Source: Pedobacter cryophilus (GTDB taxonomy: Bacteria; Bacteroidota; Bacteroidia; Sphingobacteriales; Sphingobacteriaceae). Taken from it: a stretch of 64,000 bases of DNA. Below, piece by piece: positions 1 to 64,000 of the stretch (positions within the stretch are counted from its first letter, which is position 1; each line of letters starts with the position of its first letter). The notes under the pieces are model-generated. The model did not search any database, had not been told where the DNA came from, and was given only the letters and a program-made list of their open reading frames with translations. The position numbers and the translations under genes were made by a program. The stretch is from contig NZ_SWBP01000002.1 in NCBI RefSeq assembly GCF_005116455.1, positions 1-64,000 of the forward strand, written 5' to 3'.

Positions 1-124
1 CTCTGCAATTACTTCTTTCAATAATATGTCATTGTTGTCATGTTATAAGTTAAGAGTTATATGTTTTAAGTTGAAAAACTTTGGGCTATAGCTTGAAACT
101 AATGACTAACAACTATTAAAATAT

Positions 125-235
<111 letters not shown>

Positions 236-263
236 TTTTATAAGTCTAACGACTATAAAGCTT

Positions 264-300
264 AAACCCTTCATCCAAATGATGAGGGGTTTTTTGTTTT
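264..300 (+). terminator. Intrinsic terminator after 5S rRNA
   Basis: AACCCTTCAT and ATGAGGGGTT form a roughly 10-bp stem with one G-T pair and a short loop, followed by TTTTTTGTTTTT. It lies about 30 bp after the 5S gene and most likely ends the rRNA transcript. Confidence 0.85.
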
Positions 301-336
301 TATCCCTGCTCTAAATCCCTGATGGGGACTATTTGG

Positions 337-842
337 GATCAAGTGTAAAAGTTGGAGAGGAATAATTTTTAATTATTTTTGTAGAAAGACAATATTTTGA
401 ATTCTACATTACTATCAATAATACTTCCTGAGGGGCTGAGCGACTACTTTGAAATAGATAAAGTAGAGACGATAACAGATAGAGTTGTTGTTTAAGCATA
501 TCCAGATTTACAGGAAGCCTATAAGATTTCTCAGGAACTATCTACCATATTGAGCCATTCAAAAAATAGATTAGTCGCTTTTAAGAAATTAGCAATCTGG
601 TATAATAAAATAGAGAGATTAGGCTACAAATCCTTTAATACCATAGCAAGAACCATTCAAAACAAAATGAAACCATATTGAATTACTTTGATAACAAGAG
701 CACAAATGCATCAGCAGAATCATTTAAGGCAAAAATAAAGGCTCTTAGATCTCAATTTAGAGGGGTGAGAAATGTTAAATTCTTCCTGTTCCGATTATCT
801 AAAATCTATGCCTAAGCTAGTCCCCAACTTTTACGCTTGATC
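337..842 (+). mobile_element. Decayed, internally deleted insertion sequence (ISAon1/ISL3-like)
   Basis: Both ends carry the same 19-bp inverted repeat with one mismatch: GATCAAGTGTAAAAGTTGG at 337-355, and the reverse complement of GATCAAGCGTAAAAGTTGG at 824-842. Between them lies only the start and the last part of a transposase (see the pseudogene entry), so the element has lost most of its interior while keeping both ends. No clear target-site duplication is visible. The family name rests on my recognition of the C-terminal protein motif, not on a search. It is certainly not autonomous; it could at most be moved in trans by a full-length relative. Confidence 0.8.
391..815 (+). pseudogene. 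Transposase remnant (N-terminal start joined to C-terminal end)
   Basis: Reading from 421 gives ILPEGLSDYFEIDKVE, which resembles the start of ISAon1-type transposases. An in-frame TAA follows at 493-495. The frame then continues with a stretch resembling the transposase C-terminus (AFKKLAIWYNKIERLGYKSF, then NTIARTIQN). A TGA and a frameshift near 678-682 lead into the conserved end STNASAESFKAKIKA, then QFRGVRNVKFFLFRLSKIYA, stopping at 813-815. Most of the catalytic domain between the two parts is absent. The product cannot be functional. Confidence 0.8.
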
Positions 843-1121
843 ATTTTTTGTGTTAATGAAATGATAGCAGAGCGAACAGGTTTTTTGGGTTGATTGTACA
901 GGTTTGGCTACCTAAACCTTATTGAAGTGGATACCTGCCATCGTGTGTAAGGCCTGAGGCCGTATGAACGGAAAGAAGGACTACATAACTTTTTTGGAAT
1001 ACGGAAATAGCGTTTCTAAATTATCTTTACTCCTACATAAAGCAAATAAATACCTTTAGTCCAAATATTACAATTAACACCCTATTTATACTCCTTCTAA
1101 ATAGTTTCAATTGACAAATGA
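843..1121. other. Intergenic stretch between IS remnant and hemA promoter
   Basis: No convincing reading frame, RNA gene or repeat was found here. The only local feature is a small GGCCTGAGGCC palindrome near 950-961. The stretch probably contains debris from the same insertion history as 337-842. Confidence 0.4.
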
Positions 1122-1155
1122 TTGACACATACTATTGCTTGCTATTATACTTTTG
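1122..1155 (+). promoter_or_regulatory. Bacteroidota-type promoter for the haem operon
   Basis: TACTTTTG at 1148-1155 matches the Bacteroidota -7 consensus TAnnTTTG exactly. A TTG at 1122-1124 lies 23 bp upstream as a candidate -33 element. The predicted transcript would start near 1161, about 17 nt before the hemA start codon. Confidence 0.65.
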
Positions 1156-1177
1156 TGAGAATTAAAAAATTAACTAA

Positions 1178-2407
1178 TTGAAGTACTTAAAGGTTATAGC
1201 ATTTACGCACAAGCAAATTGATTTGAAAGAATTGGGATGCTTAGTTTTACGTAATGAAGCTATTGATGAAAGGCTTTTATTAGTGAAATCTAAGTTTGAT
1301 ATCCCTGAAATTTTCTATTTAGCGACGTGTAATAGGGTTGAGTTTGTATTTACCGCAGAGCAAAAAGTGAATAAGGAATTTGTTCATGAATTTTTAGGTA
1401 CTCTTCACGCAGAGTATTTAATGAGTGAGCAATTAGAAATGATTGTTGAAAACTGTTGTGTTTTTGAGCAAGAAGAGGCTCTAAATCATTTAATGCGTGT
1501 TTCTAGTTCATTGGAGAGCTTAGTTGTGGGTGAAAAGGAAATTCTGGCCCAAGTTAGAAAAGCATACGAAGAATGCCGAATTAAGAAATTTACTGGCGAT
1601 TATTTAAGATTGGTAATGAATAGAGTTGTAAAGACAGCTAAGGAAGTTTACACTTATACTAATATTTCTAAAAACCCAATTTCTATTGTCTCTTTAGCTT
1701 ATAGGAGACTTAGAGATCTTAAAATGTGTTCGAATTCTAGAATATTAATTATTGGTGCAGGGGAAACCAACCAAAATATTGCTAAATATTTAAAAAAGCA
1801 TACCTATACCAATTTTTCGGTTTTTAATAGAACTTTAAGTAAAGCGCAATCTCTTGCTAATGAGCTTGGAGGCGAAGCTTTTAGTTTGGAAGATCTTCAG
1901 AATTTTGACAAAGGATTTGATGTTATTATTACTTGTACCAGTGCTACTGATCCTATAATTACTGAAGAATTATACAAAAAACTATTAGGTGGTGATGAAT
2001 CAGCAAAGGTTATAGTTGATTTGGCTATTCCTAATGATACTGCCCCCGAAGTTGTACAAAATTACAATGTACAATATATTGAGGTGAACTCTTTAAAAGA
2101 TACTGCTGAGAAGAATTTGCAAGAGCGTTATCAGGAATTAATTAATGGTGAAGCGATTATTGAAAGTAATATTAAAGAATTTAGACCAATTCTTAAGCAA
2201 AGAAGAGTTGAGTTGGCAATGAGAGAGGTTCCTAGAAAAATAAAGGAGATTAAAGAGACTGCGTTAAACGCAGTTTTTGCAGATGAAGTTAATGGGTTGG
2301 ATGCTGATTCTAGAAAAGTATTAGAAAAAGTGATGAATTATATGGAAAAGAAATACATCAGTGTACCCATGATAATGGCCAAAGATATTTTGGTTAATAA
2401 TGACTAA
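1178..2407 (+). CDS. hemA: Glutamyl-tRNA reductase
   Basis: First enzyme of C5-pathway tetrapyrrole synthesis: it reduces glutamyl-tRNA(Glu) to glutamate-1-semialdehyde with NADPH in the cytoplasm. The 409-residue protein shows the catalytic-site motif ATCNRVE with nucleophile Cys51, the VGEKEILAQVRKAY segment, and a Rossmann motif GAGETNQNIAKYL. The start is TTG: a TAA in the same frame directly precedes it at 1175-1177, and the next Met lies far into the catalytic domain, so no other start gives a full-length enzyme. It heads the haem operon. The promoter at 1122-1155 places the start about 17 nt into the mRNA. The two substrates and products of the pathway link it directly to hemL further down the operon. 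Confidence 0.96.
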   Translation: MKYLKVIAFTHKQIDLKELGCLVLRNEAIDERLLLVKSKFDIPEIFYLATCNRVEFVFTAEQKVNKEFVHEFLGTLHAEYLMSEQLEMIVENCCVFEQEEALNHLMRVSSSLESLVVGEKEILAQVRKAYEECRIKKFTGDYLRLVMNRVVKTAKEVYTYTNISKNPISIVSLAYRRLRDLKMCSNSRILIIGAGETNQNIAKYLKKHTYTNFSVFNRTLSKAQSLANELGGEAFSLEDLQNFDKGFDVIITCTSATDPIITEELYKKLLGGDESAKVIVDLAIPNDTAPEVVQNYNVQYIEVNSLKDTAEKNLQERYQELINGEAIIESNIKEFRPILKQRRVELAMREVPRKIKEIKETALNAVFADEVNGLDADSRKVLEKVMNYMEKKYISVPMIMAKDILVNND

Positions 2408-2501
2408 TATTCCCCTAATTGTCATTAATTAGAAATAATAGATTTTCTTTAAGTAAAACAATTTTGTAAAGTTTAATTTTACGAACTAAATCTCTAATGT
2501 A

Positions 2502-4088
2502 TTGAACAGAACAATTACCATAGGAACCAGAGGAAGTGATCTTGCTTTATGGCAGGCGAATTATGTAAAAGATAAACTTGCTGAAATAAATGTTAAGGCT
2601 GAGTTGAAAATTATTAAGACGCAAGGAGATAGTATTCTTAATCTGAGACTTGATAAATTAGAAGGAAAAGGTTTTTTTACCAAAGAATTAGAGGAACATT
2701 TATTAGAGGGTTCGGTTGATTTGGCAGTGCATTCTCATAAAGATTTGCCAACTAAAAATCCTGAAGGGCTAATTATAGCTGCAGTTTCTACTAGAGAAGA
2801 TCCTTCGGAGCTTATTCTGATTTTAAAGGATTGTGTAGACTCTTCTAAAAAGCTTTCTGTGAAGCATAATGGTACCGTAGGAACTTCATCTAACAGAAGA
2901 CAATCTCAATTATTTGCTGTTAGGCCTGATTTAGAATTTCAAAATTTAAGAGGAAATGTTCCTACAAGAATTCAGAAATTAAGGGATGAAGATTACGACG
3001 CCATTATTATTGCAAAGGCTGGAGTGAGTAGGTTAAATATTGATTTATCTGAATTCTATGTGGAAGAAATTGAGCCTACTGCAGAATTAGTCCCATCTCC
3101 AGCGCAAGGCGTTTTAGCTATTCAGATTAGAGAAAACGATCAGGAGTTATTTGATGTTTTACAGCATATTCATAATAGTGAAGTTGCAGCTCAAATTGCT
3201 GTTGAAAGGAAAGTGCTGAATTTATTTGATGGCGGTTGCCATATGCCTTTAGGTTGTTATTGTGAGAAGGAAGATGACCTATTTCATGTTTGGACAACAA
3301 AATCTAAAGATGCGGAGGAGTTTCCAGATAGATTATACATTTCTTCTCAAACTACAGAGGGATTAGCAGAATTAATTGTGTCTAAGTTTGATGTTGAAAA
3401 AAGAAAAATGCCAAAGAAGGTGTTTATTTCACGAGAATTAAGTGAACATAGTTATTTTAGAAAATCGTTAGACAAGCATACTATTGAAGTTGAAGCCAGA
3501 TCTTTAATTAGAACCGTTCCCACCATTCATAAATTAGACTCCTATATATTTAGGAATGTCGATTGGATTTTCTTTAGTAGTAAGAACGGGATCGAGTATT
3601 TTTTTGCATTAGAGCCAATTTTACCAAAAGATTTAAAATTTGGTGTAGTTGGAAGAGGTTCTGAAGAAGCATTAAAACAATTAGGGAAAGTTGTTTCTTT
3701 TGTTGGTGAAAGCATTGATACTACTGAAATTGCCGAAGAATTTGCAGTTATTGCAAATGGTCAATCTATCTTATTCCCGTCTGCAAAAGATTCTTTACGA
3801 ACCATTCAGAAGGCGATGTCTGCTGAAACCACAATTTTAGATTTAACGGTTTATGAAACCATTTTAGAAGAAGGGGTTAGTCAGAGTTTTGCCGATGTTT
3901 TGGTTTTTACCAGTCCTTCTAACGTAGACGCTTACTTTGCTAATAATTTATTAGATCCAGGACAAAAAGTGGTAGCAATAGGAAAGTCAACAGGAAAGAA
4001 ATTTGATGAAATGAATGTAAATTATATTTTGCCATCATCTCCTGATGAGATTGGATTGGCAGAAGTAGTTTTTGGAATAGATATTTAA
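2502..4088 (+). CDS. hemC-hemD: Hydroxymethylbilane synthase fused to uroporphyrinogen-III synthase
   Basis: One 528-residue polypeptide carries two consecutive haem enzymes. Residues 1 to about 300 are porphobilinogen deaminase: GTRGSDLALWQANYVKDKL at the N-terminus, GNVPTRIQKL, and GGCHMPLGCYC, whose first Cys should bind the dipyrromethane cofactor. From about residue 303 (MPKKVFISRE) to the end the sequence fits uroporphyrinogen-III synthase, a poorly conserved family; this part is assigned from length, fold-like pattern and context. The start is TTG, because the upstream frame is closed by TAA at 2487-2489 with no ATG between; an ATG at 2497 is in another frame and stops after two codons. 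A fusion would hand the unstable hydroxymethylbilane directly to the cyclising enzyme. Confidence 0.93.
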   Translation: MNRTITIGTRGSDLALWQANYVKDKLAEINVKAELKIIKTQGDSILNLRLDKLEGKGFFTKELEEHLLEGSVDLAVHSHKDLPTKNPEGLIIAAVSTREDPSELILILKDCVDSSKKLSVKHNGTVGTSSNRRQSQLFAVRPDLEFQNLRGNVPTRIQKLRDEDYDAIIIAKAGVSRLNIDLSEFYVEEIEPTAELVPSPAQGVLAIQIRENDQELFDVLQHIHNSEVAAQIAVERKVLNLFDGGCHMPLGCYCEKEDDLFHVWTTKSKDAEEFPDRLYISSQTTEGLAELIVSKFDVEKRKMPKKVFISRELSEHSYFRKSLDKHTIEVEARSLIRTVPTIHKLDSYIFRNVDWIFFSSKNGIEYFFALEPILPKDLKFGVVGRGSEEALKQLGKVVSFVGESIDTTEIAEEFAVIANGQSILFPSAKDSLRTIQKAMSAETTILDLTVYETILEEGVSQSFADVLVFTSPSNVDAYFANNLLDPGQKVVAIGKSTGKKFDEMNVNYILPSSPDEIGLAEVVFGIDI

Positions 4089-4154
4089 TTAGGATTAAAG
4101 AACAAGGATTATAGGGCAAGGATCAGAGAACTTGTAATCAAAAATTCAAATCAT

Positions 4155-5126
4155 ATGTTAATCAGACCAAGAAGAAATAGGAAATCTCAAGTAATTAGAG
4201 ATATGGTGCAAGAAAATCGTCTTCATGCCTCTGATTTTATTTTTCCTTTATTTATTATCGATGGAAAAAATCTAAAAACAGAAGTGGCCTCCATGCCTGG
4301 TATTTTTAGATATTCTATAGATAATTTATTGTTAGAGGTAGAAAGTTGTTTGAAGTTGGGCTTAAAATCATTCGATCTTTTCCCAAACTTGGAAGAATCT
4401 CTGAAAGATCAAACAGCCTCTGAAAGCTTGAATGAAAAAGGACTTTATTTAAGAGCAATTAAAGAAATAAAAACTCATTTTCCTGAGGCATGTATTGTTA
4501 CAGATGTGGCAATGGATCCTTACAGTTCTGATGGTCATGATGGTTTGGTTGAAGATGGCGAAATTATCAATGATAAAACTTTAGAAATTCTTGCCCGCAT
4601 GGCTGTTGCGCAGGCAAGGGCTGGAGCAGATATTATTGCTCCGTCTGATATGATGGATGGCAGAGTACAATATATTAGAGAAGCTTTAGATGCTGATGGG
4701 TTTTCTAATGTTTCTATTATGTCTTACACAGCTAAATATGCGAGTGCTTTTTATGGGCCGTTTAGAGATGCGTTAAATTCAGCTCCAAAATTTGGAGATA
4801 AGAAAACGTATCAAATGAATCCTGCCAATCAAAAAGAAGCTCTTATTGAAGGTGCATTAGATATGCAAGAAGGTGCAGATTTTTTAATGGTGAAGCCTGC
4901 TTTAGCTTATTTGGATGTGATTAAGTTAATGAAAGATAATTTTGATTTACCAATTGCAGCCTACAACGTAAGTGGCGAATATTCTATGTTAAAAGCAGCT
5001 GCCCAAAGAGGATGGTTAGATGAACAAAGAGCAACTTTGGAGACCTTAATGGGTATTAAAAGAGCTGGTGCAGATGTGATTTTAACTTACCATGCAAAAG
5101 AAGTACTAGCTAAGGGCTGGGTTTAA
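4155..5126 (+). CDS. hemB: Delta-aminolevulinic acid dehydratase (porphobilinogen synthase)
   Basis: Condenses two 5-aminolevulinate molecules to porphobilinogen. The 323-residue length is typical. The two active-site lysines are Lys194 in MSYTAKYASAFYGPF and Lys247 in LMVKPALAYLDVI. The metal-binding loop reads TDVAMDPYSSDGHDG, with Asp and Ala in place of the three cysteines of zinc enzymes. This places it in the class without the catalytic Cys-zinc site, for which magnesium is the usual metal. It follows hemC-hemD after 66 bp and precedes hemL after 52 bp, in the same direction. Confidence 0.96.
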   Translation: MLIRPRRNRKSQVIRDMVQENRLHASDFIFPLFIIDGKNLKTEVASMPGIFRYSIDNLLLEVESCLKLGLKSFDLFPNLEESLKDQTASESLNEKGLYLRAIKEIKTHFPEACIVTDVAMDPYSSDGHDGLVEDGEIINDKTLEILARMAVAQARAGADIIAPSDMMDGRVQYIREALDADGFSNVSIMSYTAKYASAFYGPFRDALNSAPKFGDKKTYQMNPANQKEALIEGALDMQEGADFLMVKPALAYLDVIKLMKDNFDLPIAAYNVSGEYSMLKAAAQRGWLDEQRATLETLMGIKRAGADVILTYHAKEVLAKGWV

Positions 5127-5178
5127 TTTTTGATTTACTTTAGGCGATTAATATGCCTTAAGTTTTATGCTTTAAAAG

Positions 5179-6552
5179 ATGTTTGATTCAATAAAAAAAA
5201 TATTTAGTACCGAAACCGAAAATGCATCTCCAGTTTATGGTGACAAGCCAGATATTATCAGAGAGAAATCGGCAGAGTTGTATGAGAGGGCTAAAAATTA
5301 TTTTCCTGGCGGAGTTAATTCTCCTGTAAGAGCTTTCAAATCAGTTTATGGAACTCCTTTATTTATAGAAAAAGGAGATGGTTCTAGACTTTGGGATGCT
5401 GATGGAAATGAATTTATTGATTTTTGTGGTTCTTGGGGACCATTAATTTTAGGTCATAATCATCCAAAAATTAGAGAGAAAGTAATTGAAGTGATGCAAA
5501 ATGGAATGTCTTTTGGTGCTCCAACTGCTTTAGAAAACGAGCTTGCAGAACTTATTATCAAAAATAATAAATACATAGAGAAAATTAGGTTTACAAGTTC
5601 TGGTACAGAGGCTGTAATGTCTGCCATTCGTTTAGCCAGAGGCGTAACTAAAAGAGATAAAATCATCAAATTTGAAGGCTGTTATCATGGCCATACCGAT
5701 GCGCTTTTAGTAAAAGCAGGATCTGGATTGGTTACATTTGGAGAAACATCTTCGGCGGGAATTCCTAAAGCTTACGCTGATGAAACCATTGTTGTTTCTT
5801 TAAACGATAAGGAAGCTGTGAAAGCTGCTTTCGAACAATTTAAAGAACAAATTGCCTGTGTAATTATAGAGCCTGTTCCCGCAAATAATGGTTTATTACT
5901 TCAAAATCAAGATTTTTTAGAGTTTCTAAGAGAGATATGCGATCAAAATTGTTCGTTATTGATTTTTGATGAAGTGATTTCTGGTTTTAGAGTAGGTTTT
6001 GAAGGTGCTGCAGGTTTTTATAATATTAAACCAGATATCATCACTTATGGAAAAATAATTGGTGGTGGTTTACCTGTTGGTGCTTATGGCGCTTCTAATG
6101 GAATTATGTCTAATATTTCTCCTGAAGGAGGTGTTTATCAAGCCGGAACTTTATCTGGTAATCCGGTAGCCATGGCGGCAGGAATTGCTCAGTTAACTGA
6201 ACTTTTGAAATCTGGTTTTTACAAAGAAATGAACCAGAAAACTTTAGAATTTACAGATTCTATTCAACGTTATGCGACATCTAAAAGTTATAAGTTTAAG
6301 GTTTTTCAAATAGGATCAATTTTTTGGTTTGCTTTTACCGAAAAAGAAAAAATTCAAACTTCAGAAGATATTGATGCCTCTAGTATGGAAAAGTTTAAAA
6401 TGATGCACAGAGAGTTGCTTAATCGAGGAATTTATTTAGGTCCGTCTGGTTACGAGGTAGGTTTTGTTTCTGCTGCACACAGTAAAATAGATTTAGAGAA
6501 AGCTAAAAGAGCTATCTTTGAAAGTCTTGATATAGTTTTTAAGAACAGATAA
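5179..6552 (+). CDS. hemL: Glutamate-1-semialdehyde 2,1-aminomutase
   Basis: PLP-dependent aminomutase that converts glutamate-1-semialdehyde into 5-aminolevulinate. Family signatures include YFPGGVNSPVRAF, GSWGPLILGHNHP, the FDEVISGFRVG block and the PLP lysine Lys292 in TYGKIIGGGLPVGAYG. At 457 residues it is longer than the usual 425-430 because about 30 residues precede the conserved start (SAELYERAKNYFPGG). The extension is polar and has no recognised motif; a later start inside it is possible, but no good alternative ATG was seen. The histidine kinase gene begins 2 bp after the stop codon, so co-transcription is very likely. Confidence 0.95.
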   Translation: MFDSIKKIFSTETENASPVYGDKPDIIREKSAELYERAKNYFPGGVNSPVRAFKSVYGTPLFIEKGDGSRLWDADGNEFIDFCGSWGPLILGHNHPKIREKVIEVMQNGMSFGAPTALENELAELIIKNNKYIEKIRFTSSGTEAVMSAIRLARGVTKRDKIIKFEGCYHGHTDALLVKAGSGLVTFGETSSAGIPKAYADETIVVSLNDKEAVKAAFEQFKEQIACVIIEPVPANNGLLLQNQDFLEFLREICDQNCSLLIFDEVISGFRVGFEGAAGFYNIKPDIITYGKIIGGGLPVGAYGASNGIMSNISPEGGVYQAGTLSGNPVAMAAGIAQLTELLKSGFYKEMNQKTLEFTDSIQRYATSKSYKFKVFQIGSIFWFAFTEKEKIQTSEDIDASSMEKFKMMHRELLNRGIYLGPSGYEVGFVSAAHSKIDLEKAKRAIFESLDIVFKNR

Positions 6553-6554
6553 AC

Positions 6555-7424
6555 ATGTCGACAAAACCAATTGCCATATTTTATGCACTTGTTTTTTATG
6601 TGTTCGCTCAGCTTTTTTGGTGGGCAAGTCTTTTAATAGAATTAGAACCTACTAAAAGAGGAATGGTAATGGGTGAAGGATTTGTCTTTATTTCTTTGAT
6701 GAGTTTTGGAATTTATAAGCTTCATCAAGCAATTAATAAAGATAAAAAGATAAGCAATCAGCAAAAGAATTTTTTACTCTCGGTAACCCACGAATTAAAA
6801 TCACCTTTGGCTTCTATAAAGCTTTATCTCCAAACTATTCATAAAAGAGAATTAGACCGAGAGCAACAACGTAATTTCATTGGTAAATCTTTGTTAGATA
6901 TAGAGCGATTGGATGATTTGGTGGAGAATATGCTGTTGGCTACCAAAATAGAGAATAAATCATACAGCTTTCCCAAAGAAGAATTAAACTTATCAGATTT
7001 GGTTGAAAAAATTGTTTCGAGGTTACAAATTCATGTTTGCAGTAAAGAAGCAATTATTACTGCTATAGATCCAAATGTTTATATTACGGCAGATAGATTT
7101 GCAATGGCTTCTGTTGTTACCAATTTAATTGAAAATGCAGTAAAATATTCGCCAGATTGTATGCCTGTTCATGTAGATTTGCATCGAAAAAGCAATGGAA
7201 AGGTGTGTTTTAAAGTTGCCGATTTAGGTATTGGTATACCCGATGAAGAGAAACCTAAGATATTTAATAAATTTTACAGAGTAGGAAGTGAAAATACTCG
7301 TAAAACTAAAGGTACAGGTTTGGGTTTATTTATTGTAAAGCAAGTACTTGATCATCATCAAGCACAAATAAAAGTAAAAAATAACCAGCCAAGAGGAACG
7401 GTTTTTGAGGTTTCTTTTGATTAA
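6555..7424 (+). CDS. Membrane sensor histidine kinase in the haem operon
   Basis: Two-component sensor of 289 residues. Two N-terminal membrane segments (about residues 5-27 and 38-57) are separated by only a few residues, so there is almost no periplasmic sensor domain; it probably senses within the membrane or the cytoplasm. The HisKA box is VTHELKSPLASIKLYLQTI with phospho-acceptor His79. The ATPase part has the N-box NLIENAVKYS, the G1 box DLGIGIPDEEK and the G2 box GTGLGLFIVK. It starts 2 bp after hemL, and its cognate response regulator follows 11 bp downstream. Its signal is unknown. Its place between haem genes suggests haem, porphyrin or oxygen status, but that is inference. Confidence 0.92.
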   Translation: MSTKPIAIFYALVFYVFAQLFWWASLLIELEPTKRGMVMGEGFVFISLMSFGIYKLHQAINKDKKISNQQKNFLLSVTHELKSPLASIKLYLQTIHKRELDREQQRNFIGKSLLDIERLDDLVENMLLATKIENKSYSFPKEELNLSDLVEKIVSRLQIHVCSKEAIITAIDPNVYITADRFAMASVVTNLIENAVKYSPDCMPVHVDLHRKSNGKVCFKVADLGIGIPDEEKPKIFNKFYRVGSENTRKTKGTGLGLFIVKQVLDHHQAQIKVKNNQPRGTVFEVSFD

Positions 7425-7435
7425 ATAAAAAGAAA

Positions 7436-8140
7436 ATGTCTGTAAAACAAAGAATTTTATTGATGGAAGACGAAGAGCATTTGCTCGAAGCCATCAAATT
7501 GAACCTCGAAATGGAAGGTTTTTTTGTAAGAGCTGTCACCGATGGTAAAAAAGCACTAAAAGTTTATAAAGAAGAGAAATTTAATCTCATTATTTTAGAT
7601 GTGATGGTACCAGAAATTGATGGTTTCCAAGTGGCTGAAACCATAAGGTTAGAAAACAGTGAAGTTCCTATCATGTTTTTAACTGCAAAAAACACTTCCG
7701 AGGATAGGATTATGGGGTTGAAAAAAGGTGCTGATGATTATTTAACTAAGCCTTTTAACTTAGAAGAATTGATTTTAAGAGTACACAACCTCATCAAAAG
7801 AAGTATGAAGGGTGATGATTTGAAAGAAATCAATTCTTACAAAATTGGTGACAAAACCATTTATTTTAACTCTTTTGAATTAAAGAATGATGATGGCACA
7901 GTTACCGCATTAACAAAAAAGGAAACCATGCTTTTAAAGCTTTTAATTGAGCGTAAAAATGAAGCAGTTTCTAGAGAACAAATTTTAGAAACGGTATGGA
8001 ACTATGATGTTTATCCATCTACCAGAACCATTGATAATTTCATTCTTACCTTTAGAAAATATTTTGAACCAGACCAAAAAAATCCAATCTATTTCCATTC
8101 TATTCGTGGTGTAGGATACAAATTTACCGACGGGCATTAA
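7436..8140 (+). CDS. OmpR-family response regulator in the haem operon
   Basis: DNA-binding response regulator of 234 residues. The receiver domain (about 1-120) has the acidic pair in LLMEDEEHLLEA, phospho-acceptor Asp55 in LIILDVMVPEIDGFQ, a Thr in FLTAKN and Lys in TKPFNLEEL. The C-terminal winged helix (about 135-232) ends in the typical RTIDNFILTFRKYFE and SIRGVGYKF. It is paired with the kinase directly upstream and lies in the same transcription unit as hemL and hemE. It may regulate its own operon, but no target site could be identified from sequence. Confidence 0.94.
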   Translation: MSVKQRILLMEDEEHLLEAIKLNLEMEGFFVRAVTDGKKALKVYKEEKFNLIILDVMVPEIDGFQVAETIRLENSEVPIMFLTAKNTSEDRIMGLKKGADDYLTKPFNLEELILRVHNLIKRSMKGDDLKEINSYKIGDKTIYFNSFELKNDDGTVTALTKKETMLLKLLIERKNEAVSREQILETVWNYDVYPSTRTIDNFILTFRKYFEPDQKNPIYFHSIRGVGYKFTDGH

Positions 8141-8146
8141 TCAAAC

Positions 8147-8659
8147 ATGTTCAGTAATTCGGCAAGAATAGCAGTTTGTGGTTTATTATTTTTAGTTGCA
8201 GCCTTGGCTGTATACCTAAAAGTATATGAAGTGTTTGCTTTATGCCTGATGTTTGTAGGTATAGTAATTTGGGGGTATTTTAAAGAAGGTACAGTTATTT
8301 TAGCTGCTAAACAGTATAAATTAAAAAACTACGATAAAGCTAAAACGCTTCTTTTGTCTATTCAAAATCCAGCGTATTTAAAAAAAATACGTAAAGCTTA
8401 CTATGAGTTTTTATTGGGAAGTATAGCCATTAATCAACTCGATTATCATAACGCAGAGTTTCATTTAGGAAAAGCCGCAGTTTTAGGTTTAAGAGCGAGT
8501 GATTTGGGCGTAGCGTTAATGCACTTATCCAACATCAGTTTAAGAAATCAAGATAAAGAAAAAGGCTTAATTTGGATTAGACAAGCAGATAAATTACCCT
8601 TAACAGAAAAGTATAAGAGTATATTAAGTAATATAGAAAAAGAACTACAAAAAATTTAA
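8147..8659 (+). CDS. Small TPR-like membrane protein
   Basis: 170 residues, no enzyme motif recognised. Two hydrophobic segments at about residues 7-26 and 29-46 anchor it in the membrane. The remainder is helical with TPR-like spacing (AKQYKLKNYDKAKTLLLSIQ, then AYYEFLLGSIAINQLDYHNA and later repeats), facing the cytoplasm if the topology is N-in. It begins 6 bp after the response regulator and ends exactly where hemE begins, so it is part of the haem operon. It could be a scaffold for membrane-proximal pathway steps, reminiscent of the TPR part of HemY, but there is no sequence proof of that. Confidence 0.7.
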   Translation: MFSNSARIAVCGLLFLVAALAVYLKVYEVFALCLMFVGIVIWGYFKEGTVILAAKQYKLKNYDKAKTLLLSIQNPAYLKKIRKAYYEFLLGSIAINQLDYHNAEFHLGKAAVLGLRASDLGVALMHLSNISLRNQDKEKGLIWIRQADKLPLTEKYKSILSNIEKELQKI

Positions 8660-9685
8660 ATGAACGATTCCTTATTTATTAAAGCCGCATTTTCACAAAA
8701 AACAGAACGTCCACCAGTGTGGATGATGAGACAAGCAGGTCGTTTTATGCCTCAGTACTGGGAAATTAAGAACAAATATTCCTTTTTGGAGATGTGTAAA
8801 ACACCAGAAATTGCTGCTGATGTAACCATGTTGCCTGTAGATTTATTAGGAATTGATGCCGCCATTTTGTTTTGCGATATTTTAGTAACAGGTGAGGCAA
8901 TGGGTGGCGATTTAAGTTTTACTCAAGGTGTAGGTCCAAAATTCGCAAATCCAATCAAAAATGCAAGAGACATTGATAATTTACGTGTTGATGTGATGGA
9001 TAATTTGCAATACGTAGCAGATGCCATTAAAGTAATTCAACAGCGTTTAAATGGTTCCATCCCTTTAATTGGTTTTGCAGGGGCGCCGTTTACGGTAATG
9101 AGTTATTTAATTGAAGGTGGGTCATCTAAGGATTTTAAATTAACCAAGCTTTTTATTCATAACCATCCAGATTTAGCACATAAATTATTAAGCAAAATTG
9201 CAGCTGTTACAGCTGATTATTTAAACCTTCAAATCGCTGCTGGCGTAAATGCCGTACAATTATTTGATAGTTGGGCGCTTGCTTTATGTTGGGACGATTA
9301 TAAAGAATTTTCTCATAACTATAACGTAGAAATCATTTCAAAATTAAACCGTAAGGATATTCCAGTAATTTCTTTTTGTAAAGGAAGTTCAGTTTTTGCG
9401 CCTTTAATGGCCGAAGCTAAACCAGATGTGATCTCTATAGATTGGAACGCCGATTTAAAAGATATTAAGCATCGTTTACCATCAAACATTGCGGTTCAAG
9501 GAAACTTAGACCCTCATATTTTATATGCTGATAAACATGTAATTAAAGACAGAATTCACAGATTGTTTGAGCGTATGCGAGGAGAAAATGGATTTATCTT
9601 TAATTTAGGTCATGGTATTATGCCCGATATTCCTTTTGACAATGTAAAATATGCTATTGATGTAGTAAAGGAGTTTAGGTATTAG
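8660..9685 (+). CDS. hemE: Uroporphyrinogen decarboxylase
   Basis: Converts uroporphyrinogen III to coproporphyrinogen III by four decarboxylations, without a cofactor. Hallmarks in the 341-residue protein are RPPVWMMRQAGRFMPQYWE near the N-terminus, which holds the invariant Arg residues that bind substrate carboxylates, and GAPFTVMSYLIEGG in the middle. QGNLDPHILY and NLGHGIMPDIP near the C-terminus complete the signature. The ATG abuts the stop codon of the preceding TPR gene. Uroporphyrinogen III is the branch point at which the siroheme genes of the sulfur operon downstream also draw. Confidence 0.97.
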   Translation: MNDSLFIKAAFSQKTERPPVWMMRQAGRFMPQYWEIKNKYSFLEMCKTPEIAADVTMLPVDLLGIDAAILFCDILVTGEAMGGDLSFTQGVGPKFANPIKNARDIDNLRVDVMDNLQYVADAIKVIQQRLNGSIPLIGFAGAPFTVMSYLIEGGSSKDFKLTKLFIHNHPDLAHKLLSKIAAVTADYLNLQIAAGVNAVQLFDSWALALCWDDYKEFSHNYNVEIISKLNRKDIPVISFCKGSSVFAPLMAEAKPDVISIDWNADLKDIKHRLPSNIAVQGNLDPHILYADKHVIKDRIHRLFERMRGENGFIFNLGHGIMPDIPFDNVKYAIDVVKEFRY

Positions 9686-9771
9686 CCTCATCCTAAATCC
9701 TTCTCCGAAGGAGAAGGACTTTTACTTGCAAGCTTTTACTTTCTACTTTTAACCTTAAACTTATAACTTCA

Positions 9772-10308
9772 GTGTACCAATACGTACTTGCCATTCATAT
9801 TATTTTTGTAGTTAGCTGGATGGCTGGCTTGTTTTACATTGTGAGGTTGTTTATATACCATACTGAAGCAAATTTAAAACCAGAGCATGAACGATTAATT
9901 CTTCAAAAGCAATTTGAAGTAATGGAATCTAAGCTTTGGAATATCATTACCACCCCTGCAATGGTACTTTCTGTAAGCGCAGGTTTATTAATGCTTTATC
10001 TTAACCCACTGCTTTTAGAAACAGATTGGATGTGGGTTAAACTTGGTTTTGTAGCGGGGTTAATTGTTTATCATGTGATTTGTCAAAATATTATTTCTCA
10101 ATTAAAAAGAGGAAAGTATTGGATGACCAGCACTCAGTTAAGATTTTGGAATGAATTAGCTACTATTTTCTTGGTGGCAATTGTTTTTACGGTGATCTTA
10201 AAAAGCGCAATAGATTGGCTTTACGGGCTTTTAGGCTTAATGGCATTTGCTGTTGTAATTATGATTGCGGTAAAAATTTATAAAAAGCAGCGTGAAAAAT
10301 CTAAATAG
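9772..10308 (+). CDS. hemJ: HemJ-type protoporphyrinogen IX oxidase (membrane)
   Basis: Integral membrane protein of 178 residues with about four membrane segments. The N-terminus (YQYVLAIHIIFVVSWMAGLF then YIVRLFIYH) carries the conserved His and Trp of the HemJ/UPF0093 family, which oxidises protoporphyrinogen IX to protoporphyrin IX in organisms lacking HemG or HemY. The start is GTG; the first in-frame Met is inside the first membrane helix. It is the last gene of the haem operon, 86 bp after hemE, and a strong terminator follows. Assignment rests on the N-terminal signature, size and haem-gene context. No coproporphyrinogen oxidase or ferrochelatase gene is in the window. Confidence 0.85.
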   Translation: MYQYVLAIHIIFVVSWMAGLFYIVRLFIYHTEANLKPEHERLILQKQFEVMESKLWNIITTPAMVLSVSAGLLMLYLNPLLLETDWMWVKLGFVAGLIVYHVICQNIISQLKRGKYWMTSTQLRFWNELATIFLVAIVFTVILKSAIDWLYGLLGLMAFAVVIMIAVKIYKKQREKSK

Positions 10309-10317
10309 ATATAAAAC

Positions 10318-10349
10318 AAAAAAGAGGTCAATTAATTGACCTCTTTTTT
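10318..10349. terminator. Bidirectional terminator
   Basis: A perfect 32-bp palindrome, with arms AAAAAAGAGGTCAATT and AATTGACCTCTTTTTT, gives a GC-containing stem with a T-run on both strands. It sits between the convergent hemJ and the small minus-strand gene at 10368, and probably ends both transcripts. Confidence 0.9.
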
Positions 10350-10367
10350 GTTTCTAATTGCAATTAA

Positions 10368-10553
10368 TTACAATGATTTTGAGATATTCAATATATTTTG
10401 AATACTTTCTGATGAAGGATTTCTTGCCAACTGATTTAAAGAAGGTTTGATACTTTCATAAAAATTGATTTCCGACTCGGTAAATACCGAAATCATTCCA
10501 TCAATTTCATTGTCTAAAATTGAATTTGAAGTAGGAGTAACAGTTTCTATCAT
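10368..10553 (-). CDS. Small unknown protein downstream of ECF sigma factor
   Basis: 61 residues, acidic and polar, with no signal peptide, membrane segment or recognised motif (begins MIETVTPTSNS). The frame is supported by position: it follows the sigma factor gene by 76 bp on the same strand and ends just before the shared terminator. It could modulate the sigma factor post-translationally, but it has no anti-sigma signature. A spurious frame cannot be excluded. Confidence 0.5.
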   Translation of the reverse strand: MIETVTPTSNSILDNEIDGMISVFTESEINFYESIKPSLNQLARNPSSESIQNILNISKSL

Positions 10554-10629
10554 ACGCTTTGTTTGTTTTTTTATAGAATAGAAACGTGTATCCTTGTTTA
10601 ATATTTTATTTCATAATAAAAAGTTAAAA

Positions 10630-11214
10630 TTAATTTTTTAGGGTTAATTCTTTGCTTACCATCATCTTACGTAAGTTATTAAGTGCATACCTCATTCTTC
10701 CTAAGGCGGTATTAATACTTACGTCAGTTAGATCTGCAATTTCTTTAAAACTCAAATCGCCATAATGTCTCATAATCAACACTTCTTTTTGTTCTGAAGG
10801 TAAGAGGTGGATTAAAGCTTTAAGATCATCATAAGTTTGTTGCTTCACCATTTTTTCTTCAATGCTTTCATCATGAATGCCCAGCACATCAAAAATGTCA
10901 AAACCATCTCCGTTGGTAATTACAGGCGAACGTTTTTCTTTTCTAAAATGATCAATAACTAAATTATGCCCAATTCTTAAAACCCAAGGCAAAAACTTCC
11001 CTTCTTCATTATACCTTCCTGCTTTTAAAGTTTTAATTACTTTAATAAAAGTATCCTGAAAAATATCTTCAGCTAAAAACTCGTCTTTAACTAAAAGATA
11101 TATAGAAGTATAAATTCTTGATTTGTGTCTCGTGATGAGATTTGATAGCGCAATTTCATTCCCTTTAATGTAAAGGTGTACCAATTCCTGGTCGGTTTTC
11201 AGTTGAAAGTTCAT
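10630..11214 (-). CDS. RNA polymerase sigma factor, sigma-70 ECF family
   Basis: 194-residue group-4 sigma factor. Region 2 (about residues 25-95) contains EDIFQDTFIKVIKTL and the -10 recognition part FLPWVLRIGHNLVIDHFRKE. Region 4 (about 130-182) has LLPSEQKEVLIMRHYGDLSF and KEIADLTDVSINTALGRMR, a helix-turn-helix that contacts the -35 region. No anti-sigma factor with a membrane segment is adjacent, unlike most ECF systems, so control may be transcriptional or through an unlinked partner. Transcribed away from uvrA across a 400-bp intergenic region. Confidence 0.93.
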   Translation of the reverse strand: MNFQLKTDQELVHLYIKGNEIALSNLITRHKSRIYTSIYLLVKDEFLAEDIFQDTFIKVIKTLKAGRYNEEGKFLPWVLRIGHNLVIDHFRKEKRSPVITNGDGFDIFDVLGIHDESIEEKMVKQQTYDDLKALIHLLPSEQKEVLIMRHYGDLSFKEIADLTDVSINTALGRMRYALNNLRKMMVSKELTLKN

Positions 11215-11547
11215 AATTACTCCTACTTTAAATTCTTTCTAAATTAATCTTAAAAGTGAGTAGAGTATCTTCTATATGTTTTCTCCTATGTTTGAAATTT
11301 GAACTAATATTATTTATTGCATCAAATGAAATAATAATTTTACTAAAAACAAAATATAAAAATGAATTTAAAGTAATATGAAATATTTAATACTGTAAAA
11401 TAACATTTTCATGATAATTTTATTTCTTCTTTGACCTCAATATAAACTTAATTACGCAATTATTTATATGAATGATACAATAACTTAACCAAATATTAAA
11501 AGTAAAGTCAATTTTTTTAGGAATAGAGAAAAGATAGATATTACCAC
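11215..11547. other. A/T-rich intergenic region between sigma factor and uvrA
   Basis: Very A/T-rich divergent spacer that must hold the sigma factor promoter on the minus strand. No exact CAAAnnTA (minus-strand -7) match was found, so that promoter may use a different element or the alternative sigma factor itself. No gene, RNA or repeat was recognised. Confidence 0.4.
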
Positions 11548-11555
11548 TATTTTTG
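11548..11555 (+). promoter_or_regulatory. Candidate -7 promoter element of first uvrA
   Basis: TATTTTTG fits TAnnTTTG and lies 61 bp before the uvrA start codon. No clear TTG was seen at the -33 spacing. No LexA-type palindrome was recognised nearby. Confidence 0.45.
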
Positions 11556-11615
11556 CAGCACTAAACAAAATCTTTAGAAATTGTTTAAGATAGATGAGAA
11601 GCTGAGAATTTTGAG

Positions 11616-14414
11616 ATGAAAGAAGAAGAAAAAGATCCAAAAAAGAATATTATAATTAAAGGTGCCCGAGTACATAATTTAAAAAATATTGATGTTGCCA
11701 TTCCAAAAAACAAATTGGTAGTCATCACAGGGATGTCTGGCTCAGGAAAATCATCCTTAGCTTTTGATACTTTATATGCAGAAGGACAAAGAAGATATGT
11801 AGAAAGTTTATCTTCTTATGCCCGTCAGTTTTTAGGCAGAATGAACAAGCCTGATGTTGATTATATAAAGGGTATAGCGCCAGCAATTGCCATTGAGCAA
11901 AAAGTAATTACTTCAAATCCTCGTTCTACAGTGGGGACTTCAACAGAAATTTACGATTATCTTAAGTTGCTTTTTAGTAGAATTGGAAAAACTTTTTCAC
12001 CAATTTCGGGGCAATTGGTGAAAAAAGATTCGGTAACGGATGTAGTGAATTATTTATCGGCTTTGCCAGAAGAAAGTACTATAACTATTTTATGCCCACT
12101 TTATCCTCATAACCAAAGAACTTTAAAAGAAGAACTTGCTGTATTATTGCAAAAAGGGTTTTCCAGAGTTTCTATTAATAATGAAATCAGAAAAGTTGAA
12201 GAACTTTTAGAAGACGAAACCATTGAAAACAAAGAAGTTGAAGATGAGCACAAAGTTTTAATACTCATTGATAGAATAGTTACTAATCAGGAAGATGAAA
12301 CCATAAGCCGTATGGGCGATTCTGTTCAAACGGCTTTTTTTGAAGGTAAAGGCGATTGTTATGTTGATTTTGAAGGTAAAAGGAAGCATTTCTCAGATAG
12401 GTTTGAGCTAGACGGAATTAAATTTGAAGAGCCAAGTCCTAATTTTTTTAGTTTCAATAATCCTTACGGAGCTTGTCCAAAGTGCGAAGGTTATGGTAAA
12501 GTAATGGGTATTGATGAAGATTTGGTTATACCAGATAAATCAAAGTCGGTTTACGATGGCGCCATTGCTCCCTGGAGAGGCGAAAAAATGAAAGAATGGT
12601 TAGACGCATTAGTTGCCAATTCTATTAAATTCGATTTTCCAATACACCGTTCCGTGAGTCAATTGACTAATGCCGAGAAAAAACTCCTTTGGAAAGGAAA
12701 TAAATATTTTAAAGGTTTGGATGATTTCTTTAAATTTTTAGAAGAACAAACCTATAAAATCCAATATCGTGTCATGTTATCTCGCTACCGCGGAAAAACC
12801 AACTGTCCTGATTGTTTAGGCAGTAGGCTAAGGCCCGATGCTACCTACGTAAAAATTGATGATCACTCCATTACAGATATTGTGTTGATGCCGTTAAAAA
12901 AAGCTTTAACCTTTTTTGACGATTTAAAGTTAGACGAGCAACAACAAAAAATTTCTAAAAGACTGATTTTAGAGATCAGAAATAGAATTTTGTTTTTAAA
13001 CGAAGTGGGATTAGGATACCTTACCTTAAATCGTTTATCTAACACTTTATCAGGCGGAGAATCACAAAGAATTAATTTAGCTACCTCTTTAGGAAGCTCA
13101 TTAGTAGGTTCTATTTATGTTTTAGATGAGCCAAGCATCGGGTTACACCCAAAAGATACCAATAGGTTAATTGGCGTTTTAAAATCTTTAAGAGATGTGG
13201 GTAATACCGTTTTGGTGGTAGAGCATGAAGAAGAAATGATGCAAGCCGCAGATCATTTAATTGATATTGGACCAGAAGCAGGTACTTTAGGTGGTGAGTT
13301 GGTTTACTCAGGAAATTATAAAGATATATTAACAGATGAGCGTAGCCTCACCGGAAAATATTTAAGCGGGAGAGAGCAAATTGAAATTCCTAATAGAAGA
13401 AGAAAACCAACTGATTTTATTGAAATTAAAGGCGCTAGAGAAAATAATTTAAAAAATATTAATGTCAAATTCCCTCTACATGTTTTAACCGCCGTTACAG
13501 GAGTATCGGGTTCTGGAAAAACTTCATTGGTAAAAAGAATTTTATTTCCCGCTTTGCAAAAAGTAATAGGTAATTATTCTGGAGAACAAACCGGTTTTTA
13601 TGATGGGATTGAAGGAGCATTAAATAGTATTTCACAAGTAGAAATGGTTGATCAAAATCCAATAGGAAGGTCGTCAAGGTCTAATCCGGTAACTTACGTG
13701 AAAGCTTGGGATGAGATTAGGGCTTTATTTTCTAGTCAGGGAGCAGCAAAGGCTGCAGGTTTAAAACCAGCGGCATTTTCTTTTAACGTAGAAGGCGGCC
13801 GATGTGATGTTTGCCAAGGCGAGGGCGAAGTGAAAATAGAGATGCAGTTTATGGCCGATATTTATTTGCCTTGCGAATCTTGCGGAGGGCAACGCTTTAA
13901 GCAACATGTTTTAGATGTAACTTATAAAGACAAAAATGTTGCTGAAGTTTTAGAAATGACCATTGATGAAGCCATTATCTTTTTTGCTGAGGAACAAAAA
14001 ATTCTCAATAAAATTAAGCCTTTGGCAGAAGTAGGCTTGGGTTATGTGCATTTGGGGCAATCATCTAATACTTTGTCTGGAGGTGAGGCACAGCGTATAA
14101 AGTTGGCGTCTTTTCTAATTAAAGGCAACAATAGTCATAAAACATTATTTATTTTTGACGAACCAACCACAGGGTTACATTTTCACGATATTAAAAAATT
14201 GATGAAATCTTTTGATGCTTTAATTGAGCAGGGAAATACCATTATTGTAATTGAACATAATATGGATGTGATAAAATGTGCCGATTGGGTAATTGATATA
14301 GGTCCGGAAGGTGGAGATGAAGGCGGCGATTTAGTTTTTGAAGGCACACCAGAAGAATTAATTGAAATAAAGGATTCCTATACCGGAGTATATTTAAAAG
14401 AGCGGTTTAAATAG
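11616..14414 (+). CDS. uvrA: Excinuclease ABC subunit A (first UvrA paralogue)
   Basis: Damage-recognition ATPase of nucleotide excision repair; dimers load UvrB at lesions. In 932 residues there are two ABC modules: Walker [10 protein letters not shown] at 39-47 and GVSGSGKTS at 629-637, each with an LSGGE signature ([13 protein letters not shown] and [13 protein letters not shown]). The zinc-module cysteines [16 protein letters not shown] and CDVCQGEG ... CESCGGQR are present. [16 protein letters not shown] and [16 protein letters not shown] are typical UvrA segments. A second, distinct uvrA lies at 54307-57165. The gene is alone in its transcription unit; a 134-bp spacer of degenerate AACTGACAACT words follows before metZ. 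Confidence 0.95.
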
Positions 14415-14548
14415 AAGTCCGAAGTCTTCAGACCGTAGTCTGAATGGCTAACAAACTGTAAACTTATAACCATTAACCGGTAACTAACATCCGATATCCG
14501 TCAACTAGCAACTGACAACTAACAACCAATAACTGACAACTGAATACA

Positions 14549-15718
14549 ATGAAAGAAGAATCTAAACTCATCAGAACGCAAACGCCAAGATCATCAAATA
14601 GAGAGCATTCTACGCCTTTATACCTCACTTCTAGTTTTATTTTTGATGATGCAGAACAAGGCAGAGCTATTTTTGCTGATGAGCAACAGGGAAATATTTA
14701 TTCAAGATACTCTAATCCAAACACAACCGAGTTTATAGACAAGGTTTGCGAGTTAGAAGGTGCCGAAGCTGGTTTAGCTTTTTCATCTGGCATGGCAGGT
14801 GTTTTTGCTTCTTTTGCAGGTTTGTTAAAAGCCGGAGATCACATTGTTTCTTTTCGTTCTATTTTTGGTTCTACACATCAGTTGTTAACTACTCTGTTTC
14901 CACGATGGGGAATTACTTCAACCTACGTTGATGCTGCAAATCCGGATGATTTAGAGAAAGCTATTCAGCCAAATACCAAAATGATTTTCTTAGAAACACC
15001 TTCTAACCCAGGTTTAGAATTGGTAGATTTAGCATGGTTGTGCAAAATAAAAGAGAAACATCCTCATATTATTATTAATGTTGATAATTGCTTTGCCACG
15101 CCTTATTTGCAAAAACCAATTGCTTATGGTGTTGATATTGTAAGTCATTCGGCAACAAAATATATGGATGGGCAAGGCCGAGTTTTAGGTGGAGTAGTAG
15201 TTGGCAGAGCCGATTTAATAAAGGAAATGATGTTTTTTATCAGGCATACCGGTCCGGCAATGTCGGCTTTTAATGCGTGGTTATTGTCTAAAAGCTTAGA
15301 AACACTTCCGTTAAGAATGGATAGGCATTGCAGTAACGCTTTGGCTGTTGCCAAAGCTTTAGAAAAAAGTGCTGAAGTTGAAGTAGTACGTTATCCTCAT
15401 TTGCCTTCTCACCCACAATATGAATTAGCAAAAAAGCAAATGAAACAAGGTGGTGGGATAGTTACTTTTGTAATTAAAGGCGGCTTTGAAAGAGCAAAAA
15501 GATTTTTGGATGCTTTAGAAATGATTCTGATTTCCTCTAACTTAGGAGATTCCAGATCTATAGGTACGCACCCATCTTCTACTACACATTCTAAATTATC
15601 AGAACAAGAAAGATTACAAATAGGCATATTTCCAGGAAGCATCAGGCTTTCTATTGGCTTAGAAAATGTAGAGGATATTCTTGCTGATGTGAAGAATGCT
15701 TTAGAAAAGTCTAAATAG
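14549..15718 (+). CDS. metZ: Trans-sulfuration PLP enzyme, O-succinyl(acetyl)homoserine sulfhydrylase-like
   Basis: 389-residue Cys/Met-metabolism PLP enzyme. The PLP lysine is Lys204 in HSATKYMDGQGRVLGGVVVG; the DGQGR variant is characteristic of MetZ-type sulfhydrylases, which join sulfide to an activated homoserine to give homocysteine. SSGMAGVFASFAGLLKAGDH and ETPSNPGLELVDL are further family blocks. Cystathionine gamma-synthase or a gamma-lyase are alternative functions within the same fold. Its place just before the Rrf2 regulator and sulfate-reduction operon fits a role in fixing the sulfide produced there. The 5' spacer is made of repeated ACAACTGACAACT-like words. Confidence 0.85.
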   Translation: MKEESKLIRTQTPRSSNREHSTPLYLTSSFIFDDAEQGRAIFADEQQGNIYSRYSNPNTTEFIDKVCELEGAEAGLAFSSGMAGVFASFAGLLKAGDHIVSFRSIFGSTHQLLTTLFPRWGITSTYVDAANPDDLEKAIQPNTKMIFLETPSNPGLELVDLAWLCKIKEKHPHIIINVDNCFATPYLQKPIAYGVDIVSHSATKYMDGQGRVLGGVVVGRADLIKEMMFFIRHTGPAMSAFNAWLLSKSLETLPLRMDRHCSNALAVAKALEKSAEVEVVRYPHLPSHPQYELAKKQMKQGGGIVTFVIKGGFERAKRFLDALEMILISSNLGDSRSIGTHPSSTTHSKLSEQERLQIGIFPGSIRLSIGLENVEDILADVKNALEKSK

Positions 15719-15793
15719 GTCATTAATAGTTTAAATTTTCTTGAGTTTGCAAGATTCTCATATCTCACATCTCAATACTCATATCTAAAAAAA

Positions 15794-16210
15794 ATGAAAA
15801 TAGAATTAAACAGAGTAAATAGTGCAGTCCACTTTGAAGCTACAGGTAGCAGCAGTGATATAAAAGTACATATAGATGGTTCACCTGAGATTGGTGGAGA
15901 AGGTTTAGGCGTTCGCCCGATGGAATTGGTGTTAATGGCTTTAGGTTCTTGCAGTTCTTTAGATTTAGTGAGTATTTTAAAAAAGCAACGTCAAGAAATT
16001 ACCGATTTCTCTGTAGAAGTTAGCGGAGAACGAAGAGTAGAATTGCCACCCGTTTTTACTAAAATTCACATGTTAATTAAGTTAAGCGGTAACTTAGATG
16101 AGCAAAAAGTAAATAAAGCTGCCGAATTAGCCATTAGAAAATACTGTTCTGTACATGACATGTTGGTTGCTGGCGGCGTTGAGATTACTTATTCAATAGA
16201 AATCAATTAA
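15794..16210 (+). CDS. OsmC family protein
   Basis: 138-residue OsmC/Ohr-fold protein. The motif GVRPMELVLMALGSCSSLDL and the second conserved Cys in IRKYCSVHDM are present; this pair forms the peroxidatic and resolving cysteines in characterised thiol peroxidases of the family. It may detoxify organic hydroperoxides or handle sulfur species. It lies 75 bp after metZ and 44 bp before the Rrf2 regulator, so it probably belongs with the sulfur genes. Substrate is unknown. Confidence 0.88.
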   Translation: MKIELNRVNSAVHFEATGSSSDIKVHIDGSPEIGGEGLGVRPMELVLMALGSCSSLDLVSILKKQRQEITDFSVEVSGERRVELPPVFTKIHMLIKLSGNLDEQKVNKAAELAIRKYCSVHDMLVAGGVEITYSIEIN

Positions 16211-16254
16211 TATTCATAATTTTAGATCTATTAATTACGCTCTAAACAAATACC

Positions 16255-16686
16255 TTGCTCTCTAAAAAAACAAAATATGCCATTAGAGCCCTTATTGCCT
16301 TAGGTGAGCAATTTGGCGGCGATTCTATGAATATTTTAAGCATTTCGCAAAAAGAAAAAATTCCTAAAAAGTTTTTAGAACAAATTCTTTTAGAAATGCG
16401 TAACGCTGGCTTTCTTTTCAGTAAAAAAGGTGCTGGTGGCGGTTATTCTCTTCTAAAAAATCCTGATGATATTAATTTGGTGCAAGTGATGCGTTTAACC
16501 GGTGGACCTATTGCTCAATTGCCTTGTGTAAGCTTGAATTTTTATCAGAAGTGCGATGAATGTAAAGAAGAAGCAACTTGCGGCATTCGAGCTACTTTCA
16601 TGAATGTTAGAGATGCTACTCTTAAAATATTATCAGAAACCACTATAGGTGATCTTATCCGTAAAGAAAAAAGCTTAAGTAGCTAA
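16255..16686 (+). CDS. Rrf2-family transcriptional regulator
   Basis: 143-residue winged-helix regulator (LSKKTKYAIRALIALGEQF at the N-terminus; recognition region KIPKKFLEQILLEMRNAGFL and KKGAGGGY). A cysteine cluster PCVSLNFYQKCDECKEEATC near residues 90-112 resembles the metal-cluster-binding loop of IscR/NsrR, with more cysteines than the usual three. The start is TTG; the sequence from it matches the usual family N-terminus, and the first internal Met is after the first helix. It lies directly before the sulfate-assimilation operon. In Firmicutes an Rrf2 member, CymR, controls cysteine genes, so a similar role is plausible here but not shown. Confidence 0.9.
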   Translation: MLSKKTKYAIRALIALGEQFGGDSMNILSISQKEKIPKKFLEQILLEMRNAGFLFSKKGAGGGYSLLKNPDDINLVQVMRLTGGPIAQLPCVSLNFYQKCDECKEEATCGIRATFMNVRDATLKILSETTIGDLIRKEKSLSS

Positions 16687-16736
16687 TTTTTATTCTGTTA
16701 AATTTTTTATTTTACTTATTTTTAATAAAAATTAAT

Positions 16737-16914
16737 ATGGAAAATTCAATTTATCATATCAGAATTAAAAAGGATTATGCTTCTGTTGATTGAAGATAAA
16801 ACACCCGATTGGCAAAAAGAGGAATCGTTAAAACGACTTGAGAAAATGAAAAGTAATCCTGAATCGGTTATTTCTGAGGAAGATTTTTTTAGGATTTTAA
16901 ATAAAAATGCCTAA
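16737..16914 (+). pseudogene. Antitoxin remnant of a dead toxin-antitoxin pair
   Basis: An ATG opens MENSIYHIRIKKDYASVD, which stops at TGA after 18 codons. A +1 shift then reads IEDKTPDWQKEESLKRLEKM to a stop at 16912-16914. The two parts look like the start and end of a RelB/ParD-type antitoxin, with a deletion or frameshift between. The stop overlaps the start of the toxin remnant, the usual arrangement of such modules. Confidence 0.65.
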
Positions 16915-17194
16915 CAAATACACTGTTTTATTTTCTTCAGAATCCATTATCGATGTTTAAAATGCAGTATAATGGTATAATCAACAACAAGAAAACTTCA
17001 AAAACGAATTGAAATTTACTCTTAAAATCCTTTCCAAAAATCCGTTTCATTATCAGATTAGGTATAACAATATTCGGATGGCAAATTTCCGATTATTTCC
17101 TTTTGCAATTCATTTTGAAATAGATAAAGTTTCGTCTATTATTAGAATAATTTCAATTTTTCATTTCAGCAGAAATCCTTATTGGTTAAAATAA
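16907..17194 (+). pseudogene. ParE/RelE-type toxin remnant with two in-frame stops
   Basis: A 96-codon frame from ATG 16907 reads through to TAA 17194 with only two internal stops, both TAA, in SIIDV*NAV*WYNQQQENF. The expected residue is Glu in both places, so each may be a GAA-to-TAA change. The rest keeps the family pattern: WYNQQQENFKNELKFTLKIL, then NPFHYQIRYNNIRMANFRLF, and a C-terminal FHFSRNPYWLK. The frame is otherwise intact, so inactivation appears recent. The toxin is not expected to be made. Confidence 0.75.
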
Positions 17195-17239
17195 AAAAAA
17201 TATTTTCACAAAAAGACTACTAAATACATAGACATTATA

Positions 17240-17247
17240 TATATTTG
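17240..17247 (+). promoter_or_regulatory. -7 promoter element of the sulfate-assimilation operon
   Basis: TATATTTG matches TAnnTTTG exactly. Transcription would start near 17253, about 30 nt before the Cys-rich leader frame and about 190 nt before the sulfite reductase gene. No firm -33 TTG was seen. Confidence 0.6.
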
Positions 17248-17281
17248 TTGCGTGATCAGAAATTCAACTATTCAAAATACC

Positions 17282-17323
17282 ATGTCTTACTGTTGCTGTA
17301 TAAAATTTAACAGCGTTTGTTAA
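17282..17323 (+). CDS. Cysteine-rich leader peptide
   Basis: A 13-codon frame encodes MSYCCCIKFNSVC. Three consecutive Cys codons (TGT TGC TGT, 17291-17299) and a fourth just before the stop make up 4 of 13 codons, far above expectation for a random frame. It lies between a consensus promoter and an intrinsic terminator, and overlaps a potential RNA hairpin (17307-17323). There is no Shine-Dalgarno site, as is normal in this phylum. By analogy with amino-acid leader peptides such as TrpL and HisL, its translation rate would report charged tRNA(Cys). The function is inferred; the frame itself is certain. Confidence 0.75.
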   Translation: MSYCCCIKFNSVC

Positions 17324-17402
17324 GCAGTAGAGGCACTATAAGATCTTTTTAGTTAGTGTGTTAGTTTAAGCCTCTTCTATTTATTGGGAGAGGTTTTTTT
17401 TT
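17307..17402 (+). promoter_or_regulatory. Putative cysteine-responsive transcription attenuator
   Basis: Mutually exclusive helices can be drawn. Region 1, TTAACA (17307-17312), pairs with TGTTAA (17318-17323) in a perfect 6-bp hairpin with loop GCGTT inside the leader frame. Region 2, AGAGGC (17329-17334), pairs exactly with GCCTCT (17370-17375), extendable by ACTA (17335-17338) with TAGT (17362-17365) across a TTAA bulge. This blocks the terminator, which pairs 17371-17378 with 17386-17393. A ribosome stalled at the triple Cys codons leaves region 2 free (read-through); one at the stop codon would cover it (termination). The pairings are read from sequence; the mechanism is inference. Confidence 0.7.
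17371..17402 (+). terminator. Intrinsic terminator within the leader of the cys operon
   Basis: CCTCTTCT (17371-17378) pairs with GGGAGAGG (17386-17393) around the loop ATTTATT, followed by nine T residues (17394-17402). It stands 38 bp before the sulfite reductase start codon, so it would stop transcription before the operon unless the alternative helix forms. Confidence 0.85.
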
Positions 17403-17440
17403 GATTTAGGTTAATATTAATACAAGGATTACAATATATT

Positions 17441-19537
17441 ATGCAAAGCTTTAGAACAGAATTAGAAAATCCATTAGTTGAAAAAGACATCATTGCTTTA
17501 GAGCAAAAGATTAGGGCTTTTAGAGAAGGGAAAATTGATGATGAAAGATTTAGAAGTCTGCGTTTAGCGAGAGGTGTTTATGGCCAGCGCCAACCTGGAG
17601 TGCAAATGGTGCGTATCAAATTGCCTTTTGGTAAAGTTACGTTTAAGCAATTTCTAAAAATAGCCGATATTTCTGATGAATATGCATCAAGTAATTTGCA
17701 TTTAACCACCCGTCAAGATATTCAAATCCATTATGTGAGTTTAGATCGTACGCCAGAGCTTTGGTCTAAATTAGAACAAGATGATATTACTTTAAGAGAA
17801 GCTTGTGGCAACACGGTAAGAAATGTAACAGCATCGCCAACTGCCGGAATAGATCCTTCAGAACCTTTTGATGTTTCTCCTTATGCTCATGCTTTTTTCG
17901 AATATTTTTTGAGAAACCCTATTTGTCAGGAAATGGGAAGGAAAATAAAATTTGCTTTCTCTTCTAGCGAGGCTGATACCGCTTTTTCTTTTATCCACGA
18001 TTTAGGCTTTATCCCAAAATTAAAACTAGAAAACGGGGAAGACGTAAGAGGTTTTAAAGTGGTTTTAGGAGGTGGCTTAGGCGCCCAACCTTCTTTAGCT
18101 CATATTGTACATGAGTTTTTACACGAAGATTTAATTATTCCTTATGCCGAAGCCGTTCTACGTGTTTTTGATAGACATGGCGAAAGAAATAACCGTAATA
18201 AAGCCCGCTTAAAATTCTTAGTCAACAAAATAGGTATTGACGAATTGGTGAAATTGGTTGAAGAAGAAAAAATAGCCAATAAAGTTAAAACCTTTAAAAT
18301 CAATAGAGATTCCATCATCCAACCACAAGCTGCTGCACCACAAAATTTTGCTGAAGTAGCAATCAAAGATCAATTAGCCTATCAATTATGGTTAGATACC
18401 AACGTTTTTGAGCAAAAGCAAAAAGGTTTTTACGGGGTGTATGTAAAAGTTCAAACCGGCGATATCAAAACAGATTTAGCCAGAAAGTTTATAGCCGCCA
18501 TTAGTGGTTTAGTGGCAGATGAAATTAGAATTACCATTAACCAAGGCTTGCTTTTAAAGTTTGCAACAAAAGAAGCTTTGCCTTCTTTGTTTCTAGCTTT
18601 AGAGGAATTAGGCTTATCAGCGCCAGGTTTTGATAGCGTTGCCGATGTCACTACTTGCCCAGGTACGGATACCTGTAATTTGGGAATTTCTAATTCTATG
18701 GAGCTTTCTAGAGTGTTAGAATCGGTGATTTATGATGAATATCCTTCCTTTATTGAAGACAAAGAAATCAAAATAAAAATTAGCGGTTGTATGAATTCAT
18801 GCGGTCAGCATGGCTTGGCTCAAATTGGTTTTCATGGAAGTTCTATGAAAGCAAATGGAAAAGTAATGCCTGCCGTTCAGGTTTTATTAGGTGGTGGAAT
18901 TGTGGGTGATGGAGTAGGCAGAGCTGCAGATAAAGTGGTGAAAGTTCCTTCTAAAAGAGCACCTCAGGTATTAAGAGCCGTTTTAAATGATTATCAGGCC
19001 AAAGCCGATACTTATCAAAGCTTTCATCAGTATTATGATGATTTAGGTAAAGATTATTTTTATCAATTATTGAAACCAATTGCAGATCAAACTACCTTAA
19101 CGGATGAAGATTTTGTGGATTGGGGACATCAAGAAACTTTCCAAACCGCAATTGGTGTGGGTGAGTGTGCCGGTGTGGTGATAGATTTAGTAGCAACTTT
19201 AATTTTTGAGGCTGAAGAAAAGTTTGAATGGGCAAAAGCATCATTCGAAAATAAGGCTTTCGCCGATGCTATTTACCAAGCATATAATGCAATGGTAAGT
19301 GGTGCAAAAGCTTTGTTATTAGATAAAGGAGTGAATCAAAGTACACAAACTGGTGTAATGAAAGCTTTTGACGAGCATTATGCCGCCGCTTTAGCAATAG
19401 AAAGTTTTACCGATTTGGTTTTACAAATCAATAAAAACGAACCTTCAGCAGTTTTTGCCGAAGCATATTTAGCTTCAGCAAGTGATTTCTTAACAAAAAT
19501 TAAAAATTTCAGGGTGCAACCTGAGTTAGCAATATAA
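17441..19537 (+). CDS. Siroheme/4Fe-4S sulfite (or nitrite) reductase with C-terminal HEPN-like extension
   Basis: Six-electron reductase that should turn sulfite into sulfide. Two ferredoxin-like half domains (about residues 45-115 and 325-390) and two catalytic domains carry the cluster/siroheme cysteines Cys406 and Cys412 in TCPGTDTCNLG, and Cys450 and Cys454 in SGCMNSCGQHG. No flavoprotein subunit (CysJ) is in the operon, so ferredoxin is the likely donor. At 698 residues it exceeds the usual 550-570. The last ~130 residues (from about 565) are helical and resemble a HEPN-type domain; this part is uncertain. First gene after the attenuator. Context with CysH, CysD and CysN argues for sulfite rather than nitrite. 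Confidence 0.92.
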   Translation: MQSFRTELENPLVEKDIIALEQKIRAFREGKIDDERFRSLRLARGVYGQRQPGVQMVRIKLPFGKVTFKQFLKIADISDEYASSNLHLTTRQDIQIHYVSLDRTPELWSKLEQDDITLREACGNTVRNVTASPTAGIDPSEPFDVSPYAHAFFEYFLRNPICQEMGRKIKFAFSSSEADTAFSFIHDLGFIPKLKLENGEDVRGFKVVLGGGLGAQPSLAHIVHEFLHEDLIIPYAEAVLRVFDRHGERNNRNKARLKFLVNKIGIDELVKLVEEEKIANKVKTFKINRDSIIQPQAAAPQNFAEVAIKDQLAYQLWLDTNVFEQKQKGFYGVYVKVQTGDIKTDLARKFIAAISGLVADEIRITINQGLLLKFATKEALPSLFLALEELGLSAPGFDSVADVTTCPGTDTCNLGISNSMELSRVLESVIYDEYPSFIEDKEIKIKISGCMNSCGQHGLAQIGFHGSSMKANGKVMPAVQVLLGGGIVGDGVGRAADKVVKVPSKRAPQVLRAVLNDYQAKADTYQSFHQYYDDLGKDYFYQLLKPIADQTTLTDEDFVDWGHQETFQTAIGVGECAGVVIDLVATLIFEAEEKFEWAKASFENKAFADAIYQAYNAMVSGAKALLLDKGVNQSTQTGVMKAFDEHYAAALAIESFTDLVLQINKNEPSAVFAEAYLASASDFLTKIKNFRVQPELAI

Positions 19538-19539
19538 CA

Positions 19540-20307
19540 ATGGTTAAAGAACCTAAAATAACATTAGTGGGCGCAGGCCCTGGCGATGTAGATTTAATGA
19601 GCATTAAAGGTGCGAAAGCTTTAGCAAAAGCCGATGTGGTATTGTATGATGCCTTAGTAAATGAAGAAATACTAAGCCTTGCACCAGAAACGGCGGTAAA
19701 GATTTTTGTAGGGAAGAGAGCCGGAAAGCACTCTATGAAACAAGAAGAAATTAATCAATTATTGGTAGATTGCGCCTTAAATTACGGTTATGTAGTTCGT
19801 TTAAAAGGAGGAGATTCTTTTGTTTTTGGACGTGGATACGAAGAAATTGATTTTGCAGCTTCTTATAATATAGAAACAGACGTAATTCCTGGAATTTCTA
19901 GTTCTATAGCCGTTCCTGCATTGTGCGGGATTCCTATTACTCATCGTGGCGTAAGCGAAAGTTTTTGGGTAATCACAGGAACCACAACCTCAGGAAAAAT
20001 ATCTGATGACATTTATGTTGCAGCAAAAACACAAGCAACTGTAGTGGTTTTAATGGGGGTAAATAAAATTGCCGAAATTGTTAAGATTTATCAAAAGGAG
20101 GGTTTTGGAAGATTACCAATCGCTATCATCCAAAATGGATCAATGCCTAATGAGCGATATGCCTTAGGCGTAATTAATACTATTGAAGAACAAATAGCAG
20201 AAAAGGGCATTGCTGCTCCGGCAGTAATTGTAATAGGGGCTGTGGTGGGTTTACATCCAAAATTTCAGCCTATTTTAGAGTCTTATGAGTTTGTTGACGC
20301 AGAATAA
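19540..20307 (+). CDS. cobA: Uroporphyrinogen-III C-methyltransferase
   Basis: SAM-dependent enzyme that methylates uroporphyrinogen III twice to precorrin-2, the first step towards siroheme. The 255-residue protein shows VGAGPGDVDLMSIKGAKALA, the P2 segment VLYDALVNEEIL, VRLKGGDSFVFGRGYEEIDF and VIPGISSSIAVPALCGIPIT. It starts 2 bp after the sulfite reductase gene, whose enzyme needs siroheme. It competes with HemE for uroporphyrinogen III. The next gene begins 23 bp before its stop codon, indicating translational coupling. Confidence 0.95.
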   Translation: MVKEPKITLVGAGPGDVDLMSIKGAKALAKADVVLYDALVNEEILSLAPETAVKIFVGKRAGKHSMKQEEINQLLVDCALNYGYVVRLKGGDSFVFGRGYEEIDFAASYNIETDVIPGISSSIAVPALCGIPITHRGVSESFWVITGTTTSGKISDDIYVAAKTQATVVVLMGVNKIAEIVKIYQKEGFGRLPIAIIQNGSMPNERYALGVINTIEEQIAEKGIAAPAVIVIGAVVGLHPKFQPILESYEFVDAE

Positions 20308-21805
20308 AAATATAGCAGAGGAAAAAGAAAGCAATGAGCTTTTTCCAATTTTTTTGAAACTACAAAATTTCCGTACCCTTTTGGTAGGAGCCGGTAATGT
20401 AGGTTTAGAAAAATTGGAGGCTATGCTGTTCAATAGTCCCAAAGCTAATGTAACCGTTTTAGGAGAGCGTGTTTTGCCACAACTTAAAGAACTTATAAAA
20501 AACTATCCAACTGTCGAACTTTTTGAACGAAAGTTTAAAGAAGAAGATTTAAAAGGAGTAGAATTAGTGGTTTTAGCTACTGATGATAGAGATTTGCACA
20601 GATATATTAGGGGGATTGCTAAAGAAAGAGGTTTACTGGTAAATGTTGCCGATACGCCCGAGCTTTGTGATTTTTATTTAGGATCAATTGTAAAAAAAGG
20701 AAATTTAAAAATTGCCATCTCAACCAACGGAAAATCGCCAACAGTAGCAAAACGCATTAAACAGGTTATTAATGATAGTTTGCCTGATGAAATTGATGAC
20801 ACTTTAGATCAAATGAGTAAGCTTAGAGATACCTTAAAAGGTGACTTTGCTTACAAAGTGAAGAAGATGAATGAAGCAACTGCCAGTTTAGTAGAAGAGC
20901 CAAAGCAATCAAAGCAAATCATCTCTTCTACGGCTTTAAGTTGGGTAATTTGGACTATTGTAGTTGCTTTTGCAACCATTACTTTTTTTGCCTTATGGAA
21001 TCAAGAACCTGCTTTTAAAGCCTATATAGAACAAGTAAATCCTCATTTTTACTATTTTTTAGCCGCAGGTTTTGTTTTTGCAATGATAGATGGAGCCATT
21101 GGGATGTCTTATGGAGTTACCTCTACAACTTTTTCCTTATCAATGGGAATTCCACCTGCATCAGCAAGTACGGCAGTTCATATTTCCGAAATTTTAAGTA
21201 ACGGAATTGCCGGTTGGATGCACTTTAGAATGGGTAATATCAATAAAAAATTATTCAAATTATTGATTATTCCAGGTGTTATTGGCGCAGTAAGTGGTGC
21301 TTATTTACTATCTTCTTTAGAGCATTACAGTCAATATACTAAACCTATTGTTTCTGTTTATACTTTGATTTTAGGTTTAGTGATTTTAAGAAAAGCATTC
21401 AACGTTAATAAAGTCATATCGGCAGATAAAAAGATTAAAAAAATTGGAGTTTTAGGTTTTACAGGTGGTTTTATAGATGCCGTTGGTGGTGGAGGCTGGG
21501 GTTCTATTGTTTTATCTTCTTTAATTGCCGGAGGTAGAAATGCTAGGTATTCTTTAGGAACAGTTAAACTGAGCAGATTTTTTATTGCTTTAATGAGTTC
21601 TTTAACCTTTGTAACCATGTTAAGCGGTTTACATTGGTATGCAGTAGCCGGTTTAGTAATTGGTAGTGCAATTGCATCGCCAATTGCGGCAAGGGTTTCT
21701 AACAAAATCTCTGCTAAAACCATTATGGTTGCCGTTGGAGTCATTGTAATTTTAGTAAGCTCAAGAAGTATTATCAATTTTATATTGCTTTTATTATCTA
21801 ATTAA
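20285..21805 (+). CDS. Precorrin-2 dehydrogenase/sirohydrochlorin ferrochelatase domain fused to a TauE/SafE transporter
   Basis: One 506-residue frame joins two activities. Residues about 18-190 match the Met8/CysG N-terminal module: NAD-binding FRTLLVGAGNVGLEKLEAML, VVLATDDRDLHRYI, LVNVADTPELCDFYLGSIV and AISTNGKSPTVAKRIK. This module oxidises precorrin-2 and inserts iron to give siroheme. From about 220 onward there are seven or eight membrane helices with TauE/SafE signatures (MIDGAIGMSYGVTSTTFSLS, GFIDAVGGGGWGSIVLSSLI). That family exports sulfite and related anions or imports sulfate. Both halves fit the pathway. No stop or frameshift separates them. The start at 20285 overlaps cobA; translation from the nearby TTG at 20291 is also possible. 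Confidence 0.9.
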   Translation: MSLLTQNKNIAEEKESNELFPIFLKLQNFRTLLVGAGNVGLEKLEAMLFNSPKANVTVLGERVLPQLKELIKNYPTVELFERKFKEEDLKGVELVVLATDDRDLHRYIRGIAKERGLLVNVADTPELCDFYLGSIVKKGNLKIAISTNGKSPTVAKRIKQVINDSLPDEIDDTLDQMSKLRDTLKGDFAYKVKKMNEATASLVEEPKQSKQIISSTALSWVIWTIVVAFATITFFALWNQEPAFKAYIEQVNPHFYYFLAAGFVFAMIDGAIGMSYGVTSTTFSLSMGIPPASASTAVHISEILSNGIAGWMHFRMGNINKKLFKLLIIPGVIGAVSGAYLLSSLEHYSQYTKPIVSVYTLILGLVILRKAFNVNKVISADKKIKKIGVLGFTGGFIDAVGGGGWGSIVLSSLIAGGRNARYSLGTVKLSRFFIALMSSLTFVTMLSGLHWYAVAGLVIGSAIASPIAARVSNKISAKTIMVAVGVIVILVSSRSIINFILLLLSN

Positions 21806-21836
21806 CTAAAGAGGATATTCTTATTTTTACCGCAAA

Positions 21837-22541
21837 ATGAATAGGGCAGAAGAAATACAAAACATCATCAAAGATTTAACGCCACAACAGGTTTTGGCGG
21901 TTTTGGCGAATCAACATCAAGGAGAAATTATTTTTTCTACCAGTTTTGGATGGGAAGATCAAGTGCTCACAGACATGATTTTTGCTCAGGATTTACCTAT
22001 CAAAGTATTCACCTTAGAAACCGGTAGATTATTCACCGAAACCTATTATACCTGGAATCGTACTTTAGAAAGATACCAAAAACCCATAGCAGCCTTTTAT
22101 CCTGATAAAGACAAACTAGAAAAAATGGTGACCGAAAAAGGGCCAAGTAGTTTTTATGAATCGGTAGAAAACAGAAAAGAATGCTGCGGAATTAGAAAGA
22201 TAGAGCCTTTAAACAGAGCTTTAAAGGGATATAAAATTTGGATTACCGGTATCAGAGCAGAGCAATCTGTAAACAGAGAAAACATGGACTGGGTTGAATG
22301 GGATGAAGCGCACCAATTGGTAAAAGTTCACCCTATTTTTCATTGGACTTTAGATGATGTGAAAGCTTACGTTAAAGAAAATAATGTGCCTTACAACCCA
22401 TTACACGATAAAGGTTTCCCAAGTATTGGTTGCCAGCCTTGCACCAGAGCCGTACAACCCGGCGAAGATTTTAGAGCTGGCCGCTGGTGGTGGGAAGATC
22501 AAAGTAAAAAAGAATGTGGATTACATGAAGTAACGAAATAG
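21837..22541 (+). CDS. cysH: Assimilatory APS reductase (adenylyl-sulfate reductase, thioredoxin type)
   Basis: Reduces adenylyl sulfate to sulfite and AMP. The 234-residue protein has the 4Fe-4S ligands Cys116-Cys117 (KECCGIRKIEPL) and Cys199/Cys202 (GCQPCTRAV), which mark the iron-sulfur class acting on APS. The catalytic Cys227 is in the C-terminal KKECGLH. PAPS reductases lack the cluster cysteines, so no APS kinase is required, in keeping with the absence of cysC here. It starts 31 bp after the fusion gene. The 195-bp spacer to cysD holds degenerate repeats (see that entry). Confidence 0.94.
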   Translation: MNRAEEIQNIIKDLTPQQVLAVLANQHQGEIIFSTSFGWEDQVLTDMIFAQDLPIKVFTLETGRLFTETYYTWNRTLERYQKPIAAFYPDKDKLEKMVTEKGPSSFYESVENRKECCGIRKIEPLNRALKGYKIWITGIRAEQSVNRENMDWVEWDEAHQLVKVHPIFHWTLDDVKAYVKENNVPYNPLHDKGFPSIGCQPCTRAVQPGEDFRAGRWWWEDQSKKECGLHEVTK

Positions 22542-22736
22542 GTCCGCAGTTTGAAGTCGGCGGTCCGCAGTTTGAAGCGGAGACTCATCAAGCGGAAAGT
22601 AAAAAGTTTGCAGTCCGCAGACGTTAGTCTGAAGACGAGATTTATTAAACGAATAAAAAATATTTATAAATGAGCTTAAGTTCTTGATACTCGATACTTA
22701 GTACTAGATACTCAATACTCAATACTCAATAAAAAA
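22542..22736. repeat. Degenerate short-word spacer before cysD
   Basis: The gap holds repeated words: GTCCGCAGTTTGAAG occurs twice (near 22543 and 22570), with a third GTCCGCAG near 22610. From about 22682 there is a run of GATACTCGATACTTAGTACT-like words and three CTCAATA words ending just before the cysD ATG. Similar words precede several other genes in the window. Confidence 0.6.
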
Positions 22737-23627
22737 ATGGATTATTTAGATCAGTTAGAGGCAGAAGCCATAGCGATTTTACGGGAGGTAGCAGGGCAGT
22801 TTGAAAAGCCAGCTTTATTATTCTCAGGCGGAAAAGATTCTATCACTTTGGTGCGTTTGGCAGAAAAAGCCTTTCGGCCGGGTAAGTTTCCTTTTCCATT
22901 GGTGCATGTAGATACTGGGCATAACTTTCCTGAAGTGATTGAATTTCGTGACAAATTGGTAGAGAAAATTGGTGAAAAACTGATTATTGGACATGTACAA
23001 GATGCCATAGACAGCGGAAAAGTGATAGAGCAAAAAGGTAAAAATGCGAGTAGAAATGCTTTGCAAACCGTTACCCTTTTAGAAACTATCGAGAAAAACC
23101 AATTCGACGCTTGTATTGGTGGCGCCAGAAGAGACGAGGAAAAAGCCAGAGCAAAAGAACGTATTTTCTCAGTTCGCGATGAATTTGGCCAGTGGGATCC
23201 AAAACGTCAGCGACCAGAACTTTGGAACACCTTTAACGGTAAAATCCACAAAGGAGAAAACGTAAGAGTTTTCCCTATCAGTAACTGGACAGAGTTAGAC
23301 GTTTGGAATTACATCAAAAGAGAAAACATAGAAATACCTTCTATTTATTATTCTCACGAAAGAGAAGTGATAGAACGTAACGGGGTTTTAATGGCCGCAC
23401 ATGAGTTCTTAAATATGGATGCAGATGATATTGTACAAACCAAAAGTGTGCGTTTCCGTACCGTTGGTGATATGACTTGTACCGCAGCCGTAGAATCAGT
23501 GAAAACAGAAATAGACGATATCATTTTAGAAATCAGTCAATCAAAAATTAGTGAACGAGGTGCCCGTATGGATGATAAAGTTTCTGAAGCAGCCATGGAA
23601 GACCGTAAGAAAGGAGGATATTTTTAG
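22737..23627 (+). CDS. cysD: Sulfate adenylyltransferase subunit 2
   Basis: Catalytic N-type ATP pyrophosphatase subunit of ATP sulfurylase, which forms APS from sulfate and ATP with help of the CysN GTPase. The 296-residue length fits. The PP-loop LLFSGGKDSITLVRLAEKAF, HVDTGHNFPEVIEFRD, GGARRDEEKARAKERIFS and RTVGDMTCTAAVES are family signatures. Its stop overlaps the cysN start by one base (TAGTG), so the two subunits are translationally coupled in equal amounts. Confidence 0.97.
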   Translation: MDYLDQLEAEAIAILREVAGQFEKPALLFSGGKDSITLVRLAEKAFRPGKFPFPLVHVDTGHNFPEVIEFRDKLVEKIGEKLIIGHVQDAIDSGKVIEQKGKNASRNALQTVTLLETIEKNQFDACIGGARRDEEKARAKERIFSVRDEFGQWDPKRQRPELWNTFNGKIHKGENVRVFPISNWTELDVWNYIKRENIEIPSIYYSHEREVIERNGVLMAAHEFLNMDADDIVQTKSVRFRTVGDMTCTAAVESVKTEIDDIILEISQSKISERGARMDDKVSEAAMEDRKKGGYF

Positions 23628-24874
23628 TGGATATATTAAAATTTTTAACAGCCGGAAGTGTTGATGACGGTAAAAGTACCTTAATTGGTCGTTTGTTATA
23701 TGATACAGGTTCTGTTTTGGCCGATCAGCTAGAAGCTATTCAGAAATCTAATCGTAAAAACGACGATGGAACAGTAGATTTAGCCATTTTAACCGATGGA
23801 TTAAAAGCCGAACGTGAACAAGGAATTACTATTGATGTAGCCTACAAATATTTCCAAACCGAAAAAAGAAAATTTATCATTGCAGATACTCCAGGGCATA
23901 TTCAATATACCCGTAACATGGTTACCGGAGCTTCCAATGCAGATTTAGCCATTATTTTAATTGATGCCCGTAAAGGGGTAATAGAGCAAACCATCCGTCA
24001 TTCTTATTTGGTTTCTTTATTGGCTTTAGAGCATGTGGTGGTTTGTGTGAATAAAATGGACATGGTAGATTACAGCGAAGAGGTTTTTGATAAAATCCAT
24101 GCTGATTACCATACTTTAGCCACCAAATTAAATATTAAGGAAGTTACTTTTATTCCCGTAAGCGCTTTAAGAGGCGATAATATTGTTTTTAATTCTGAAG
24201 CCATGCCTTGGTACAAAGGCAAAAACTTATTAGAACATTTAGAAACCGTTCCGGTGCATGAAATTGACAGCTTATTGCCTGCTCGTATGGCGGTGCAATG
24301 GGTGGTAAGGCCGCAAACAGACGCTTTACATGATTACCGTGGCTATGCCGGCAGAGTGTTGAGTGGCGCTTTTAAATTGGGCGATGTAGTAAAAGTTTAT
24401 CCATCAGGTACCAGCTCTAAGATTTCAAAATTAGAAACCTTTGATGGCGATTTACAAATTGCCGAAGAAGGAAAATCCATCACGCTGCATTTAGAGGGCG
24501 AAATTGATATTAGCCGTGGCGATATGATTGGCGAAATTGAAAGAGCACCTATAGTTGCCAGCCAAATAGAAGCTGATATTTGTTGGATGGATACCCGCGA
24601 ATTAGACACCTCCGCAACTTATTTTATTCAACACCAAAGTAAAGTAACCCGTTGCAAAATTAAAGAGGTATTGTACAAAGTAAACATCAATACTTTAGAA
24701 AAAGTAAATGCAGATACTTTTGGTTTAAATGATATTGGCCGGGTAGAAATTAAAACCGCCGATGAACTCGCATTTGATCCTTACGAAATCAATAAAAGAA
24801 ACGGGGGCGCCATTATTATAGATAGTAGAACCAATGTTACGGTAGGCGCTTTAATGTTAAGAGCCGCTTTGTAA
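23627..24874 (+). CDS. cysN: Sulfate adenylyltransferase subunit 1 (GTPase)
   Basis: GTP-hydrolysing partner of CysD, homologous to EF-Tu. GTPase motifs in the 415-residue protein: G1 GSVDDGKSTLIGRLLYD, G3 DTPGHIQYTRNM, G4 NKMD. EF-Tu-like beta domains follow (PARMAVQWVVRPQTD and onward). The C-terminus ends without a fused APS kinase domain, so this is CysN alone, not NodQ/CysNC. The start is GTG in the TAGTG overlap with cysD. Last gene of the operon; a strong terminator follows 15 bp later. Confidence 0.97.
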   Translation: MDILKFLTAGSVDDGKSTLIGRLLYDTGSVLADQLEAIQKSNRKNDDGTVDLAILTDGLKAEREQGITIDVAYKYFQTEKRKFIIADTPGHIQYTRNMVTGASNADLAIILIDARKGVIEQTIRHSYLVSLLALEHVVVCVNKMDMVDYSEEVFDKIHADYHTLATKLNIKEVTFIPVSALRGDNIVFNSEAMPWYKGKNLLEHLETVPVHEIDSLLPARMAVQWVVRPQTDALHDYRGYAGRVLSGAFKLGDVVKVYPSGTSSKISKLETFDGDLQIAEEGKSITLHLEGEIDISRGDMIGEIERAPIVASQIEADICWMDTRELDTSATYFIQHQSKVTRCKIKEVLYKVNINTLEKVNADTFGLNDIGRVEIKTADELAFDPYEINKRNGGAIIIDSRTNVTVGALMLRAAL

Positions 24875-24889
24875 CCAGTTTAATAAATT

Positions 24890-24930
24890 AACCAAAAAGC
24901 CCTTGATGTTAATCGTGGGCTTTTTGGTTT
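24890..24930 (+). terminator. Terminator of the sulfate-assimilation operon
   Basis: AACCAAAAAGCCC (24890-24902) and GGGCTTTTTGGTT (24917-24929) form a perfect 13-bp stem with a 14-nt loop, ending in T residues. Confidence 0.9.
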
Positions 24931-25240
24931 TGGGCGTTTTAACACGCTGTCCGCTAAATCTTTTTGGCTCCAAAAAGCCAAAAAGGATACCGCTTCCATC
25001 GTTAACGCACTATTTCCCTTTATTTAAGATTTGCTTTTTCCTCTCCAATAGCGAATTTATACTTCTCCAAAAAAATTAAACTTTGAGCCTTGGTAACACT
25101 ATTGCTTGGGTTTTAAATGCCATCTTTTTGTAAAAAGCAAAAGCCTACCTAACCTCTTTTACAACGAAATTTAAAATACCAGAATATTTGTATTCTCAAT
25201 TTCTATTAAATAATTTACTTTTAGGGAAAATCCTAAAATA
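24931..25240. other. Intergenic region with a palindromic element
   Basis: Bases about 24937-25010 look like a dispersed non-coding element. A central imperfect palindrome, CTTTTTGGCTCCAAAAAGCC, is flanked by GCGTTTTAACACGC on the left and ATCGTTAACGCA on the right. The remaining sequence to 25240 is A/T-rich with no gene seen. AATATTTG near 25188 is one base from the -7 consensus and may serve the gene at 25241. Confidence 0.45.
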
Positions 25241-25690
25241 ATGAGTAAAAAACCCGTTAAGAAGAAAATTATTAAAGCAATGGTTGATGCTTATGATAAA
25301 AGAAGACTAAGAAACAGCCAAGATCTACCAATTATTATTCCTGGTGAAAAAAGAGAAGACACTAAAAGTATTTGGGTGCCTAAAGAAACATTAGATAAGT
25401 TGTTTGCAGATAATCCTACCGCCAATGGTTTAAGAATGTACTTAGGCGTTGCGGGGAATTATAAAGTAGATAATGATACCTATACCTCAGCAGAAAATCA
25501 TCTCGGGCAAACTACTTTAATTTTTGTAACTACGCATTCAAGCGTTAGCCCTCCAACAATGGCAAGTAGTGTTGATTTATTAAATAATGACGATATTTCA
25601 ATTTCTGATGATGACTTAGGAGGATCGGGTTTAAACGATCAGGAAACTTGTCCACCTCCACCCATAGGTTCATCTTGTACTGAATTTTAA
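25241..25690 (+). CDS. Unknown protein, first gene of a three-gene signalling-like cassette
   Basis: 149 residues, no recognised enzyme family. It has a basic start (MSKKPVKKKIIKAMVDAYDK), a central segment NGLRMYLGVAGNY of a type I associate with uncharacterised Bacteroidota proteins, an acidic stretch SISDDDLGGSG and a tail with two cysteines (CPPPPIGSSCTEF). No signal peptide or membrane segment. It ends 6 bp before the membrane protein gene and probably forms an operon with it and the histidine kinase. A soluble input or adaptor protein is one possibility; there is no direct evidence. Confidence 0.75.
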   Translation: MSKKPVKKKIIKAMVDAYDKRRLRNSQDLPIIIPGEKREDTKSIWVPKETLDKLFADNPTANGLRMYLGVAGNYKVDNDTYTSAENHLGQTTLIFVTTHSSVSPPTMASSVDLLNNDDISISDDDLGGSGLNDQETCPPPPIGSSCTEF

Positions 25691-25696
25691 TTTGAT

Positions 25697-26350
25697 ATGT
25701 TTTTACTTGTTTTTTCTTTTGTAGTTGAATTTTTTGCGGCGTTTATCGGGCTTCTTAGAAGAAAGTATTTAGAAAATAAAGGCTTAAGGTATTTCCCTAT
25801 TTTTATATTTATTCAGTTTTTAAATATTTTGGCAAGTTCGCTTTACACCAGAGTATTTCTTATGGGGTATAACCTTTGGATGTATAACCTCTTTATGGTG
25901 TTTGATATGCTGTCTTTTTCATATTTCTTTTACTATCAATTTGATAGCTTGAAGCTTAAAAAAATAACGGTATGGCTTTCCATTCTTTTTGTAGTTTTTT
26001 ATATTGTTAATTGGCTCTTTATTCAAGACTTTTTCAAATATTTTAGTAACCCGAGATCTTTAATGGGAGGTAATTTAATTGTGTTTTCATTAATGTATTT
26101 CTTTCAACTATTTAACAATCCTAAAATGGTAGAAGATATTAGTAGGAAAGCACAATTTTGGATAGTGATAGGGATTTTCTTTTTTTACCTTACCTCTACA
26201 GTAATTATGGGCTCATTAAATTATTTAATAGCCATGGATTCTGAGCTCTATAAATATTACAACCACTCTGCTACCATGAAATATTTAGCCATGTCTCTTT
26301 ATAGTTTTTATATTATAGGTTTCTTATGTCACAAAACGGACCAGACGTAA
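25697..26350 (+). CDS. Unknown multi-pass membrane protein
   Basis: 217 residues with six to seven hydrophobic helices and no catalytic motif recognised (starts MFLLVFSFVVEFFAAFIG; later LSYFFYYQFDSLK-type loops are short). The next gene, a histidine kinase, starts 25 bp before its stop codon in another frame, implying translational coupling. It may be the sensory membrane partner of that kinase, which itself has only one membrane segment. This is inference from arrangement. Confidence 0.75.
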   Translation: MFLLVFSFVVEFFAAFIGLLRRKYLENKGLRYFPIFIFIQFLNILASSLYTRVFLMGYNLWMYNLFMVFDMLSFSYFFYYQFDSLKLKKITVWLSILFVVFYIVNWLFIQDFFKYFSNPRSLMGGNLIVFSLMYFFQLFNNPKMVEDISRKAQFWIVIGIFFFYLTSTVIMGSLNYLIAMDSELYKYYNHSATMKYLAMSLYSFYIIGFLCHKTDQT

Positions 26351-27111
26351 TAGGAACCATCATTTTTATAAGCATTGCTTTTGCGGCTTTAGGCATTTTT
26401 GTATTGATGTTATTATTTGCCTATCAGCGAAAATATATTAAGCACATTAAGGCTGAAGAAGCACTTAAACTAGAAAACGAGCGTAATCTTTTAAATGCCC
26501 AAATAGAAGTAAGAGAGCAAACTTTAAAAGATACCGGTGCCGAATTACATGATAATGTAGGGCAACTTTTACTGCTGGCAAAAATGCAATTAGCTCGCCA
26601 AAATGATGTTAAAACAGCCAATAGCAGAGATTTAATTCAGAGTGCCATTGAAGAAATTAGAGAACTTTCTCATCGTCTTAATTTAGACTGGAGTCAGGAT
26701 TTTAACTTGATGGAACTCATCGAAATTGAGCTAAAAAAGTTAAGAAAATTAGATATTCTTAAAATTGAATTCCTTCCTTTAAAGCAAGATTTTTTAATAG
26801 ATCAAAAGTATAAAATTATTATTTTAAGGTGTTTGCAAGAATCTATTCAAAACATGCTGAAACATTCCTCGGCCAGTAAAATAAAACTAGAGGTAGCATT
26901 AGAACAAAATCATTTGATAGTATCGCTTCATGATAATGGTAAAGGGTTTAACCCAATTTTAAAAACACAATCAGCAGGTTTAATAAACATGTCTGCCAGA
27001 ATGAAATCTATTGGTGGAAGTTTTGAAATTAATTCTGACATGGCAGGCATGGGCACTACTTGCAAATTTATTGTTCCATGTGATTCCCAAATTGGAACTG
27101 ACAGTAAATAA
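26326..27111 (+). CDS. Sensor histidine kinase, NarL-type (HisKA_3), no adjacent response regulator
   Basis: 261 residues. One membrane helix at about 10-32 is followed by a short coiled coil, then the HisKA_3 box GAELHDNVGQLLLLAKMQLA with the phospho-acceptor His in ELHDN. The ATPase domain has CLQESIQNMLKHSSASK (N-box) and SLHDNGKGFNPILK (G1), ending GMGTTCKFIVP. Such kinases pair with LuxR/NarL-type response regulators, but none is encoded nearby, so the partner must be elsewhere. It overlaps the upstream membrane protein gene by 25 bp. The repeat array starts 2 bp after its stop codon. Confidence 0.92.
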   Translation: MSQNGPDVIGTIIFISIAFAALGIFVLMLLFAYQRKYIKHIKAEEALKLENERNLLNAQIEVREQTLKDTGAELHDNVGQLLLLAKMQLARQNDVKTANSRDLIQSAIEEIRELSHRLNLDWSQDFNLMELIEIELKKLRKLDILKIEFLPLKQDFLIDQKYKIIILRCLQESIQNMLKHSSASKIKLEVALEQNHLIVSLHDNGKGFNPILKTQSAGLINMSARMKSIGGSFEINSDMAGMGTTCKFIVPCDSQIGTDSK

Positions 27112-27112
27112 T

Positions 27113-27928
27113 GCCACAAATTCGCGAATGAAAACGAATACTATGAGTTTAGCTTCGTGGAAATCCGTGTATTCGTAGCAAAAAAATAATCTTAGAAGCA
27201 GCATCCGCATCAAAAAATAATACCACGAATACACGAATGAAAACAAATATTATGCGTTTAGCTTCGTGAAAATTCGTGTATTCGTGGCAAAAAAAACAAG
27301 CTTAAAAGGAGCATGCGCATAAAAAAATAATGCCACGAATACACGAATGAAAACGAATACTATGCGTTTAGCTTCGTAGAAATCCGTGTATTCGTAGCAA
27401 AAAAATAATCTTAGAGCAGCCTCCGCATCAAAAAATAATAACACGAATACACGAATGAAAACAAATATTGTGCGTTTAGCTTCGTGAAAATTCGTGTATT
27501 TGTGGCAAAAAAAATAACCTTAGAAGAAGCATTTGCATCAAAAAATAATGCCACGAATACACGAATGAAAACGAATGTTATGAGTTTAGCTTCGTGAAAA
27601 TTCGTGTATTCGTGGCAAAAAAATAACTTTAGAAGAAGCATTTGCATCAAAAAATAGTACCACGAATACTATGCGTTTAGCTTCGTGAAAATTCGTGTAT
27701 TCGTGGCAAAAAAAGTAACCTTAGAAGAAGCATTTGCATTAAAAAATAATGCCACGAATACACGAATGAAAACGAATACTATGCGTTTAGCTTCGTGGAA
27801 ATTCGTGTATTCGTGACAAAAAAAAATAACCTTAGAAGAAGCATTTGCATCAAAAAATAATAACACGAATACACGAATGAAAACAAATATTATGCGTTTA
27901 GCTTCGTGAAAATTCGTGTATTTGTGGC
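27113..27928. repeat. Tandem array of eight long palindromic units
   Basis: Eight units start at 27113, 27222, 27332, 27440, 27550, 27659, 27751 and 27862, with a period of about 109 bp. Each is a 67-bp palindrome: left arm GCCACGAATACACGAAT and right arm ATTCGTGTATTCGTGGC pair over 17 bp around a loop containing TATGCGTTTAGCTTCGTG. A 42-44-bp spacer with conserved CTTAGAAGAAGCATTTGCAT follows. Unit six has lost about 19 bp of its left arm. Changes are often matched between units, so the array probably grew by tandem duplication. A final GTGGC...GCCAC hairpin lies near 27950. No protein is encoded; open frames on the minus strand are by-products of the repeats. Confidence 0.95.
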
Positions 27929-28031
27929 AAAAAAAATAACCTTAAACTATGTGGCAATAAAAAAGCCACGAAAGAACAAGAATGCTATTATTTCATTTCT
28001 CTAAAATTTTCTTTCCTATTATATTTACCTT

Positions 28032-28661
28032 ATGCTTTTACTCACTTTTATAGTGGCCATTTTGGTTAATTTTGTAGGATATGCCCCTTTAGGTAACATC
28101 AACCTCACCACTGTTCAAATTTCTATCAATAAAGGTTTAAAGCAAGCACTCATTTTTGTTACTACTTTTTCAATTATAGAAGGAATTTTCACCTACGTTT
28201 TAATGCGTTTTGCCGAATGGTTTGCTTCCAAAAAAGATTTACTGCATTGGTTAGATTGGGTTATTGTTGCCGTTTTAATCATTATGGGAATAATTAGCTT
28301 AAACCAAGCAAGAAAAGAAGTAATGCCAACAGACGATGTGAGAAAAAGGGATAGCATTAAAACGGGTATTATTTTAGGCGTATTTAATCCGATGATTATT
28401 CCTTATTGGATGATTGGTGGTACTTACCTCATTAGCCATCAATGGATTACTACCAAAGGATTGGGCTTAGAGATTTTTGCAGTTGGGGCGGCAATTGGCT
28501 GCTTTCTATCCTTGTATTTGTTTGCTCGGTTTGCGCAATATATTCAAAATAGATTCTCTTTTAGCAATAAAATGATTAACAAAAGCATCGCCATTATCTT
28601 TTTTGCTTTAGCATCTATTCAAATTATCAAGGAAACTTATTTCTACTTTGTAAAATCATAA
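28032..28661 (+). CDS. LysE-family transporter
   Basis: 209-residue membrane protein with about six helices. The N-terminal helix has the family's PLGNINLTTVQISINKGLKQ signature, and GVFNPMIIPYWMIGG in the middle resembles the conserved NP-containing segment. LysE-type proteins export amino acids or other small metabolites; the substrate here is unknown. It follows the repeat array and stands alone. The ORF starts 104 bp after the last full repeat unit. Confidence 0.85.
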   Translation: MLLLTFIVAILVNFVGYAPLGNINLTTVQISINKGLKQALIFVTTFSIIEGIFTYVLMRFAEWFASKKDLLHWLDWVIVAVLIIMGIISLNQARKEVMPTDDVRKRDSIKTGIILGVFNPMIIPYWMIGGTYLISHQWITTKGLGLEIFAVGAAIGCFLSLYLFARFAQYIQNRFSFSNKMINKSIAIIFFALASIQIIKETYFYFVKS

Positions 28662-28718
28662 TTGTGTAAAGACTTGAAAATAATTTAGTTTAATAATACA
28701 TGTTTAAACATATATTAT

Positions 28719-28726
28719 TATCTTTG
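28719..28726 (+). promoter_or_regulatory. -7 promoter element of the YceI gene
   Basis: TATCTTTG matches TAnnTTTG and lies 32 bp before the start codon, the usual spacing for a short 5' leader in this phylum. Confidence 0.55.
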
Positions 28727-28758
28727 ACCAGAATTAGAAACTATTAAACTAAAAAAGT

Positions 28759-29292
28759 ATGTCAAATCAAGGAAAATGGGTTTTAGATCCAATGCACTCA
28801 GAGGTTCAATTTAAAGTAAAACACTTAGTAATCTCTACCGTAACAGGGACTTTTAAAATTTTTGAAGGAAGTTTAGAAACTACAAGCGAAGATTTTTCTG
28901 GTGCAAACATAGAATTTTCATTAGATGTAAACAGCATTGATACCAACCAAGGAGATAGAGATAATCACTTAAAATCAGCAGATTTTTTTAATGCCGAACA
29001 ATATCCAGCTATTAAATTTAAATCAACATCTTTCACGAAAGACGGAGATGATTATAAATTAGACGGTCATTTAACCATTAAAGACGTCACTAAACCTGTT
29101 TCTTTAAAAGCAGAATTCGGTGGAATAGCAACAGATTTTTACGGAAATGTAAAAGCTGGTTTTGAAGTTACTGGTAAAATTAACCGTAAAGAATTTGGCT
29201 TAACTTGGGACGGTATTACCGAAGCAGGAAGTATTGTAGTAGGTGAGGATATTAAATTAGCCATCAACGTACAATTTGCTAAACAAGCGTAA
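28759..29292 (+). CDS. YceI family protein
   Basis: 177-residue lipocalin-like beta barrel. The signature GKWVLDPMHSEVQFKVKHLV at the start and DNHLKSADFFNAEQYPAIKF, then LTIKDVTKPVSLKAEF are typical. Family members bind isoprenoid chains such as polyprenyl or quinone precursors. No signal peptide is present, so this member appears cytoplasmic, unlike the periplasmic E. coli YceI. A consensus promoter precedes it and a terminator follows; it is monocistronic. Confidence 0.93.
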   Translation: MSNQGKWVLDPMHSEVQFKVKHLVISTVTGTFKIFEGSLETTSEDFSGANIEFSLDVNSIDTNQGDRDNHLKSADFFNAEQYPAIKFKSTSFTKDGDDYKLDGHLTIKDVTKPVSLKAEFGGIATDFYGNVKAGFEVTGKINRKEFGLTWDGITEAGSIVVGEDIKLAINVQFAKQA

Positions 29293-29348
29293 TTGAGTCC
29301 GGAGTTTTCAGACGGCTGTTTGCAGCTCTGGATGACTAATATATAAAT

Positions 29349-29377
29349 AAAAAAGTCGGAATAGCTCCGACTTTTTT
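29349..29377. terminator. Bidirectional terminator
   Basis: AAAAAAGTCGGA and TCCGACTTTTTTT form a stem with T-runs on both strands, between the convergent YceI gene and the minus-strand DUF2157 gene. Confidence 0.88.
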
Positions 29378-29448
29378 TATGACCTCAAATTTTTAATCTT
29401 TATTCCTTTCTCTTTGTTCCTTAATCTTTATTCCTTGTTTCTTGCTCC

Positions 29449-30489
29449 CTACTCTTTTTTCAAAAACTCCAGATTCCAAATTTTCTCAGCCTTTCGGCCG
29501 ATAATCCAAAAAGAGATAGCTAAAACCATAAAAAATAAGGCTTTGTGCCAAGTATCCCAAAAGTATTCAAAAAACCTACTGTAGAGATTTACAATTAGAA
29601 ATGTTGCGCCAAACTCTCTGGCCATTTCATCTTTAAACTTAAAACCTAAAAAGAAGGTAAGTCCACAAATAAAAATAGAAAGTGAGCCCCATCCAATTAA
29701 AGAAGTTTGGTTAACGCTATACCATTGATCAATAGAACCAAAATTTCCGAAGATGGATAATAGCCATAAAGCTGTAAAAGTGTATAAATAAGCTATAAAA
29801 TAAGTGGTTTGGAATAGAAATTCTAGTTGTTTGATGTTTCTTAGCAACCATGCTCCTGCAATTAGTAAAGTACCAAAACAAACAAACCTTAAAGGATAAT
29901 TCATCCCTAAAAAGTATAAATTTCCTTTGCTGATATAGCTTGTCTCGGTGCCAAACCATGAGCCTAGTGAGAGTAATGCAAAAGCCCAAATCAATTTTGA
30001 TTTAAAATAGTAACCTAAAAAAGCATAAATAGGAACTGCGGCTAAGAATATTAAAGAATAATGATCAGTATTTCTAGAAATTGATTTCCCAAAATAAGCC
30101 AATCCATTTGCTATAAATAAAATACCACCAAACAAAAGTGCTTCATTGCTAAATACTTGGCGCACTTTGTTTTTTCTTCTTTTATTCCCTAAAAATAAAA
30201 ACCATGCAGCCGCTAAAAAAGATAAAATACTGATGATAATGTTAGGTGTTTGATAAAGTGTTTCTAGCAAAACCAGTATCTCTTTATCAATTAACAAAGA
30301 GCCCAGAGCAAAAACACCACAGGCTAAAGCAATGTAAATAGAATATTGAGCCAGTTTTTGCCAATCAAAGTTTTTGATGGCATAGCTTTTCTTTAATTCA
30401 GCAGATTTTACTGGGTCTAACAATTTCTCGTCTTCCCAGTGTTGAATCATTTTATCTAAAAATTCAGCTTTTTCACGGTCGATGCGCAT
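29449..30489 (-). CDS. DUF2157 membrane protein
   Basis: 346 residues. A soluble N-terminal part (about 1-45, DREKAEFLDKMIQHWEDEKL) is followed by some ten hydrophobic helices, the arrangement of DUF2157 proteins. The function of the family is unknown. It is the last gene of a minus-strand group, 49 bp after ribF. The start is fixed by the family-typical N-terminus. Confidence 0.8.
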   Translation of the reverse strand: MRIDREKAEFLDKMIQHWEDEKLLDPVKSAELKKSYAIKNFDWQKLAQYSIYIALACGVFALGSLLIDKEILVLLETLYQTPNIIISILSFLAAAWFLFLGNKRRKNKVRQVFSNEALLFGGILFIANGLAYFGKSISRNTDHYSLIFLAAVPIYAFLGYYFKSKLIWAFALLSLGSWFGTETSYISKGNLYFLGMNYPLRFVCFGTLLIAGAWLLRNIKQLEFLFQTTYFIAYLYTFTALWLLSIFGNFGSIDQWYSVNQTSLIGWGSLSIFICGLTFFLGFKFKDEMAREFGATFLIVNLYSRFFEYFWDTWHKALFFMVLAISFWIIGRKAEKIWNLEFLKKE

Positions 30490-30538
30490 GTATCTAAATT
30501 AAAGAATAGCTTTGATATTGAAGAAAAAGAAACTAGCG

Positions 30539-31576
30539 TTAATGAGTTTGGTTCTCAAAATAGTTTAAAGTACTGATTTTGTCTTTCGCTAACTGTTCAG
30601 TTAGTTTAGCTAAACCTTCAAATTTAATATCATGACGAATAAAGTGAAGGAAATCTAAGCGAATACTTTCATGATAAATATCTTCATTAAAATCAAAAAT
30701 ATTCACTTCAATATTTTGGCTCATTCCGTTAATGGTTGGTCTATGACCAATATAAGCCATCCCTCTAAATTTACAATTGTGGTTTTGATGGTTTTTTAGA
30801 TTTGATTTTTGATTATCTGATGGAGAGAGTTGAAAAGGATTATCAATAACTTGATTTTTATTTTTGTTGCTTTTCTCTGGAATATGAATTTCCACAGCAT
30901 AAATCCCATCAGAGGGGATAATTTTATAACTCTCTTCTATAAATAAATTTGCAGTAGGGTAACCTAAAGTTCTTCCAATTTGGTCGCCTCTAATCACTTT
31001 TCCTGATAAAGAAAAAGGATGTCCCATCAATTCATTGGCAACATCAACATCTCCAATAGAAAGAGCCTTTCTAATACGAGTAGAGGAAATGGCTACATCG
31101 GCAATGTCTTGCTCTGGAATTTCATTGATTTGGTAACCATAAACTGGGCTAAATTGCTGTAATTCTTTTAAGCCACCGCTTCTGTCTTTTCCAAATCTAT
31201 GGTCGTAACCAATCACAATACCTTTCATCCCAATTTGATTGATCAAAATTTCTTTGATGTATTGCTCTGCGTTTTGGTTAGAAAAATCTCTGGTAAAAGG
31301 AGTGATAATAAGGTGATCTACTCCCAATTGCTCCAACAATAAGGCTTTTTCGGCAATGGTATTGATCATCTTTAACTCATGATCTTCGGGGTGTAAAATC
31401 ATCCTGGGATGAGGGAAAAATGTTAGGATTACCGATTCCCCTTTAATTTGATGTGCTTTTTCTATCAGTTTTGTAATGATTTTTTGATGCCCTAAATGCA
31501 CCCCATCAAAAGTGCCAATGGTAACCACAGCATTTTCTAATCTTTCAAAATCTTTAATGTGATGATAGATTTGCAT
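30539..31576 (-). CDS. ribF: Bifunctional riboflavin kinase/FAD synthetase
   Basis: Phosphorylates riboflavin to FMN and adenylates FMN to FAD. The nucleotidyl-transferase domain (about 1-180) has VTIGTFDGVHLGHQKII, FFPHPRMIL and GYDHRFGKDRSGG followed by the SSTRIRKAL motif. The kinase domain (about 185-340) has GRTLGYPTANL and RGMAYIGHRPTING. Between the two kinase motifs, residues about 234-270 form a polar Asn/Lys-rich insertion (SNKNKNQVIDNPFQLSPSDN and on) that ordinary RibF proteins do not have; the corresponding DNA is 30767-30877. The frame stays open, and the enzyme probably tolerates it as a surface loop. It follows truB by 8 bp. Confidence 0.95.
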   Translation of the reverse strand: MQIYHHIKDFERLENAVVTIGTFDGVHLGHQKIITKLIEKAHQIKGESVILTFFPHPRMILHPEDHELKMINTIAEKALLLEQLGVDHLIITPFTRDFSNQNAEQYIKEILINQIGMKGIVIGYDHRFGKDRSGGLKELQQFSPVYGYQINEIPEQDIADVAISSTRIRKALSIGDVDVANELMGHPFSLSGKVIRGDQIGRTLGYPTANLFIEESYKIIPSDGIYAVEIHIPEKSNKNKNQVIDNPFQLSPSDNQKSNLKNHQNHNCKFRGMAYIGHRPTINGMSQNIEVNIFDFNEDIYHESIRLDFLHFIRHDIKFEGLAKLTEQLAKDKISTLNYFENQTH

Positions 31577-31584
31577 GTTTGAAA

Positions 31585-32313
31585 TTACTTAAAATCAGGC
31601 TGAGTTTTAATTTCTCTGATATGATTTACCAGTTCCATAATTTCAAAAGAGTCTTCAATTTTAAAGTTGCCACTTCTTGTTCTTCTCAGTTTAGAAAGAA
31701 AAGCACCGTTATTTAGTTTCTTGCCAAAATCATGAGCAAGAGATCTAATGTACGTTCCTTTGCCGCAAACTACTCTAAAGTCAACTTCTGGAAGCTCCAC
31801 TCTGGTAATTTCAAATTCAGATATGGTTACTTTTCTGGTTTTTAATTCTACTTCTTCGCCTCTTCTGGCTTTCCTGTAAAGTCTTTCTCCATCAACCTTA
31901 ATTGCCGAGTGTACTGGCGGATATTGGTCTAACTCGCCAATAAAATTTTGGCAGTTTGCTAAAATAGCTTCTTCTGTGAGGGTAGAATAATCAAAAGTTT
32001 GGTCTATCTCTGTTTCTAAATCATAAGAAGGCGTGGTAGCTCCTAAAGTAAAAGTACCTGTGTACTCTTTTTCTTCGGCCTGATAGGTTTCTATTTGTTT
32101 AGTAAGCTTGCCAGTGCAAAGTATCAGTAAGCCAGTAGCCAACGGGTCTAAGGTGCCAGCGTGGCCAACTTTTAACTTTAGCGGTTTAAAAGAATTTCTA
32201 ATTTTTCCAACTACATCAAAAGAAGTCCAACCATAAGGTTTGTTTAGTATTAAAACTTCGCCTTCGGTAAAATTAAATGCAGGAAATATTTTCTTTATCG
32301 AGTTTTCACTCAT
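31585..32313 (-). CDS. truB: tRNA pseudouridine-55 synthase
   Basis: Makes pseudouridine 55 in the T-loop of tRNAs. The 242-residue protein has GWTSFDVVGKIRNSFK, the catalytic VGHAGTLDPLATGLL with the active-site Asp, and GTYIRSLAHDFG. Its start codon overlaps the stop of uppP by one base. truB next to ribF is common in bacteria; here the order uppP-truB-ribF is one transcription unit starting at ftsX. Confidence 0.96.
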   Translation of the reverse strand: MSENSIKKIFPAFNFTEGEVLILNKPYGWTSFDVVGKIRNSFKPLKLKVGHAGTLDPLATGLLILCTGKLTKQIETYQAEEKEYTGTFTLGATTPSYDLETEIDQTFDYSTLTEEAILANCQNFIGELDQYPPVHSAIKVDGERLYRKARRGEEVELKTRKVTISEFEITRVELPEVDFRVVCGKGTYIRSLAHDFGKKLNNGAFLSKLRRTRSGNFKIEDSFEIMELVNHIREIKTQPDFK

Positions 32314-33107
32314 TACATCACGTTAAGGTTATGGCCGCTTAATAGCAACACAATAATAATTGCACCGACTATAATTCGGTAAATCCCAAATATTTTAAAT
32401 CCGTTTTTACTTAAATAGCCTATAAAACTTTTAATCGCTATTAAAGCAACAACAAAACCAATCACATTACCAATTAATAATAAATTAATTTCATGATTAC
32501 TAATGGTATGTCCGTCTTTATAAAAATCATAAAGCTTTTTGGCCGTTGCAGCAAACATGGTAGGTACAGCTAAAAAGAAAGAAAATTCGGCAGCAGCTTT
32601 TCTGGTGAGTTTTTGAGTCATTCCGCCAATAATAGAAGCTCCTGATCTGGATACTCCAGGGATCATGGCTAAGCATTGAAAGACACCAATTTTAAATGCC
32701 GTAGGATAAGAAATTTGATCAGGATCATCTAAATCAGCATTTTTAAACCATTTATCAACAAACAATAAAATGATTCCACCTAATAATAAAGAAATAGCTA
32801 CAGTTAATGGACTTTCTAATAATTGGTCAATGGTATCACTAAATAAAAGCCCAAAAATTACTGCGGGAATAAAAGCTACCAGAAGCTTAAAATAGAAATC
32901 AAAAGATTTAAAAAACCTTTTAAAGTATAAAACCACAACAGATAGGATAGTGCCTAATTGAATGGCTACTGTAAATAATTTAACAAAGTTATCTGATTGA
33001 ATGCCCATCAATGATGATGCGATAATCATGTGGCCAGTAGAAGAAACAGGTAGAAATTCGGTAAGGCCTTCAATAATGGCCAATACAATCACTTCAAAAA
33101 TGTTCAT
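32313..33107 (-). CDS. uppP: Undecaprenyl-diphosphatase
   Basis: Membrane phosphatase that recycles undecaprenyl pyrophosphate to the lipid carrier for cell-wall synthesis. The 264-residue protein has about eight helices, the motif [16 protein letters not shown] near the N-terminus and the [13 protein letters not shown] motif, which together form the active site. It overlaps the DUF3098 gene by 4 bp and truB by 1 bp. It may also confer some bacitracin tolerance, as in other bacteria. Confidence 0.97.
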
Positions 33108-33340
33108 ACTTTAGCTGAAGACTTTTTTAATATGGCATAAAACCCCAAAGCAAAGCCTATTAAAACTACAATTGGCGCTAAAATAATTTTTGTAAAATTA
33201 TAAATATCAGTATCGCCACTCATTAGCGTGAATCCTGTAATTACTACTACAATACTAATGATGAGCAATTGGTAATTTTGCTTACCAAAAACAAATTGAG
33301 CAGGACTATTATCTGATGGATTTGACTGTTTTTGAGCCAT
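33104..33340 (-). CDS. DUF3098 small membrane protein
   Basis: 78 residues with two membrane helices (about 26-44 and 52-70) joined by a short loop with SGDTDIYNF. It matches the pattern of DUF3098, which is found in Bacteroidota between ftsX and uppP. Function unknown. It is 6 bp downstream of ftsX and overlaps uppP, so it may assist cell division or wall synthesis; this is only inferred from neighbourhood. Confidence 0.85.
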
Positions 33341-33346
33341 AATTTC

Positions 33347-34225
33347 TTATCTATATAAATCGTAAACTTTTAATTTTAAATATTTTGTAACTGCAAAATA
33401 GGTGCTTAAACATGATATGAAAATGCCTACACCAATTACAGCAATAAACACAATTCCAAACTCGGTATAATTGGTTAAAATCACCAGTTCTGGGATTTGT
33501 TGTTGCGCAAAATATAAGGTGAGCACCAATAAAATAATGGCAATTAAACCTGCAATTAGGCCGTGTAAAACTCCATACATAATAAACGGTTTTCTAATAA
33601 AACCTCTTGTTGCACCTACAAGTTGCATACTTTTTATTAAGAAGCGTTGTGAATAAATAGCCAACCTGATGGTATTATTTATTAATGCTACCGCGATGAT
33701 TAACAATACAAATCCAAATCCGAATATGACTAATGAGATGGTTTTGATGTTTTGATTGATCATATCTACCAAAGATTTTTGATAGCGTACTTCGTTAATT
33801 AAAGGATTCTTTTGTAGTTGTTTGCTTAAAATGTCTATGCTTTGGTTATTTGCATAATCAGCTTTTAGGTAAACATCTATGGAGGAAAGTAGTGGGTTAT
33901 AACCTAAAAACTTAATAAAATCTTCTCCTAAATCTTGAGTTAAATTTCTGGCGGCTAATTCTTTACTAATATATTGAGTAGATTTTACGTAATTGTTAGC
34001 TTCAATTTGCTTTTGTAAAGATAGGATGTCAACTTCCTTGGTCCCTTCGTTAATAATTACGTTTAAAACAATGTTTTCCTTCACATAGTTAGACAAGTTT
34101 TTGCCATGTACTAAAATGAGACCTAATAAACCCACCATTAAAAGCACTAAAGAAATGCTAATTACTGTAGAAATATAAATGGTTTTGGTTTTTTTAGATG
34201 CTTTGCTGTCTTCAAATTCTTCCAT
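33347..34225 (-). CDS. ftsX: Cell-division permease FtsX
   Basis: Membrane partner of FtsE that activates peptidoglycan hydrolases at the septum. From the chosen ATG the protein has 292 residues (MEEFEDSKASKKTKTIYIST): a short cytoplasmic N-terminus, helix 1 (VISISLVLLMVGLLGLILVH), an extracellular loop of about 100 residues, and three further helices ending in LKLKVYDLYR. A longer frame begins at 34276 but would put a hydrophobic stretch before the normal N-terminus, so the ATG at 34225 is preferred. ftsE is not adjacent. First gene of the ftsX-DUF3098-uppP-truB-ribF unit. Confidence 0.9.
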   Translation of the reverse strand: MEEFEDSKASKKTKTIYISTVISISLVLLMVGLLGLILVHGKNLSNYVKENIVLNVIINEGTKEVDILSLQKQIEANNYVKSTQYISKELAARNLTQDLGEDFIKFLGYNPLLSSIDVYLKADYANNQSIDILSKQLQKNPLINEVRYQKSLVDMINQNIKTISLVIFGFGFVLLIIAVALINNTIRLAIYSQRFLIKSMQLVGATRGFIRKPFIMYGVLHGLIAGLIAIILLVLTLYFAQQQIPELVILTNYTEFGIVFIAVIGVGIFISCLSTYFAVTKYLKLKVYDLYR

Positions 34226-34484
34226 AAACAAAAGATTATTCTGCGAAATTAATAAACCTGTGCTTAAAATAAGCATCTAAGTTTGTAAACTATATAATTT
34301 AACATTTTTTAGCTTAATTTTTTGTTGGTTTAAATCAAAAAATAAGTAAAATTTAAATGGTATTTTAAGTAAAGCCAAGGCTAATTACTGAACTAAAATT
34401 ATGGAGGTTGAAAATTTTAAAAGCGTAAAATTGAAACGATATTTTAATCATTAAAAGGATTACAACTTGAAGATGTGAATGCTA

Positions 34485-34850
34485 TTATTTAGCTTTTAAA
34501 ATGCTTTTAATGAGGTTTTCTAGCTCATCTAAATCAAAAGGTTTGGCTAAAATGGCATCAGCGCCGGCTATTTTTGCTAAAGACTGAATATCATTGTTTG
34601 CCGAGAAATAAATTACCGGAATGTGCTTGTAATCTGGATGGCTTTTTAAAAGTTGAGTGGCTTTTATTCCGCCAATTTCTGGGATCCAATTATCCATTAA
34701 AATAGCATCGGGGTTAACCTTAGAAACTTTCTCAATAATATCATGTGAAGTTTCTGAAACCTCCACATGGTATCCCCAATCGGTTAAAATAATAAAACAT
34801 AATTCTAAAATGTTTACATCATCATCAAAAATAAGAATCGTTTTTTTCAA
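34485..34850 (-). CDS. Single-domain response regulator (CheY-like)
   Basis: 121-residue stand-alone receiver domain. It has the acidic pair in LIFDDDVNILEL, phospho-acceptor Asp in AILMDNWIPEIGG, a conserved Ser in IYFSANN and Lys in LAKPFDLDEL. No output domain. Last gene of a six-gene signalling operon, starting 1 bp after the CheB-like gene. A shuttle between the kinases upstream and a target elsewhere is likely. Confidence 0.92.
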   Translation of the reverse strand: MKKTILIFDDDVNILELCFIILTDWGYHVEVSETSHDIIEKVSKVNPDAILMDNWIPEIGGIKATQLLKSHPDYKHIPVIYFSANNDIQSLAKIAGADAILAKPFDLDELENLIKSILKAK

Positions 34851-34851
34851 T

Positions 34852-35445
34852 TTAATTAAGGGTTGTGTTAATGTTGTTTATGTAATTAATTATTTCTTCA
34901 ATATTAAAAATATGATCTACCTCAAAAAGGTTGATGGCTTGCTGTGGCATAAATTTAATTTCGGCAACCGCAGGATCTTGCACAATAGTTATTCCATTAT
35001 TTCTTTTAATGTAAAATAATCCTTTGGCACCATCAGAATTTGCACCCGAAAGTAATATGGCAGCTAAATTTTCGTGATACAGATCCGCTAAATTTTTGAA
35101 GGTTACATCTATAGATGGTCTTGAATAATTTACTTTTTCAGAAGAATCTAAAGATACACTATGGTCATTTTCAACTAGTAAGTGATAATCTGGTGGCGAA
35201 AAATAAATAGTGCCAGGTTGCAAAATTTCCTTTTCTTCACATTCTATAACGGGTAAGTTTGTTTTTGAAGAAAATATTTTTGCAATTGAAGTTGGGGTAT
35301 TACTTTTTCTATGGAGTATAATAATAATAGGGAAATTTATATCACTTTTAATTTTAGGAATAACTTGCAGCAAAACATCAAAAGACCCTGCCGACCCTCC
35401 AATTACCAATAATTCTATTTTTTTGTTCAACAATTTTTCCTCCAT
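34852..35445 (-). CDS. CheB-type methylesterase without receiver domain
   Basis: 197 residues forming only the catalytic half of CheB. The Ser-His-Asp triad is visible as Ser18 in VIGGSAGSFD, His45 in IIILHRKSNT and Asp138 in LSGANSDGAKGL. The usual N-terminal receiver is missing, so it is not controlled by its own phosphorylation. It overlaps the CheR-like gene by 19 bp. With no chemoreceptor in sight, its substrate (normally methyl-glutamate in receptors) is unknown. Confidence 0.92.
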   Translation of the reverse strand: MEEKLLNKKIELLVIGGSAGSFDVLLQVIPKIKSDINFPIIIILHRKSNTPTSIAKIFSSKTNLPVIECEEKEILQPGTIYFSPPDYHLLVENDHSVSLDSSEKVNYSRPSIDVTFKNLADLYHENLAAILLSGANSDGAKGLFYIKRNNGITIVQDPAVAEIKFMPQQAINLFEVDHIFNIEEIINYINNINTTLN

Positions 35446-36248
35446 ATTTTCTCTCGTCCAATTTGTGTGTATTTTGATTCGAGATCAGAAAAGCGGATAG
35501 TTTCTTTGCTCCCTAATGCCAAAAAAGCCGAATTTTCTAAACTATCATCAAAAAGAGTTAAGACTTTTTCTTGCAAATCTTTATTAAAATAAATGAGCAC
35601 ATTACGGCAAATAATTAACTGAAACTCATTAAAAGAACGATCAGCAACTAAGTTATGGGTGGCAAAAACGGTGTTGAGCTTAAGCTCATCTATTAGCTTG
35701 ATATGATCATAAATAGCTGAATAATAGGTGCTAAAATCTTTAATTCCGCCACTATTAATGTAGTTTTCTGAATATAGTTTCATATCGCCTATAGCATAAA
35801 TGCCTTGTTTAGCAACTTCTAAAACCGAGGGATTAATATCAGTTGCGTATAAAAGCGTTTTATGTAAGAGCCCGGTTTCATGTAATACAATGGATAAAGA
35901 ATAAACTTCTTCGCCGGTAGAGCAACCTGCTAACCAAATTTTAATGTGTGGATGTGTGGCTAATTCTGGTATAATGGTTTCTCTTATAGTTTTATAGAAA
36001 CTGGGATCGCGAAACATTTCGGTTACATTTACTGTAATTTCTTCCACAAAACGACTTAAATATTCTTCGTCATTTAAAATCCTATATCTTAACTCTGCAA
36101 AACTTTTATGCTTGTCTATCAAACATAAACGGTTAACTCTTCTTTTAAGAGAAGCCATGCTATACTCTGTAAAGTCGTAACCGTATTTTTGAGCTACGTC
36201 TATCAATAAAATATGAAGCTCATCCTCCTTAATTAAGTCGGCTTTCAT
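35427..36248 (-). CDS. CheR-type methyltransferase
   Basis: SAM-dependent protein methyltransferase of 273 residues. The N-terminal helical domain includes YGYDFTEYSMASLKRRVNRL, followed by EEITVNVTEMFRDPSFYKTI; the SAM site is IKIWLAGCSTGEEVYSLSIV, and FQLIICRNVLIYFNKDLQEK is the family motif near residue 210. It overlaps its neighbours on both sides. In the absence of CheA, CheW and receptors it probably acts in a general stress or adaptation relay with the hybrid kinases of the operon. Confidence 0.94.
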   Translation of the reverse strand: MKADLIKEDELHILLIDVAQKYGYDFTEYSMASLKRRVNRLCLIDKHKSFAELRYRILNDEEYLSRFVEEITVNVTEMFRDPSFYKTIRETIIPELATHPHIKIWLAGCSTGEEVYSLSIVLHETGLLHKTLLYATDINPSVLEVAKQGIYAIGDMKLYSENYINSGGIKDFSTYYSAIYDHIKLIDELKLNTVFATHNLVADRSFNEFQLIICRNVLIYFNKDLQEKVLTLFDDSLENSAFLALGSKETIRFSDLESKYTQIGREKIWRKNC

Positions 36249-36624
36249 TATCTATTAAGTATTTGTTTATAAAAATCATTAAATGATCTAGGTTTACGGG
36301 TTTGGCAATATAACCATCAGCGCCAGCAGCAATACACCTTTCTTTATCGCCAACCATTGCTTGAGCGGTAACTGCAATAATGGGTAGGTTTTTGAAATCA
36401 TCTGTATTTCTTAGTAGTTTAATTGCTTGATAGCCATCAATTTCTGGCATCATCATGTCCATTAATACCAATTTAATGGCGGAATGTTCTTGAAGAATAA
36501 TTAGACCTTCTTTGTAGCTTAAAGCATGATGAGCAGAAAAACCTTTTGCCTTAAGTACCATCTTTAATGCAAAGATGTTTCTATAGTCGTCATCAATAAT
36601 AAGTATCAAATTATTACCAATCAT
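36229..36624 (-). CDS. Single-domain response regulator
   Basis: 131-residue receiver with LILIIDDDYRNIFALKMVL, phospho-acceptor Asp in LVLMDMMMPEIDGYQ, Thr in AVTAQAM and Lys in IAKPVNLDHL. It closely resembles the third receiver of the hybrid kinase just upstream (both have AVT(A/S)QAM-like and GDxERC segments), which suggests duplication. It overlaps the CheR-like gene by 20 bp and starts 1 bp after the hybrid kinase. Confidence 0.93.
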   Translation of the reverse strand: MIGNNLILIIDDDYRNIFALKMVLKAKGFSAHHALSYKEGLIILQEHSAIKLVLMDMMMPEIDGYQAIKLLRNTDDFKNLPIIAVTAQAMVGDKERCIAAGADGYIAKPVNLDHLMIFINKYLIDNESRLN

Positions 36625-36625
36625 A

Positions 36626-39600
36626 TTAATTTTGATAAAGCCAAACTCTTAATAAGGAAAGTAGCTGATCTAAATCTACCGGCTTAGAGATATAATCTGA
36701 TGCTCCTGCTTTAATACATTTTTCACGGTCGCCCATCATTGCTTTAGAAGTAACTGCAATAATAGGCAGTTTTGCATATTTAGCATTTTTTCTGATGGCT
36801 TGTATGGTTTCGTATCCATCCATTTGAGGCATCATAATATCCATTAAAACCACATCAATATTGGGGTTGTTTTCTAATTTAATTAATGCTTCTTTACCAT
36901 CTATAGCACTAATCATGTTCATTTGGTATTTTTCTAAAACTTTAGAAATCGCAAAAATATTTCTCACATCATCATCAGCAATTAAAACGGTTTTATTTTT
37001 AATTACCTCGCTTAAAACCCCTAATTTTCTTAAAGTTTTCTCTGATTTCTCTGTAGAGTCTTCACTTACTAAATGTAAAAATAAGCCTACTTCATCTAAA
37101 ATTCTTTGATAAGTATTTGCGGTTTTTACCACAATGGTATCGGCATATTTTTTAATTTTTTGTTCTTCTATTTTAGAGATATTTTTACCTGTAAAAACAA
37201 TAATCGGTAGATTTTCTAATCCTTTGTTTTTTCTTATAATTTCTAGTGTTTCAAAGGTTTTACTATCGCTTATCCCCATATCTAAAATCACGCAGTCTAC
37301 ATCTTGCTCTTGCAAAGCTTTAGCGCTATCTGCTACCGAGTTTTTAATTTCAGTAGAAATATTAAAATTGCTTAAATAGTAGGAAAGTGCTGTGGCATGT
37401 TGTGGGTTTTCTTCTACAATTAGTACCTTTTTTGGGTCTTTATTTAAAGCATTTTCTATTTTAGTAAAAATACTTCCTAGCTGCTCAAATGCAAATGGTT
37501 TATCAATAAAATCAACAGCACCTTTTAGTAAACTTTCTTTTTTAGCCTGCAAAGAAGACATAATATGTACCGGAATATGCCTGGTTTTAGTGTTGGCTTT
37601 TAACGCATCCATCACCATCCAACCATCCATTACGGGTAACTGAATGTCTAATAAAATTGCAGACGGCTTATATTCTAAGGCAGCAGGTAATGCTAAATCG
37701 CCTCTAACTACCACAATTGCCTTGTAGTTTTCTTTATTGGCGTAAGTAATTAATGTTTTAGCAAAGAAAATATCATCTTCTACAATCAAAATTACTTTAT
37801 CATTGGGGCTGATGTTTAAGCGATCATCTGCAACATCAGCAGGAATGGTTGTTACAATATTTGAATAATCTGGAGGCGAAATTGCTTCTTTTTGCTCTTC
37901 TATTTTATTATTATCTTCAACTAAAATTGTGGCTTGTTGCGTTGTAAATTTTGGAAGAGTAACTATAAAAGTACTGCCTTTGCCCGGCTCACTTTCTAAA
38001 GTGATAAAACCACCAAGTAATTTAACTAATTCTCTACTAATGGATAATCCCAATCCGGTTCCGCCAAATTTTCTGCGGGTAGAGCCATCTTCTTGCTGAA
38101 AAGCTTCAAAAATAAGTTTCTGTTTATCTTTTGAAATGCCTATTCCTGTATCTGTAACGTTAAATGATATTTGATTGTCTTTTTCTGATATGTGCAGGCT
38201 TACCTTTCCTTCCGAAGTGAATTTGATAGCATTAGATAATAGATTTTTAAGAATTTGCCCTAATCGGGTAATATCTGTTCCTATGGTATCGGCATGTTCA
38301 TCAATAGTAAAAACCAAACTAATATTTTTCTGATTTACTATTGGGTTAAACATTCCACTTAATTCATCCACTACAGTTTTTAAAGCGGCTACCTCATAGT
38401 GCATATCCATTTTACCGGCTTCAATTTTTGATAGGTCTAATATTTCATCAATTAGAGCCAATAAGCCATTACCTGAACTTTGTATTACTTTAGCAGATTC
38501 TATTTGATCTTCATTTAAATTTCCTTCTAAGTTTTCGGCTGTTAGCCTAGAAAGTAAAAGAATAGAATTAAGAGGCGTTCTTAACTCATGAGACATGTTG
38601 GCCAAAAATTCTGATTTATACTTGGTACTTAAAGCTAATTCTTCGGCCTTTTCCTGAATAACAATATTTCTATCTATAATTAATTGATTTTTTTCTTCTA
38701 ATAGTTTAGATCTTTCTTCTAATTCCTGATTAGATTCCATTAATTCTTCTTGTTGTACTTTTAATTCTTCTTCAGATGCTTGTAGTTTTTGAGTTTGAAC
38801 TTCTAATTCAAAGTTTAGCGCTTCTAATTCAGTATGTTGTGATTGTAACTCTTCTGTTTGTGCTTGAGTTTGCTCTAATAAATTCTGATTATGTTTTCTA
38901 AAGCTTGCACTAATAATTGCTGCCCCAATGGTTGTTGACGCACAATCATGAAAAGATAAATCTATTTCATTAAATTTACTTGTACTGCCTAATTCAATAA
39001 CGCCAACAGTATTTTTCTCGTAAGTAATAGGTATAATTAATAATGAGTCTAATTTTATTTTGCCTCCAGAAAAACTAAGCCCATAATTTTCTTCTGTTAA
39101 ATTTTCAATCAGTTTTAATTTCTTTGAGGTAAATACTTGGCCAATAATTCCTTCACCTTCATCAAAAGAATTTTTCATGTATTCTTCTTTACCGTAGGAG
39201 GCTTTTAATTCTAATTTACCCTCATTATAAATGTATATGGCGCCATTATTACATTGGCCGTATTCAATTAAATAATTTAAAGATTCACCTGCTATTTCTT
39301 TAATGTTTTTATTCCCAACTAATTTATCATTAATGATAGCCAGCCCTTTTTGCATCCATTCATCGTCATTAATTTTATTAAAAGAAGTTTCTAAAGATTC
39401 GGCCATTAGGTTTAGCGACACACTAATTTTACTTAAAATGCCTAAATCATCACGTTTAATTCGGTCCGAATAATTTCCTTTAGCAATTTTAATGGCAATA
39501 TCTTCAATAGCTAAAATACTCTCACTGGTCTCGTAATCTTTAGTTAATAATTCATTTTTTAATTCTTCACGCATTTTAAAATCACTTCTTATTTTTCTGT

Positions 39601-40192
39601 AAAAAATAAGAGCTGACAGTAAAGAAATTATTGTGAATACAAAAATGAGAATAGAGGTGTAAGTGGCTGATTGCTTTGCTTCTTGGCTTCTGCTTTTAAA
39701 TAAGGTTTCTTCAATTTGGGTCATGTTGTCAATCAGAAATTTACACTTATCCATTTCTAATTGTCCGTTTAACATGTCTTGTAAAGAAACAGACTGATTT
39801 TTTAGTTTTCGATCTAAATTTCGATCTAAAATTCCAGTTCGTGAATTGATGATGGTATTTAATTCAATCCAATTTTTTTCTTGAATTGGATTATCTGAAG
39901 TGATTTCTTTGAGTGAGGCTAATAAATCAGGAAGTTCTGTTTTACTTTTTAAATAGGGCGCTAAGAATCTTTGATCTGATGTAATTACGTAACCTCTTTG
40001 TCCGTTTTCGGCATCTTTAAGGCTCGACATTACATTTTCTAATGATCTTAAAACTTTTTCGGTATGTCCTACTAAATCTTGATTCTCTACTAATCCTTTA
40101 ATAGAAAGTAATGCAGCAGCCGAACTAGCAATAAGTAATATAAAGGAAAGGCTTAAACTTAGTTGTAAGTTTTTTAAGAAATTTGAATTCAT
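36626..40192 (-). CDS. Hybrid sensor histidine kinase with CHASE3, GAF and three receiver domains
   Basis: 1188 residues. In order: membrane helix (about 12-32), CHASE3-type periplasmic domain (about 40-175, with DAENGQRGYVITSDQRFLAP), second helix (about 176-198), HAMP-like linker, GAF domain (about 290-430), a glutamine/glutamate-rich coiled coil (about 435-520), HisKA with His535 in ANMSHELRTPLNSILLLSRL, and ATPase domain with NLLSNAIKFTSEGK and GTGLGLSISRELV. Three receivers follow (about 795-910, 925-1040, 1065-1183). The second has VDCVILDMGIS and TANTY in place of the usual KP, so it may be degenerate. It abuts the upstream kinase gene with no gap. Probable hub of a phosphorelay. Confidence 0.95.
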   Translation of the reverse strand: MNSNFLKNLQLSLSLSFILLIASSAAALLSIKGLVENQDLVGHTEKVLRSLENVMSSLKDAENGQRGYVITSDQRFLAPYLKSKTELPDLLASLKEITSDNPIQEKNWIELNTIINSRTGILDRNLDRKLKNQSVSLQDMLNGQLEMDKCKFLIDNMTQIEETLFKSRSQEAKQSATYTSILIFVFTIISLLSALIFYRKIRSDFKMREELKNELLTKDYETSESILAIEDIAIKIAKGNYSDRIKRDDLGILSKISVSLNLMAESLETSFNKINDDEWMQKGLAIINDKLVGNKNIKEIAGESLNYLIEYGQCNNGAIYIYNEGKLELKASYGKEEYMKNSFDEGEGIIGQVFTSKKLKLIENLTEENYGLSFSGGKIKLDSLLIIPITYEKNTVGVIELGSTSKFNEIDLSFHDCASTTIGAAIISASFRKHNQNLLEQTQAQTEELQSQHTELEALNFELEVQTQKLQASEEELKVQQEELMESNQELEERSKLLEEKNQLIIDRNIVIQEKAEELALSTKYKSEFLANMSHELRTPLNSILLLSRLTAENLEGNLNEDQIESAKVIQSSGNGLLALIDEILDLSKIEAGKMDMHYEVAALKTVVDELSGMFNPIVNQKNISLVFTIDEHADTIGTDITRLGQILKNLLSNAIKFTSEGKVSLHISEKDNQISFNVTDTGIGISKDKQKLIFEAFQQEDGSTRRKFGGTGLGLSISRELVKLLGGFITLESEPGKGSTFIVTLPKFTTQQATILVEDNNKIEEQKEAISPPDYSNIVTTIPADVADDRLNISPNDKVILIVEDDIFFAKTLITYANKENYKAIVVVRGDLALPAALEYKPSAILLDIQLPVMDGWMVMDALKANTKTRHIPVHIMSSLQAKKESLLKGAVDFIDKPFAFEQLGSIFTKIENALNKDPKKVLIVEENPQHATALSYYLSNFNISTEIKNSVADSAKALQEQDVDCVILDMGISDSKTFETLEIIRKNKGLENLPIIVFTGKNISKIEEQKIKKYADTIVVKTANTYQRILDEVGLFLHLVSEDSTEKSEKTLRKLGVLSEVIKNKTVLIADDDVRNIFAISKVLEKYQMNMISAIDGKEALIKLENNPNIDVVLMDIMMPQMDGYETIQAIRKNAKYAKLPIIAVTSKAMMGDREKCIKAGASDYISKPVDLDQLLSLLRVWLYQN

Positions 40193-41665
40193 TTAATCTT
40201 TTAATTTAATAGGAATACTAAAATAAAATTCAGCGCCGTTGCCTTTACTGCTGTTCACTCCAAATTTTCCAGTATGTTTATTGATAATTTCTGCGCAAAT
40301 GTAAAGGCCTATTCCTAAGCCCTGAAACTTTAGAGATGATTCCTCAACCCTATAAAATTTATTAAATACGCTTTTTTGTTTTTCAAAAGGTATACCAATG
40401 CCGTTATCTTTTACTTTAATAACAACCTCATTTTTATTGTTTTCTCTGGTGATGGTCACCTGTTTATTATCTGGCGAATATTTTAATGCGTTGGTTAAAT
40501 AGTTAATTAGCACTTGTTCTATTCTTGCCTCATCAGCATAAACTTCTAAAGGTTGCTCATTCCCTAAAATAGTGATAATGGCATCTTCATGTGTTTGATG
40601 GATGGTTTCACAAGTACTTTCTATTAAATTTTGAATATTAAATAAATGCTTGTTAAGCTTTAATTTCCCGCTATCTATTTTAGAAATGTCTAACAGTTCG
40701 GCAATTAAATTATTCAATTTGCCTACCTGTAAGTGTGCTTTTTCAATGTACTTTTTAATCTGTAAAGATTCGGTGTCTTTTAAGTTTCTATCTAAAAGTT
40801 GAATGTATGCCTTAATACTGGTTAAAGGAGTTTTAAGTTCATGGCTGGCAATACTTAAAAATTCATCTTTTTTCTTTTCAATTTGCTTTTGGTCTTCAAT
40901 ATCTGTAAAAGTGCCTACCCATTTTGTGATTTTTTCCTCGTCTTTTATAGGGATAATTCTTAGTAAATGAAATCTGTAATCTTCACTATTCAATTTTTTC
41001 ACTCTAATTTCCATTTCTAAGCTATTACCCTTTTGCAGTTCAACAGCCCATTCGCTGGTGATATTTTTATCATCAGGATGCGTATCTGGAAAAATTTTAT
41101 CGCTTGATGAATAGCTAAACCAATGCTTATTTACAAACTCTATGTTACCACCATCATCAGATGTAAAAGCAATTAAGGGTAAAGATTCTAATGTGCTATG
41201 TAATTGTTCTACTTTATCTCTTAGTTGGGCTTGTACGGTTTTTCTTGTCTCAATCTCTGCTCTTAAAATAGTTTGAATTTCATGAAGCTCTTTGGTTTGT
41301 TGATATAACTTTATAAAAGTATTTACTTTCAAAAGTAAAATATCTGGATCTATAGGTTTAGTTACATAATCAATTCCGCCAGAGGCGTAACCTTTAGCAA
41401 TAAACTGCTTATCAATATTTACTGCAGATAAAAATATGATGGGAATATCTTTGGTTTTTTTAAAACCCGAGAGTGTTTCGGCAACTTCAAAGCCATCCAT
41501 TGCAGGCATTTGAACATCCAAAATAATTAATGAATAATCAAAAGAAAGCACTTTTTTTAAAGCTTCTTCACCAGATGAAGCAATATCAACAGGATGATTT
41601 TTTAATTCAAGCAGCTTTTTTAACGAGTAAATATTCTCTGGTTTATCGTCAACAATTAAAATCAT
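40193..41665 (-). CDS. Receiver-PAS-histidine kinase protein
   Basis: 490 residues: an N-terminal receiver (about 1-120, ILIVDDKPENIYSLKKLLEL with Asp in LIILDVQMPAMDGFE), a coiled coil, a PAS domain (about 165-260, SLPLIAFTSDDGGNIEFVNK), HisKA with His275 in SIASHELKTPLTSIKAYIQL and an ATPase domain with NYLTNALKYSPDNK and GLGIGLYICAEII. No membrane segment, so it is a cytoplasmic kinase driven by phosphorylation or PAS input. First gene of the six-gene unit that continues with the hybrid kinase, receiver, CheR, CheB and receiver. Confidence 0.94.
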   Translation of the reverse strand: MILIVDDKPENIYSLKKLLELKNHPVDIASSGEEALKKVLSFDYSLIILDVQMPAMDGFEVAETLSGFKKTKDIPIIFLSAVNIDKQFIAKGYASGGIDYVTKPIDPDILLLKVNTFIKLYQQTKELHEIQTILRAEIETRKTVQAQLRDKVEQLHSTLESLPLIAFTSDDGGNIEFVNKHWFSYSSSDKIFPDTHPDDKNITSEWAVELQKGNSLEMEIRVKKLNSEDYRFHLLRIIPIKDEEKITKWVGTFTDIEDQKQIEKKKDEFLSIASHELKTPLTSIKAYIQLLDRNLKDTESLQIKKYIEKAHLQVGKLNNLIAELLDISKIDSGKLKLNKHLFNIQNLIESTCETIHQTHEDAIITILGNEQPLEVYADEARIEQVLINYLTNALKYSPDNKQVTITRENNKNEVVIKVKDNGIGIPFEKQKSVFNKFYRVEESSLKFQGLGIGLYICAEIINKHTGKFGVNSSKGNGAEFYFSIPIKLKD

Positions 41666-41826
41666 ATTTCATTAAAAAATACAAACTAAGATTAGTTTTT
41701 ACTCAGAATGGACGGTAAGATAAGATAAGATTTCTGAAAAGTTTTTTTTAGTTCAATTAATAAATTATTTCTCAGAAATAATAAGCCATTAAATTTATTA
41801 TGCTTGCATAGTAAGTTAAAGATTGT

Positions 41827-41834
41827 TAGCTTTG
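41827..41834 (+). promoter_or_regulatory. -7 promoter element of the MarR/fatty-acid operon
   Basis: TAGCTTTG matches TAnnTTTG. A TTG at 41823 that could open a longer MarR frame lies at this element, so it cannot be translated from this promoter. The ATG at 41856 lies about 15 nt after the expected transcription start. Confidence 0.6.
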
Positions 41835-41855
41835 AAATACCATTTAAACTTAATA

Positions 41856-42287
41856 ATGAAGCACCAAGAAACTATAGATTATTTTCTAAAGATAACCTGG
41901 CAAAATATTGCTAACCGCTATAATCAATTAGCGTCAGAATTTGGCATTACTCAATCTATTGGTTATATGCTCATCAATATTGATGAAATAGAAGGAACTA
42001 CGGTTTCAGAAGTTGCGGCTTTGCTGGGCTTAAAATCAACCAGCTTAAGTAGAATGTTAAATAATTTAGAAACTGATGGTTTAATTTATAGAGAAAGTCA
42101 CCTTACAGATAAAAGATCGGTTAAACTTTATCTAACAGATAAAGGTAAAGAGAAACGCCATTTAGCCCGTGTGGTGGTAAAAAAGTTTAATGATTATTTA
42201 GAAGCCAATTTAGCCGAAGATGAAAAACTTCATTTAGTTAATTCGCTCAAAACCATCAACCAATTAACAACCGATTACAAACCCTGA
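41856..42287 (+). CDS. MarR-family transcriptional regulator
   Basis: 143 residues from ATG 41856 (MKHQETIDYFLKITWQNIAN). The winged helix-turn-helix is at about 45-105: EGTTVSEVAALLGLKSTSLS, then RMLNNLETDGLIYRE and DKRSVKLYLTDKGKEKR. It is 22 bp upstream of the fatty-acid oxidation genes and points the same way, so it probably controls them, perhaps in response to an acyl-CoA or related ligand. A longer frame from TTG 41823 is rejected because its start sits at the -7 promoter element. Confidence 0.92.
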   Translation: MKHQETIDYFLKITWQNIANRYNQLASEFGITQSIGYMLINIDEIEGTTVSEVAALLGLKSTSLSRMLNNLETDGLIYRESHLTDKRSVKLYLTDKGKEKRHLARVVVKKFNDYLEANLAEDEKLHLVNSLKTINQLTTDYKP

Positions 42288-42309
42288 TTTTTACAATATT
42301 TTATTATTT

Positions 42310-44715
42310 ATGAAAAGATCAATCAAAAAAGTAGCAGTGCTAGGTTCAGGAATTATGGGATCACGTATAGCTTGTCACTTTGCCAATATAGGTTTAGAAG
42401 TTTTACTCTTAGATATTGTTCCTAAAGAGCCAAATGATGTTGAGAAAGCAAAAGGTTTAACTTTAGATATCCCAGCTGTTAGAAATAGAATTGTAAATGA
42501 AGCCCTCGCTTTTGCCGCAAAATCTAATCCATCGCCAGTGTATAATAAATCGGTTTTAAACCGAATTAAGACCGGAAACTTTGAGGATAATATGAAAGAT
42601 ATTGCCTCTTGTGATTGGACAATTGAAGTGGTGGTGGAAAACCTAGACATCAAGAAAAAAGTTTATGATCAGGTAGAAAAACATCGTAAACCAGGCACTT
42701 TAATTACTTCTAATACTTCTGGAATTCCTATTCACATGATGGCGGAAGGCCGATCAGAAGATTTTAAAAAGCATTTTTGCGGGACTCATTTTTTTAATCC
42801 ACCACGTTATTTAAGGTTATTAGAAATTATTCCAACACCGGCAACAGATCCAGAAGTTGTTGATTTTTTGATGCACTACGGAGATAAATTTTTAGGAAAA
42901 ACTACGGTTTTATGTAAAGATACTCCAGCATTTATTGCCAACAGGGTAGGCGTTTATTCCATTATGGCACTATTGCACTTGGTGCAAAAAATGGATTTAA
43001 CCGTTGAAGAAGTGGATAAATTTACTGGTCCGGTTTTAGGTCGACCAAAATCTGCCACTTTTAGAACTACTGATGTGGTTGGTTTAGATACCATGATTAA
43101 CGTAGCAAACGGGCTATATGCAAATGTGCCAAATGATGAAGCTAGAGAAGCTTTTGTATTGCCAGATTATGTGAAGAAGATGCAAGAGAACAAATGGCTT
43201 GGCGATAAAACTGGGCAAGGCTTTTATAAAAAGACAAAAGATGCAGCCGGTAAAACCGAGATTTTAGCTTTAGACTTAAAAACACTCGAATATCGTTCTC
43301 AAAATAAAGTAAAATCAGCCACTTTAGAAGCTACAAAACCTATTGAAAATTTGCGTGAGCGAATGAAGGTTTATGCAGCAGGTAAAGATAAAGCAGCAGA
43401 GTTTTTTAGAATTTCTTTTTCAGGATTGTTCGAGTACGTTTCAAATCGCATTCCCGAAATTTCTGATGAAACCTATAGAATAGATGATGCCATGCGAGCT
43501 GGTTTTGGTTGGGAATTGGGTCCGTTTGAAGTTTGGGATGCACTGGGTGTTAAAGCAGCTGTAGAAATGATGAAGGCCAACGGAAATACTCCGGCAGCTT
43601 GGGTTACTCAAATGTTAGATGCCGGCAATTCCTCATTTTGTAAAGTAGAAAACGGAGCTAAATCTTATTATGATATCCCTTCAAAATCTTACAAACAAAT
43701 TCCTGGTCAAGATGCGTTTATCATTTTAGATAACATTAGAGCCAACAAAACCATTTGGGAAAATGCAGGTACAACCTTAACCGATATTGGCGATGGAATT
43801 TTAAACTTAGAGTTTCATACCAAAATGAACACCATAGGTGGCGAAGTGTTAAGCGGAATTAACAAAGCCATTGATATTGCCGAGAAAGATTATAGAGGTT
43901 TAGTCATCGGTAATGATGGTGCAAATTTCTCAGCCGGAGCCAACGTTGGGATGATTTTTATGATGGCAGTAGAGCAGGAGTGGGACGAAGTGAATATGGC
44001 CATTAAAATGTTCCAAAACACCGCAATGCGTTTACGATATTCTTCCATCCCAGTAGTGGTAGCACCCCATAATCTTACTTTGGGTGGCGGTTGCGAGTTT
44101 TGTTTGCATGCCGATCATGTTCAGCTTAACGCCGAAACCTACATGGGTTTAGTCGAGTTTGGTGTAGGTTTAATTCCTGGTGGTGGCGGTACAAAAGAAT
44201 TTGCTTTAAGAGCTTCGGATGCTTTTGTTGAAGGGCAAATAGAGCAAAATGTATTGAAAGACAGGTTTTTAACCATTGCAATGGCAAAAGTTTCTACTTC
44301 AGCACAAGAAGCTTTTGATTTAGGTTACTTATTAAAAGACAAATATTCCATTTCTATGAATAGGAGCAGGTTGATTGCTGATGCCAAACAAAAAGCTTTA
44401 GAATTAGCTGATGCTGGATATACCCAACCTGTAAGAAGAACCGATATTAAAGTATTAGGGAAATTTGGTTTAGGAATGGTTTACGCCGGTGCTAATACGA
44501 TGAAATCTGGAAATTATATTTCAGAGCATGACCAAAAAATATCTCAAAAACTAGGATACGTGATGTGTGGTGGAGATTTATCTGCGCCAAGCATAGTAAC
44601 CGAACAATATTTATTGGATTTGGAAAGAGAAGCATTTTTGAGCTTGTGCGGAGAAAAGAAAACTTTGGAGAGAATTCAATCAATCATAACTAAAGGAAAA
44701 CCTTTAAGAAATTAG
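42310..44715 (+). CDS. 3-hydroxyacyl-CoA dehydrogenase/enoyl-CoA hydratase multifunctional enzyme
   Basis: 801-residue beta-oxidation enzyme. The NAD-binding domain comes first (VAVLGSGIMGSRIACHFANI, residues about 8-27), then the dehydrogenase C-terminal domains (FFNPPRYLRLLEIIPTPATD; DKTGQGFYKK), and an enoyl-CoA hydratase domain at about 490-700 (NDGANFSAGANVG and HNLTLGGGCEFCLHADHVQL, LIPGGGGTKEFAL). The order is the reverse of E. coli FadB, in which the hydratase is N-terminal, but it is known in other bacteria. Together with the thiolase and acyl-CoA dehydrogenase that follow it completes one turn of beta-oxidation. Confidence 0.94.
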   Translation: MKRSIKKVAVLGSGIMGSRIACHFANIGLEVLLLDIVPKEPNDVEKAKGLTLDIPAVRNRIVNEALAFAAKSNPSPVYNKSVLNRIKTGNFEDNMKDIASCDWTIEVVVENLDIKKKVYDQVEKHRKPGTLITSNTSGIPIHMMAEGRSEDFKKHFCGTHFFNPPRYLRLLEIIPTPATDPEVVDFLMHYGDKFLGKTTVLCKDTPAFIANRVGVYSIMALLHLVQKMDLTVEEVDKFTGPVLGRPKSATFRTTDVVGLDTMINVANGLYANVPNDEAREAFVLPDYVKKMQENKWLGDKTGQGFYKKTKDAAGKTEILALDLKTLEYRSQNKVKSATLEATKPIENLRERMKVYAAGKDKAAEFFRISFSGLFEYVSNRIPEISDETYRIDDAMRAGFGWELGPFEVWDALGVKAAVEMMKANGNTPAAWVTQMLDAGNSSFCKVENGAKSYYDIPSKSYKQIPGQDAFIILDNIRANKTIWENAGTTLTDIGDGILNLEFHTKMNTIGGEVLSGINKAIDIAEKDYRGLVIGNDGANFSAGANVGMIFMMAVEQEWDEVNMAIKMFQNTAMRLRYSSIPVVVAPHNLTLGGGCEFCLHADHVQLNAETYMGLVEFGVGLIPGGGGTKEFALRASDAFVEGQIEQNVLKDRFLTIAMAKVSTSAQEAFDLGYLLKDKYSISMNRSRLIADAKQKALELADAGYTQPVRRTDIKVLGKFGLGMVYAGANTMKSGNYISEHDQKISQKLGYVMCGGDLSAPSIVTEQYLLDLEREAFLSLCGEKKTLERIQSIITKGKPLRN

Positions 44716-44830
44716 AGAAAGTATCAAGATATGAGTATCAAGTATCAAGATGCTCATAAAATGAAAAATTAAATCATTTATGCGTTTACAAGTCTAGATA
44801 CTTGATACTCGCTACTCAATACTAAATAAA
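44716..44830 (+). repeat. Hairpin repeat before thiolase gene (copy A)
   Basis: The spacer contains GAGTATCAAGTATC (44733-44746) and its perfect complement GATACTTGATACTC (44797-44810), a 14-bp stem with a 50-nt loop. The right arm ends 20 nt before the thiolase ATG. A close copy lies before the next gene (see 46007-46124). Confidence 0.8.
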
Positions 44831-46006
44831 ATGGAAGCATACATAATAGCAGGATATAGAACCGCAGTTGGTAAATCAGCAAAAGGCGTTTTTCGTTTTA
44901 CTCGAGCAGATGATTTAGCTGCTGAAGTCATTAGAGAATTAGTAGCATCTGTTCCTAATCTTGATAAAACACAAATAGACGATGTAATCGTAGGAAACGC
45001 TACGCCAGAAGCAGAGCAGGGGCTAAATATTGGTAGAATGATTTCTTTAATGGGATTAGATACTGATAAAGTTCCTGGGATGACGATGAACAGATATTGC
45101 GCATCGGGCTTAGAAACCATTGCCACGGCAGTTGCAAAAATTAAAGCCGGAATGGCAAATTGTATTGTTGCTGGTGGGGTAGAAGTGATGAGTGGAATGC
45201 CTTTTGGCGGATGGAAAATTGTTCCAAATCCAGAGGTGGCCATAAAAAATCCAGATTGGTATTGGGGAATGGGATTAACTGCAGAAGCTGTAGCTAATGA
45301 GTTTAATGTGAACCGAGAAGATCAAGATGAGTTTGCATTTAAATCGCATCAAAAAGCAGTTGAAGCCATCAAAAATGGGCATTTAAAAGATGGCGTTTTA
45401 CCAATTACGGTAAAAGAAAACTACGTGGATGCCAACATGAAGAAGAAAACCAGAGAATATATAGTGGATACTGATGAAGGTCCAAGGGCAGATACCAGCA
45501 CTTCGGCTTTAGCTAAATTAAAACCGGTTTTTGCAGCTGGAGGGTCGGTAACAGCCGGTAATTCTTCTCAAACTTCAGACGGGGCTGCATTTGTTTTAGT
45601 GGTTTCAGAAAAAATGTTGAAAGAACTTAATGTACAGCCTATCGCTCGTTTAGTAAGCTATTCGGTAGCTGGTGTTCCACCAAGAATAATGGGAATTGGT
45701 CCAATAGAAGCAATACCAATGGCATTAAAGCAAGCCAACATGAAGTTAGACGATATGGATTTAATAGAATTGAACGAAGCTTTTGCTTCGCAATCACTAG
45801 CCATCATCAGAAAACTAGACTTAAATACCGATAAACTAAATGTGAATGGTGGTGCAATTGCATTAGGGCATCCACTAGGTTGTACCGGAGCAAAACTAAG
45901 TGTGCAAATATTCAACGAATTAAAAAGAAGAAACCAGAAATACGGAATGGTGACCATGTGCGTAGGCAGCGGACAAGGTGCGGCAGGGATATTTGAAATG
46001 CTATAA
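44831..46006 (+). CDS. Acetyl-CoA acyltransferase (thiolase)
   Basis: Cleaves 3-ketoacyl-CoA with CoA to acetyl-CoA and a shortened acyl-CoA. The 391-residue protein has the nucleophile Cys in MNRYCASGLETIATAVAKI, the His motif NGGAIALGHPLGCTGAKLS and the C-terminal CVGSGQGAAGIFE. It lies between the multifunctional enzyme and the acyl-CoA dehydrogenase; fadA is a reasonable name in context. Confidence 0.95.
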   Translation: MEAYIIAGYRTAVGKSAKGVFRFTRADDLAAEVIRELVASVPNLDKTQIDDVIVGNATPEAEQGLNIGRMISLMGLDTDKVPGMTMNRYCASGLETIATAVAKIKAGMANCIVAGGVEVMSGMPFGGWKIVPNPEVAIKNPDWYWGMGLTAEAVANEFNVNREDQDEFAFKSHQKAVEAIKNGHLKDGVLPITVKENYVDANMKKKTREYIVDTDEGPRADTSTSALAKLKPVFAAGGSVTAGNSSQTSDGAAFVLVVSEKMLKELNVQPIARLVSYSVAGVPPRIMGIGPIEAIPMALKQANMKLDDMDLIELNEAFASQSLAIIRKLDLNTDKLNVNGGAIALGHPLGCTGAKLSVQIFNELKRRNQKYGMVTMCVGSGQGAAGIFEML

Positions 46007-46124
46007 TAAAAGGAATCAAGATAGGAGTATCAAGAATCAAGATGCTTTTATGGTTAAATTATAAATTTTTATGCGATTTGAAAGTGTCTTGATACTTGAT
46101 ACTCGCTACTTAATACTAAACAGT
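46007..46124 (+). repeat. Hairpin repeat before acyl-CoA dehydrogenase gene (copy B)
   Basis: GAGTATCAAGAATC (46025-46038) pairs with GATACTTGATACTC (46091-46104) with one mismatch. Loop words ATGCTTTTATGG and TTTATGCGATTT correspond to those of copy A. The right arm again ends exactly 20 nt before the ATG, followed by GCTACTTAATACTAAACAGT. Confidence 0.8.
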
Positions 46125-47915
46125 ATGGAAACACTAGAAAAAAAATCAATCAAAGGCGGTGAGTTTATCATCAGTGAAACTAATTTTCAAGACGTATTTA
46201 TTCCTGAAGAATTTGATGAAGAGCAATTAATGATTAAGAAAACCTGCCAGGATTTCTTAGAAGCAGAAGTTTATCCAAATTTGGATAGAATAGATAGCCA
46301 AGAAGAAGGTTTGATGCAATCTTTAATGGATAAAGCAGGCGAACTAGGTTTATTAGCAGTTTCTATTCCAGAAGAATACGGTGGTTTTGGAAAGAATTTT
46401 AATACTTCTATGCTGGTTGCAGATGTAGTTGGCTCGGGTCATTCATTTGCGGTGGCACTTTCTGCGCATACAGGAATTGGTACTTTACCTATTCTTTATT
46501 ACGGAGATCAAGCACAAAAAGATAAATACATTCCAAAATTAGCTTCTGGCGAGTGGAAAGCTTCTTATTGTTTAACCGAGCCAAATTCTGGTTCTGATGC
46601 TAACAGTGGAAGAACAAAAGCTGTTTTAAATGAAGCCGGAACACATTATATTGTCAACGGACAAAAAATGTGGATTACCAATGGTGGCTTTGCTGATATT
46701 TTTATTGTTTTTGCCAAAATTGATGATGATAAAAATCTATCCGCTTTTATTGTTGAGAAAGATTTTGGTGGAATCACCATGAATCCCGAAGAGCATAAAA
46801 TGGGAATCAAAGGATCATCAACTCGGCAGGTGTTTTTTAACGATTGTCCTGTTCCTAAAGAAAACCTACTTTCTGAAAGAGAGAACGGATTTAAAATAGC
46901 AGTAAATATTTTAAATATTGGGCGTATAAAATTAGGCGCCGCAGCTATTGGTTCTTCTAGAAAAGTATTGGATCATGCTATTAATTATTCAAATGAAAGA
47001 GTTCAGTTTGGATTGAATATTTCAAAATTTGGAGCCATTAGATATAAACTGGCAGAAATGGCAGTAAGGAATTTTGCGGTAGAAAGTGCTACTTACAGAG
47101 CTGGTCAAAATATTGATGATGCTTATGATGCTTTAGTAGCTGGCGGAATGGATATGGCGAAAGCTAAGTTGAAATCAACTGAGACTTTTGCAGTAGAATG
47201 CGCCATTATCAAAGTTTGGGGATCAGAAATGTTGGATTATATTGTAGATGAAGGCGTACAGGTTTACGGCGGAATGGGTTATTCTGCAGATGCGCCAATG
47301 GATAGAGCTTATCGCGATAGCCGAATCAACAGGATATTTGAAGGAACTAATGAAATCAACAGATTGCTGATTGTAGATATGCTTTTAAAAAGAGCGATGA
47401 AAGGTGAGCTAGATTTAATGACTCCAGCCCAAGCTGTAGCAGGCGAATTAATGTCGATTCCCGAATTTGGTGAGGAAGATGATGCCTTATTTGCAGCAGA
47501 AAAGAAAACTTTAAAGAATTTAAAGAAAGCAGGTTTAATGATTGCTGGTGCAGCAGTACAAAAACTAATGATGACACTTTCTAAAGAGCAAGAAATTTTA
47601 ATGAACATTGCCGATATTATTGGCTCGGTTTACGTGGCAGAATCAACCATTTTAAGAGTCGAAAAATTAGTGAGTATCAAAGGCGAGGAAGCTTGTAAAG
47701 GGCAATTAGATATGATGCGTATTTACTTGCAAGAATGTGTAGATAAAACCCACTTAGCAGGTAAAGAAGCTTTAAACTCTTTTGCCGAAGGCGATGAATT
47801 AAATATGATGTTAATGGGCTTACGCCGATTCACTAAAACAGCGCCTTTTAATATCAAAGATGCCAGACAAAGAGTTGCGAAGCAATTAATTGATGCGAAT
47901 AAATATTGTTATTAA
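46125..47915 (+). CDS. Acyl-CoA dehydrogenase
   Basis: FAD-dependent first enzyme of beta-oxidation, 596 residues from ATG 46125 (METLEKKSIKGGEFIISETN). FAD/substrate segments: YCLTEPNSGSDANSGRTKAV, MWITNGGFADIFIVFAK, GIKGSSTRQVFFNDCPVP, and the C-terminal VYGGMGYSADAPMDRAYRDS followed by RINRIFEGTNEINR with the catalytic-region Glu. About 200 extra C-terminal residues beyond the core resemble the long-chain (VLCAD-like) type. A frame starting at 46071 would translate the hairpin repeat (LDTRYLILNS) and is rejected. Last gene of the operon; a strong terminator follows. Confidence 0.94.
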   Translation: METLEKKSIKGGEFIISETNFQDVFIPEEFDEEQLMIKKTCQDFLEAEVYPNLDRIDSQEEGLMQSLMDKAGELGLLAVSIPEEYGGFGKNFNTSMLVADVVGSGHSFAVALSAHTGIGTLPILYYGDQAQKDKYIPKLASGEWKASYCLTEPNSGSDANSGRTKAVLNEAGTHYIVNGQKMWITNGGFADIFIVFAKIDDDKNLSAFIVEKDFGGITMNPEEHKMGIKGSSTRQVFFNDCPVPKENLLSERENGFKIAVNILNIGRIKLGAAAIGSSRKVLDHAINYSNERVQFGLNISKFGAIRYKLAEMAVRNFAVESATYRAGQNIDDAYDALVAGGMDMAKAKLKSTETFAVECAIIKVWGSEMLDYIVDEGVQVYGGMGYSADAPMDRAYRDSRINRIFEGTNEINRLLIVDMLLKRAMKGELDLMTPAQAVAGELMSIPEFGEEDDALFAAEKKTLKNLKKAGLMIAGAAVQKLMMTLSKEQEILMNIADIIGSVYVAESTILRVEKLVSIKGEEACKGQLDMMRIYLQECVDKTHLAGKEALNSFAEGDELNMMLMGLRRFTKTAPFNIKDARQRVAKQLIDANKYCY

Positions 47916-47931
47916 TTGCAGACGGTTTATC

Positions 47932-47966
47932 AAATAGCCCACGGTTTAAACCGTGGGCTATTTTGT
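47932..47966 (+). terminator. Terminator of the fatty-acid operon
   Basis: A perfect 32-bp palindrome (arms AAATAGCCCACGGTTT and AAACCGTGGGCTATTT, 47932-47963), then TGTTTG. It lies 17 bp after the acyl-CoA dehydrogenase stop. Confidence 0.88.
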
Positions 47967-48535
47967 TTGCCCTATGCCTCGGTCTGTATCCTCACAGACC
48001 GAAATGCAGTAACTTTTTAAATAACCAATTTTGGCAAATGAAAAAGGTTCATTAAAAGTTGATTTTTTTTAACGTTGTAGCGATTCAGAAGATTCCGAAA
48101 TCATCGTTTACTGTTGAATAAAATAATAGGAAAAAATTTGAAAAGTAGGGATAAACCTTGGGTTGTCCTTTACAATTTTTTAACAAACGGATAATCCGAG
48201 GATTATCCCTACACCATTGGCGAATTGGTGACTATAAATCGTATTCTTTTATTAAGTCAAAGATTTAGTAAACTTTATTTTTAATTATAGATTTTATTGT
48301 TCTGGCTATAATAGCTAACCAAGGATCTATATCATCCCAATTATTATAGGGTGATTCTACATCTTTTACCCCCATCTGTCCGTAGTCTTAAGCGTAGCTT
48401 GATTACGGATTAACTAATAAAAAGGAGTTTCTGACTCTTTTTACATGATTTTGTTTCTCCAGAAACCGAAATTTGATTATTAAAAAATAATGCTCTGTGA
48501 AGACATAGAACATGGAAAATAAAGAAATATCAAAT
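47967..48535. other. Intergenic region with small palindromes
   Basis: This region has several short hairpins (CGGTCTGT...ACAGACCG near 47981; GGATAATCCGAGGATTATCC near 48191; ACCATTGGCGAATTGGT near 48212). It contains one short minus-strand reading frame, listed separately. No established gene was recognised. The mixture suggests remnants of lost genes or repeats. Confidence 0.45.
48265..48375 (-). pseudogene. Possible short gene or gene remnant
   Basis: A 36-codon frame reads MGVKDVESPYNNWDDIDPWL and continues AIIARTIKSIIKNKVY to a stop. The amino-acid composition is more protein-like than random A/T-rich sequence, and the ending resembles the C-terminus of a longer protein. The upstream frame is closed by a stop two codons before the nearest ATG region. 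No family was recognised; it could also be chance. Confidence 0.25.
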
Positions 48536-48892
48536 TCAAGCCAAAAATACTTCCGCAGGAATCCCTAATTTTTGATGCAGCACTTTTGCAATTTTAAGGG
48601 TTAAAGGTTTTTTGCCACTTAACAATGCCGAAACATAGCTTTTGCTGCCAATCCAATTGATTAGATCTTTGTTTTTTAAGCCTTCTTCTTCCATTTTTTG
48701 CTTTACAACCAAAAGTGGGTCGGGTTTTGGGATTTTAAAGTGCACATCTTCATATTGTTTAATTAGCAATAAAGCCACTTGTAAATCTTCACCTACTTTA
48801 CTGTCAATAGAAATGTTCAAATCAAATTGAGCATCAACCCAATCTAATAATTCCTGATATTCTTCGTCTGTTTTTAAGATATGTAAATTCAT
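48536..48892 (-). CDS. higA: HigA-type antitoxin
   Basis: 118 residues. The C-terminal half is an XRE-type helix-turn-helix (about 65-115: LKNKDLINWIGSKSYVSALL, then GKKPLTLKIAKVLHQKL GI-type end). The N-terminal half (about 1-55) is the acidic helical region that binds the toxin in HigA proteins. Its start overlaps the toxin stop by one base, the usual toxin-first order of higBA. It should neutralise HigB and repress the shared promoter. Confidence 0.9.
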   Translation of the reverse strand: MNLHILKTDEEYQELLDWVDAQFDLNISIDSKVGEDLQVALLLIKQYEDVHFKIPKPDPLLVVKQKMEEEGLKNKDLINWIGSKSYVSALLSGKKPLTLKIAKVLHQKLGIPAEVFLA

Positions 48893-49200
48893 TAGTGTTT
48901 AAATTTTATGGTTGATACATCTATTTTATCATATTCTTTATGAGTCCCAAACCACTTAATTTGAATCACTTTATAAATAAAAATAACTCTAATCACCAGT
49001 CTATAATGGTTGCCCATAATATTAATTACTACACGGTCATCACCTACTAAACTTGCATTTTTATAAGTCGCTTTTAGCTCCTGAAAATTTTTAAAATCAG
49101 CATTTAAAAATTCATAATACCATTCAAGTAAAGCATTCTTTGCTTTTGGATATTCCTGTACATAAGTTAAAAGTGTTTTTCGGTTGATGATGTTAAACAT
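48892..49200 (-). CDS. higB: HigB-type mRNA interferase toxin
   Basis: 102-residue RelE-fold toxin of the HigB group, with the typical segments YPKAKNALLEWYYEF, NFQELKATYKNASLV, VGDDRVVINIMGNHYRLVIR and VIQIKWFGTHKEYDKID. Such toxins cut mRNA on the ribosome. The frame is intact and is preceded by a well-formed promoter with operator-like repeats, so the module looks functional, unlike the ParE-type remnant at 16737-17194. Confidence 0.92.
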   Translation of the reverse strand: MFNIINRKTLLTYVQEYPKAKNALLEWYYEFLNADFKNFQELKATYKNASLVGDDRVVINIMGNHYRLVIRVIFIYKVIQIKWFGTHKEYDKIDVSTIKFKH

Positions 49201-49205
49201 TTAGA

Positions 49206-49251
49206 GTTTACTTATAGTGAACAAAGTTAAAAGTTTTCTATTAGTAAACAA
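49206..49251 (-). promoter_or_regulatory. Promoter and putative operator of higBA
   Basis: On the minus strand TAACTTTG (49229-49222) matches TAnnTTTG exactly, and TTG (49251-49249) lies 19 bp upstream, the expected -33 spacing. The words GTTTACT (49206-49212), AGTGAAC (49216-49222) and AGTAAAC (49243-49249) are direct or inverted copies of one half-site. They flank the -7 box and overlap the -33 box, as expected for an autoregulatory HigA operator. Confidence 0.65.
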
Positions 49252-49310
49252 GTTGTTTTGACAATTTAGATTTCTTATCATCAAAATGAAGTTCTTTAGC
49301 TAGTAAATCA

Positions 49311-51170
49311 TCAATTTTTGATCTCCAACTCCTGTTCTTCTTTCTTTTTTTGTTCTTGTTCTTTTTCTGTTTTTTTCTCGTCTCGCCGTACTTCTCTTTT
49401 CTCTTTTCTTTCTTTTAAATTTTCTTTAATAGAAGAAAAAGCGTCCTTAGCATCATCAACTAAGCTTCCGATTTTTGCAGCGCTCTTTTTAAGTTTAGCT
49501 TCTTTTTCTCGGCTCACCCCAACACTTTCTTTTACACCCGTAAAAAGAGATTGCCACAGGTAATTAAAAAAAGAAGCATAATAGGGTCGGCTATATAAAA
49601 TACGCCCTTCGGTAAATTCTCCCTTTTTAGAAGGATTTTCAGATTTGATGATAAAACCATTGGCAACGGTAGAAATAAAACCTTGATCTTTTAGGTTTCC
49701 ATTTTCTTCTCGTTTTAAAATACTCACATTTAAATCAGAATAATAAAATTGCATGGTGCCTCTTGCTATGTTTTGATTGGCCTTTACATCAAATGAAACC
49801 TTACTTATGGTGGCAGATTTTATTTCGGCCATGCCTAAAGGTTTAACTATTTCATTTAAAATTTTGCCGTTAAAAGCACCAACCGTACCGCTATAATCAT
49901 GGGCGCCAAGTTCACTTCTCATGTAAAATTTCATATTTAAACTTACCGGGGCTTTTCCAAATATTTCGGCCTTAACATTAGCAATCATTACGTCATCCTT
50001 TTTTAGCGAAGCAATATTATTGGTTACATTATTTATAGTTCCACGTAAGTTGTTAAACCTAATAATACCGGTACGCTTACTTTTTGCATCATACTCAGCA
50101 TAGCTAATATTTACATTGTTGAGATTAACTTGCTTAATGCGCATATCTAAAGCTACGTTTAGCAATTGTTGATGTGGGAATTTTCCGGTTTTGTCTGTTC
50201 TTTTTCTGTGGTAGGCATTGTTATTATAAACATCCACTCTTGCTTTCTCAATCGAAAGTGATTCGGCCATTAGAATTTGCTGCTTTAAGAATAAGTCGAA
50301 ATCAACATCTTTAATAATGATATTTTCAAAATCCAAGTCAAATCTGTCTTTTGCATAGCCTGCTTTCTCATGAAACGCTGCTTTACTTAGCCGGGGTTCC
50401 ATTTTTACATTTTTTAACAGCAATTCATTTCTAATCGTCGAAAAACTGAGTTCGCTGGTTTTTACATAATACAAGCTATCAGGAGTGGCAATTTGATAGT
50501 CTTTAATATTGATTTCTACATTTTTAGTGTAATAAACCCTGTTTTTATCTTGTGATGCTAAGGAGTCAATTAATAAATCATTAATAGTAATATTTAGATT
50601 TTTTAAAGAGGTTTGCTTTTTTTGCTCGTTGCTATTATTTACAAAAGTAAAATCTACGTCCTTAAGTTGAATAGTATTGATTTTTAGCTCTTTAAATATT
50701 TCTTTAATCAGTTCATAAGGGTTTTTCTTTTTCTTAAGCGTATCAACAATGTCGTTATAAGGCTGTCTGTTATTCGTGATTTTAAGTTGTGGATGATCAA
50801 TAATAATGTTGGCTATATTTAATTTTTTGGTGCTTACCGCTTCTTTCGCATTGGCTTTATTAATAATCAATTCGTCAACAGCTAATTCGTAAAGATTATC
50901 TGGAGCCTCATTTGTAATTTTTAGTTTCTCGTAAACTTCCATAATGGGCGTGAGTTTGAAATCTACCAAATTAAGATTCCCATTTATAGGATTTACATCA
51001 AGGCTTTTGTATTCTATTTTGTACAAGCTATCAGTTGAGTTGATCACTGCCTGTTTAAGCTGTTCTTCTAAAAGTGGTTTCCAGTTTCTTTGCAGGTACT
51101 TTGCGCCAAAGAATAAACCAATACCAGTGATTAAAATAATACCAAGCAGCCACAATAGAATTTTTTTCAT
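49311..51170 (-). CDS. AsmA-like envelope protein
   Basis: 619 residues. One N-terminal membrane helix (about 4-24, ILLWLLGIILITGIGLFFGA) is followed by a long beta-rich region of the AsmA/DUF748 type, with segments such as YKSLDVNPINGNLNLVDFKL near residue 55 and repeated DVDF/NVNISY strands. The last about 60 residues are almost purely Lys/Glu/Arg (coiled or disordered). AsmA-like proteins span the periplasm and help move lipids or affect outer-membrane assembly. The family assignment is tentative, based on architecture. It is monocistronic. Confidence 0.65.
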   Translation of the reverse strand: MKKILLWLLGIILITGIGLFFGAKYLQRNWKPLLEEQLKQAVINSTDSLYKIEYKSLDVNPINGNLNLVDFKLTPIMEVYEKLKITNEAPDNLYELAVDELIINKANAKEAVSTKKLNIANIIIDHPQLKITNNRQPYNDIVDTLKKKKNPYELIKEIFKELKINTIQLKDVDFTFVNNSNEQKKQTSLKNLNITINDLLIDSLASQDKNRVYYTKNVEINIKDYQIATPDSLYYVKTSELSFSTIRNELLLKNVKMEPRLSKAAFHEKAGYAKDRFDLDFENIIIKDVDFDLFLKQQILMAESLSIEKARVDVYNNNAYHRKRTDKTGKFPHQQLLNVALDMRIKQVNLNNVNISYAEYDAKSKRTGIIRFNNLRGTINNVTNNIASLKKDDVMIANVKAEIFGKAPVSLNMKFYMRSELGAHDYSGTVGAFNGKILNEIVKPLGMAEIKSATISKVSFDVKANQNIARGTMQFYYSDLNVSILKREENGNLKDQGFISTVANGFIIKSENPSKKGEFTEGRILYSRPYYASFFNYLWQSLFTGVKESVGVSREKEAKLKKSAAKIGSLVDDAKDAFSSIKENLKERKEKREVRRDEKKTEKEQEQKKKEEQELEIKN

Positions 51171-51315
51171 ATTTGAAATTTGTGTGGTAAGGCTATTATT
51201 ATACCGTTTCTTTAATTTAAAGGAATTAAATTTTTAAAACTGAAAAGAGAAAGATTTTGAAAGTTATTTTTTAGCTAAAAGGCCTTAAATTAATTTCAGT
51301 TTAATTTTTTGACAT

Positions 51316-51351
51316 AAAAAAACACCAATCTTTTTAAAGATTGGTGTTTTT
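51316..51351 (-). terminator. Terminator of rluB
   Basis: AAAAAAACACCAATCTTT and AAAGATTGGTGTTTTTA form a perfect stem of about 15 bp with a 2-nt spacer. It is 34 bp after the rluB stop on the minus strand, with a T-run in that direction. Confidence 0.88.
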
Positions 51352-51384
51352 AGTAAAGAGAATTAAAAAGGATGATTTACAAAA

Positions 51385-53220
51385 TTATCCCTTTACAAAA
51401 TGTTTCAACTGAATAATTTCTTGGTCAGTTAAATATCTCCATCTGCCTCTGGTTAAATCTTTCTTGGTTAAATTAGCATAAATTACCCTATCTAATTTTA
51501 CCACTTCGTAACCTAAGCTTTCAAAAATTCTTCTTACAATACGGTTTTTACCACTATGAATTTGAATACCAATTTCATTTTTAGCGCCACCAGTTACATA
51601 TTTAACTTCATCAGGCTTAATTAAACCGTCTTCTAGCTCTAAACCAAAGGCAATTTTGTTAAAATCTCCTTGAGAAAGGTTTCTGCTTAACTCTACCTGA
51701 TAAATTTTGCTGATGCTATTTTTTGGATGAGAAAGTTTATCGGCTAACTCTCCATCATTGGTCATCAATAAAAGTCCTGTGGTGTTTCTGTCTAATCTTC
51801 CAACTGGGTAAATACGTTCTTTACTAGCTTTATCTACTAGTTCCATTACCGTTTTTCTTTCCTGAGGATCATCAGTTGTGGTGATATAATCTTTTGGTTT
51901 ATTTAATAAAACATAAACCATTTTTTCTCTTTTTAATAGCTGACCATTGTATCTGATATCATCTACCATTGGGTTTACTTTGGTGCCCAATTCAGAAACG
52001 GGTTCGCCATTTACGCTCACTACTCCAGCTGCAATCAATTCGTCGGCTTTTCTTCTAGAGCAAATGCCGGCATTAGAAATAAATCTGTTTAATCTAACCA
52101 GTTCGCCATCTTTTTTAAATGCAGGTTTAGAACTGCTTCTGGTTCTTAATTTTACTTGGTCATCATTAAATTCATTTGATGAGGTATTTTTTTCATCATC
52201 TTCTCTTTTCTTATGAGGTCGGCTGTAATTGTCGCTTCTGTTTTCATCAGATCCACTGCGTGGTCTATCGCCAAAAGGCTTTTTATCTCTATCAAAAGAT
52301 CCTTCTCTTTTATCACCGTAAGGTTTTCTGTCGCCAGCATCTTCTCTTGGTTTTCTATCGTAAGAACTAGCTTCTCTTGTTGCGTAAGGTTTTTTTTCTC
52401 CAAATCCTTCACGTTTATCGCCATAAGGTTTTCTGTCTGATGATCCTTCGTTTCTAGAGCCAAAAGGTTTTTTATCTCCATAAGAAGAACCTTCACGTTT
52501 ATCGCCGTAAGGTTTTCTATCAGATGAACCTTCGTTTCTAGCGCCAAAAGGTTTTTTATCTCCGTAAGAAGATCCTTCACGTTTATCGCCATAAGGTTTT
52601 CTATCAGAAGATCCTTCGCTTCTAGCTCCAAAAGGTTTTTTATCTCCGTAAGAAGATCCTTCTCTTTTATCGCCGTAAGGTTTTCTATCAGATGAACCTT
52701 CGCTTCTGGTTCCGTAAGATTTTTTTTCTCCGTAAGAAGATCCTTCTCTTTTATCGCCGTAAGGTCTTCTGTCTGATGAACCCTCGCTTCTGGTTCCGTA
52801 AGGTTTTCTGTCGCCAGCACCTTCTCTTTTGTCACCATAAGCTTTTCTATCTTGAAAAGAGCTTTCGCTTCTTGTTCCGTATGGTTTTTTTTCTCCAAAA
52901 GAAGATCCTTCACGTTTTTCACCATAAGGTTTTCTATCGCTAGATCCTTCACTTCTGGTTCCGTAAGGTTTTCTGTCTGAAGAACCCTCACTGCGGGTTC
53001 CATAAGGTTTTTTTTCTCCAAAAGAACTACTTCCTTCTCTTGAGCCATAAGGCTTTTTATCTCTGTTAAATCCAGAATCGTCTTTCTTGCTAAAACTTGA
53101 AGAGGATGATTTAAAGGATTGATCAGATTTTGATCTGCCGGTGGTTTCAGATCTATTTGGCTTATTAGGGCCTCTTCCGGATTTGTCGTCGCGACTGTTC
53201 CTGTTATTATTAAATGGCAT
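51385..53220 (-). CDS. rluB: RluB-type rRNA pseudouridine synthase with repetitive N-terminal domain
   Basis: 611 residues from ATG 53220 (MPFNNNRNSRDDKSGRGPNK). Residues about 370-605 form the enzyme: S4 RNA-binding domain (LVRLNRFISNAGICSRRKAD), then RluB/RsuA catalytic domain with the active-site Asp in YPVGRLDRNTTGLLLM, for pseudouridylation of 23S rRNA. The first about 360 residues are a basic, disordered repeat region built on DRKPYG, DKREGSS and YGDKKPFG, much longer than in enterobacterial RluB (about 290 residues total). The repeat DNA (about 52260-53060) is rich in near-identical copies. A frame from TTG 53253 is rejected because that codon is inside the -7 promoter element. Confidence 0.92.
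   Translation of the reverse strand: MPFNNNRNSRDDKSGRGPNKPNRSETTGRSKSDQSFKSSSSSFSKKDDSGFNRDKKPYGSREGSSSFGEKKPYGTRSEGSSDRKPYGTRSEGSSDRKPYGEKREGSSFGEKKPYGTRSESSFQDRKAYGDKREGAGDRKPYGTRSEGSSDRRPYGDKREGSSYGEKKSYGTRSEGSSDRKPYGDKREGSSYGDKKPFGARSEGSSDRKPYGDKREGSSYGDKKPFGARNEGSSDRKPYGDKREGSSYGDKKPFGSRNEGSSDRKPYGDKREGFGEKKPYATREASSYDRKPREDAGDRKPYGDKREGSFDRDKKPFGDRPRSGSDENRSDNYSRPHKKREDDEKNTSSNEFNDDQVKLRTRSSSKPAFKKDGELVRLNRFISNAGICSRRKADELIAAGVVSVNGEPVSELGTKVNPMVDDIRYNGQLLKREKMVYVLLNKPKDYITTTDDPQERKTVMELVDKASKERIYPVGRLDRNTTGLLLMTNDGELADKLSHPKNSISKIYQVELSRNLSQGDFNKIAFGLELEDGLIKPDEVKYVTGGAKNEIGIQIHSGKNRIVRRIFESLGYEVVKLDRVIYANLTKKDLTRGRWRYLTDQEIIQLKHFVKG
52260..53060 (-). repeat. Tandem coding repeats in rluB
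   Basis: The coding sequence repeats a unit of about 84 bp (28 residues: EGSSDRKPYG, DKREGSSYGD, KKPFGARS). The copies in the middle (about 52420-52790) are nearly identical at DNA level, and those at the ends are more diverged. Several copies have 12-15-bp shorter variants. Copy number is likely to vary between strains by slippage or recombination without breaking the frame. Confidence 0.85.
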
Positions 53221-53250
53221 GCTACAAAAATTAACCTTACAAAAGGGGCA

Positions 53251-53258
53251 CAAAGGTA
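53251..53258 (-). promoter_or_regulatory. -7 promoter element of rluB
   Basis: On the minus strand TACCTTTG (53258-53251) matches TAnnTTTG. It lies 30 bp before the chosen ATG at 53220, giving a leader of about 25 nt. Confidence 0.55.
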
Positions 53259-53363
53259 CTAAAAACTTTAAGTATTAGTAGTTTATCCACAATTTTAAAT
53301 CATAAAATTCGAGCAATTTTTTGCGTAAAATGAAGGGCTTAAAATGGAGTAATTTTGTAACTA

Positions 53364-53395
53364 TTTGAAAATGTGGCATGTAATTTGTAAATTTG
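53364..53395 (+). promoter_or_regulatory. Promoter of the lytic transglycosylase gene
   Basis: TTTG (53364-53367) and TAAATTTG (53388-53395) are separated by 20 bp and match the Bacteroidota -33/-7 consensus. The expected start is near 53401, about 30 nt before the ATG at 53433. Confidence 0.65.
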
Positions 53396-53432
53396 TAAAA
53401 CTTTTTAAGTATTGGGGATTAAAACAAGAATT

Positions 53433-54185
53433 ATGGTAAAGAAATACGTAGTTGCTTGTAGCATGATGTTGGTAATTTGTGTACTCACAAAAATGTTTGG
53501 TTACAGCTACTCCACCAGTTTTAGTAAAGTGATTTTTCCAAATATAGAAAGCGCCAGAAAGTTAACAGAAAGCGTTTTTTATAAGGATTTAAATTTCGCT
53601 AATGAATTATTGCCTATTGGCGATAAAAAAATTGAATATAGAATGGAAAAGGCTTTAAAAGCCAATTCATATTCAAAATTGCAAACTCTTAAATTACACC
53701 AAAAGGCCGAGGTATGGTTTCCTATTATAGAGCCAATTTTGAAGAAATATGGTGTGCCCGAAGATTTTAAATATGTTCCTTTAATAGAAAGTGGTTTCAC
53801 CGGAAATCAAGTTTCTCCAAAAGGTGCCGCTGGCTTATGGCAATTTATGCCGCAAACCGGTAGAGATTATGGTTTAAAGGTAAACGACCAAATTGATCAA
53901 AGAATGAACATTCGTTTATCAACTGTTGCGGCGGCTAAGTATATTAGAGATTTATACAAGCAATTTAACAGCTGGACTTTAGTTGCGGCTGCATACAATG
54001 GCGGCGAGGGCAGAATTAGAAGAGTGATCAACAAGCAAAACCAGGATAATTATTTTAAAATGGATTTGAATAAAGAAACTGGTAAATATGTGTACAGTTT
54101 AATTTCAATGAAAGAAATTATTGAACATCCTGAAGATCATGGCTATAAGATTAAAAATCCTAGAAAGTTGATGGCATTAAAATAG
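53433..54185 (+). CDS. Lytic transglycosylase (SLT domain)
   Basis: 250 residues from ATG 53433. An N-terminal hydrophobic signal or anchor (VVACSMMLVICVLTKMFGYS) is followed by the SLT catalytic domain at about 105-230: Glu119 in YVPLIESGFTGN is the catalytic acid, and KGAAGLWQFMPQTGRDYGL, then AAKYIRDLYKQF and VAAAYNGGEGRIRRVI complete the family motifs. It cleaves peptidoglycan glycan strands with formation of 1,6-anhydro-muropeptides. A longer frame from TTG 53412 lies after the promoter but would add seven residues before the signal; the ATG is preferred. Confidence 0.93.
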   Translation: MVKKYVVACSMMLVICVLTKMFGYSYSTSFSKVIFPNIESARKLTESVFYKDLNFANELLPIGDKKIEYRMEKALKANSYSKLQTLKLHQKAEVWFPIIEPILKKYGVPEDFKYVPLIESGFTGNQVSPKGAAGLWQFMPQTGRDYGLKVNDQIDQRMNIRLSTVAAAKYIRDLYKQFNSWTLVAAAYNGGEGRIRRVINKQNQDNYFKMDLNKETGKYVYSLISMKEIIEHPEDHGYKIKNPRKLMALK

Positions 54186-54210
54186 GAATAAAAATGACAT
54201 TATAAATAAC

Positions 54211-54239
54211 AAGGCTGAACTTTAGGTTCGGCCTTTTTT
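54211..54239 (+). terminator. Terminator after the lytic transglycosylase gene
   Basis: AAGGCTGAAC and GTTCGGCCTT form a stem with one G-T pair around a TTTAG loop, followed by six T residues. Confidence 0.85.
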
Positions 54240-54242
54240 CGT

Positions 54243-54250
54243 TAATTTTG
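54243..54250 (+). promoter_or_regulatory. Candidate -7 promoter element of second uvrA
   Basis: TAATTTTG matches TAnnTTTG, 56 bp before the uvrA ATG and just after the preceding terminator. Confidence 0.45.
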
Positions 54251-54306
54251 CGAGCTTTTAAAACAAAAATCATTACAATTTTTTATTAGCAGAGAAAGCT
54301 GTTTAT

Positions 54307-57165
54307 ATGAGTAAGAAACCAATTGATCTGGTAGAACAAAGTGAAGTAGAAGTATATGGCGCCAGGGTTCATAATTTAAAGAATATAGATATTTCATTCC
54401 CTCGTAATCAACTGGTAGTAATTACCGGTTTAAGTGGTTCGGGAAAATCATCTTTAGCTTTTGATACCATTTATGCTGAAGGACAGCGACGTTACATGGA
54501 AACTTTTTCGGCTTACTCTCGTCAGTTTATGGGCGGCTTAGAAAGACCAGATGTTGATAAAGTATCGGGCCTAAGCCCTGTAATTGCTATTGAACAAAAA
54601 ACCACTTCAAAAAATCCACGTTCTACGGTTGGGACTATTACAGAGATTTATGATTTTATGCGCTTGCTTTATGCAAGGGTAGCCGACGCTTATTCTTACA
54701 ATACAGGCGAAAAAATGATGAAAATGTCTGAAGATCAGATATTACATCAGGTCTTAGAACAGTTTGACGGCAAGCCTATCAATATTTTAGCTCCAGTAGT
54801 AAAAGGTAGAAAAGGGCATTACCGCGAATTATTTGAGCAAATTAGAAAACAAGGATATTTAAAAGTACGAGTAGACGGAGAAATTGTAGATGTTGTGCCT
54901 AAAATGCAATTAGACAGGTACAAAATTCATGATATTGAAACCGTAATAGATCGTTTAATTGTAACTGAAAAAGATAAAAAGCGCTTGTACACTTCTATAC
55001 AATCGGCTTTAAAAATTGCAAAAGGCATTATCAAAATTTCAGATAAAGAGAACAAGGTTTACCATTTCTCTAAATTTTTAATGTGCCCAACCACAGGCGT
55101 TTCTTATGATGAACCGCAACCCAATACTTTCTCGTTCAACTCGCCTTATGGTGCTTGTCCAGAGTGTGATGGCTTAGGTTACATTTTTGATGTAGATGAA
55201 GAATCGGTCATCCCAAATAAAAAGCTGAGTATTATTAATGGTGGTTTGGCTCCTTTAGGCGATTACCGCGAAACCTGGATTTTTCAGGTAATTAAAGCGC
55301 TTGGAAAAAAGTATAACTTTTCGCTTTCGCAGCCCATAGAAAAATTAGATCCAAAAGCCATTGATATTCTTTTACATGGTGTAGATGAGTTAATTACTGT
55401 TCCGGTTGAGTATAATAAATGGAATGTACAAAATTATCAAATCCCTTTTGATGGCATTATAAAAATGCTGGAAGAACAAAACGAGAAAAAAGGAGATGCG
55501 GTAAGCAATGATTTAGAAAGTTTTAGGGTTTTAAAAACCTGTCCGCTTTGTGAAGGAGCAAGATTAAAGAAAGAATCGTTACACTTTAAAGTGGATCACA
55601 AAAATATTTTTGATTTAGCTTCTATGGATATTAAAAACCTGCAAACTTGGTTTGAAGGTTTAGAAGATAGATTAAATGAGCGTCAGAATATCATCGCTAA
55701 AGAAATTTTAAAGGAAATAAGATCAAGAATTGGCTTTTTGTTGGATGTTGGCTTGGTTTATTTAACGCTAGACCGTACAGCAAGAACGCTATCAGGCGGA
55801 GAGGCGCAACGTATTCGTTTGGCCACTCAAATTGGCTCGCAACTGATGAATGTGATGTATATTTTGGATGAGCCTTCTATCGGTTTACACCAAAGAGATA
55901 ATGATCGCTTAATTAAAGCCTTAAAAGATTTGCGAGACTTAAGCAATACCGTTGTGGTGGTAGAGCATGATAAAGACATGATTTTGGAGGCAGATTATGT
56001 GATAGATATGGGGCCAGCTGCCGGTTTACATGGTGGCGAAGTCGTGGCACAAGGCACACCTGCTCAATTGTTAAAATCTCATACGCTTACTGCATCTTAT
56101 TTAAATGGAGAAAGAGAAATCAGTATCCCGGCAAAAAGAAGAGAAGGAAACGGCAAAGTGTTATCCTTAAAAAATGCGACGGGTAACAATCTTCAAAACG
56201 TAAGTGTAGATTTTCCTTTAGGCCAGCTCATTTGCGTAACCGGCGTTTCTGGAAGTGGTAAATCAACTTTAATTGGAGAAACCTTATATCCGGTTTTAAA
56301 TAAGCACTTTTTTAGAGCTAAAAAACAACCTATGCCTTTTAAAGAAATTAAAGGTTTAGAGCATATAGATAAAGTAATTGAGATAGATCAAACCCCAATT
56401 GGACGTACACCAAGGTCTAATCCCTCCACCTATACCAGTGTTTTTTCTGATATCAGGAATTTATTTGTGGCTTTGCCCGAGGCTCAAATTAGAGGTTATA
56501 AACCCGGCAGATTCTCTTTTAATGTAAAAGGTGGAAGATGCGAAACCTGCCAAGGTGGTGGAATGAAAGTGATTGAAATGAATTTCTTACCCGATGTTCA
56601 AGTTCCTTGTGAAGAATGTGGTGGAAAACGATACAACAGAGAAACTTTAGAAGTTCGCTTTCGCGGAAAATCCATCAGCGATGTGTTGGATATGAGCGTA
56701 GAAGATGCGGTAGCTTTTTTCGAGAATATTCCATCCATTTATCGTAAAATAAAAACTTTAAAAGATGTGGGTTTAGGTTACATCACCTTAGGACAATCAT
56801 CCACAACTTTATCTGGTGGCGAGGCACAAAGGGTAAAATTAGCGACAGAACTTTCTAAAAAAGACACCGGAAATACTTTTTACATTTTAGATGAGCCTAC
56901 CACAGGTTTACATTTTGAAGATATCAATGTGTTGCTGGGCGTTTTAAATTTAATAGTTGATAAAGGGAATACCGTATTGGTAATTGAGCACAATTTAGAC
57001 GTGATTAAAGTAGCCGATTATGTGGTAGATCTTGGTCCGGAAGGAGGCTCTGGTGGAGGAAATATAGTTTTTGCAGGTACGCCAGAAGGTTTGTGCAAAG
57101 TGAAAGAAAGTTTTACAGGTATTTTCTTGAAAAAGGAAATGGATAGTATGATAAAATCAAAATAA
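54307..57165 (+). CDS. uvrA: Excinuclease ABC subunit A (second UvrA paralogue)
   Basis: 952-residue UvrA with the full set of motifs: Walker A GLSGSGKSS at 41-49 and GVSGSGKST in the second module, signatures [14 protein letters not shown] and [14 protein letters not shown], zinc cysteines CPECDGLG, CPLCEGAR and CETCQGGG ... CEECGGKR, and TPIGRTPRSNPSTYTSVF. It differs from the first copy at many conserved places, for example METFSAYSRQFMGGL here against [15 protein letters not shown] there. Both look complete, so this is an old duplication rather than a recent one. Which copy carries standard excision repair cannot be told from sequence alone. Confidence 0.95.
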   Translation: MSKKPIDLVEQSEVEVYGARVHNLKNIDISFPRNQLVVITGLSGSGKSSLAFDTIYAEGQRRYMETFSAYSRQFMGGLERPDVDKVSGLSPVIAIEQKTTSKNPRSTVGTITEIYDFMRLLYARVADAYSYNTGEKMMKMSEDQILHQVLEQFDGKPINILAPVVKGRKGHYRELFEQIRKQGYLKVRVDGEIVDVVPKMQLDRYKIHDIETVIDRLIVTEKDKKRLYTSIQSALKIAKGIIKISDKENKVYHFSKFLMCPTTGVSYDEPQPNTFSFNSPYGACPECDGLGYIFDVDEESVIPNKKLSIINGGLAPLGDYRETWIFQVIKALGKKYNFSLSQPIEKLDPKAIDILLHGVDELITVPVEYNKWNVQNYQIPFDGIIKMLEEQNEKKGDAVSNDLESFRVLKTCPLCEGARLKKESLHFKVDHKNIFDLASMDIKNLQTWFEGLEDRLNERQNIIAKEILKEIRSRIGFLLDVGLVYLTLDRTARTLSGGEAQRIRLATQIGSQLMNVMYILDEPSIGLHQRDNDRLIKALKDLRDLSNTVVVVEHDKDMILEADYVIDMGPAAGLHGGEVVAQGTPAQLLKSHTLTASYLNGEREISIPAKRREGNGKVLSLKNATGNNLQNVSVDFPLGQLICVTGVSGSGKSTLIGETLYPVLNKHFFRAKKQPMPFKEIKGLEHIDKVIEIDQTPIGRTPRSNPSTYTSVFSDIRNLFVALPEAQIRGYKPGRFSFNVKGGRCETCQGGGMKVIEMNFLPDVQVPCEECGGKRYNRETLEVRFRGKSISDVLDMSVEDAVAFFENIPSIYRKIKTLKDVGLGYITLGQSSTTLSGGEAQRVKLATELSKKDTGNTFYILDEPTTGLHFEDINVLLGVLNLIVDKGNTVLVIEHNLDVIKVADYVVDLGPEGGSGGGNIVFAGTPEGLCKVKESFTGIFLKKEMDSMIKSK

Positions 57166-57225
57166 AGAATGCTCAAAATGAGGTCTTATTTAATTTTAAG
57201 AAATTGATTAAATTAGATTCATCAA

Positions 57226-57423
57226 ATGGAAGATAAAAAGATAAACATAGTTTCTGAGCCCACTGCTGATTATGAAAAAGCAGAAATGGATTTGCTTAAA
57301 TTAGCATTGACTAGGTCATACACAGAAAGATTTTTAATTATGACAAGGCTAATGAAAATGGATATGATGTTTAGAAAAGCAAAAATTACCCATAAGCCAT
57401 TTATAGAACCTAAAAATATCTAA
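57226..57423 (+). CDS. Small protein, probable partner of a lost nucleotidyltransferase
   Basis: 65 residues, helical and Met-rich (ALTRSYTERFLIMTRLMKMD, then MMFRKAKITHKPF). I associate this pattern with small proteins encoded directly upstream of nucleotidyltransferases of the AbiEii/DUF6036 kind in Bacteroidota. Here that downstream gene survives only as a short tail (see next entry), so this protein may be a leftover without a partner. It follows uvrA by 60 bp. Confidence 0.6.
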   Translation: MEDKKINIVSEPTADYEKAEMDLLKLALTRSYTERFLIMTRLMKMDMMFRKAKITHKPFIEPKNI

Positions 57424-57516
57424 TTCCAATCTAAAAAAGCCGCTAATCGCTCAAAAGACCAAATAGATCTAATTGCTTTGGAGAAGATTAAGAACTTAAG
57501 AGGCAATAATAATTAG
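57424..57516 (+). pseudogene. C-terminal remnant of a nucleotidyltransferase
   Basis: Directly after the stop of the small gene, the same frame continues SKKAANRSKDQIDLIALEKI, then KNLRGNNN to TAG at 57514-57516. This is the typical end of small nucleotidyltransferase-domain proteins (K-x-A-x-R-x-K-D-x-x-D ... LEKIK). The catalytic part is absent, so a deletion removed most of the gene. Confidence 0.55.
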
Positions 57517-57752
57517 GAAATTACCCCTTTCAATATCCATCTCCTCTAGCCTTTCTCTAGAATCCCTTTTCAATAAAGTTTATATACTGTTTGCCCCCAC
57601 CAATTAAAAACTATCTAACTATTTATATAATAGACAAATAACATTTTTTTTATCAAAATCATTTATTTCTATATTAATTTGATAATATTTTGGTAACCTT
57701 TAAGCGGTTTCAATAGTATTACTTTGCGGGTAAAACGCAAAAATATATATAC

Positions 57753-59177
57753 ATGAACAAATTATTTTACTTCCTTGCTGTGATGATTACCATCAGCGCT
57801 TGCTCAAAAAAATCAGATTCTAATTCTACGCCAATTATTCCAATAGTTACAAAGGCACCTCCAGCTCCTTATACTATTAAAGAAGATTTTGAACAAGGGG
57901 TTAAAACATCTTATGCCATTGCAGATGTAAGTTTAAAAACCGGAAGCTGGTCTTTTGAAGATGCCTTGTTAGGGAAATTAGCAGCCGACGTTAAAAACGA
58001 CAACCAATCCGTTCGTTTAAGAACAGGAAAAATATCCATGAATTTTGATATTGACAGCATATCTATGATCAAATTTAGTCATGCTCAATATGGAAATGAC
58101 GCCGTTTCTGAATTAAGTTTATGGGTATCTTCAGATCAGGGCTTAACTTATTCCCAGTTAGGGAATTCGATAAATGCTGCATCTAAAACTTTTGCGACAG
58201 ATTCTTTTAAGGTTACCCTTCAAAAAAAGGTTCGTTTTCAAATTAGAAAAGTGGGAACGACAAGGATAAACATTGATGATTTTATTTTTGTGGGTGCGGG
58301 TAATCCTAATATTGTATTTAACGCTATCCCAGATGTAGATCCTACAACGCCACCATATACTTCTACGCCAGCTCCAGGAAGAGGTACGCCAAGTGGCACC
58401 GGTACTGATGTGCAGCCAACAACCGGTGATAATAGTAATTTGCTATTTGGTAATCCATCAAACGCCTTAGCTGATGTAGTGATGAAAGAAAACTACTTAA
58501 TAGATCAAAAGTATTATGTACAATCTTATAGCAGCACCAGAGGAACAGCAAATTGGGTGAGTTGGCATTTAGATGAAACGTCATCAACAAATGCAACCGC
58601 AAGATTAGATAATTTTGGTGCTTTTACTGGTTTGCCAACCGGATTTTATCAAGTACAAAGTAATAGTTACAGCGGTTCTGGTTTTGATAGAGGACATATT
58701 TGTCCATCTGCTGATAGAACAAGCTCTGCGGAAGCAAATTCGGCTACTTTTTTAATGACTAACATGATTCCGCAAGCGCCAAACAATAACCAAAGAACTT
58801 GGGCTAATTTGGAAAACTATTTAAGAGCCGAAGTACAAAAAGGAAACGAAGTTTACATTATTATGGGAAGCTATGGAAAAGGCGGAAGCGGTAGTGTTGG
58901 CAGTGCAGAAACCATTAACAACGGAAATATAACCGTCCCCAACCGAGTTTGGAAAGTGGCAGTAATATTGACCAAAGGAAATGGAGATTTAGCCCGAGTG
59001 GATGCCAATACTAGAGTTTTAGCCGTAGATACACCAAATGAAAATACCATTAATTCAGATTGGACTACTTACATTACTACTGTAGATGCGATTGAAAAAG
59101 CTACTAATTATAATTTATTATCGTCATTACCAGTAGCGCTTCAAACTACTTTGCAGAGTAAAATTTATAAGCCCTAA
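57753..59177 (+). CDS. Secreted DNA/RNA non-specific endonuclease (lipoprotein)
   Basis: 474 residues. A lipoprotein signal ends in the lipobox ITISAC (Cys about 17), followed by a Ser/Asn-rich linker. Residues about 40-190 form a beta-rich domain, perhaps a binding module, and the C-terminal half is a NUC1-type nuclease with GFDRGHICPSADRT (catalytic His315) and TNMIPQAPNNNQRTWANLE (metal-binding Asn). It cleaves DNA and RNA outside the cytoplasm, probably for nutrient scavenging. No immunity gene is adjacent, consistent with an exported enzyme. The Pro/Thr/Gly-rich linker (about 192-225) separates the two domains. Confidence 0.92.
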   Translation: MNKLFYFLAVMITISACSKKSDSNSTPIIPIVTKAPPAPYTIKEDFEQGVKTSYAIADVSLKTGSWSFEDALLGKLAADVKNDNQSVRLRTGKISMNFDIDSISMIKFSHAQYGNDAVSELSLWVSSDQGLTYSQLGNSINAASKTFATDSFKVTLQKKVRFQIRKVGTTRINIDDFIFVGAGNPNIVFNAIPDVDPTTPPYTSTPAPGRGTPSGTGTDVQPTTGDNSNLLFGNPSNALADVVMKENYLIDQKYYVQSYSSTRGTANWVSWHLDETSSTNATARLDNFGAFTGLPTGFYQVQSNSYSGSGFDRGHICPSADRTSSAEANSATFLMTNMIPQAPNNNQRTWANLENYLRAEVQKGNEVYIIMGSYGKGGSGSVGSAETINNGNITVPNRVWKVAVILTKGNGDLARVDANTRVLAVDTPNENTINSDWTTYITTVDAIEKATNYNLLSSLPVALQTTLQSKIYKP

Positions 59178-59194
59178 GCATTCATAAACAAATA

Positions 59195-59232
59195 AAAAAG
59201 GGATGATTTCGGTTAAGAAATCATCCCTTTTT
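59195..59232. terminator. Bidirectional terminator
   Basis: AAAAAGGGATGATTTC and GAAATCATCCCTTTTT form a perfect 16-bp stem around GGTTAA, between the convergent nuclease and aldose epimerase genes. Confidence 0.92.
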
Positions 59233-59257
59233 GTTTAATAAATTTATTGAATTGGTG

Positions 59258-60427
59258 TTACTTATTACTGAATTTATAAACAGAAATAGTGTGATATTGT
59301 TGCCCTGGCTTTAGAACTGTAGTTGGGAAATTAGCTTGATTAGGGGCGTTTGGAAAATGTTGTGTTTCTAAACAAAATGCAGTTCTAAAATCATCTTTAG
59401 TACCATTTTTTAACACATTATTACCAGCCATAAAATTACCACTATAAAATTGTAAGCCGGGTTCTTGAGTATAAACATCCATAATAATGCTTGTTAAATC
59501 AGCAGTTACGGTTGCCGCATGGTTCATTCCCATTGCTTGTTTTCCACTCAAAACATAGTTGTGGTCATAACCCAATCCAAATTTTAATTGCTCGTTAGCA
59601 TTTTCTATCCTTGCGCCTATGCTTTCTGCTTTGGTAAAATCAAAGGGGGTAGAGGCTACCGCTTCAATTTTTCCGGTTGGGATAAGTGTAGAATCTACTG
59701 GGGTGTATTTATCAGCATAAATTTGTAGTTTATGATTTAAAATAGTTCCATTTCCTTCTCCATTTAAATTAAAATAAGCGTGATTGGTTAAGTTTAAAAC
59801 AGTTGCCTTATCTGTGGTAGCAGTATATTCCATTTTAAGCTCATTATCATCAGTAAGGCTATAAATTACTTTAACGGTTAAGTTTCCAGGATAACCTTCT
59901 TCCATATCCTTACTTAAATAGCTTAATTCTAAAGTATGCACATCTAATTTTTTAGCATCCCAAACCACATAATGATAGCCTTTAGCGCCTCCATGCAAGG
60001 TGTTTTTTCCGTTATTGATAGAGGAAGTATATTCTTTGCCATCTATCGTGAATTTACCATTCGCGATACGGTTGCCATATCTTCCAATAGTAGCACCATA
60101 ATAAGCATCTGGCGTTTTGATGTAGTTGTTTAAGTCTTTTAAGCCAACTACCACATTTATTAACTGTCCGTCTTTATTAGGCACAAATAGATTTACCAAT
60201 CGACCACCATAATTAGTAAAAAAGGCTTTCATCCCTTTTGAATTTTCCAAAACATACAAATGAGTTTCTTTCCCATCAATTACACTATCAAATAGGGTCG
60301 AATCAGGTTCGCTCATTAATAGGCTATCTTTATTTGTAGACGAGGCTTGTTGCGTTTTTTGCTGACAAGCAGTTAAACTAAGAGCCACTATAGCAACTCC
60401 TAAAGTTGATTTAAGGTAATTTTTCAA
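59258..60427 (-). CDS. galM: Aldose 1-epimerase (lipoprotein)
   Basis: 389-residue mutarotase with a lipoprotein signal (VAIVALSLTAC, Cys about 21), so it acts in the periplasm. Motifs: GGRLVNLFVPNKDG, GRYGNRIANGKF, NTLHGGAKGYHYVVWDA, the catalytic-His region LTNHAYFNLNG, GYDHNYVL and the catalytic Glu in AFCLETQHFPNAPNQ. It interconverts alpha and beta anomers of galactose or glucose during sugar uptake. It is monocistronic with a long A/T-rich 5' region (60428-60569). Confidence 0.95.
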   Translation of the reverse strand: MKNYLKSTLGVAIVALSLTACQQKTQQASSTNKDSLLMSEPDSTLFDSVIDGKETHLYVLENSKGMKAFFTNYGGRLVNLFVPNKDGQLINVVVGLKDLNNYIKTPDAYYGATIGRYGNRIANGKFTIDGKEYTSSINNGKNTLHGGAKGYHYVVWDAKKLDVHTLELSYLSKDMEEGYPGNLTVKVIYSLTDDNELKMEYTATTDKATVLNLTNHAYFNLNGEGNGTILNHKLQIYADKYTPVDSTLIPTGKIEAVASTPFDFTKAESIGARIENANEQLKFGLGYDHNYVLSGKQAMGMNHAATVTADLTSIIMDVYTQEPGLQFYSGNFMAGNNVLKNGTKDDFRTAFCLETQHFPNAPNQANFPTTVLKPGQQYHTISVYKFSNK

Positions 60428-60569
60428 TAATTTAGGTTTAATAATTAGAAAATATGCCTTTTAAAATCAGGCTATTATAATACTAAAGTAGTATTTAATT
60501 GTAAGTAAGACAATTAAAATGTTCAATAATATTTTTTTAAAGTATTGGAGGTTTTTGAAGATTGTGATA

Positions 60570-61589
60570 TTAATTCTTGGTCAGTTCGCCTCTAATAGAT
60601 GTGCCTAATCGTCTTAACAACCGGTCTTTAGGATAGTTTCTGCCTAAAAGATACATCAGTTTCGTTACTGCAGCTTCAAACGTCATATCGTATCCGTTTA
60701 AAACGCCCATGCTTTTTAAAGCACTGCTAGTAGCATATCTGCCCATTTCTACCGAGCCAACTTTGCATTGAGAAATATCAAGAATTATTTTGCCGTTAGC
60801 TATAGCGGCTTCTATTTTTTCTAAAAACCATTTAGCCGTTGTGGTATTTCCTGTCCCAAAACTTTCCATAATAATGGCTTCGGCATCAGAATTTAAAACA
60901 GCATCTACAATTTGCGGACTAATACCTGGATAAAGTTTTAGTACGCCAATGTTGTTGCTCACATTGGTATGCACTCTTAAAATACTGTTTTCTAATTTCC
61001 CTATTACAGCGTCATTGTATTTGATATGTACGCCAGCTTCTACCAAAACCGGGTAATTTGGAGACCTAAATGCCTCAAATTTTGCAGAATTATATTTGAA
61101 AGTTCTGTTTCCTCTGTAAAGCTTATTCTCAAAGTAAATACATACTTCGGGTACTCTAGGTTTTCCATCTAATTTTGCCGATGCAATTTCTAAAGCGGTA
61201 ATAAAATTCTCTTTAGCATCGGTACGCACCTCTGAAATAGGTAATTGAGAGCCCGTGAAAATCACTGGTTTACCCAAGCCTTCTAGCATAAAACTTAAAG
61301 CTGATGCGGTGAAAGCCATGGTATCTGATCCGTGAAGTATTAAAAAGCCGTCATGATCTTCATAATTATTTTCTATAAGTATTGCCAATTCCGCCCAAAT
61401 ATCTGGCGTCATATCAGAAGAATCTATAATGGGATCAAAAGAATGAACGGTTAATTCATAATCCATTCTTCGTAACTCGGGAACATTTTCTATAATTTGT
61501 TCAAAAGTAAAGGGAATTAATACGCCGGTATCAGGATCTCTAATCATTCCAATGGTACCTCCGGTGTATATCACAAATATTTTGGTCAT
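60570..61589 (-). CDS. ansA: L-asparaginase, type I (cytoplasmic)
   Basis: 339 residues without a signal peptide. The first catalytic Thr is in IYTGGTIGMIRDPD, and the second active-site triad is in LILHGSDTMAFTASALSFML. ENFITALEIAS and GNTTTAKWF further fit the asparaginase/glutaminase family. It hydrolyses asparagine to aspartate and ammonia. It lies 55 bp downstream of the TatD-type gene on the same strand and may be co-transcribed with it. Confidence 0.95.
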   Translation of the reverse strand: MTKIFVIYTGGTIGMIRDPDTGVLIPFTFEQIIENVPELRRMDYELTVHSFDPIIDSSDMTPDIWAELAILIENNYEDHDGFLILHGSDTMAFTASALSFMLEGLGKPVIFTGSQLPISEVRTDAKENFITALEIASAKLDGKPRVPEVCIYFENKLYRGNRTFKYNSAKFEAFRSPNYPVLVEAGVHIKYNDAVIGKLENSILRVHTNVSNNIGVLKLYPGISPQIVDAVLNSDAEAIIMESFGTGNTTTAKWFLEKIEAAIANGKIILDISQCKVGSVEMGRYATSSALKSMGVLNGYDMTFEAAVTKLMYLLGRNYPKDRLLRRLGTSIRGELTKN

Positions 61590-61644
61590 CTTGAGACTAG
61601 ATTATAGACTAAATTTAAAAACAGTACAAATTAACACTATAAAT

Positions 61645-62412
61645 TTATACACCAAAAACTTTGACAGAATTTGCCGTAGTAATTTCTGCAACCTCCTCTA
61701 AACTCATATTTTTAATGTCAGCTATTTTTTGAGCAATATGAATCAAAAAAGAGCTTTCATTGGGTTTGCCCCGATGTGGAACTGGTGCTAAATAAGGAGC
61801 ATCGGTTTCTAGAACCAAATTTTCTAACTCTAACTGCTCAACCACTAAATCTAAACCTGCTTTTTTATAAGTCACCACACCGCCTATTCCCAATAAAAAA
61901 CCAAGTTTTATGGCTTGTTGTGCTTGTTGAATATTGCCAGTGAAACAATGAAATATGCCTCTGAGTTTATCATCATTCATTTCTTCTAAAATTTCAAACA
62001 CCTCATCAAAGGCTTCTCTGCAATGAATAACAATGGGAAGGTCTAATTCTTTTGCCCATAAAATTTGTTTCTTAAAGGCAATTTGCTGTTCTTTTAGTAA
62101 AGATTTATCCCAATAAAGATCTATCCCAATTTCTCCAATAGCATAAATATGATGATGGTCAATAGCGGTTTTAATCGAGTTTAACTCTTCTTCAAAATTT
62201 TCTTTCACATCACAAGGATGCAATCCCAACATAGGGAAACAATTTTTTGGATGAGATTGTTGCAGCCCTAAAACCAATTTAATAGAGGCGCTATCTACAT
62301 TAGGAAGAAACAATCTGGTGATCTGGTTATCCCAGCATCTTTGTAATTGCTCTTCTAATTTTTGAGGATCTGTTTCGTAATAAATATGGGTATGCGTATC
62401 TGTAAGTATCAT
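61645..62412 (-). CDS. TatD-family metal-dependent hydrolase
   Basis: 255 residues from ATG 62412 (MILTDTHTHIYYETDPQKLE). Metal ligands are seen in TDTHTH, AIGEIGIDLYWDKS, IVIHCREAFDEVF, RGIFHCFTGN and the C-terminal LVLETDAPYLAP. Members are 3'-5' DNases or RNases, or deacylases, in quality control. A frame from 62430 would start directly on the terminator T-run of the preceding gene, so the later ATG is chosen. Confidence 0.93.
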   Translation of the reverse strand: MILTDTHTHIYYETDPQKLEEQLQRCWDNQITRLFLPNVDSASIKLVLGLQQSHPKNCFPMLGLHPCDVKENFEEELNSIKTAIDHHHIYAIGEIGIDLYWDKSLLKEQQIAFKKQILWAKELDLPIVIHCREAFDEVFEILEEMNDDKLRGIFHCFTGNIQQAQQAIKLGFLLGIGGVVTYKKAGLDLVVEQLELENLVLETDAPYLAPVPHRGKPNESSFLIHIAQKIADIKNMSLEEVAEITTANSVKVFGV

Positions 62413-62431
62413 GATCAACAAAAATAGCATT

Positions 62432-62468
62432 AAAAAACCCCTTCTTTTAGGGAAGGGGTTAGTTTTTT
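62432..62468 (-). terminator. Terminator of the FKBP gene
   Basis: Inverted arms AACCCCTT (62436-62443) and AAGGGGTT (62453-62460) are followed on the minus strand by a T-run (62437-62432). It lies immediately after the FKBP stop and before the TatD gene. Confidence 0.8.
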
Positions 62469-63426
62469 ATTTTATTGGAGCTACCGGAGCTGGTGGCGGA
62501 GGAGTGCCACTTTTCTTAATTACATTCACTAATTCTATTTCAAAAATTAGTGGAGTAAATGGTCCAATCATACCGCCTGGCATTCCTTGATCACCGTATC
62601 CAAGACTAGATGGAATGATTAAAGTAGATTTTCCACCTTTTTTCATTTGCAATACGCCTTCATCAAAACCAGGGATTACATTACCTCTTCCTATAATTAG
62701 GTTTAAAGTAGTGTAAGGAACTCTAGCAGGGTTAAATATTTTTTCTTTTTTAGCTACATCTTCTAAGCTTGTGTCAAATACTTTTCCAGAGATTAATTTT
62801 CCGGTATAGTTAACTTGAACGCTATCGCCAGCTACTGGTTGTTCACCTTTACCTTCTGTAAGGGTTACCATTTGTAAGCCCGAAGGAAGTACAGTTGCCT
62901 TAAGTTTATTATCTTCAACGTATTGCTTAATTTTAACAACTTCTATTTTCTTAGCTTTTTCTCCTTCAGCTTTAAAGAAAGTTTCAATTTTGGCTTGAAA
63001 TTCTTCTTGTTTAGTAGAATCTTTATGGATAACGTCTTCTATTTTAACAGTATAGATCACATATTTTCCTTTAATGCCTTGTGGTCTTGGTTGCCCTTTT
63101 TTCTCAGCAGAATCTAAATCAATTTTAATAGTTGCGCTATCACCTTTAGTAAGCATTTTTACGGCATAAAATAAATCACCGTCATACATTGGCTTAGGTA
63201 CAAAAGTTTGAGAAGCTCTACCTAATTCGTAAGAATTATAAAGAACAGAGTCTCCGTCTGTTTTTGCAATAATGTTTAAGCTGATAAAATCGCCTTCTTT
63301 AATAGAATCGCCTTTAGCATCTTCATGGATGCTATACATTAAACCTGCCGGACCTTTTTGAAGGCCACCTTTACAAGCTGCAAATCCTAATGCAGCAACA
63401 GTAATCATTAATAATCCTTTTTTCAT
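62467..63426 (-). CDS. FKBP-type peptidyl-prolyl isomerase (lipoprotein)
   Basis: 319 residues. A lipoprotein signal (LLMITVAALGFAAC, Cys about 18) targets it to the envelope. The N-terminal half (about 25-165) looks like a weakly conserved FKBP-like or chaperone domain, and the C-terminal half (about 180-305) is a standard FKBP domain: GDSVQVNYTGKLISGKVFD, VIPGFDEGVLQMKKGGKSTL, IPSSLGYGDQG and PLIFEIELVNV. It speeds proline isomerisation in folding envelope proteins. Ends in a Pro-rich tail (PPPPAPVAP). Confidence 0.95.
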   Translation of the reverse strand: MKKGLLMITVAALGFAACKGGLQKGPAGLMYSIHEDAKGDSIKEGDFISLNIIAKTDGDSVLYNSYELGRASQTFVPKPMYDGDLFYAVKMLTKGDSATIKIDLDSAEKKGQPRPQGIKGKYVIYTVKIEDVIHKDSTKQEEFQAKIETFFKAEGEKAKKIEVVKIKQYVEDNKLKATVLPSGLQMVTLTEGKGEQPVAGDSVQVNYTGKLISGKVFDTSLEDVAKKEKIFNPARVPYTTLNLIIGRGNVIPGFDEGVLQMKKGGKSTLIIPSSLGYGDQGMPGGMIGPFTPLIFEIELVNVIKKSGTPPPPAPVAPIK

Positions 63427-63504
63427 CTATATTTTATTGTTTTTATATACTTTTTGTTGTTATTAGTCTATGGTCCATTGTCGATGGTCAATTGTCCATG
63501 GAAA

Positions 63505-64000
63505 TTATTGCAATAATAAGTGTTTATACTCTGGCAATATTGATTTAAATTTTTCAATCACAGTTTCAAACGGTTCATCTGATTGGCCGCCCGAAGCATT
63601 TTTATGTCCCCCGCCGTTAAAATATTTTTTACAAACTTCATTAGCAGGAAAATCTCCTACAGAACGTAAAGAAAGCTTAACTTTATCAGAACGTTCTATA
63701 ATAAACGCCGCTAACTTAATACCATTTATTGAAAGCGCATAATTTACTACACCTTCTGTTTCTCCGGTTTGTATATCAAACTGCTTAATATCTTCCTTAC
63801 TTACCGTAATAAGTGCAGTATTATATTCTCTAAAAACTTGTAATCTGCTGCTTAAGCAGAAGCCTAAAAATTTCAATCGACTTTCGGTAGCGTTATCGTA
63901 AACTTGTTGATGAATTTTCCAGTTTACGGCACCAGCATCTATTAAATTGGCAACAATTCTGTGCAAATCTGAAGTTACTGTTGGGAAACGGAAAGAACCA
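63505..64000 (-). CDS. nrnA: Bifunctional oligoribonuclease/PAP phosphatase, 5' part outside the window
   Basis: The gene runs off the window at 64000; about 165 C-terminal residues are visible. The first visible segment GSFRFPTVTSDLHRIVANLI and the C-terminal DHHA1 motif NGGGHKNASGGQSDEPFE identify a DHH-family phosphoesterase of the NrnA type. It degrades nanoRNAs and can convert phosphoadenosine phosphate to AMP. The ATG at 63966 is internal, not the start, since the conserved GSFRFP segment precedes it. PAP hydrolysis would not be needed for this organism's APS-based sulfate route unless PAPS is made elsewhere. Confidence 0.92.
   Translation of the reverse strand, partial: GSFRFPTVTSDLHRIVANLIDAGAVNWKIHQQVYDNATESRLKFLGFCLSSRLQVFREYNTALITVSKEDIKQFDIQTGETEGVVNYALSINGIKLAAFIIERSDKVKLSLRSVGDFPANEVCKKYFNGGGHKNASGGQSDEPFETVIEKFKSILPEYKHLLLQ

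Follow-up and report, generated by a model that had tools for sequence, protein, structure and literature searches.

The question raised by this locus is whether the region in front of a sulfite reductase gene of Pedobacter cryophilus, in which a short run of cysteine codons is followed by a terminator, controls the genes behind it by attenuation. The window analysed is a stretch of 64,000 nucleotides (contig NZ_SWBP01000002.1, positions 1 to 64,000). A preliminary description of this DNA had interpreted the region as a cysteine attenuator and had proposed that the regions upstream of sulfite reductase genes in related genomes be aligned. The alignment was carried out and gave conserved Cys codons, a terminator and a co-varying antiterminator near the leader stop codon, all of which support that interpretation. 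From these sequence comparisons, we consider it likely that the operon that takes sulfate to sulfide is governed here by transcription attenuation, with the ribosome as mediator and charged Cys-tRNA, and possibly Met, as the signal sensed.

The genes concerned were identified from gene calls and profile matches, and are as follows.

16255..16686, plus strand: Rrf2-family regulator gene, a possible second layer of control (profile matches)
17441..19537, plus strand: sulfite reductase hemoprotein gene, first of the operon, with NIR_SIR domains and a C-terminal HEPN match (gene calls, profile matches)
19540-20307, plus strand: cobA/cysG-C, presumed operon member
20285-21805, plus strand: cysG-N fused to TauE, presumed operon member
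21837-22541, plus strand: cysH, presumed operon member
22737-23627, plus strand: cysD, presumed operon member
23627-24874, plus strand: cysN, presumed operon member

The presumed remainder of the operon after sulfite reductase spans 19540..24874 on the plus strand. The HEPN match covers residues 586-649 at the sulfite reductase C-terminus and scored 29 bits, over the Pfam cut-off of 22. The product of 20285-21805 fuses a siroheme synthase N-terminal domain to a TauE/SafE sulfite-exporter membrane domain. A Flavo-1 RNA (Rfam RF01705, 56.9 bits) lies on the minus strand at 24936-25015, just downstream of cysN. Upstream of the leader are an O-succinylhomoserine sulfhydrylase-like gene (below curated cut-offs, a Cys/Met-metabolism enzyme in Pfam), an OsmC gene and the Rrf2-family regulator, which scored 75 bits to CymR against a cut-off of 195.

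Between the regulator and the sulfite reductase gene, the control region contains the following elements.

17216..17247, plus strand: promoter ACTACTAAATACATAGACATTATATATATTTG, including the -7 box TATATTTG at 17240-17247; conserved by eye in relatives
17252..17323, plus strand: leader peptide frame of 23 codons, V/M-IRNSTIQNTMSYCCCIKFNSVC, with GTG at the predicted +1; 63 of 119 loci have an ATG, GTG or TTG exactly 4 nt past the box
17282..17284, plus strand: in-frame ATG, probably an internal Met codon, at -3 from the Cys run; in-frame Met is enriched around paired Cys codons in relatives
17291..17299, plus strand: three Cys codons, TGT TGC TGT, the presumed stall site; from the sequence and Cys enrichment in relatives
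17307..17323, plus strand: 6-bp inverted repeat TTAACA/TGTTAA across the leader end; co-evolution test negative
17321..17323, plus strand: leader stop codon TAA, read from the sequence
17327..17336, plus strand: putative antiterminator 5' strand, core AGAGGC at 17329-17334, reachable by a ribosome at the stop codon; from the sequence, matched-versus-swapped pairing, a position scan and simulation
17368..17402, plus strand: intrinsic terminator, a stem at 17368-17396 and a T run, with the 5' arm GCCTCT (17370-17375) common to the antiterminator; from a terminator scan and its presence in 16 of 17 same-genus loci

Every element named in the preliminary description was found again in the sequence where it had been placed: the -7 box can be read directly, AGAGGC and GCCTCT are exact complements, and the terminator is a 12-pair stem followed by T's whose 5' arm is shared with the antiterminator. 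A terminator scan of both strands of a 1.1-kb region returned 2 terminator-like sites versus a shuffle mean of 0.4, and the leader RNA folded better than 198 of 200 shuffled sequences (z -2.56). The promoter consensus, typed in and searched genome-wide at 3 mismatches or fewer, gave a single match, and no second copy was found with it in the Pedobacter cryophilus genome. Likeness among relatives, judged by eye, appears to reach far beyond the -7 box within 17216-17247; this stretch may also hold an operator for some regulator, and that regulator may be the neighbouring Rrf2/CymR-like one. The pattern TGYTGYTGY was dropped as stand-alone evidence, with 568 sites in the genome (286 + 282, versus 83 + 71 for the pattern written backwards). 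Being so common, a triple Cys run proves nothing by itself; its conservation in relatives does.

Relatives were collected by sulfite reductase protein searches, which were positive in 17 of 18 genomes of the genus, 187 of 201 of the family and, at E <= 1e-60, 32 of 198 of the phylum. From a search of named genomes (Pedobacter, Mucilaginibacter, Sphingobacterium and others) the best 80 of 564 were kept. Upstream regions from the genus and family search loci, from 80 more places picked in the family and from the 80 named loci came to 192; removal of 24 duplicates, judged by the last 150 nt, left 168 distinct regions, mostly from Sphingobacteriaceae (L018, a fragment of a split gene, had been dropped before this count). 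Going by identical contigs, clade g1 holds a Pedobacter puniceum genome, g12 is Pedobacter, g13 is Mucilaginibacter, which belongs to Sphingobacteriaceae in the Bacteroidota, and g15 is Sphingobacterium.

A locus was called a far-promoter locus when a TAnnTTTG box, the motif described in the accessible text of PMC9723704, lay 124-201 nt upstream of the sulfite reductase gene. Such a box was present in 119 of the 168 regions, and an intrinsic terminator preceded the gene in 104 of the 119; among the other 49 loci, 7 had a terminator (8 by a laxer position rule). The promoter rule missed four loci with a Cys leader and a terminator (L041, L054, L159 and L171), and at least four of the terminator-bearing loci outside the far-promoter group are leaders whose promoter went unrecognised. 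Sphingobacterium-type loci (g15) provide a natural contrast, by loss or absence: none of 21 had a terminator, and 17 of 21 had only a near promoter box. One of the 21 was flagged with a Cys frame lacking a terminator and was taken as chance.

Leaders were defined blind to cysteine, as the frame opened by the first ATG 2-14 nt after the -7 box. This strict rule gave a leader in 91 of the 119 loci, 87 of them with 8-40 codons, and these 87 contained 218 Cys among 1843 codons. Adjacent Cys codons (CC) occurred in 65 of the 87, compared with a mean of 6.0 and a maximum of 12 in 200 rounds of shuffling. Out of frame, Cys made up 142 of 1930 codons in frame +1 and 25 of 1930 in frame +2; the high count in frame +1 probably arises because an ATG followed by T or C makes TGY there. 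A looser rule, to which the shuffle control did not extend, accepted any start codon within 60 nt and required two Cys separated by no more than 2 residues; it found a Cys leader in 82 of the 119 far-promoter loci, followed by a terminator in 74 of the 82. A terminator without a recognised Cys leader was present in 30 of the 119.

The position of the start codon was sharply defined. In 63 of the 119 loci it stood exactly 4 nt after the box (ATG 57, GTG 5, TTG 1), and an ATG at offsets 1, 2, 3, 5, 6 and 7 occurred in 1, 1, 0, 0, 0 and 3 loci, respectively. In 34 other loci the first ATG lay 2 or 7-14 nt after the box, 33 of them at 7-14 and 10 of these at offset 10. The accessible text of PMC9723704 places the sigma-A box at -12 to -5, which makes offset 4 the predicted first base of the mRNA; the same source gives 5.5% for leaderless mRNAs, and PMC7366714, in the part available, has about 3.7% of 5' UTRs shorter than 10 nt. 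Of these 63 loci, 50 had a Cys pair in the frame so opened, versus 2 and 1 in the other two frames. Of the five GTG starts, four lead into a Cys pair and the other into a frame whose Cys codons are single. At the window's locus, the GTG at 17252-17254 opens the same reading frame as the Cys run (VIRNSTIQNTMSYCCCIKFNSVC). Since it is in frame and stands at the very position of ATG in 57 of 119 loci, a length of 23 codons, not 13, is probable for the leader. The 13-codon frame of the preliminary description does exist at 17282-17323 (ATG TCT TAC TGT TGC TGT ATA AAA TTT AAC AGC GTT TGT TAA, MSYCCCIKFNSVC); translation, however, probably begins at GTG 17252, the predicted 5' end of the transcript, and ATG 17282 is probably an internal Met codon.

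Similar leaders were found outside the family. In family f5, of the same class, leaders with three or more Cys in a row occurred in 22 of 26 loci (L249, at a contig end, excluded), where shuffling predicts 0.05 loci; 8 of the 22 leader-bearing loci have two leaders in tandem, and a terminator follows 28 of 30 leaders. In f25, of another class, Cys-rich leaders were present in 8 of 8 loci from 7 genomes, with hairpins followed by T's as judged by eye. At the f5 locus L293, a gene whose best matches are cysteine synthase models (scores under the curated cut-offs) is preceded by polycysteine leaders in tandem, one with CCCCC and one with CCCCCCC, and both leaders have a terminator. In relatives, a Cys leader within 300 nt of cysK/cysM-type genes was found in 0 of 30 loci, one of which had an uncertain start. 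In f2, f4, f8 and f10, where other open frames precede the sulfite reductase gene, 13 upstream regions, each about 10 kb long, showed no convincing leader. A CC frame at L259 was rejected for overlapping a larger open frame. A poly-TGY pattern scan of 60 f5 genomes was discarded for too many out-of-frame matches; among 30 poly-TGY loci of f5, a leader with a terminator was found only in L268 and L293, and the CCCC frames of L269 and L270 lack the terminator of this arrangement.

Methionine codons were also concentrated in the leader frame. The 87 strict-rule leaders contained 159 non-initial in-frame ATG codons versus 17 and 6 in the other frames, crowded at the Cys run (24 of 65 leaders with Met at -2, 16 of 65 at +2). 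The 28 leaders of f5 had 46 in-frame Met versus 5 and 9 in the other frames, and the 8 leaders of f25 had 17 Met and 54 Cys among 279 codons. Sulfide feeds cysteine and, through a sulfhydrylase of the type encoded by the neighbouring gene, homocysteine, which makes dual sensing plausible. From the in-frame clustering of Met around the Cys run, the leader may read both sulfur amino acids; alternatively, the clustering could reflect the nascent chain or the codon context. Reading of Met as well would let the leader sense the total supply of sulfur amino acids.

Co-evolution was examined by pairing the strand at the stop codon with the terminator arm and loop of its own genome or with those of other genomes. 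The antiterminator duplex was stronger in own than in swapped pairs (-10.5 versus -8.4 kcal/mol, 71 rows, 0 of 5000 permutations). Within g13 (31 rows) the signal was clear (0 of 20000), within g12 (25 rows) it was weak (p = 0.03) and in g19 (9 rows) it was absent (p = 0.91). Own pairs in f5 were again stronger than swapped ones (-9.0 versus -7.0, 28 rows, 0 of 20000). When the whole leader was scanned in steps of 6 nt, the signal peaked at the leader stop codon for the 75 Sphingobacteriaceae rows together (z -5.6) and for g13 taken separately (z -4.9). The f5 peak lay 12 nt upstream of the stop codon (z -6.0). Peaks so placed are what one would expect of a strand hidden by a ribosome at the stop codon. 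In g12 the stop codon did not stand out in the scan (z -2.2 at +6, -2.9 at -48). The best-complement window fell within -9 to +14 of the stop codon in 47 of the 75 Sphingobacteriaceae rows, with 22.0 expected, and in only 11 of 28 rows of f5, with 7.0 expected. An alignment of 19 g13 rows (20 before L054, whose terminator differs, was left out) has one column, at the edge of the loop, that paired with the antiterminator as GC 12, AU 6 and GU 1, and with the terminator as CG 11, UA 7 and unpaired 1; these figures count sequences and not independent events.

A second hairpin had been described inside the leader end. Its perfect 6-bp inverted repeat (TTAACA 17307-17312, TGTTAA 17318-17323) is present in the sequence, but no conserved counterpart was detected in relatives: matched-versus-swapped pairing detected no co-evolution of a 1:2 pause hairpin (75 rows, p = 0.10; 28 f5 rows, p = 0.18).

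For the window itself, growing RNA was folded with an assumed ribosome footprint masked, 15 nt on the 5' side of the A site and 13 nt on its 3' side. A ribosome placed at a codon of the Cys run allowed antiterminator formation until about 17390; one placed at the stop codon, or on the last Cys codon, prevented it. Ribosome-free RNA also formed the antiterminator before 17390, less so at 17390, and no protection by default is therefore seen. Once 17394 had been made, the terminator won in 6 of 6 simulated states, so that switching would have to be kinetic.

With these parts the attenuator would work as follows. RNA polymerase would start at about 17252 and, as the promoter position suggests, the first ribosome would bind the 5'-terminal start codon of the 23-codon leader. 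When cysteine is sufficient, translation would bring the ribosome to the stop codon at 17321, where it would cover the strand around 17327-17336, the terminator (17368-17402) would form and transcription would stop. When Cys-tRNA, the presumed signal, is short, the ribosome would stall at 17291-17299, about 30-40 nt upstream of the antiterminator strand, leaving that strand free to pair with the terminator 5' arm at 17370-17375, and the operon would be transcribed by read-through.

The genus of the window gave a less uniform picture. The Cys codons whose conservation had been predicted are kept widely in relatives (65 of 87 leaders with CC) but are often missing here: only 4 of 17 same-genus loci, the window's among them, have a Cys leader (3 with CC), and 16 of 17 have a terminator. 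Either the signal has changed in this genus or Cys sensing is decaying. In L009 and L010, of the same genus, the leader frame is interrupted after eight T's, where their relative L011 has seven; this is either decay or slippage. The relatives could thus have a true Cys attenuator while the window's copy is decaying or responds chiefly to Met, and the Rrf2 regulator exerts the control. The few Cys leaders in the genus favour this explanation, as do the rank of the window's own pair among swaps, only 0.44, and the success of the finished terminator in every simulated state. Against it, the window's locus still has its terminator, three Cys codons in tandem, a stable antiterminator duplex (-12.8 kcal/mol) and a start codon at the predicted +1, and we regard this explanation as unlikely.

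That the leader is instead a functional Cys-rich small protein binding a metal, a thiol or sulfide, with an incidental terminator, is suggested by the extreme Cys runs of f5, which reach nine in a row; Cys-rich micropeptides can bind metals. However, the peptides share little by eye across genera beyond Cys and Met, the terminator sits between the promoter and the first gene, and the RNA near the stop codon co-evolves with that terminator, which together make a small protein very improbable.

Equally hard to credit is a terminator governed by an RNA-binding protein or by a ribosome-independent RNA switch, such as a riboswitch or a T-box-like element. Its best argument is that same-genus loci without Cys codons keep a terminator. 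Neither the leader nor 9 related loci, however, had an Rfam match at the gathering score, and the Cys pair lies in frame in 50 of the 63 loci with a +1 start versus 2 and 1 out of frame. The best weak match, L10_leader, scored 21 bits against a cut-off of 44, and an Rfam assignment was dropped. Translation attenuation as reported for mycobacterial cysteine genes (Canestrari 2020), in which stalling exposes the start of the main gene, shares with this locus polycysteine ORFs at predicted mRNA 5' ends before sulfur genes, but has the least to recommend it of all: of 82 Cys leaders, 74 precede an intrinsic terminator, and the terminator is the pairing partner of the co-evolving strand.

Returning to the Cys attenuator, a broader and more tentative proposal, which we hold about as readily as we doubt it and would not yet favour, is that the leaders form a class of three-strand attenuators in at least three families, translated from the mRNA 5' end, working without a pause hairpin and reading Cys and Met. 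Met codons would surround the Cys run so that a shortage of either amino acid stalls the ribosome. One family would have tandem devices, and one genome would also have the device before a cysteine-synthase-like gene.

To our knowledge, Bacteroidota lack Shine-Dalgarno sequences, and we know of hardly any tests of ribosome-polymerase coupling in them. An attenuator of this kind would indicate that, in a major phylum, termination of transcription depends on where the ribosome stands, and could serve directly as a reporter for coupling. By starting at the mRNA 5' end, as predicted, the leaders would offer a simple way of synchronising ribosome and polymerase. The proposal also gives a specific account of the control of sulfate assimilation in Pedobacter, Mucilaginibacter and their relatives.

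The trp/his/leu-type attenuators of Proteobacteria combine regulatory codons, a terminator and an exclusive antiterminator, with the decision made by ribosome position. The locus resembles them in its short frame with regulatory (here Cys) codons, in the intrinsic terminator between promoter and first gene, in the exclusive antiterminator (weak in g12 and failing in g19) and in an antiterminator strand at the stop codon, predicted to be free on a Cys stall (in the pooled family, g13 and f5, not in g12), through which ribosome position would decide. It differs in the use of Cys (and Met) codons, in a start codon predicted at the mRNA 5' end and in having no detected co-evolving 1:2 pause hairpin. 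Leader peptides with Cys tracts are reportedly treated in work by Lyubetsky from 2014 on sulfur metabolism, which may be prior art.

Among the literature matches listed, none described a cysteine attenuator in Bacteroidota in openly available text. Clues to leader-peptide attenuation in Flavobacterium psychrophilum (PMC9723704) concern the same phylum and amino-acid biosynthesis operons as well; the elements named in its main text are those of pheA and hisG, with no cysteine case. In the genome studied here, a His-rich leader MKIILKTTHHHLHHHHCGVAL precedes hisG (contig C11, 385640-386182, L347), and frames with at least three His precede 22 of 24 hisG loci examined. A terminator after such hisG leaders was visible by eye in some loci of other families, not in this genus. 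Amino-acid leader peptides as such are therefore not new to the phylum, going by these hisG leaders and the available text of PMC9723704.

The polycysteine leaderless short ORFs of mycobacterial cys operons (Canestrari 2020) and the cys leaders of Actinobacteria resemble the present leaders, as far as the available text of the sources goes, in being short ORFs with a Cys run near the stop codon in front of sulfur-assimilation genes; translation from the mRNA 5' end is predicted here also. The Actinobacteria leaders are without obvious terminators in the accessible text of PMC1262725; unlike them, the present leaders have a conserved intrinsic terminator and an antiterminator and occur in a different phylum, a distinction drawn from published descriptions. 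The uORFC-8-2 motif upstream of cysS in Rhodobacterales (PMC8632094, as far as its text is available) is likewise a uORF proposed to sense Cys-tRNA; its tandem Cys codons usually occupy positions 14-15, and an intrinsic terminator comes after it. That motif controls a tRNA synthetase in Alphaproteobacteria, whereas the attenuator proposed here would control a sulfate-assimilation operon from a position before sulfite reductase.
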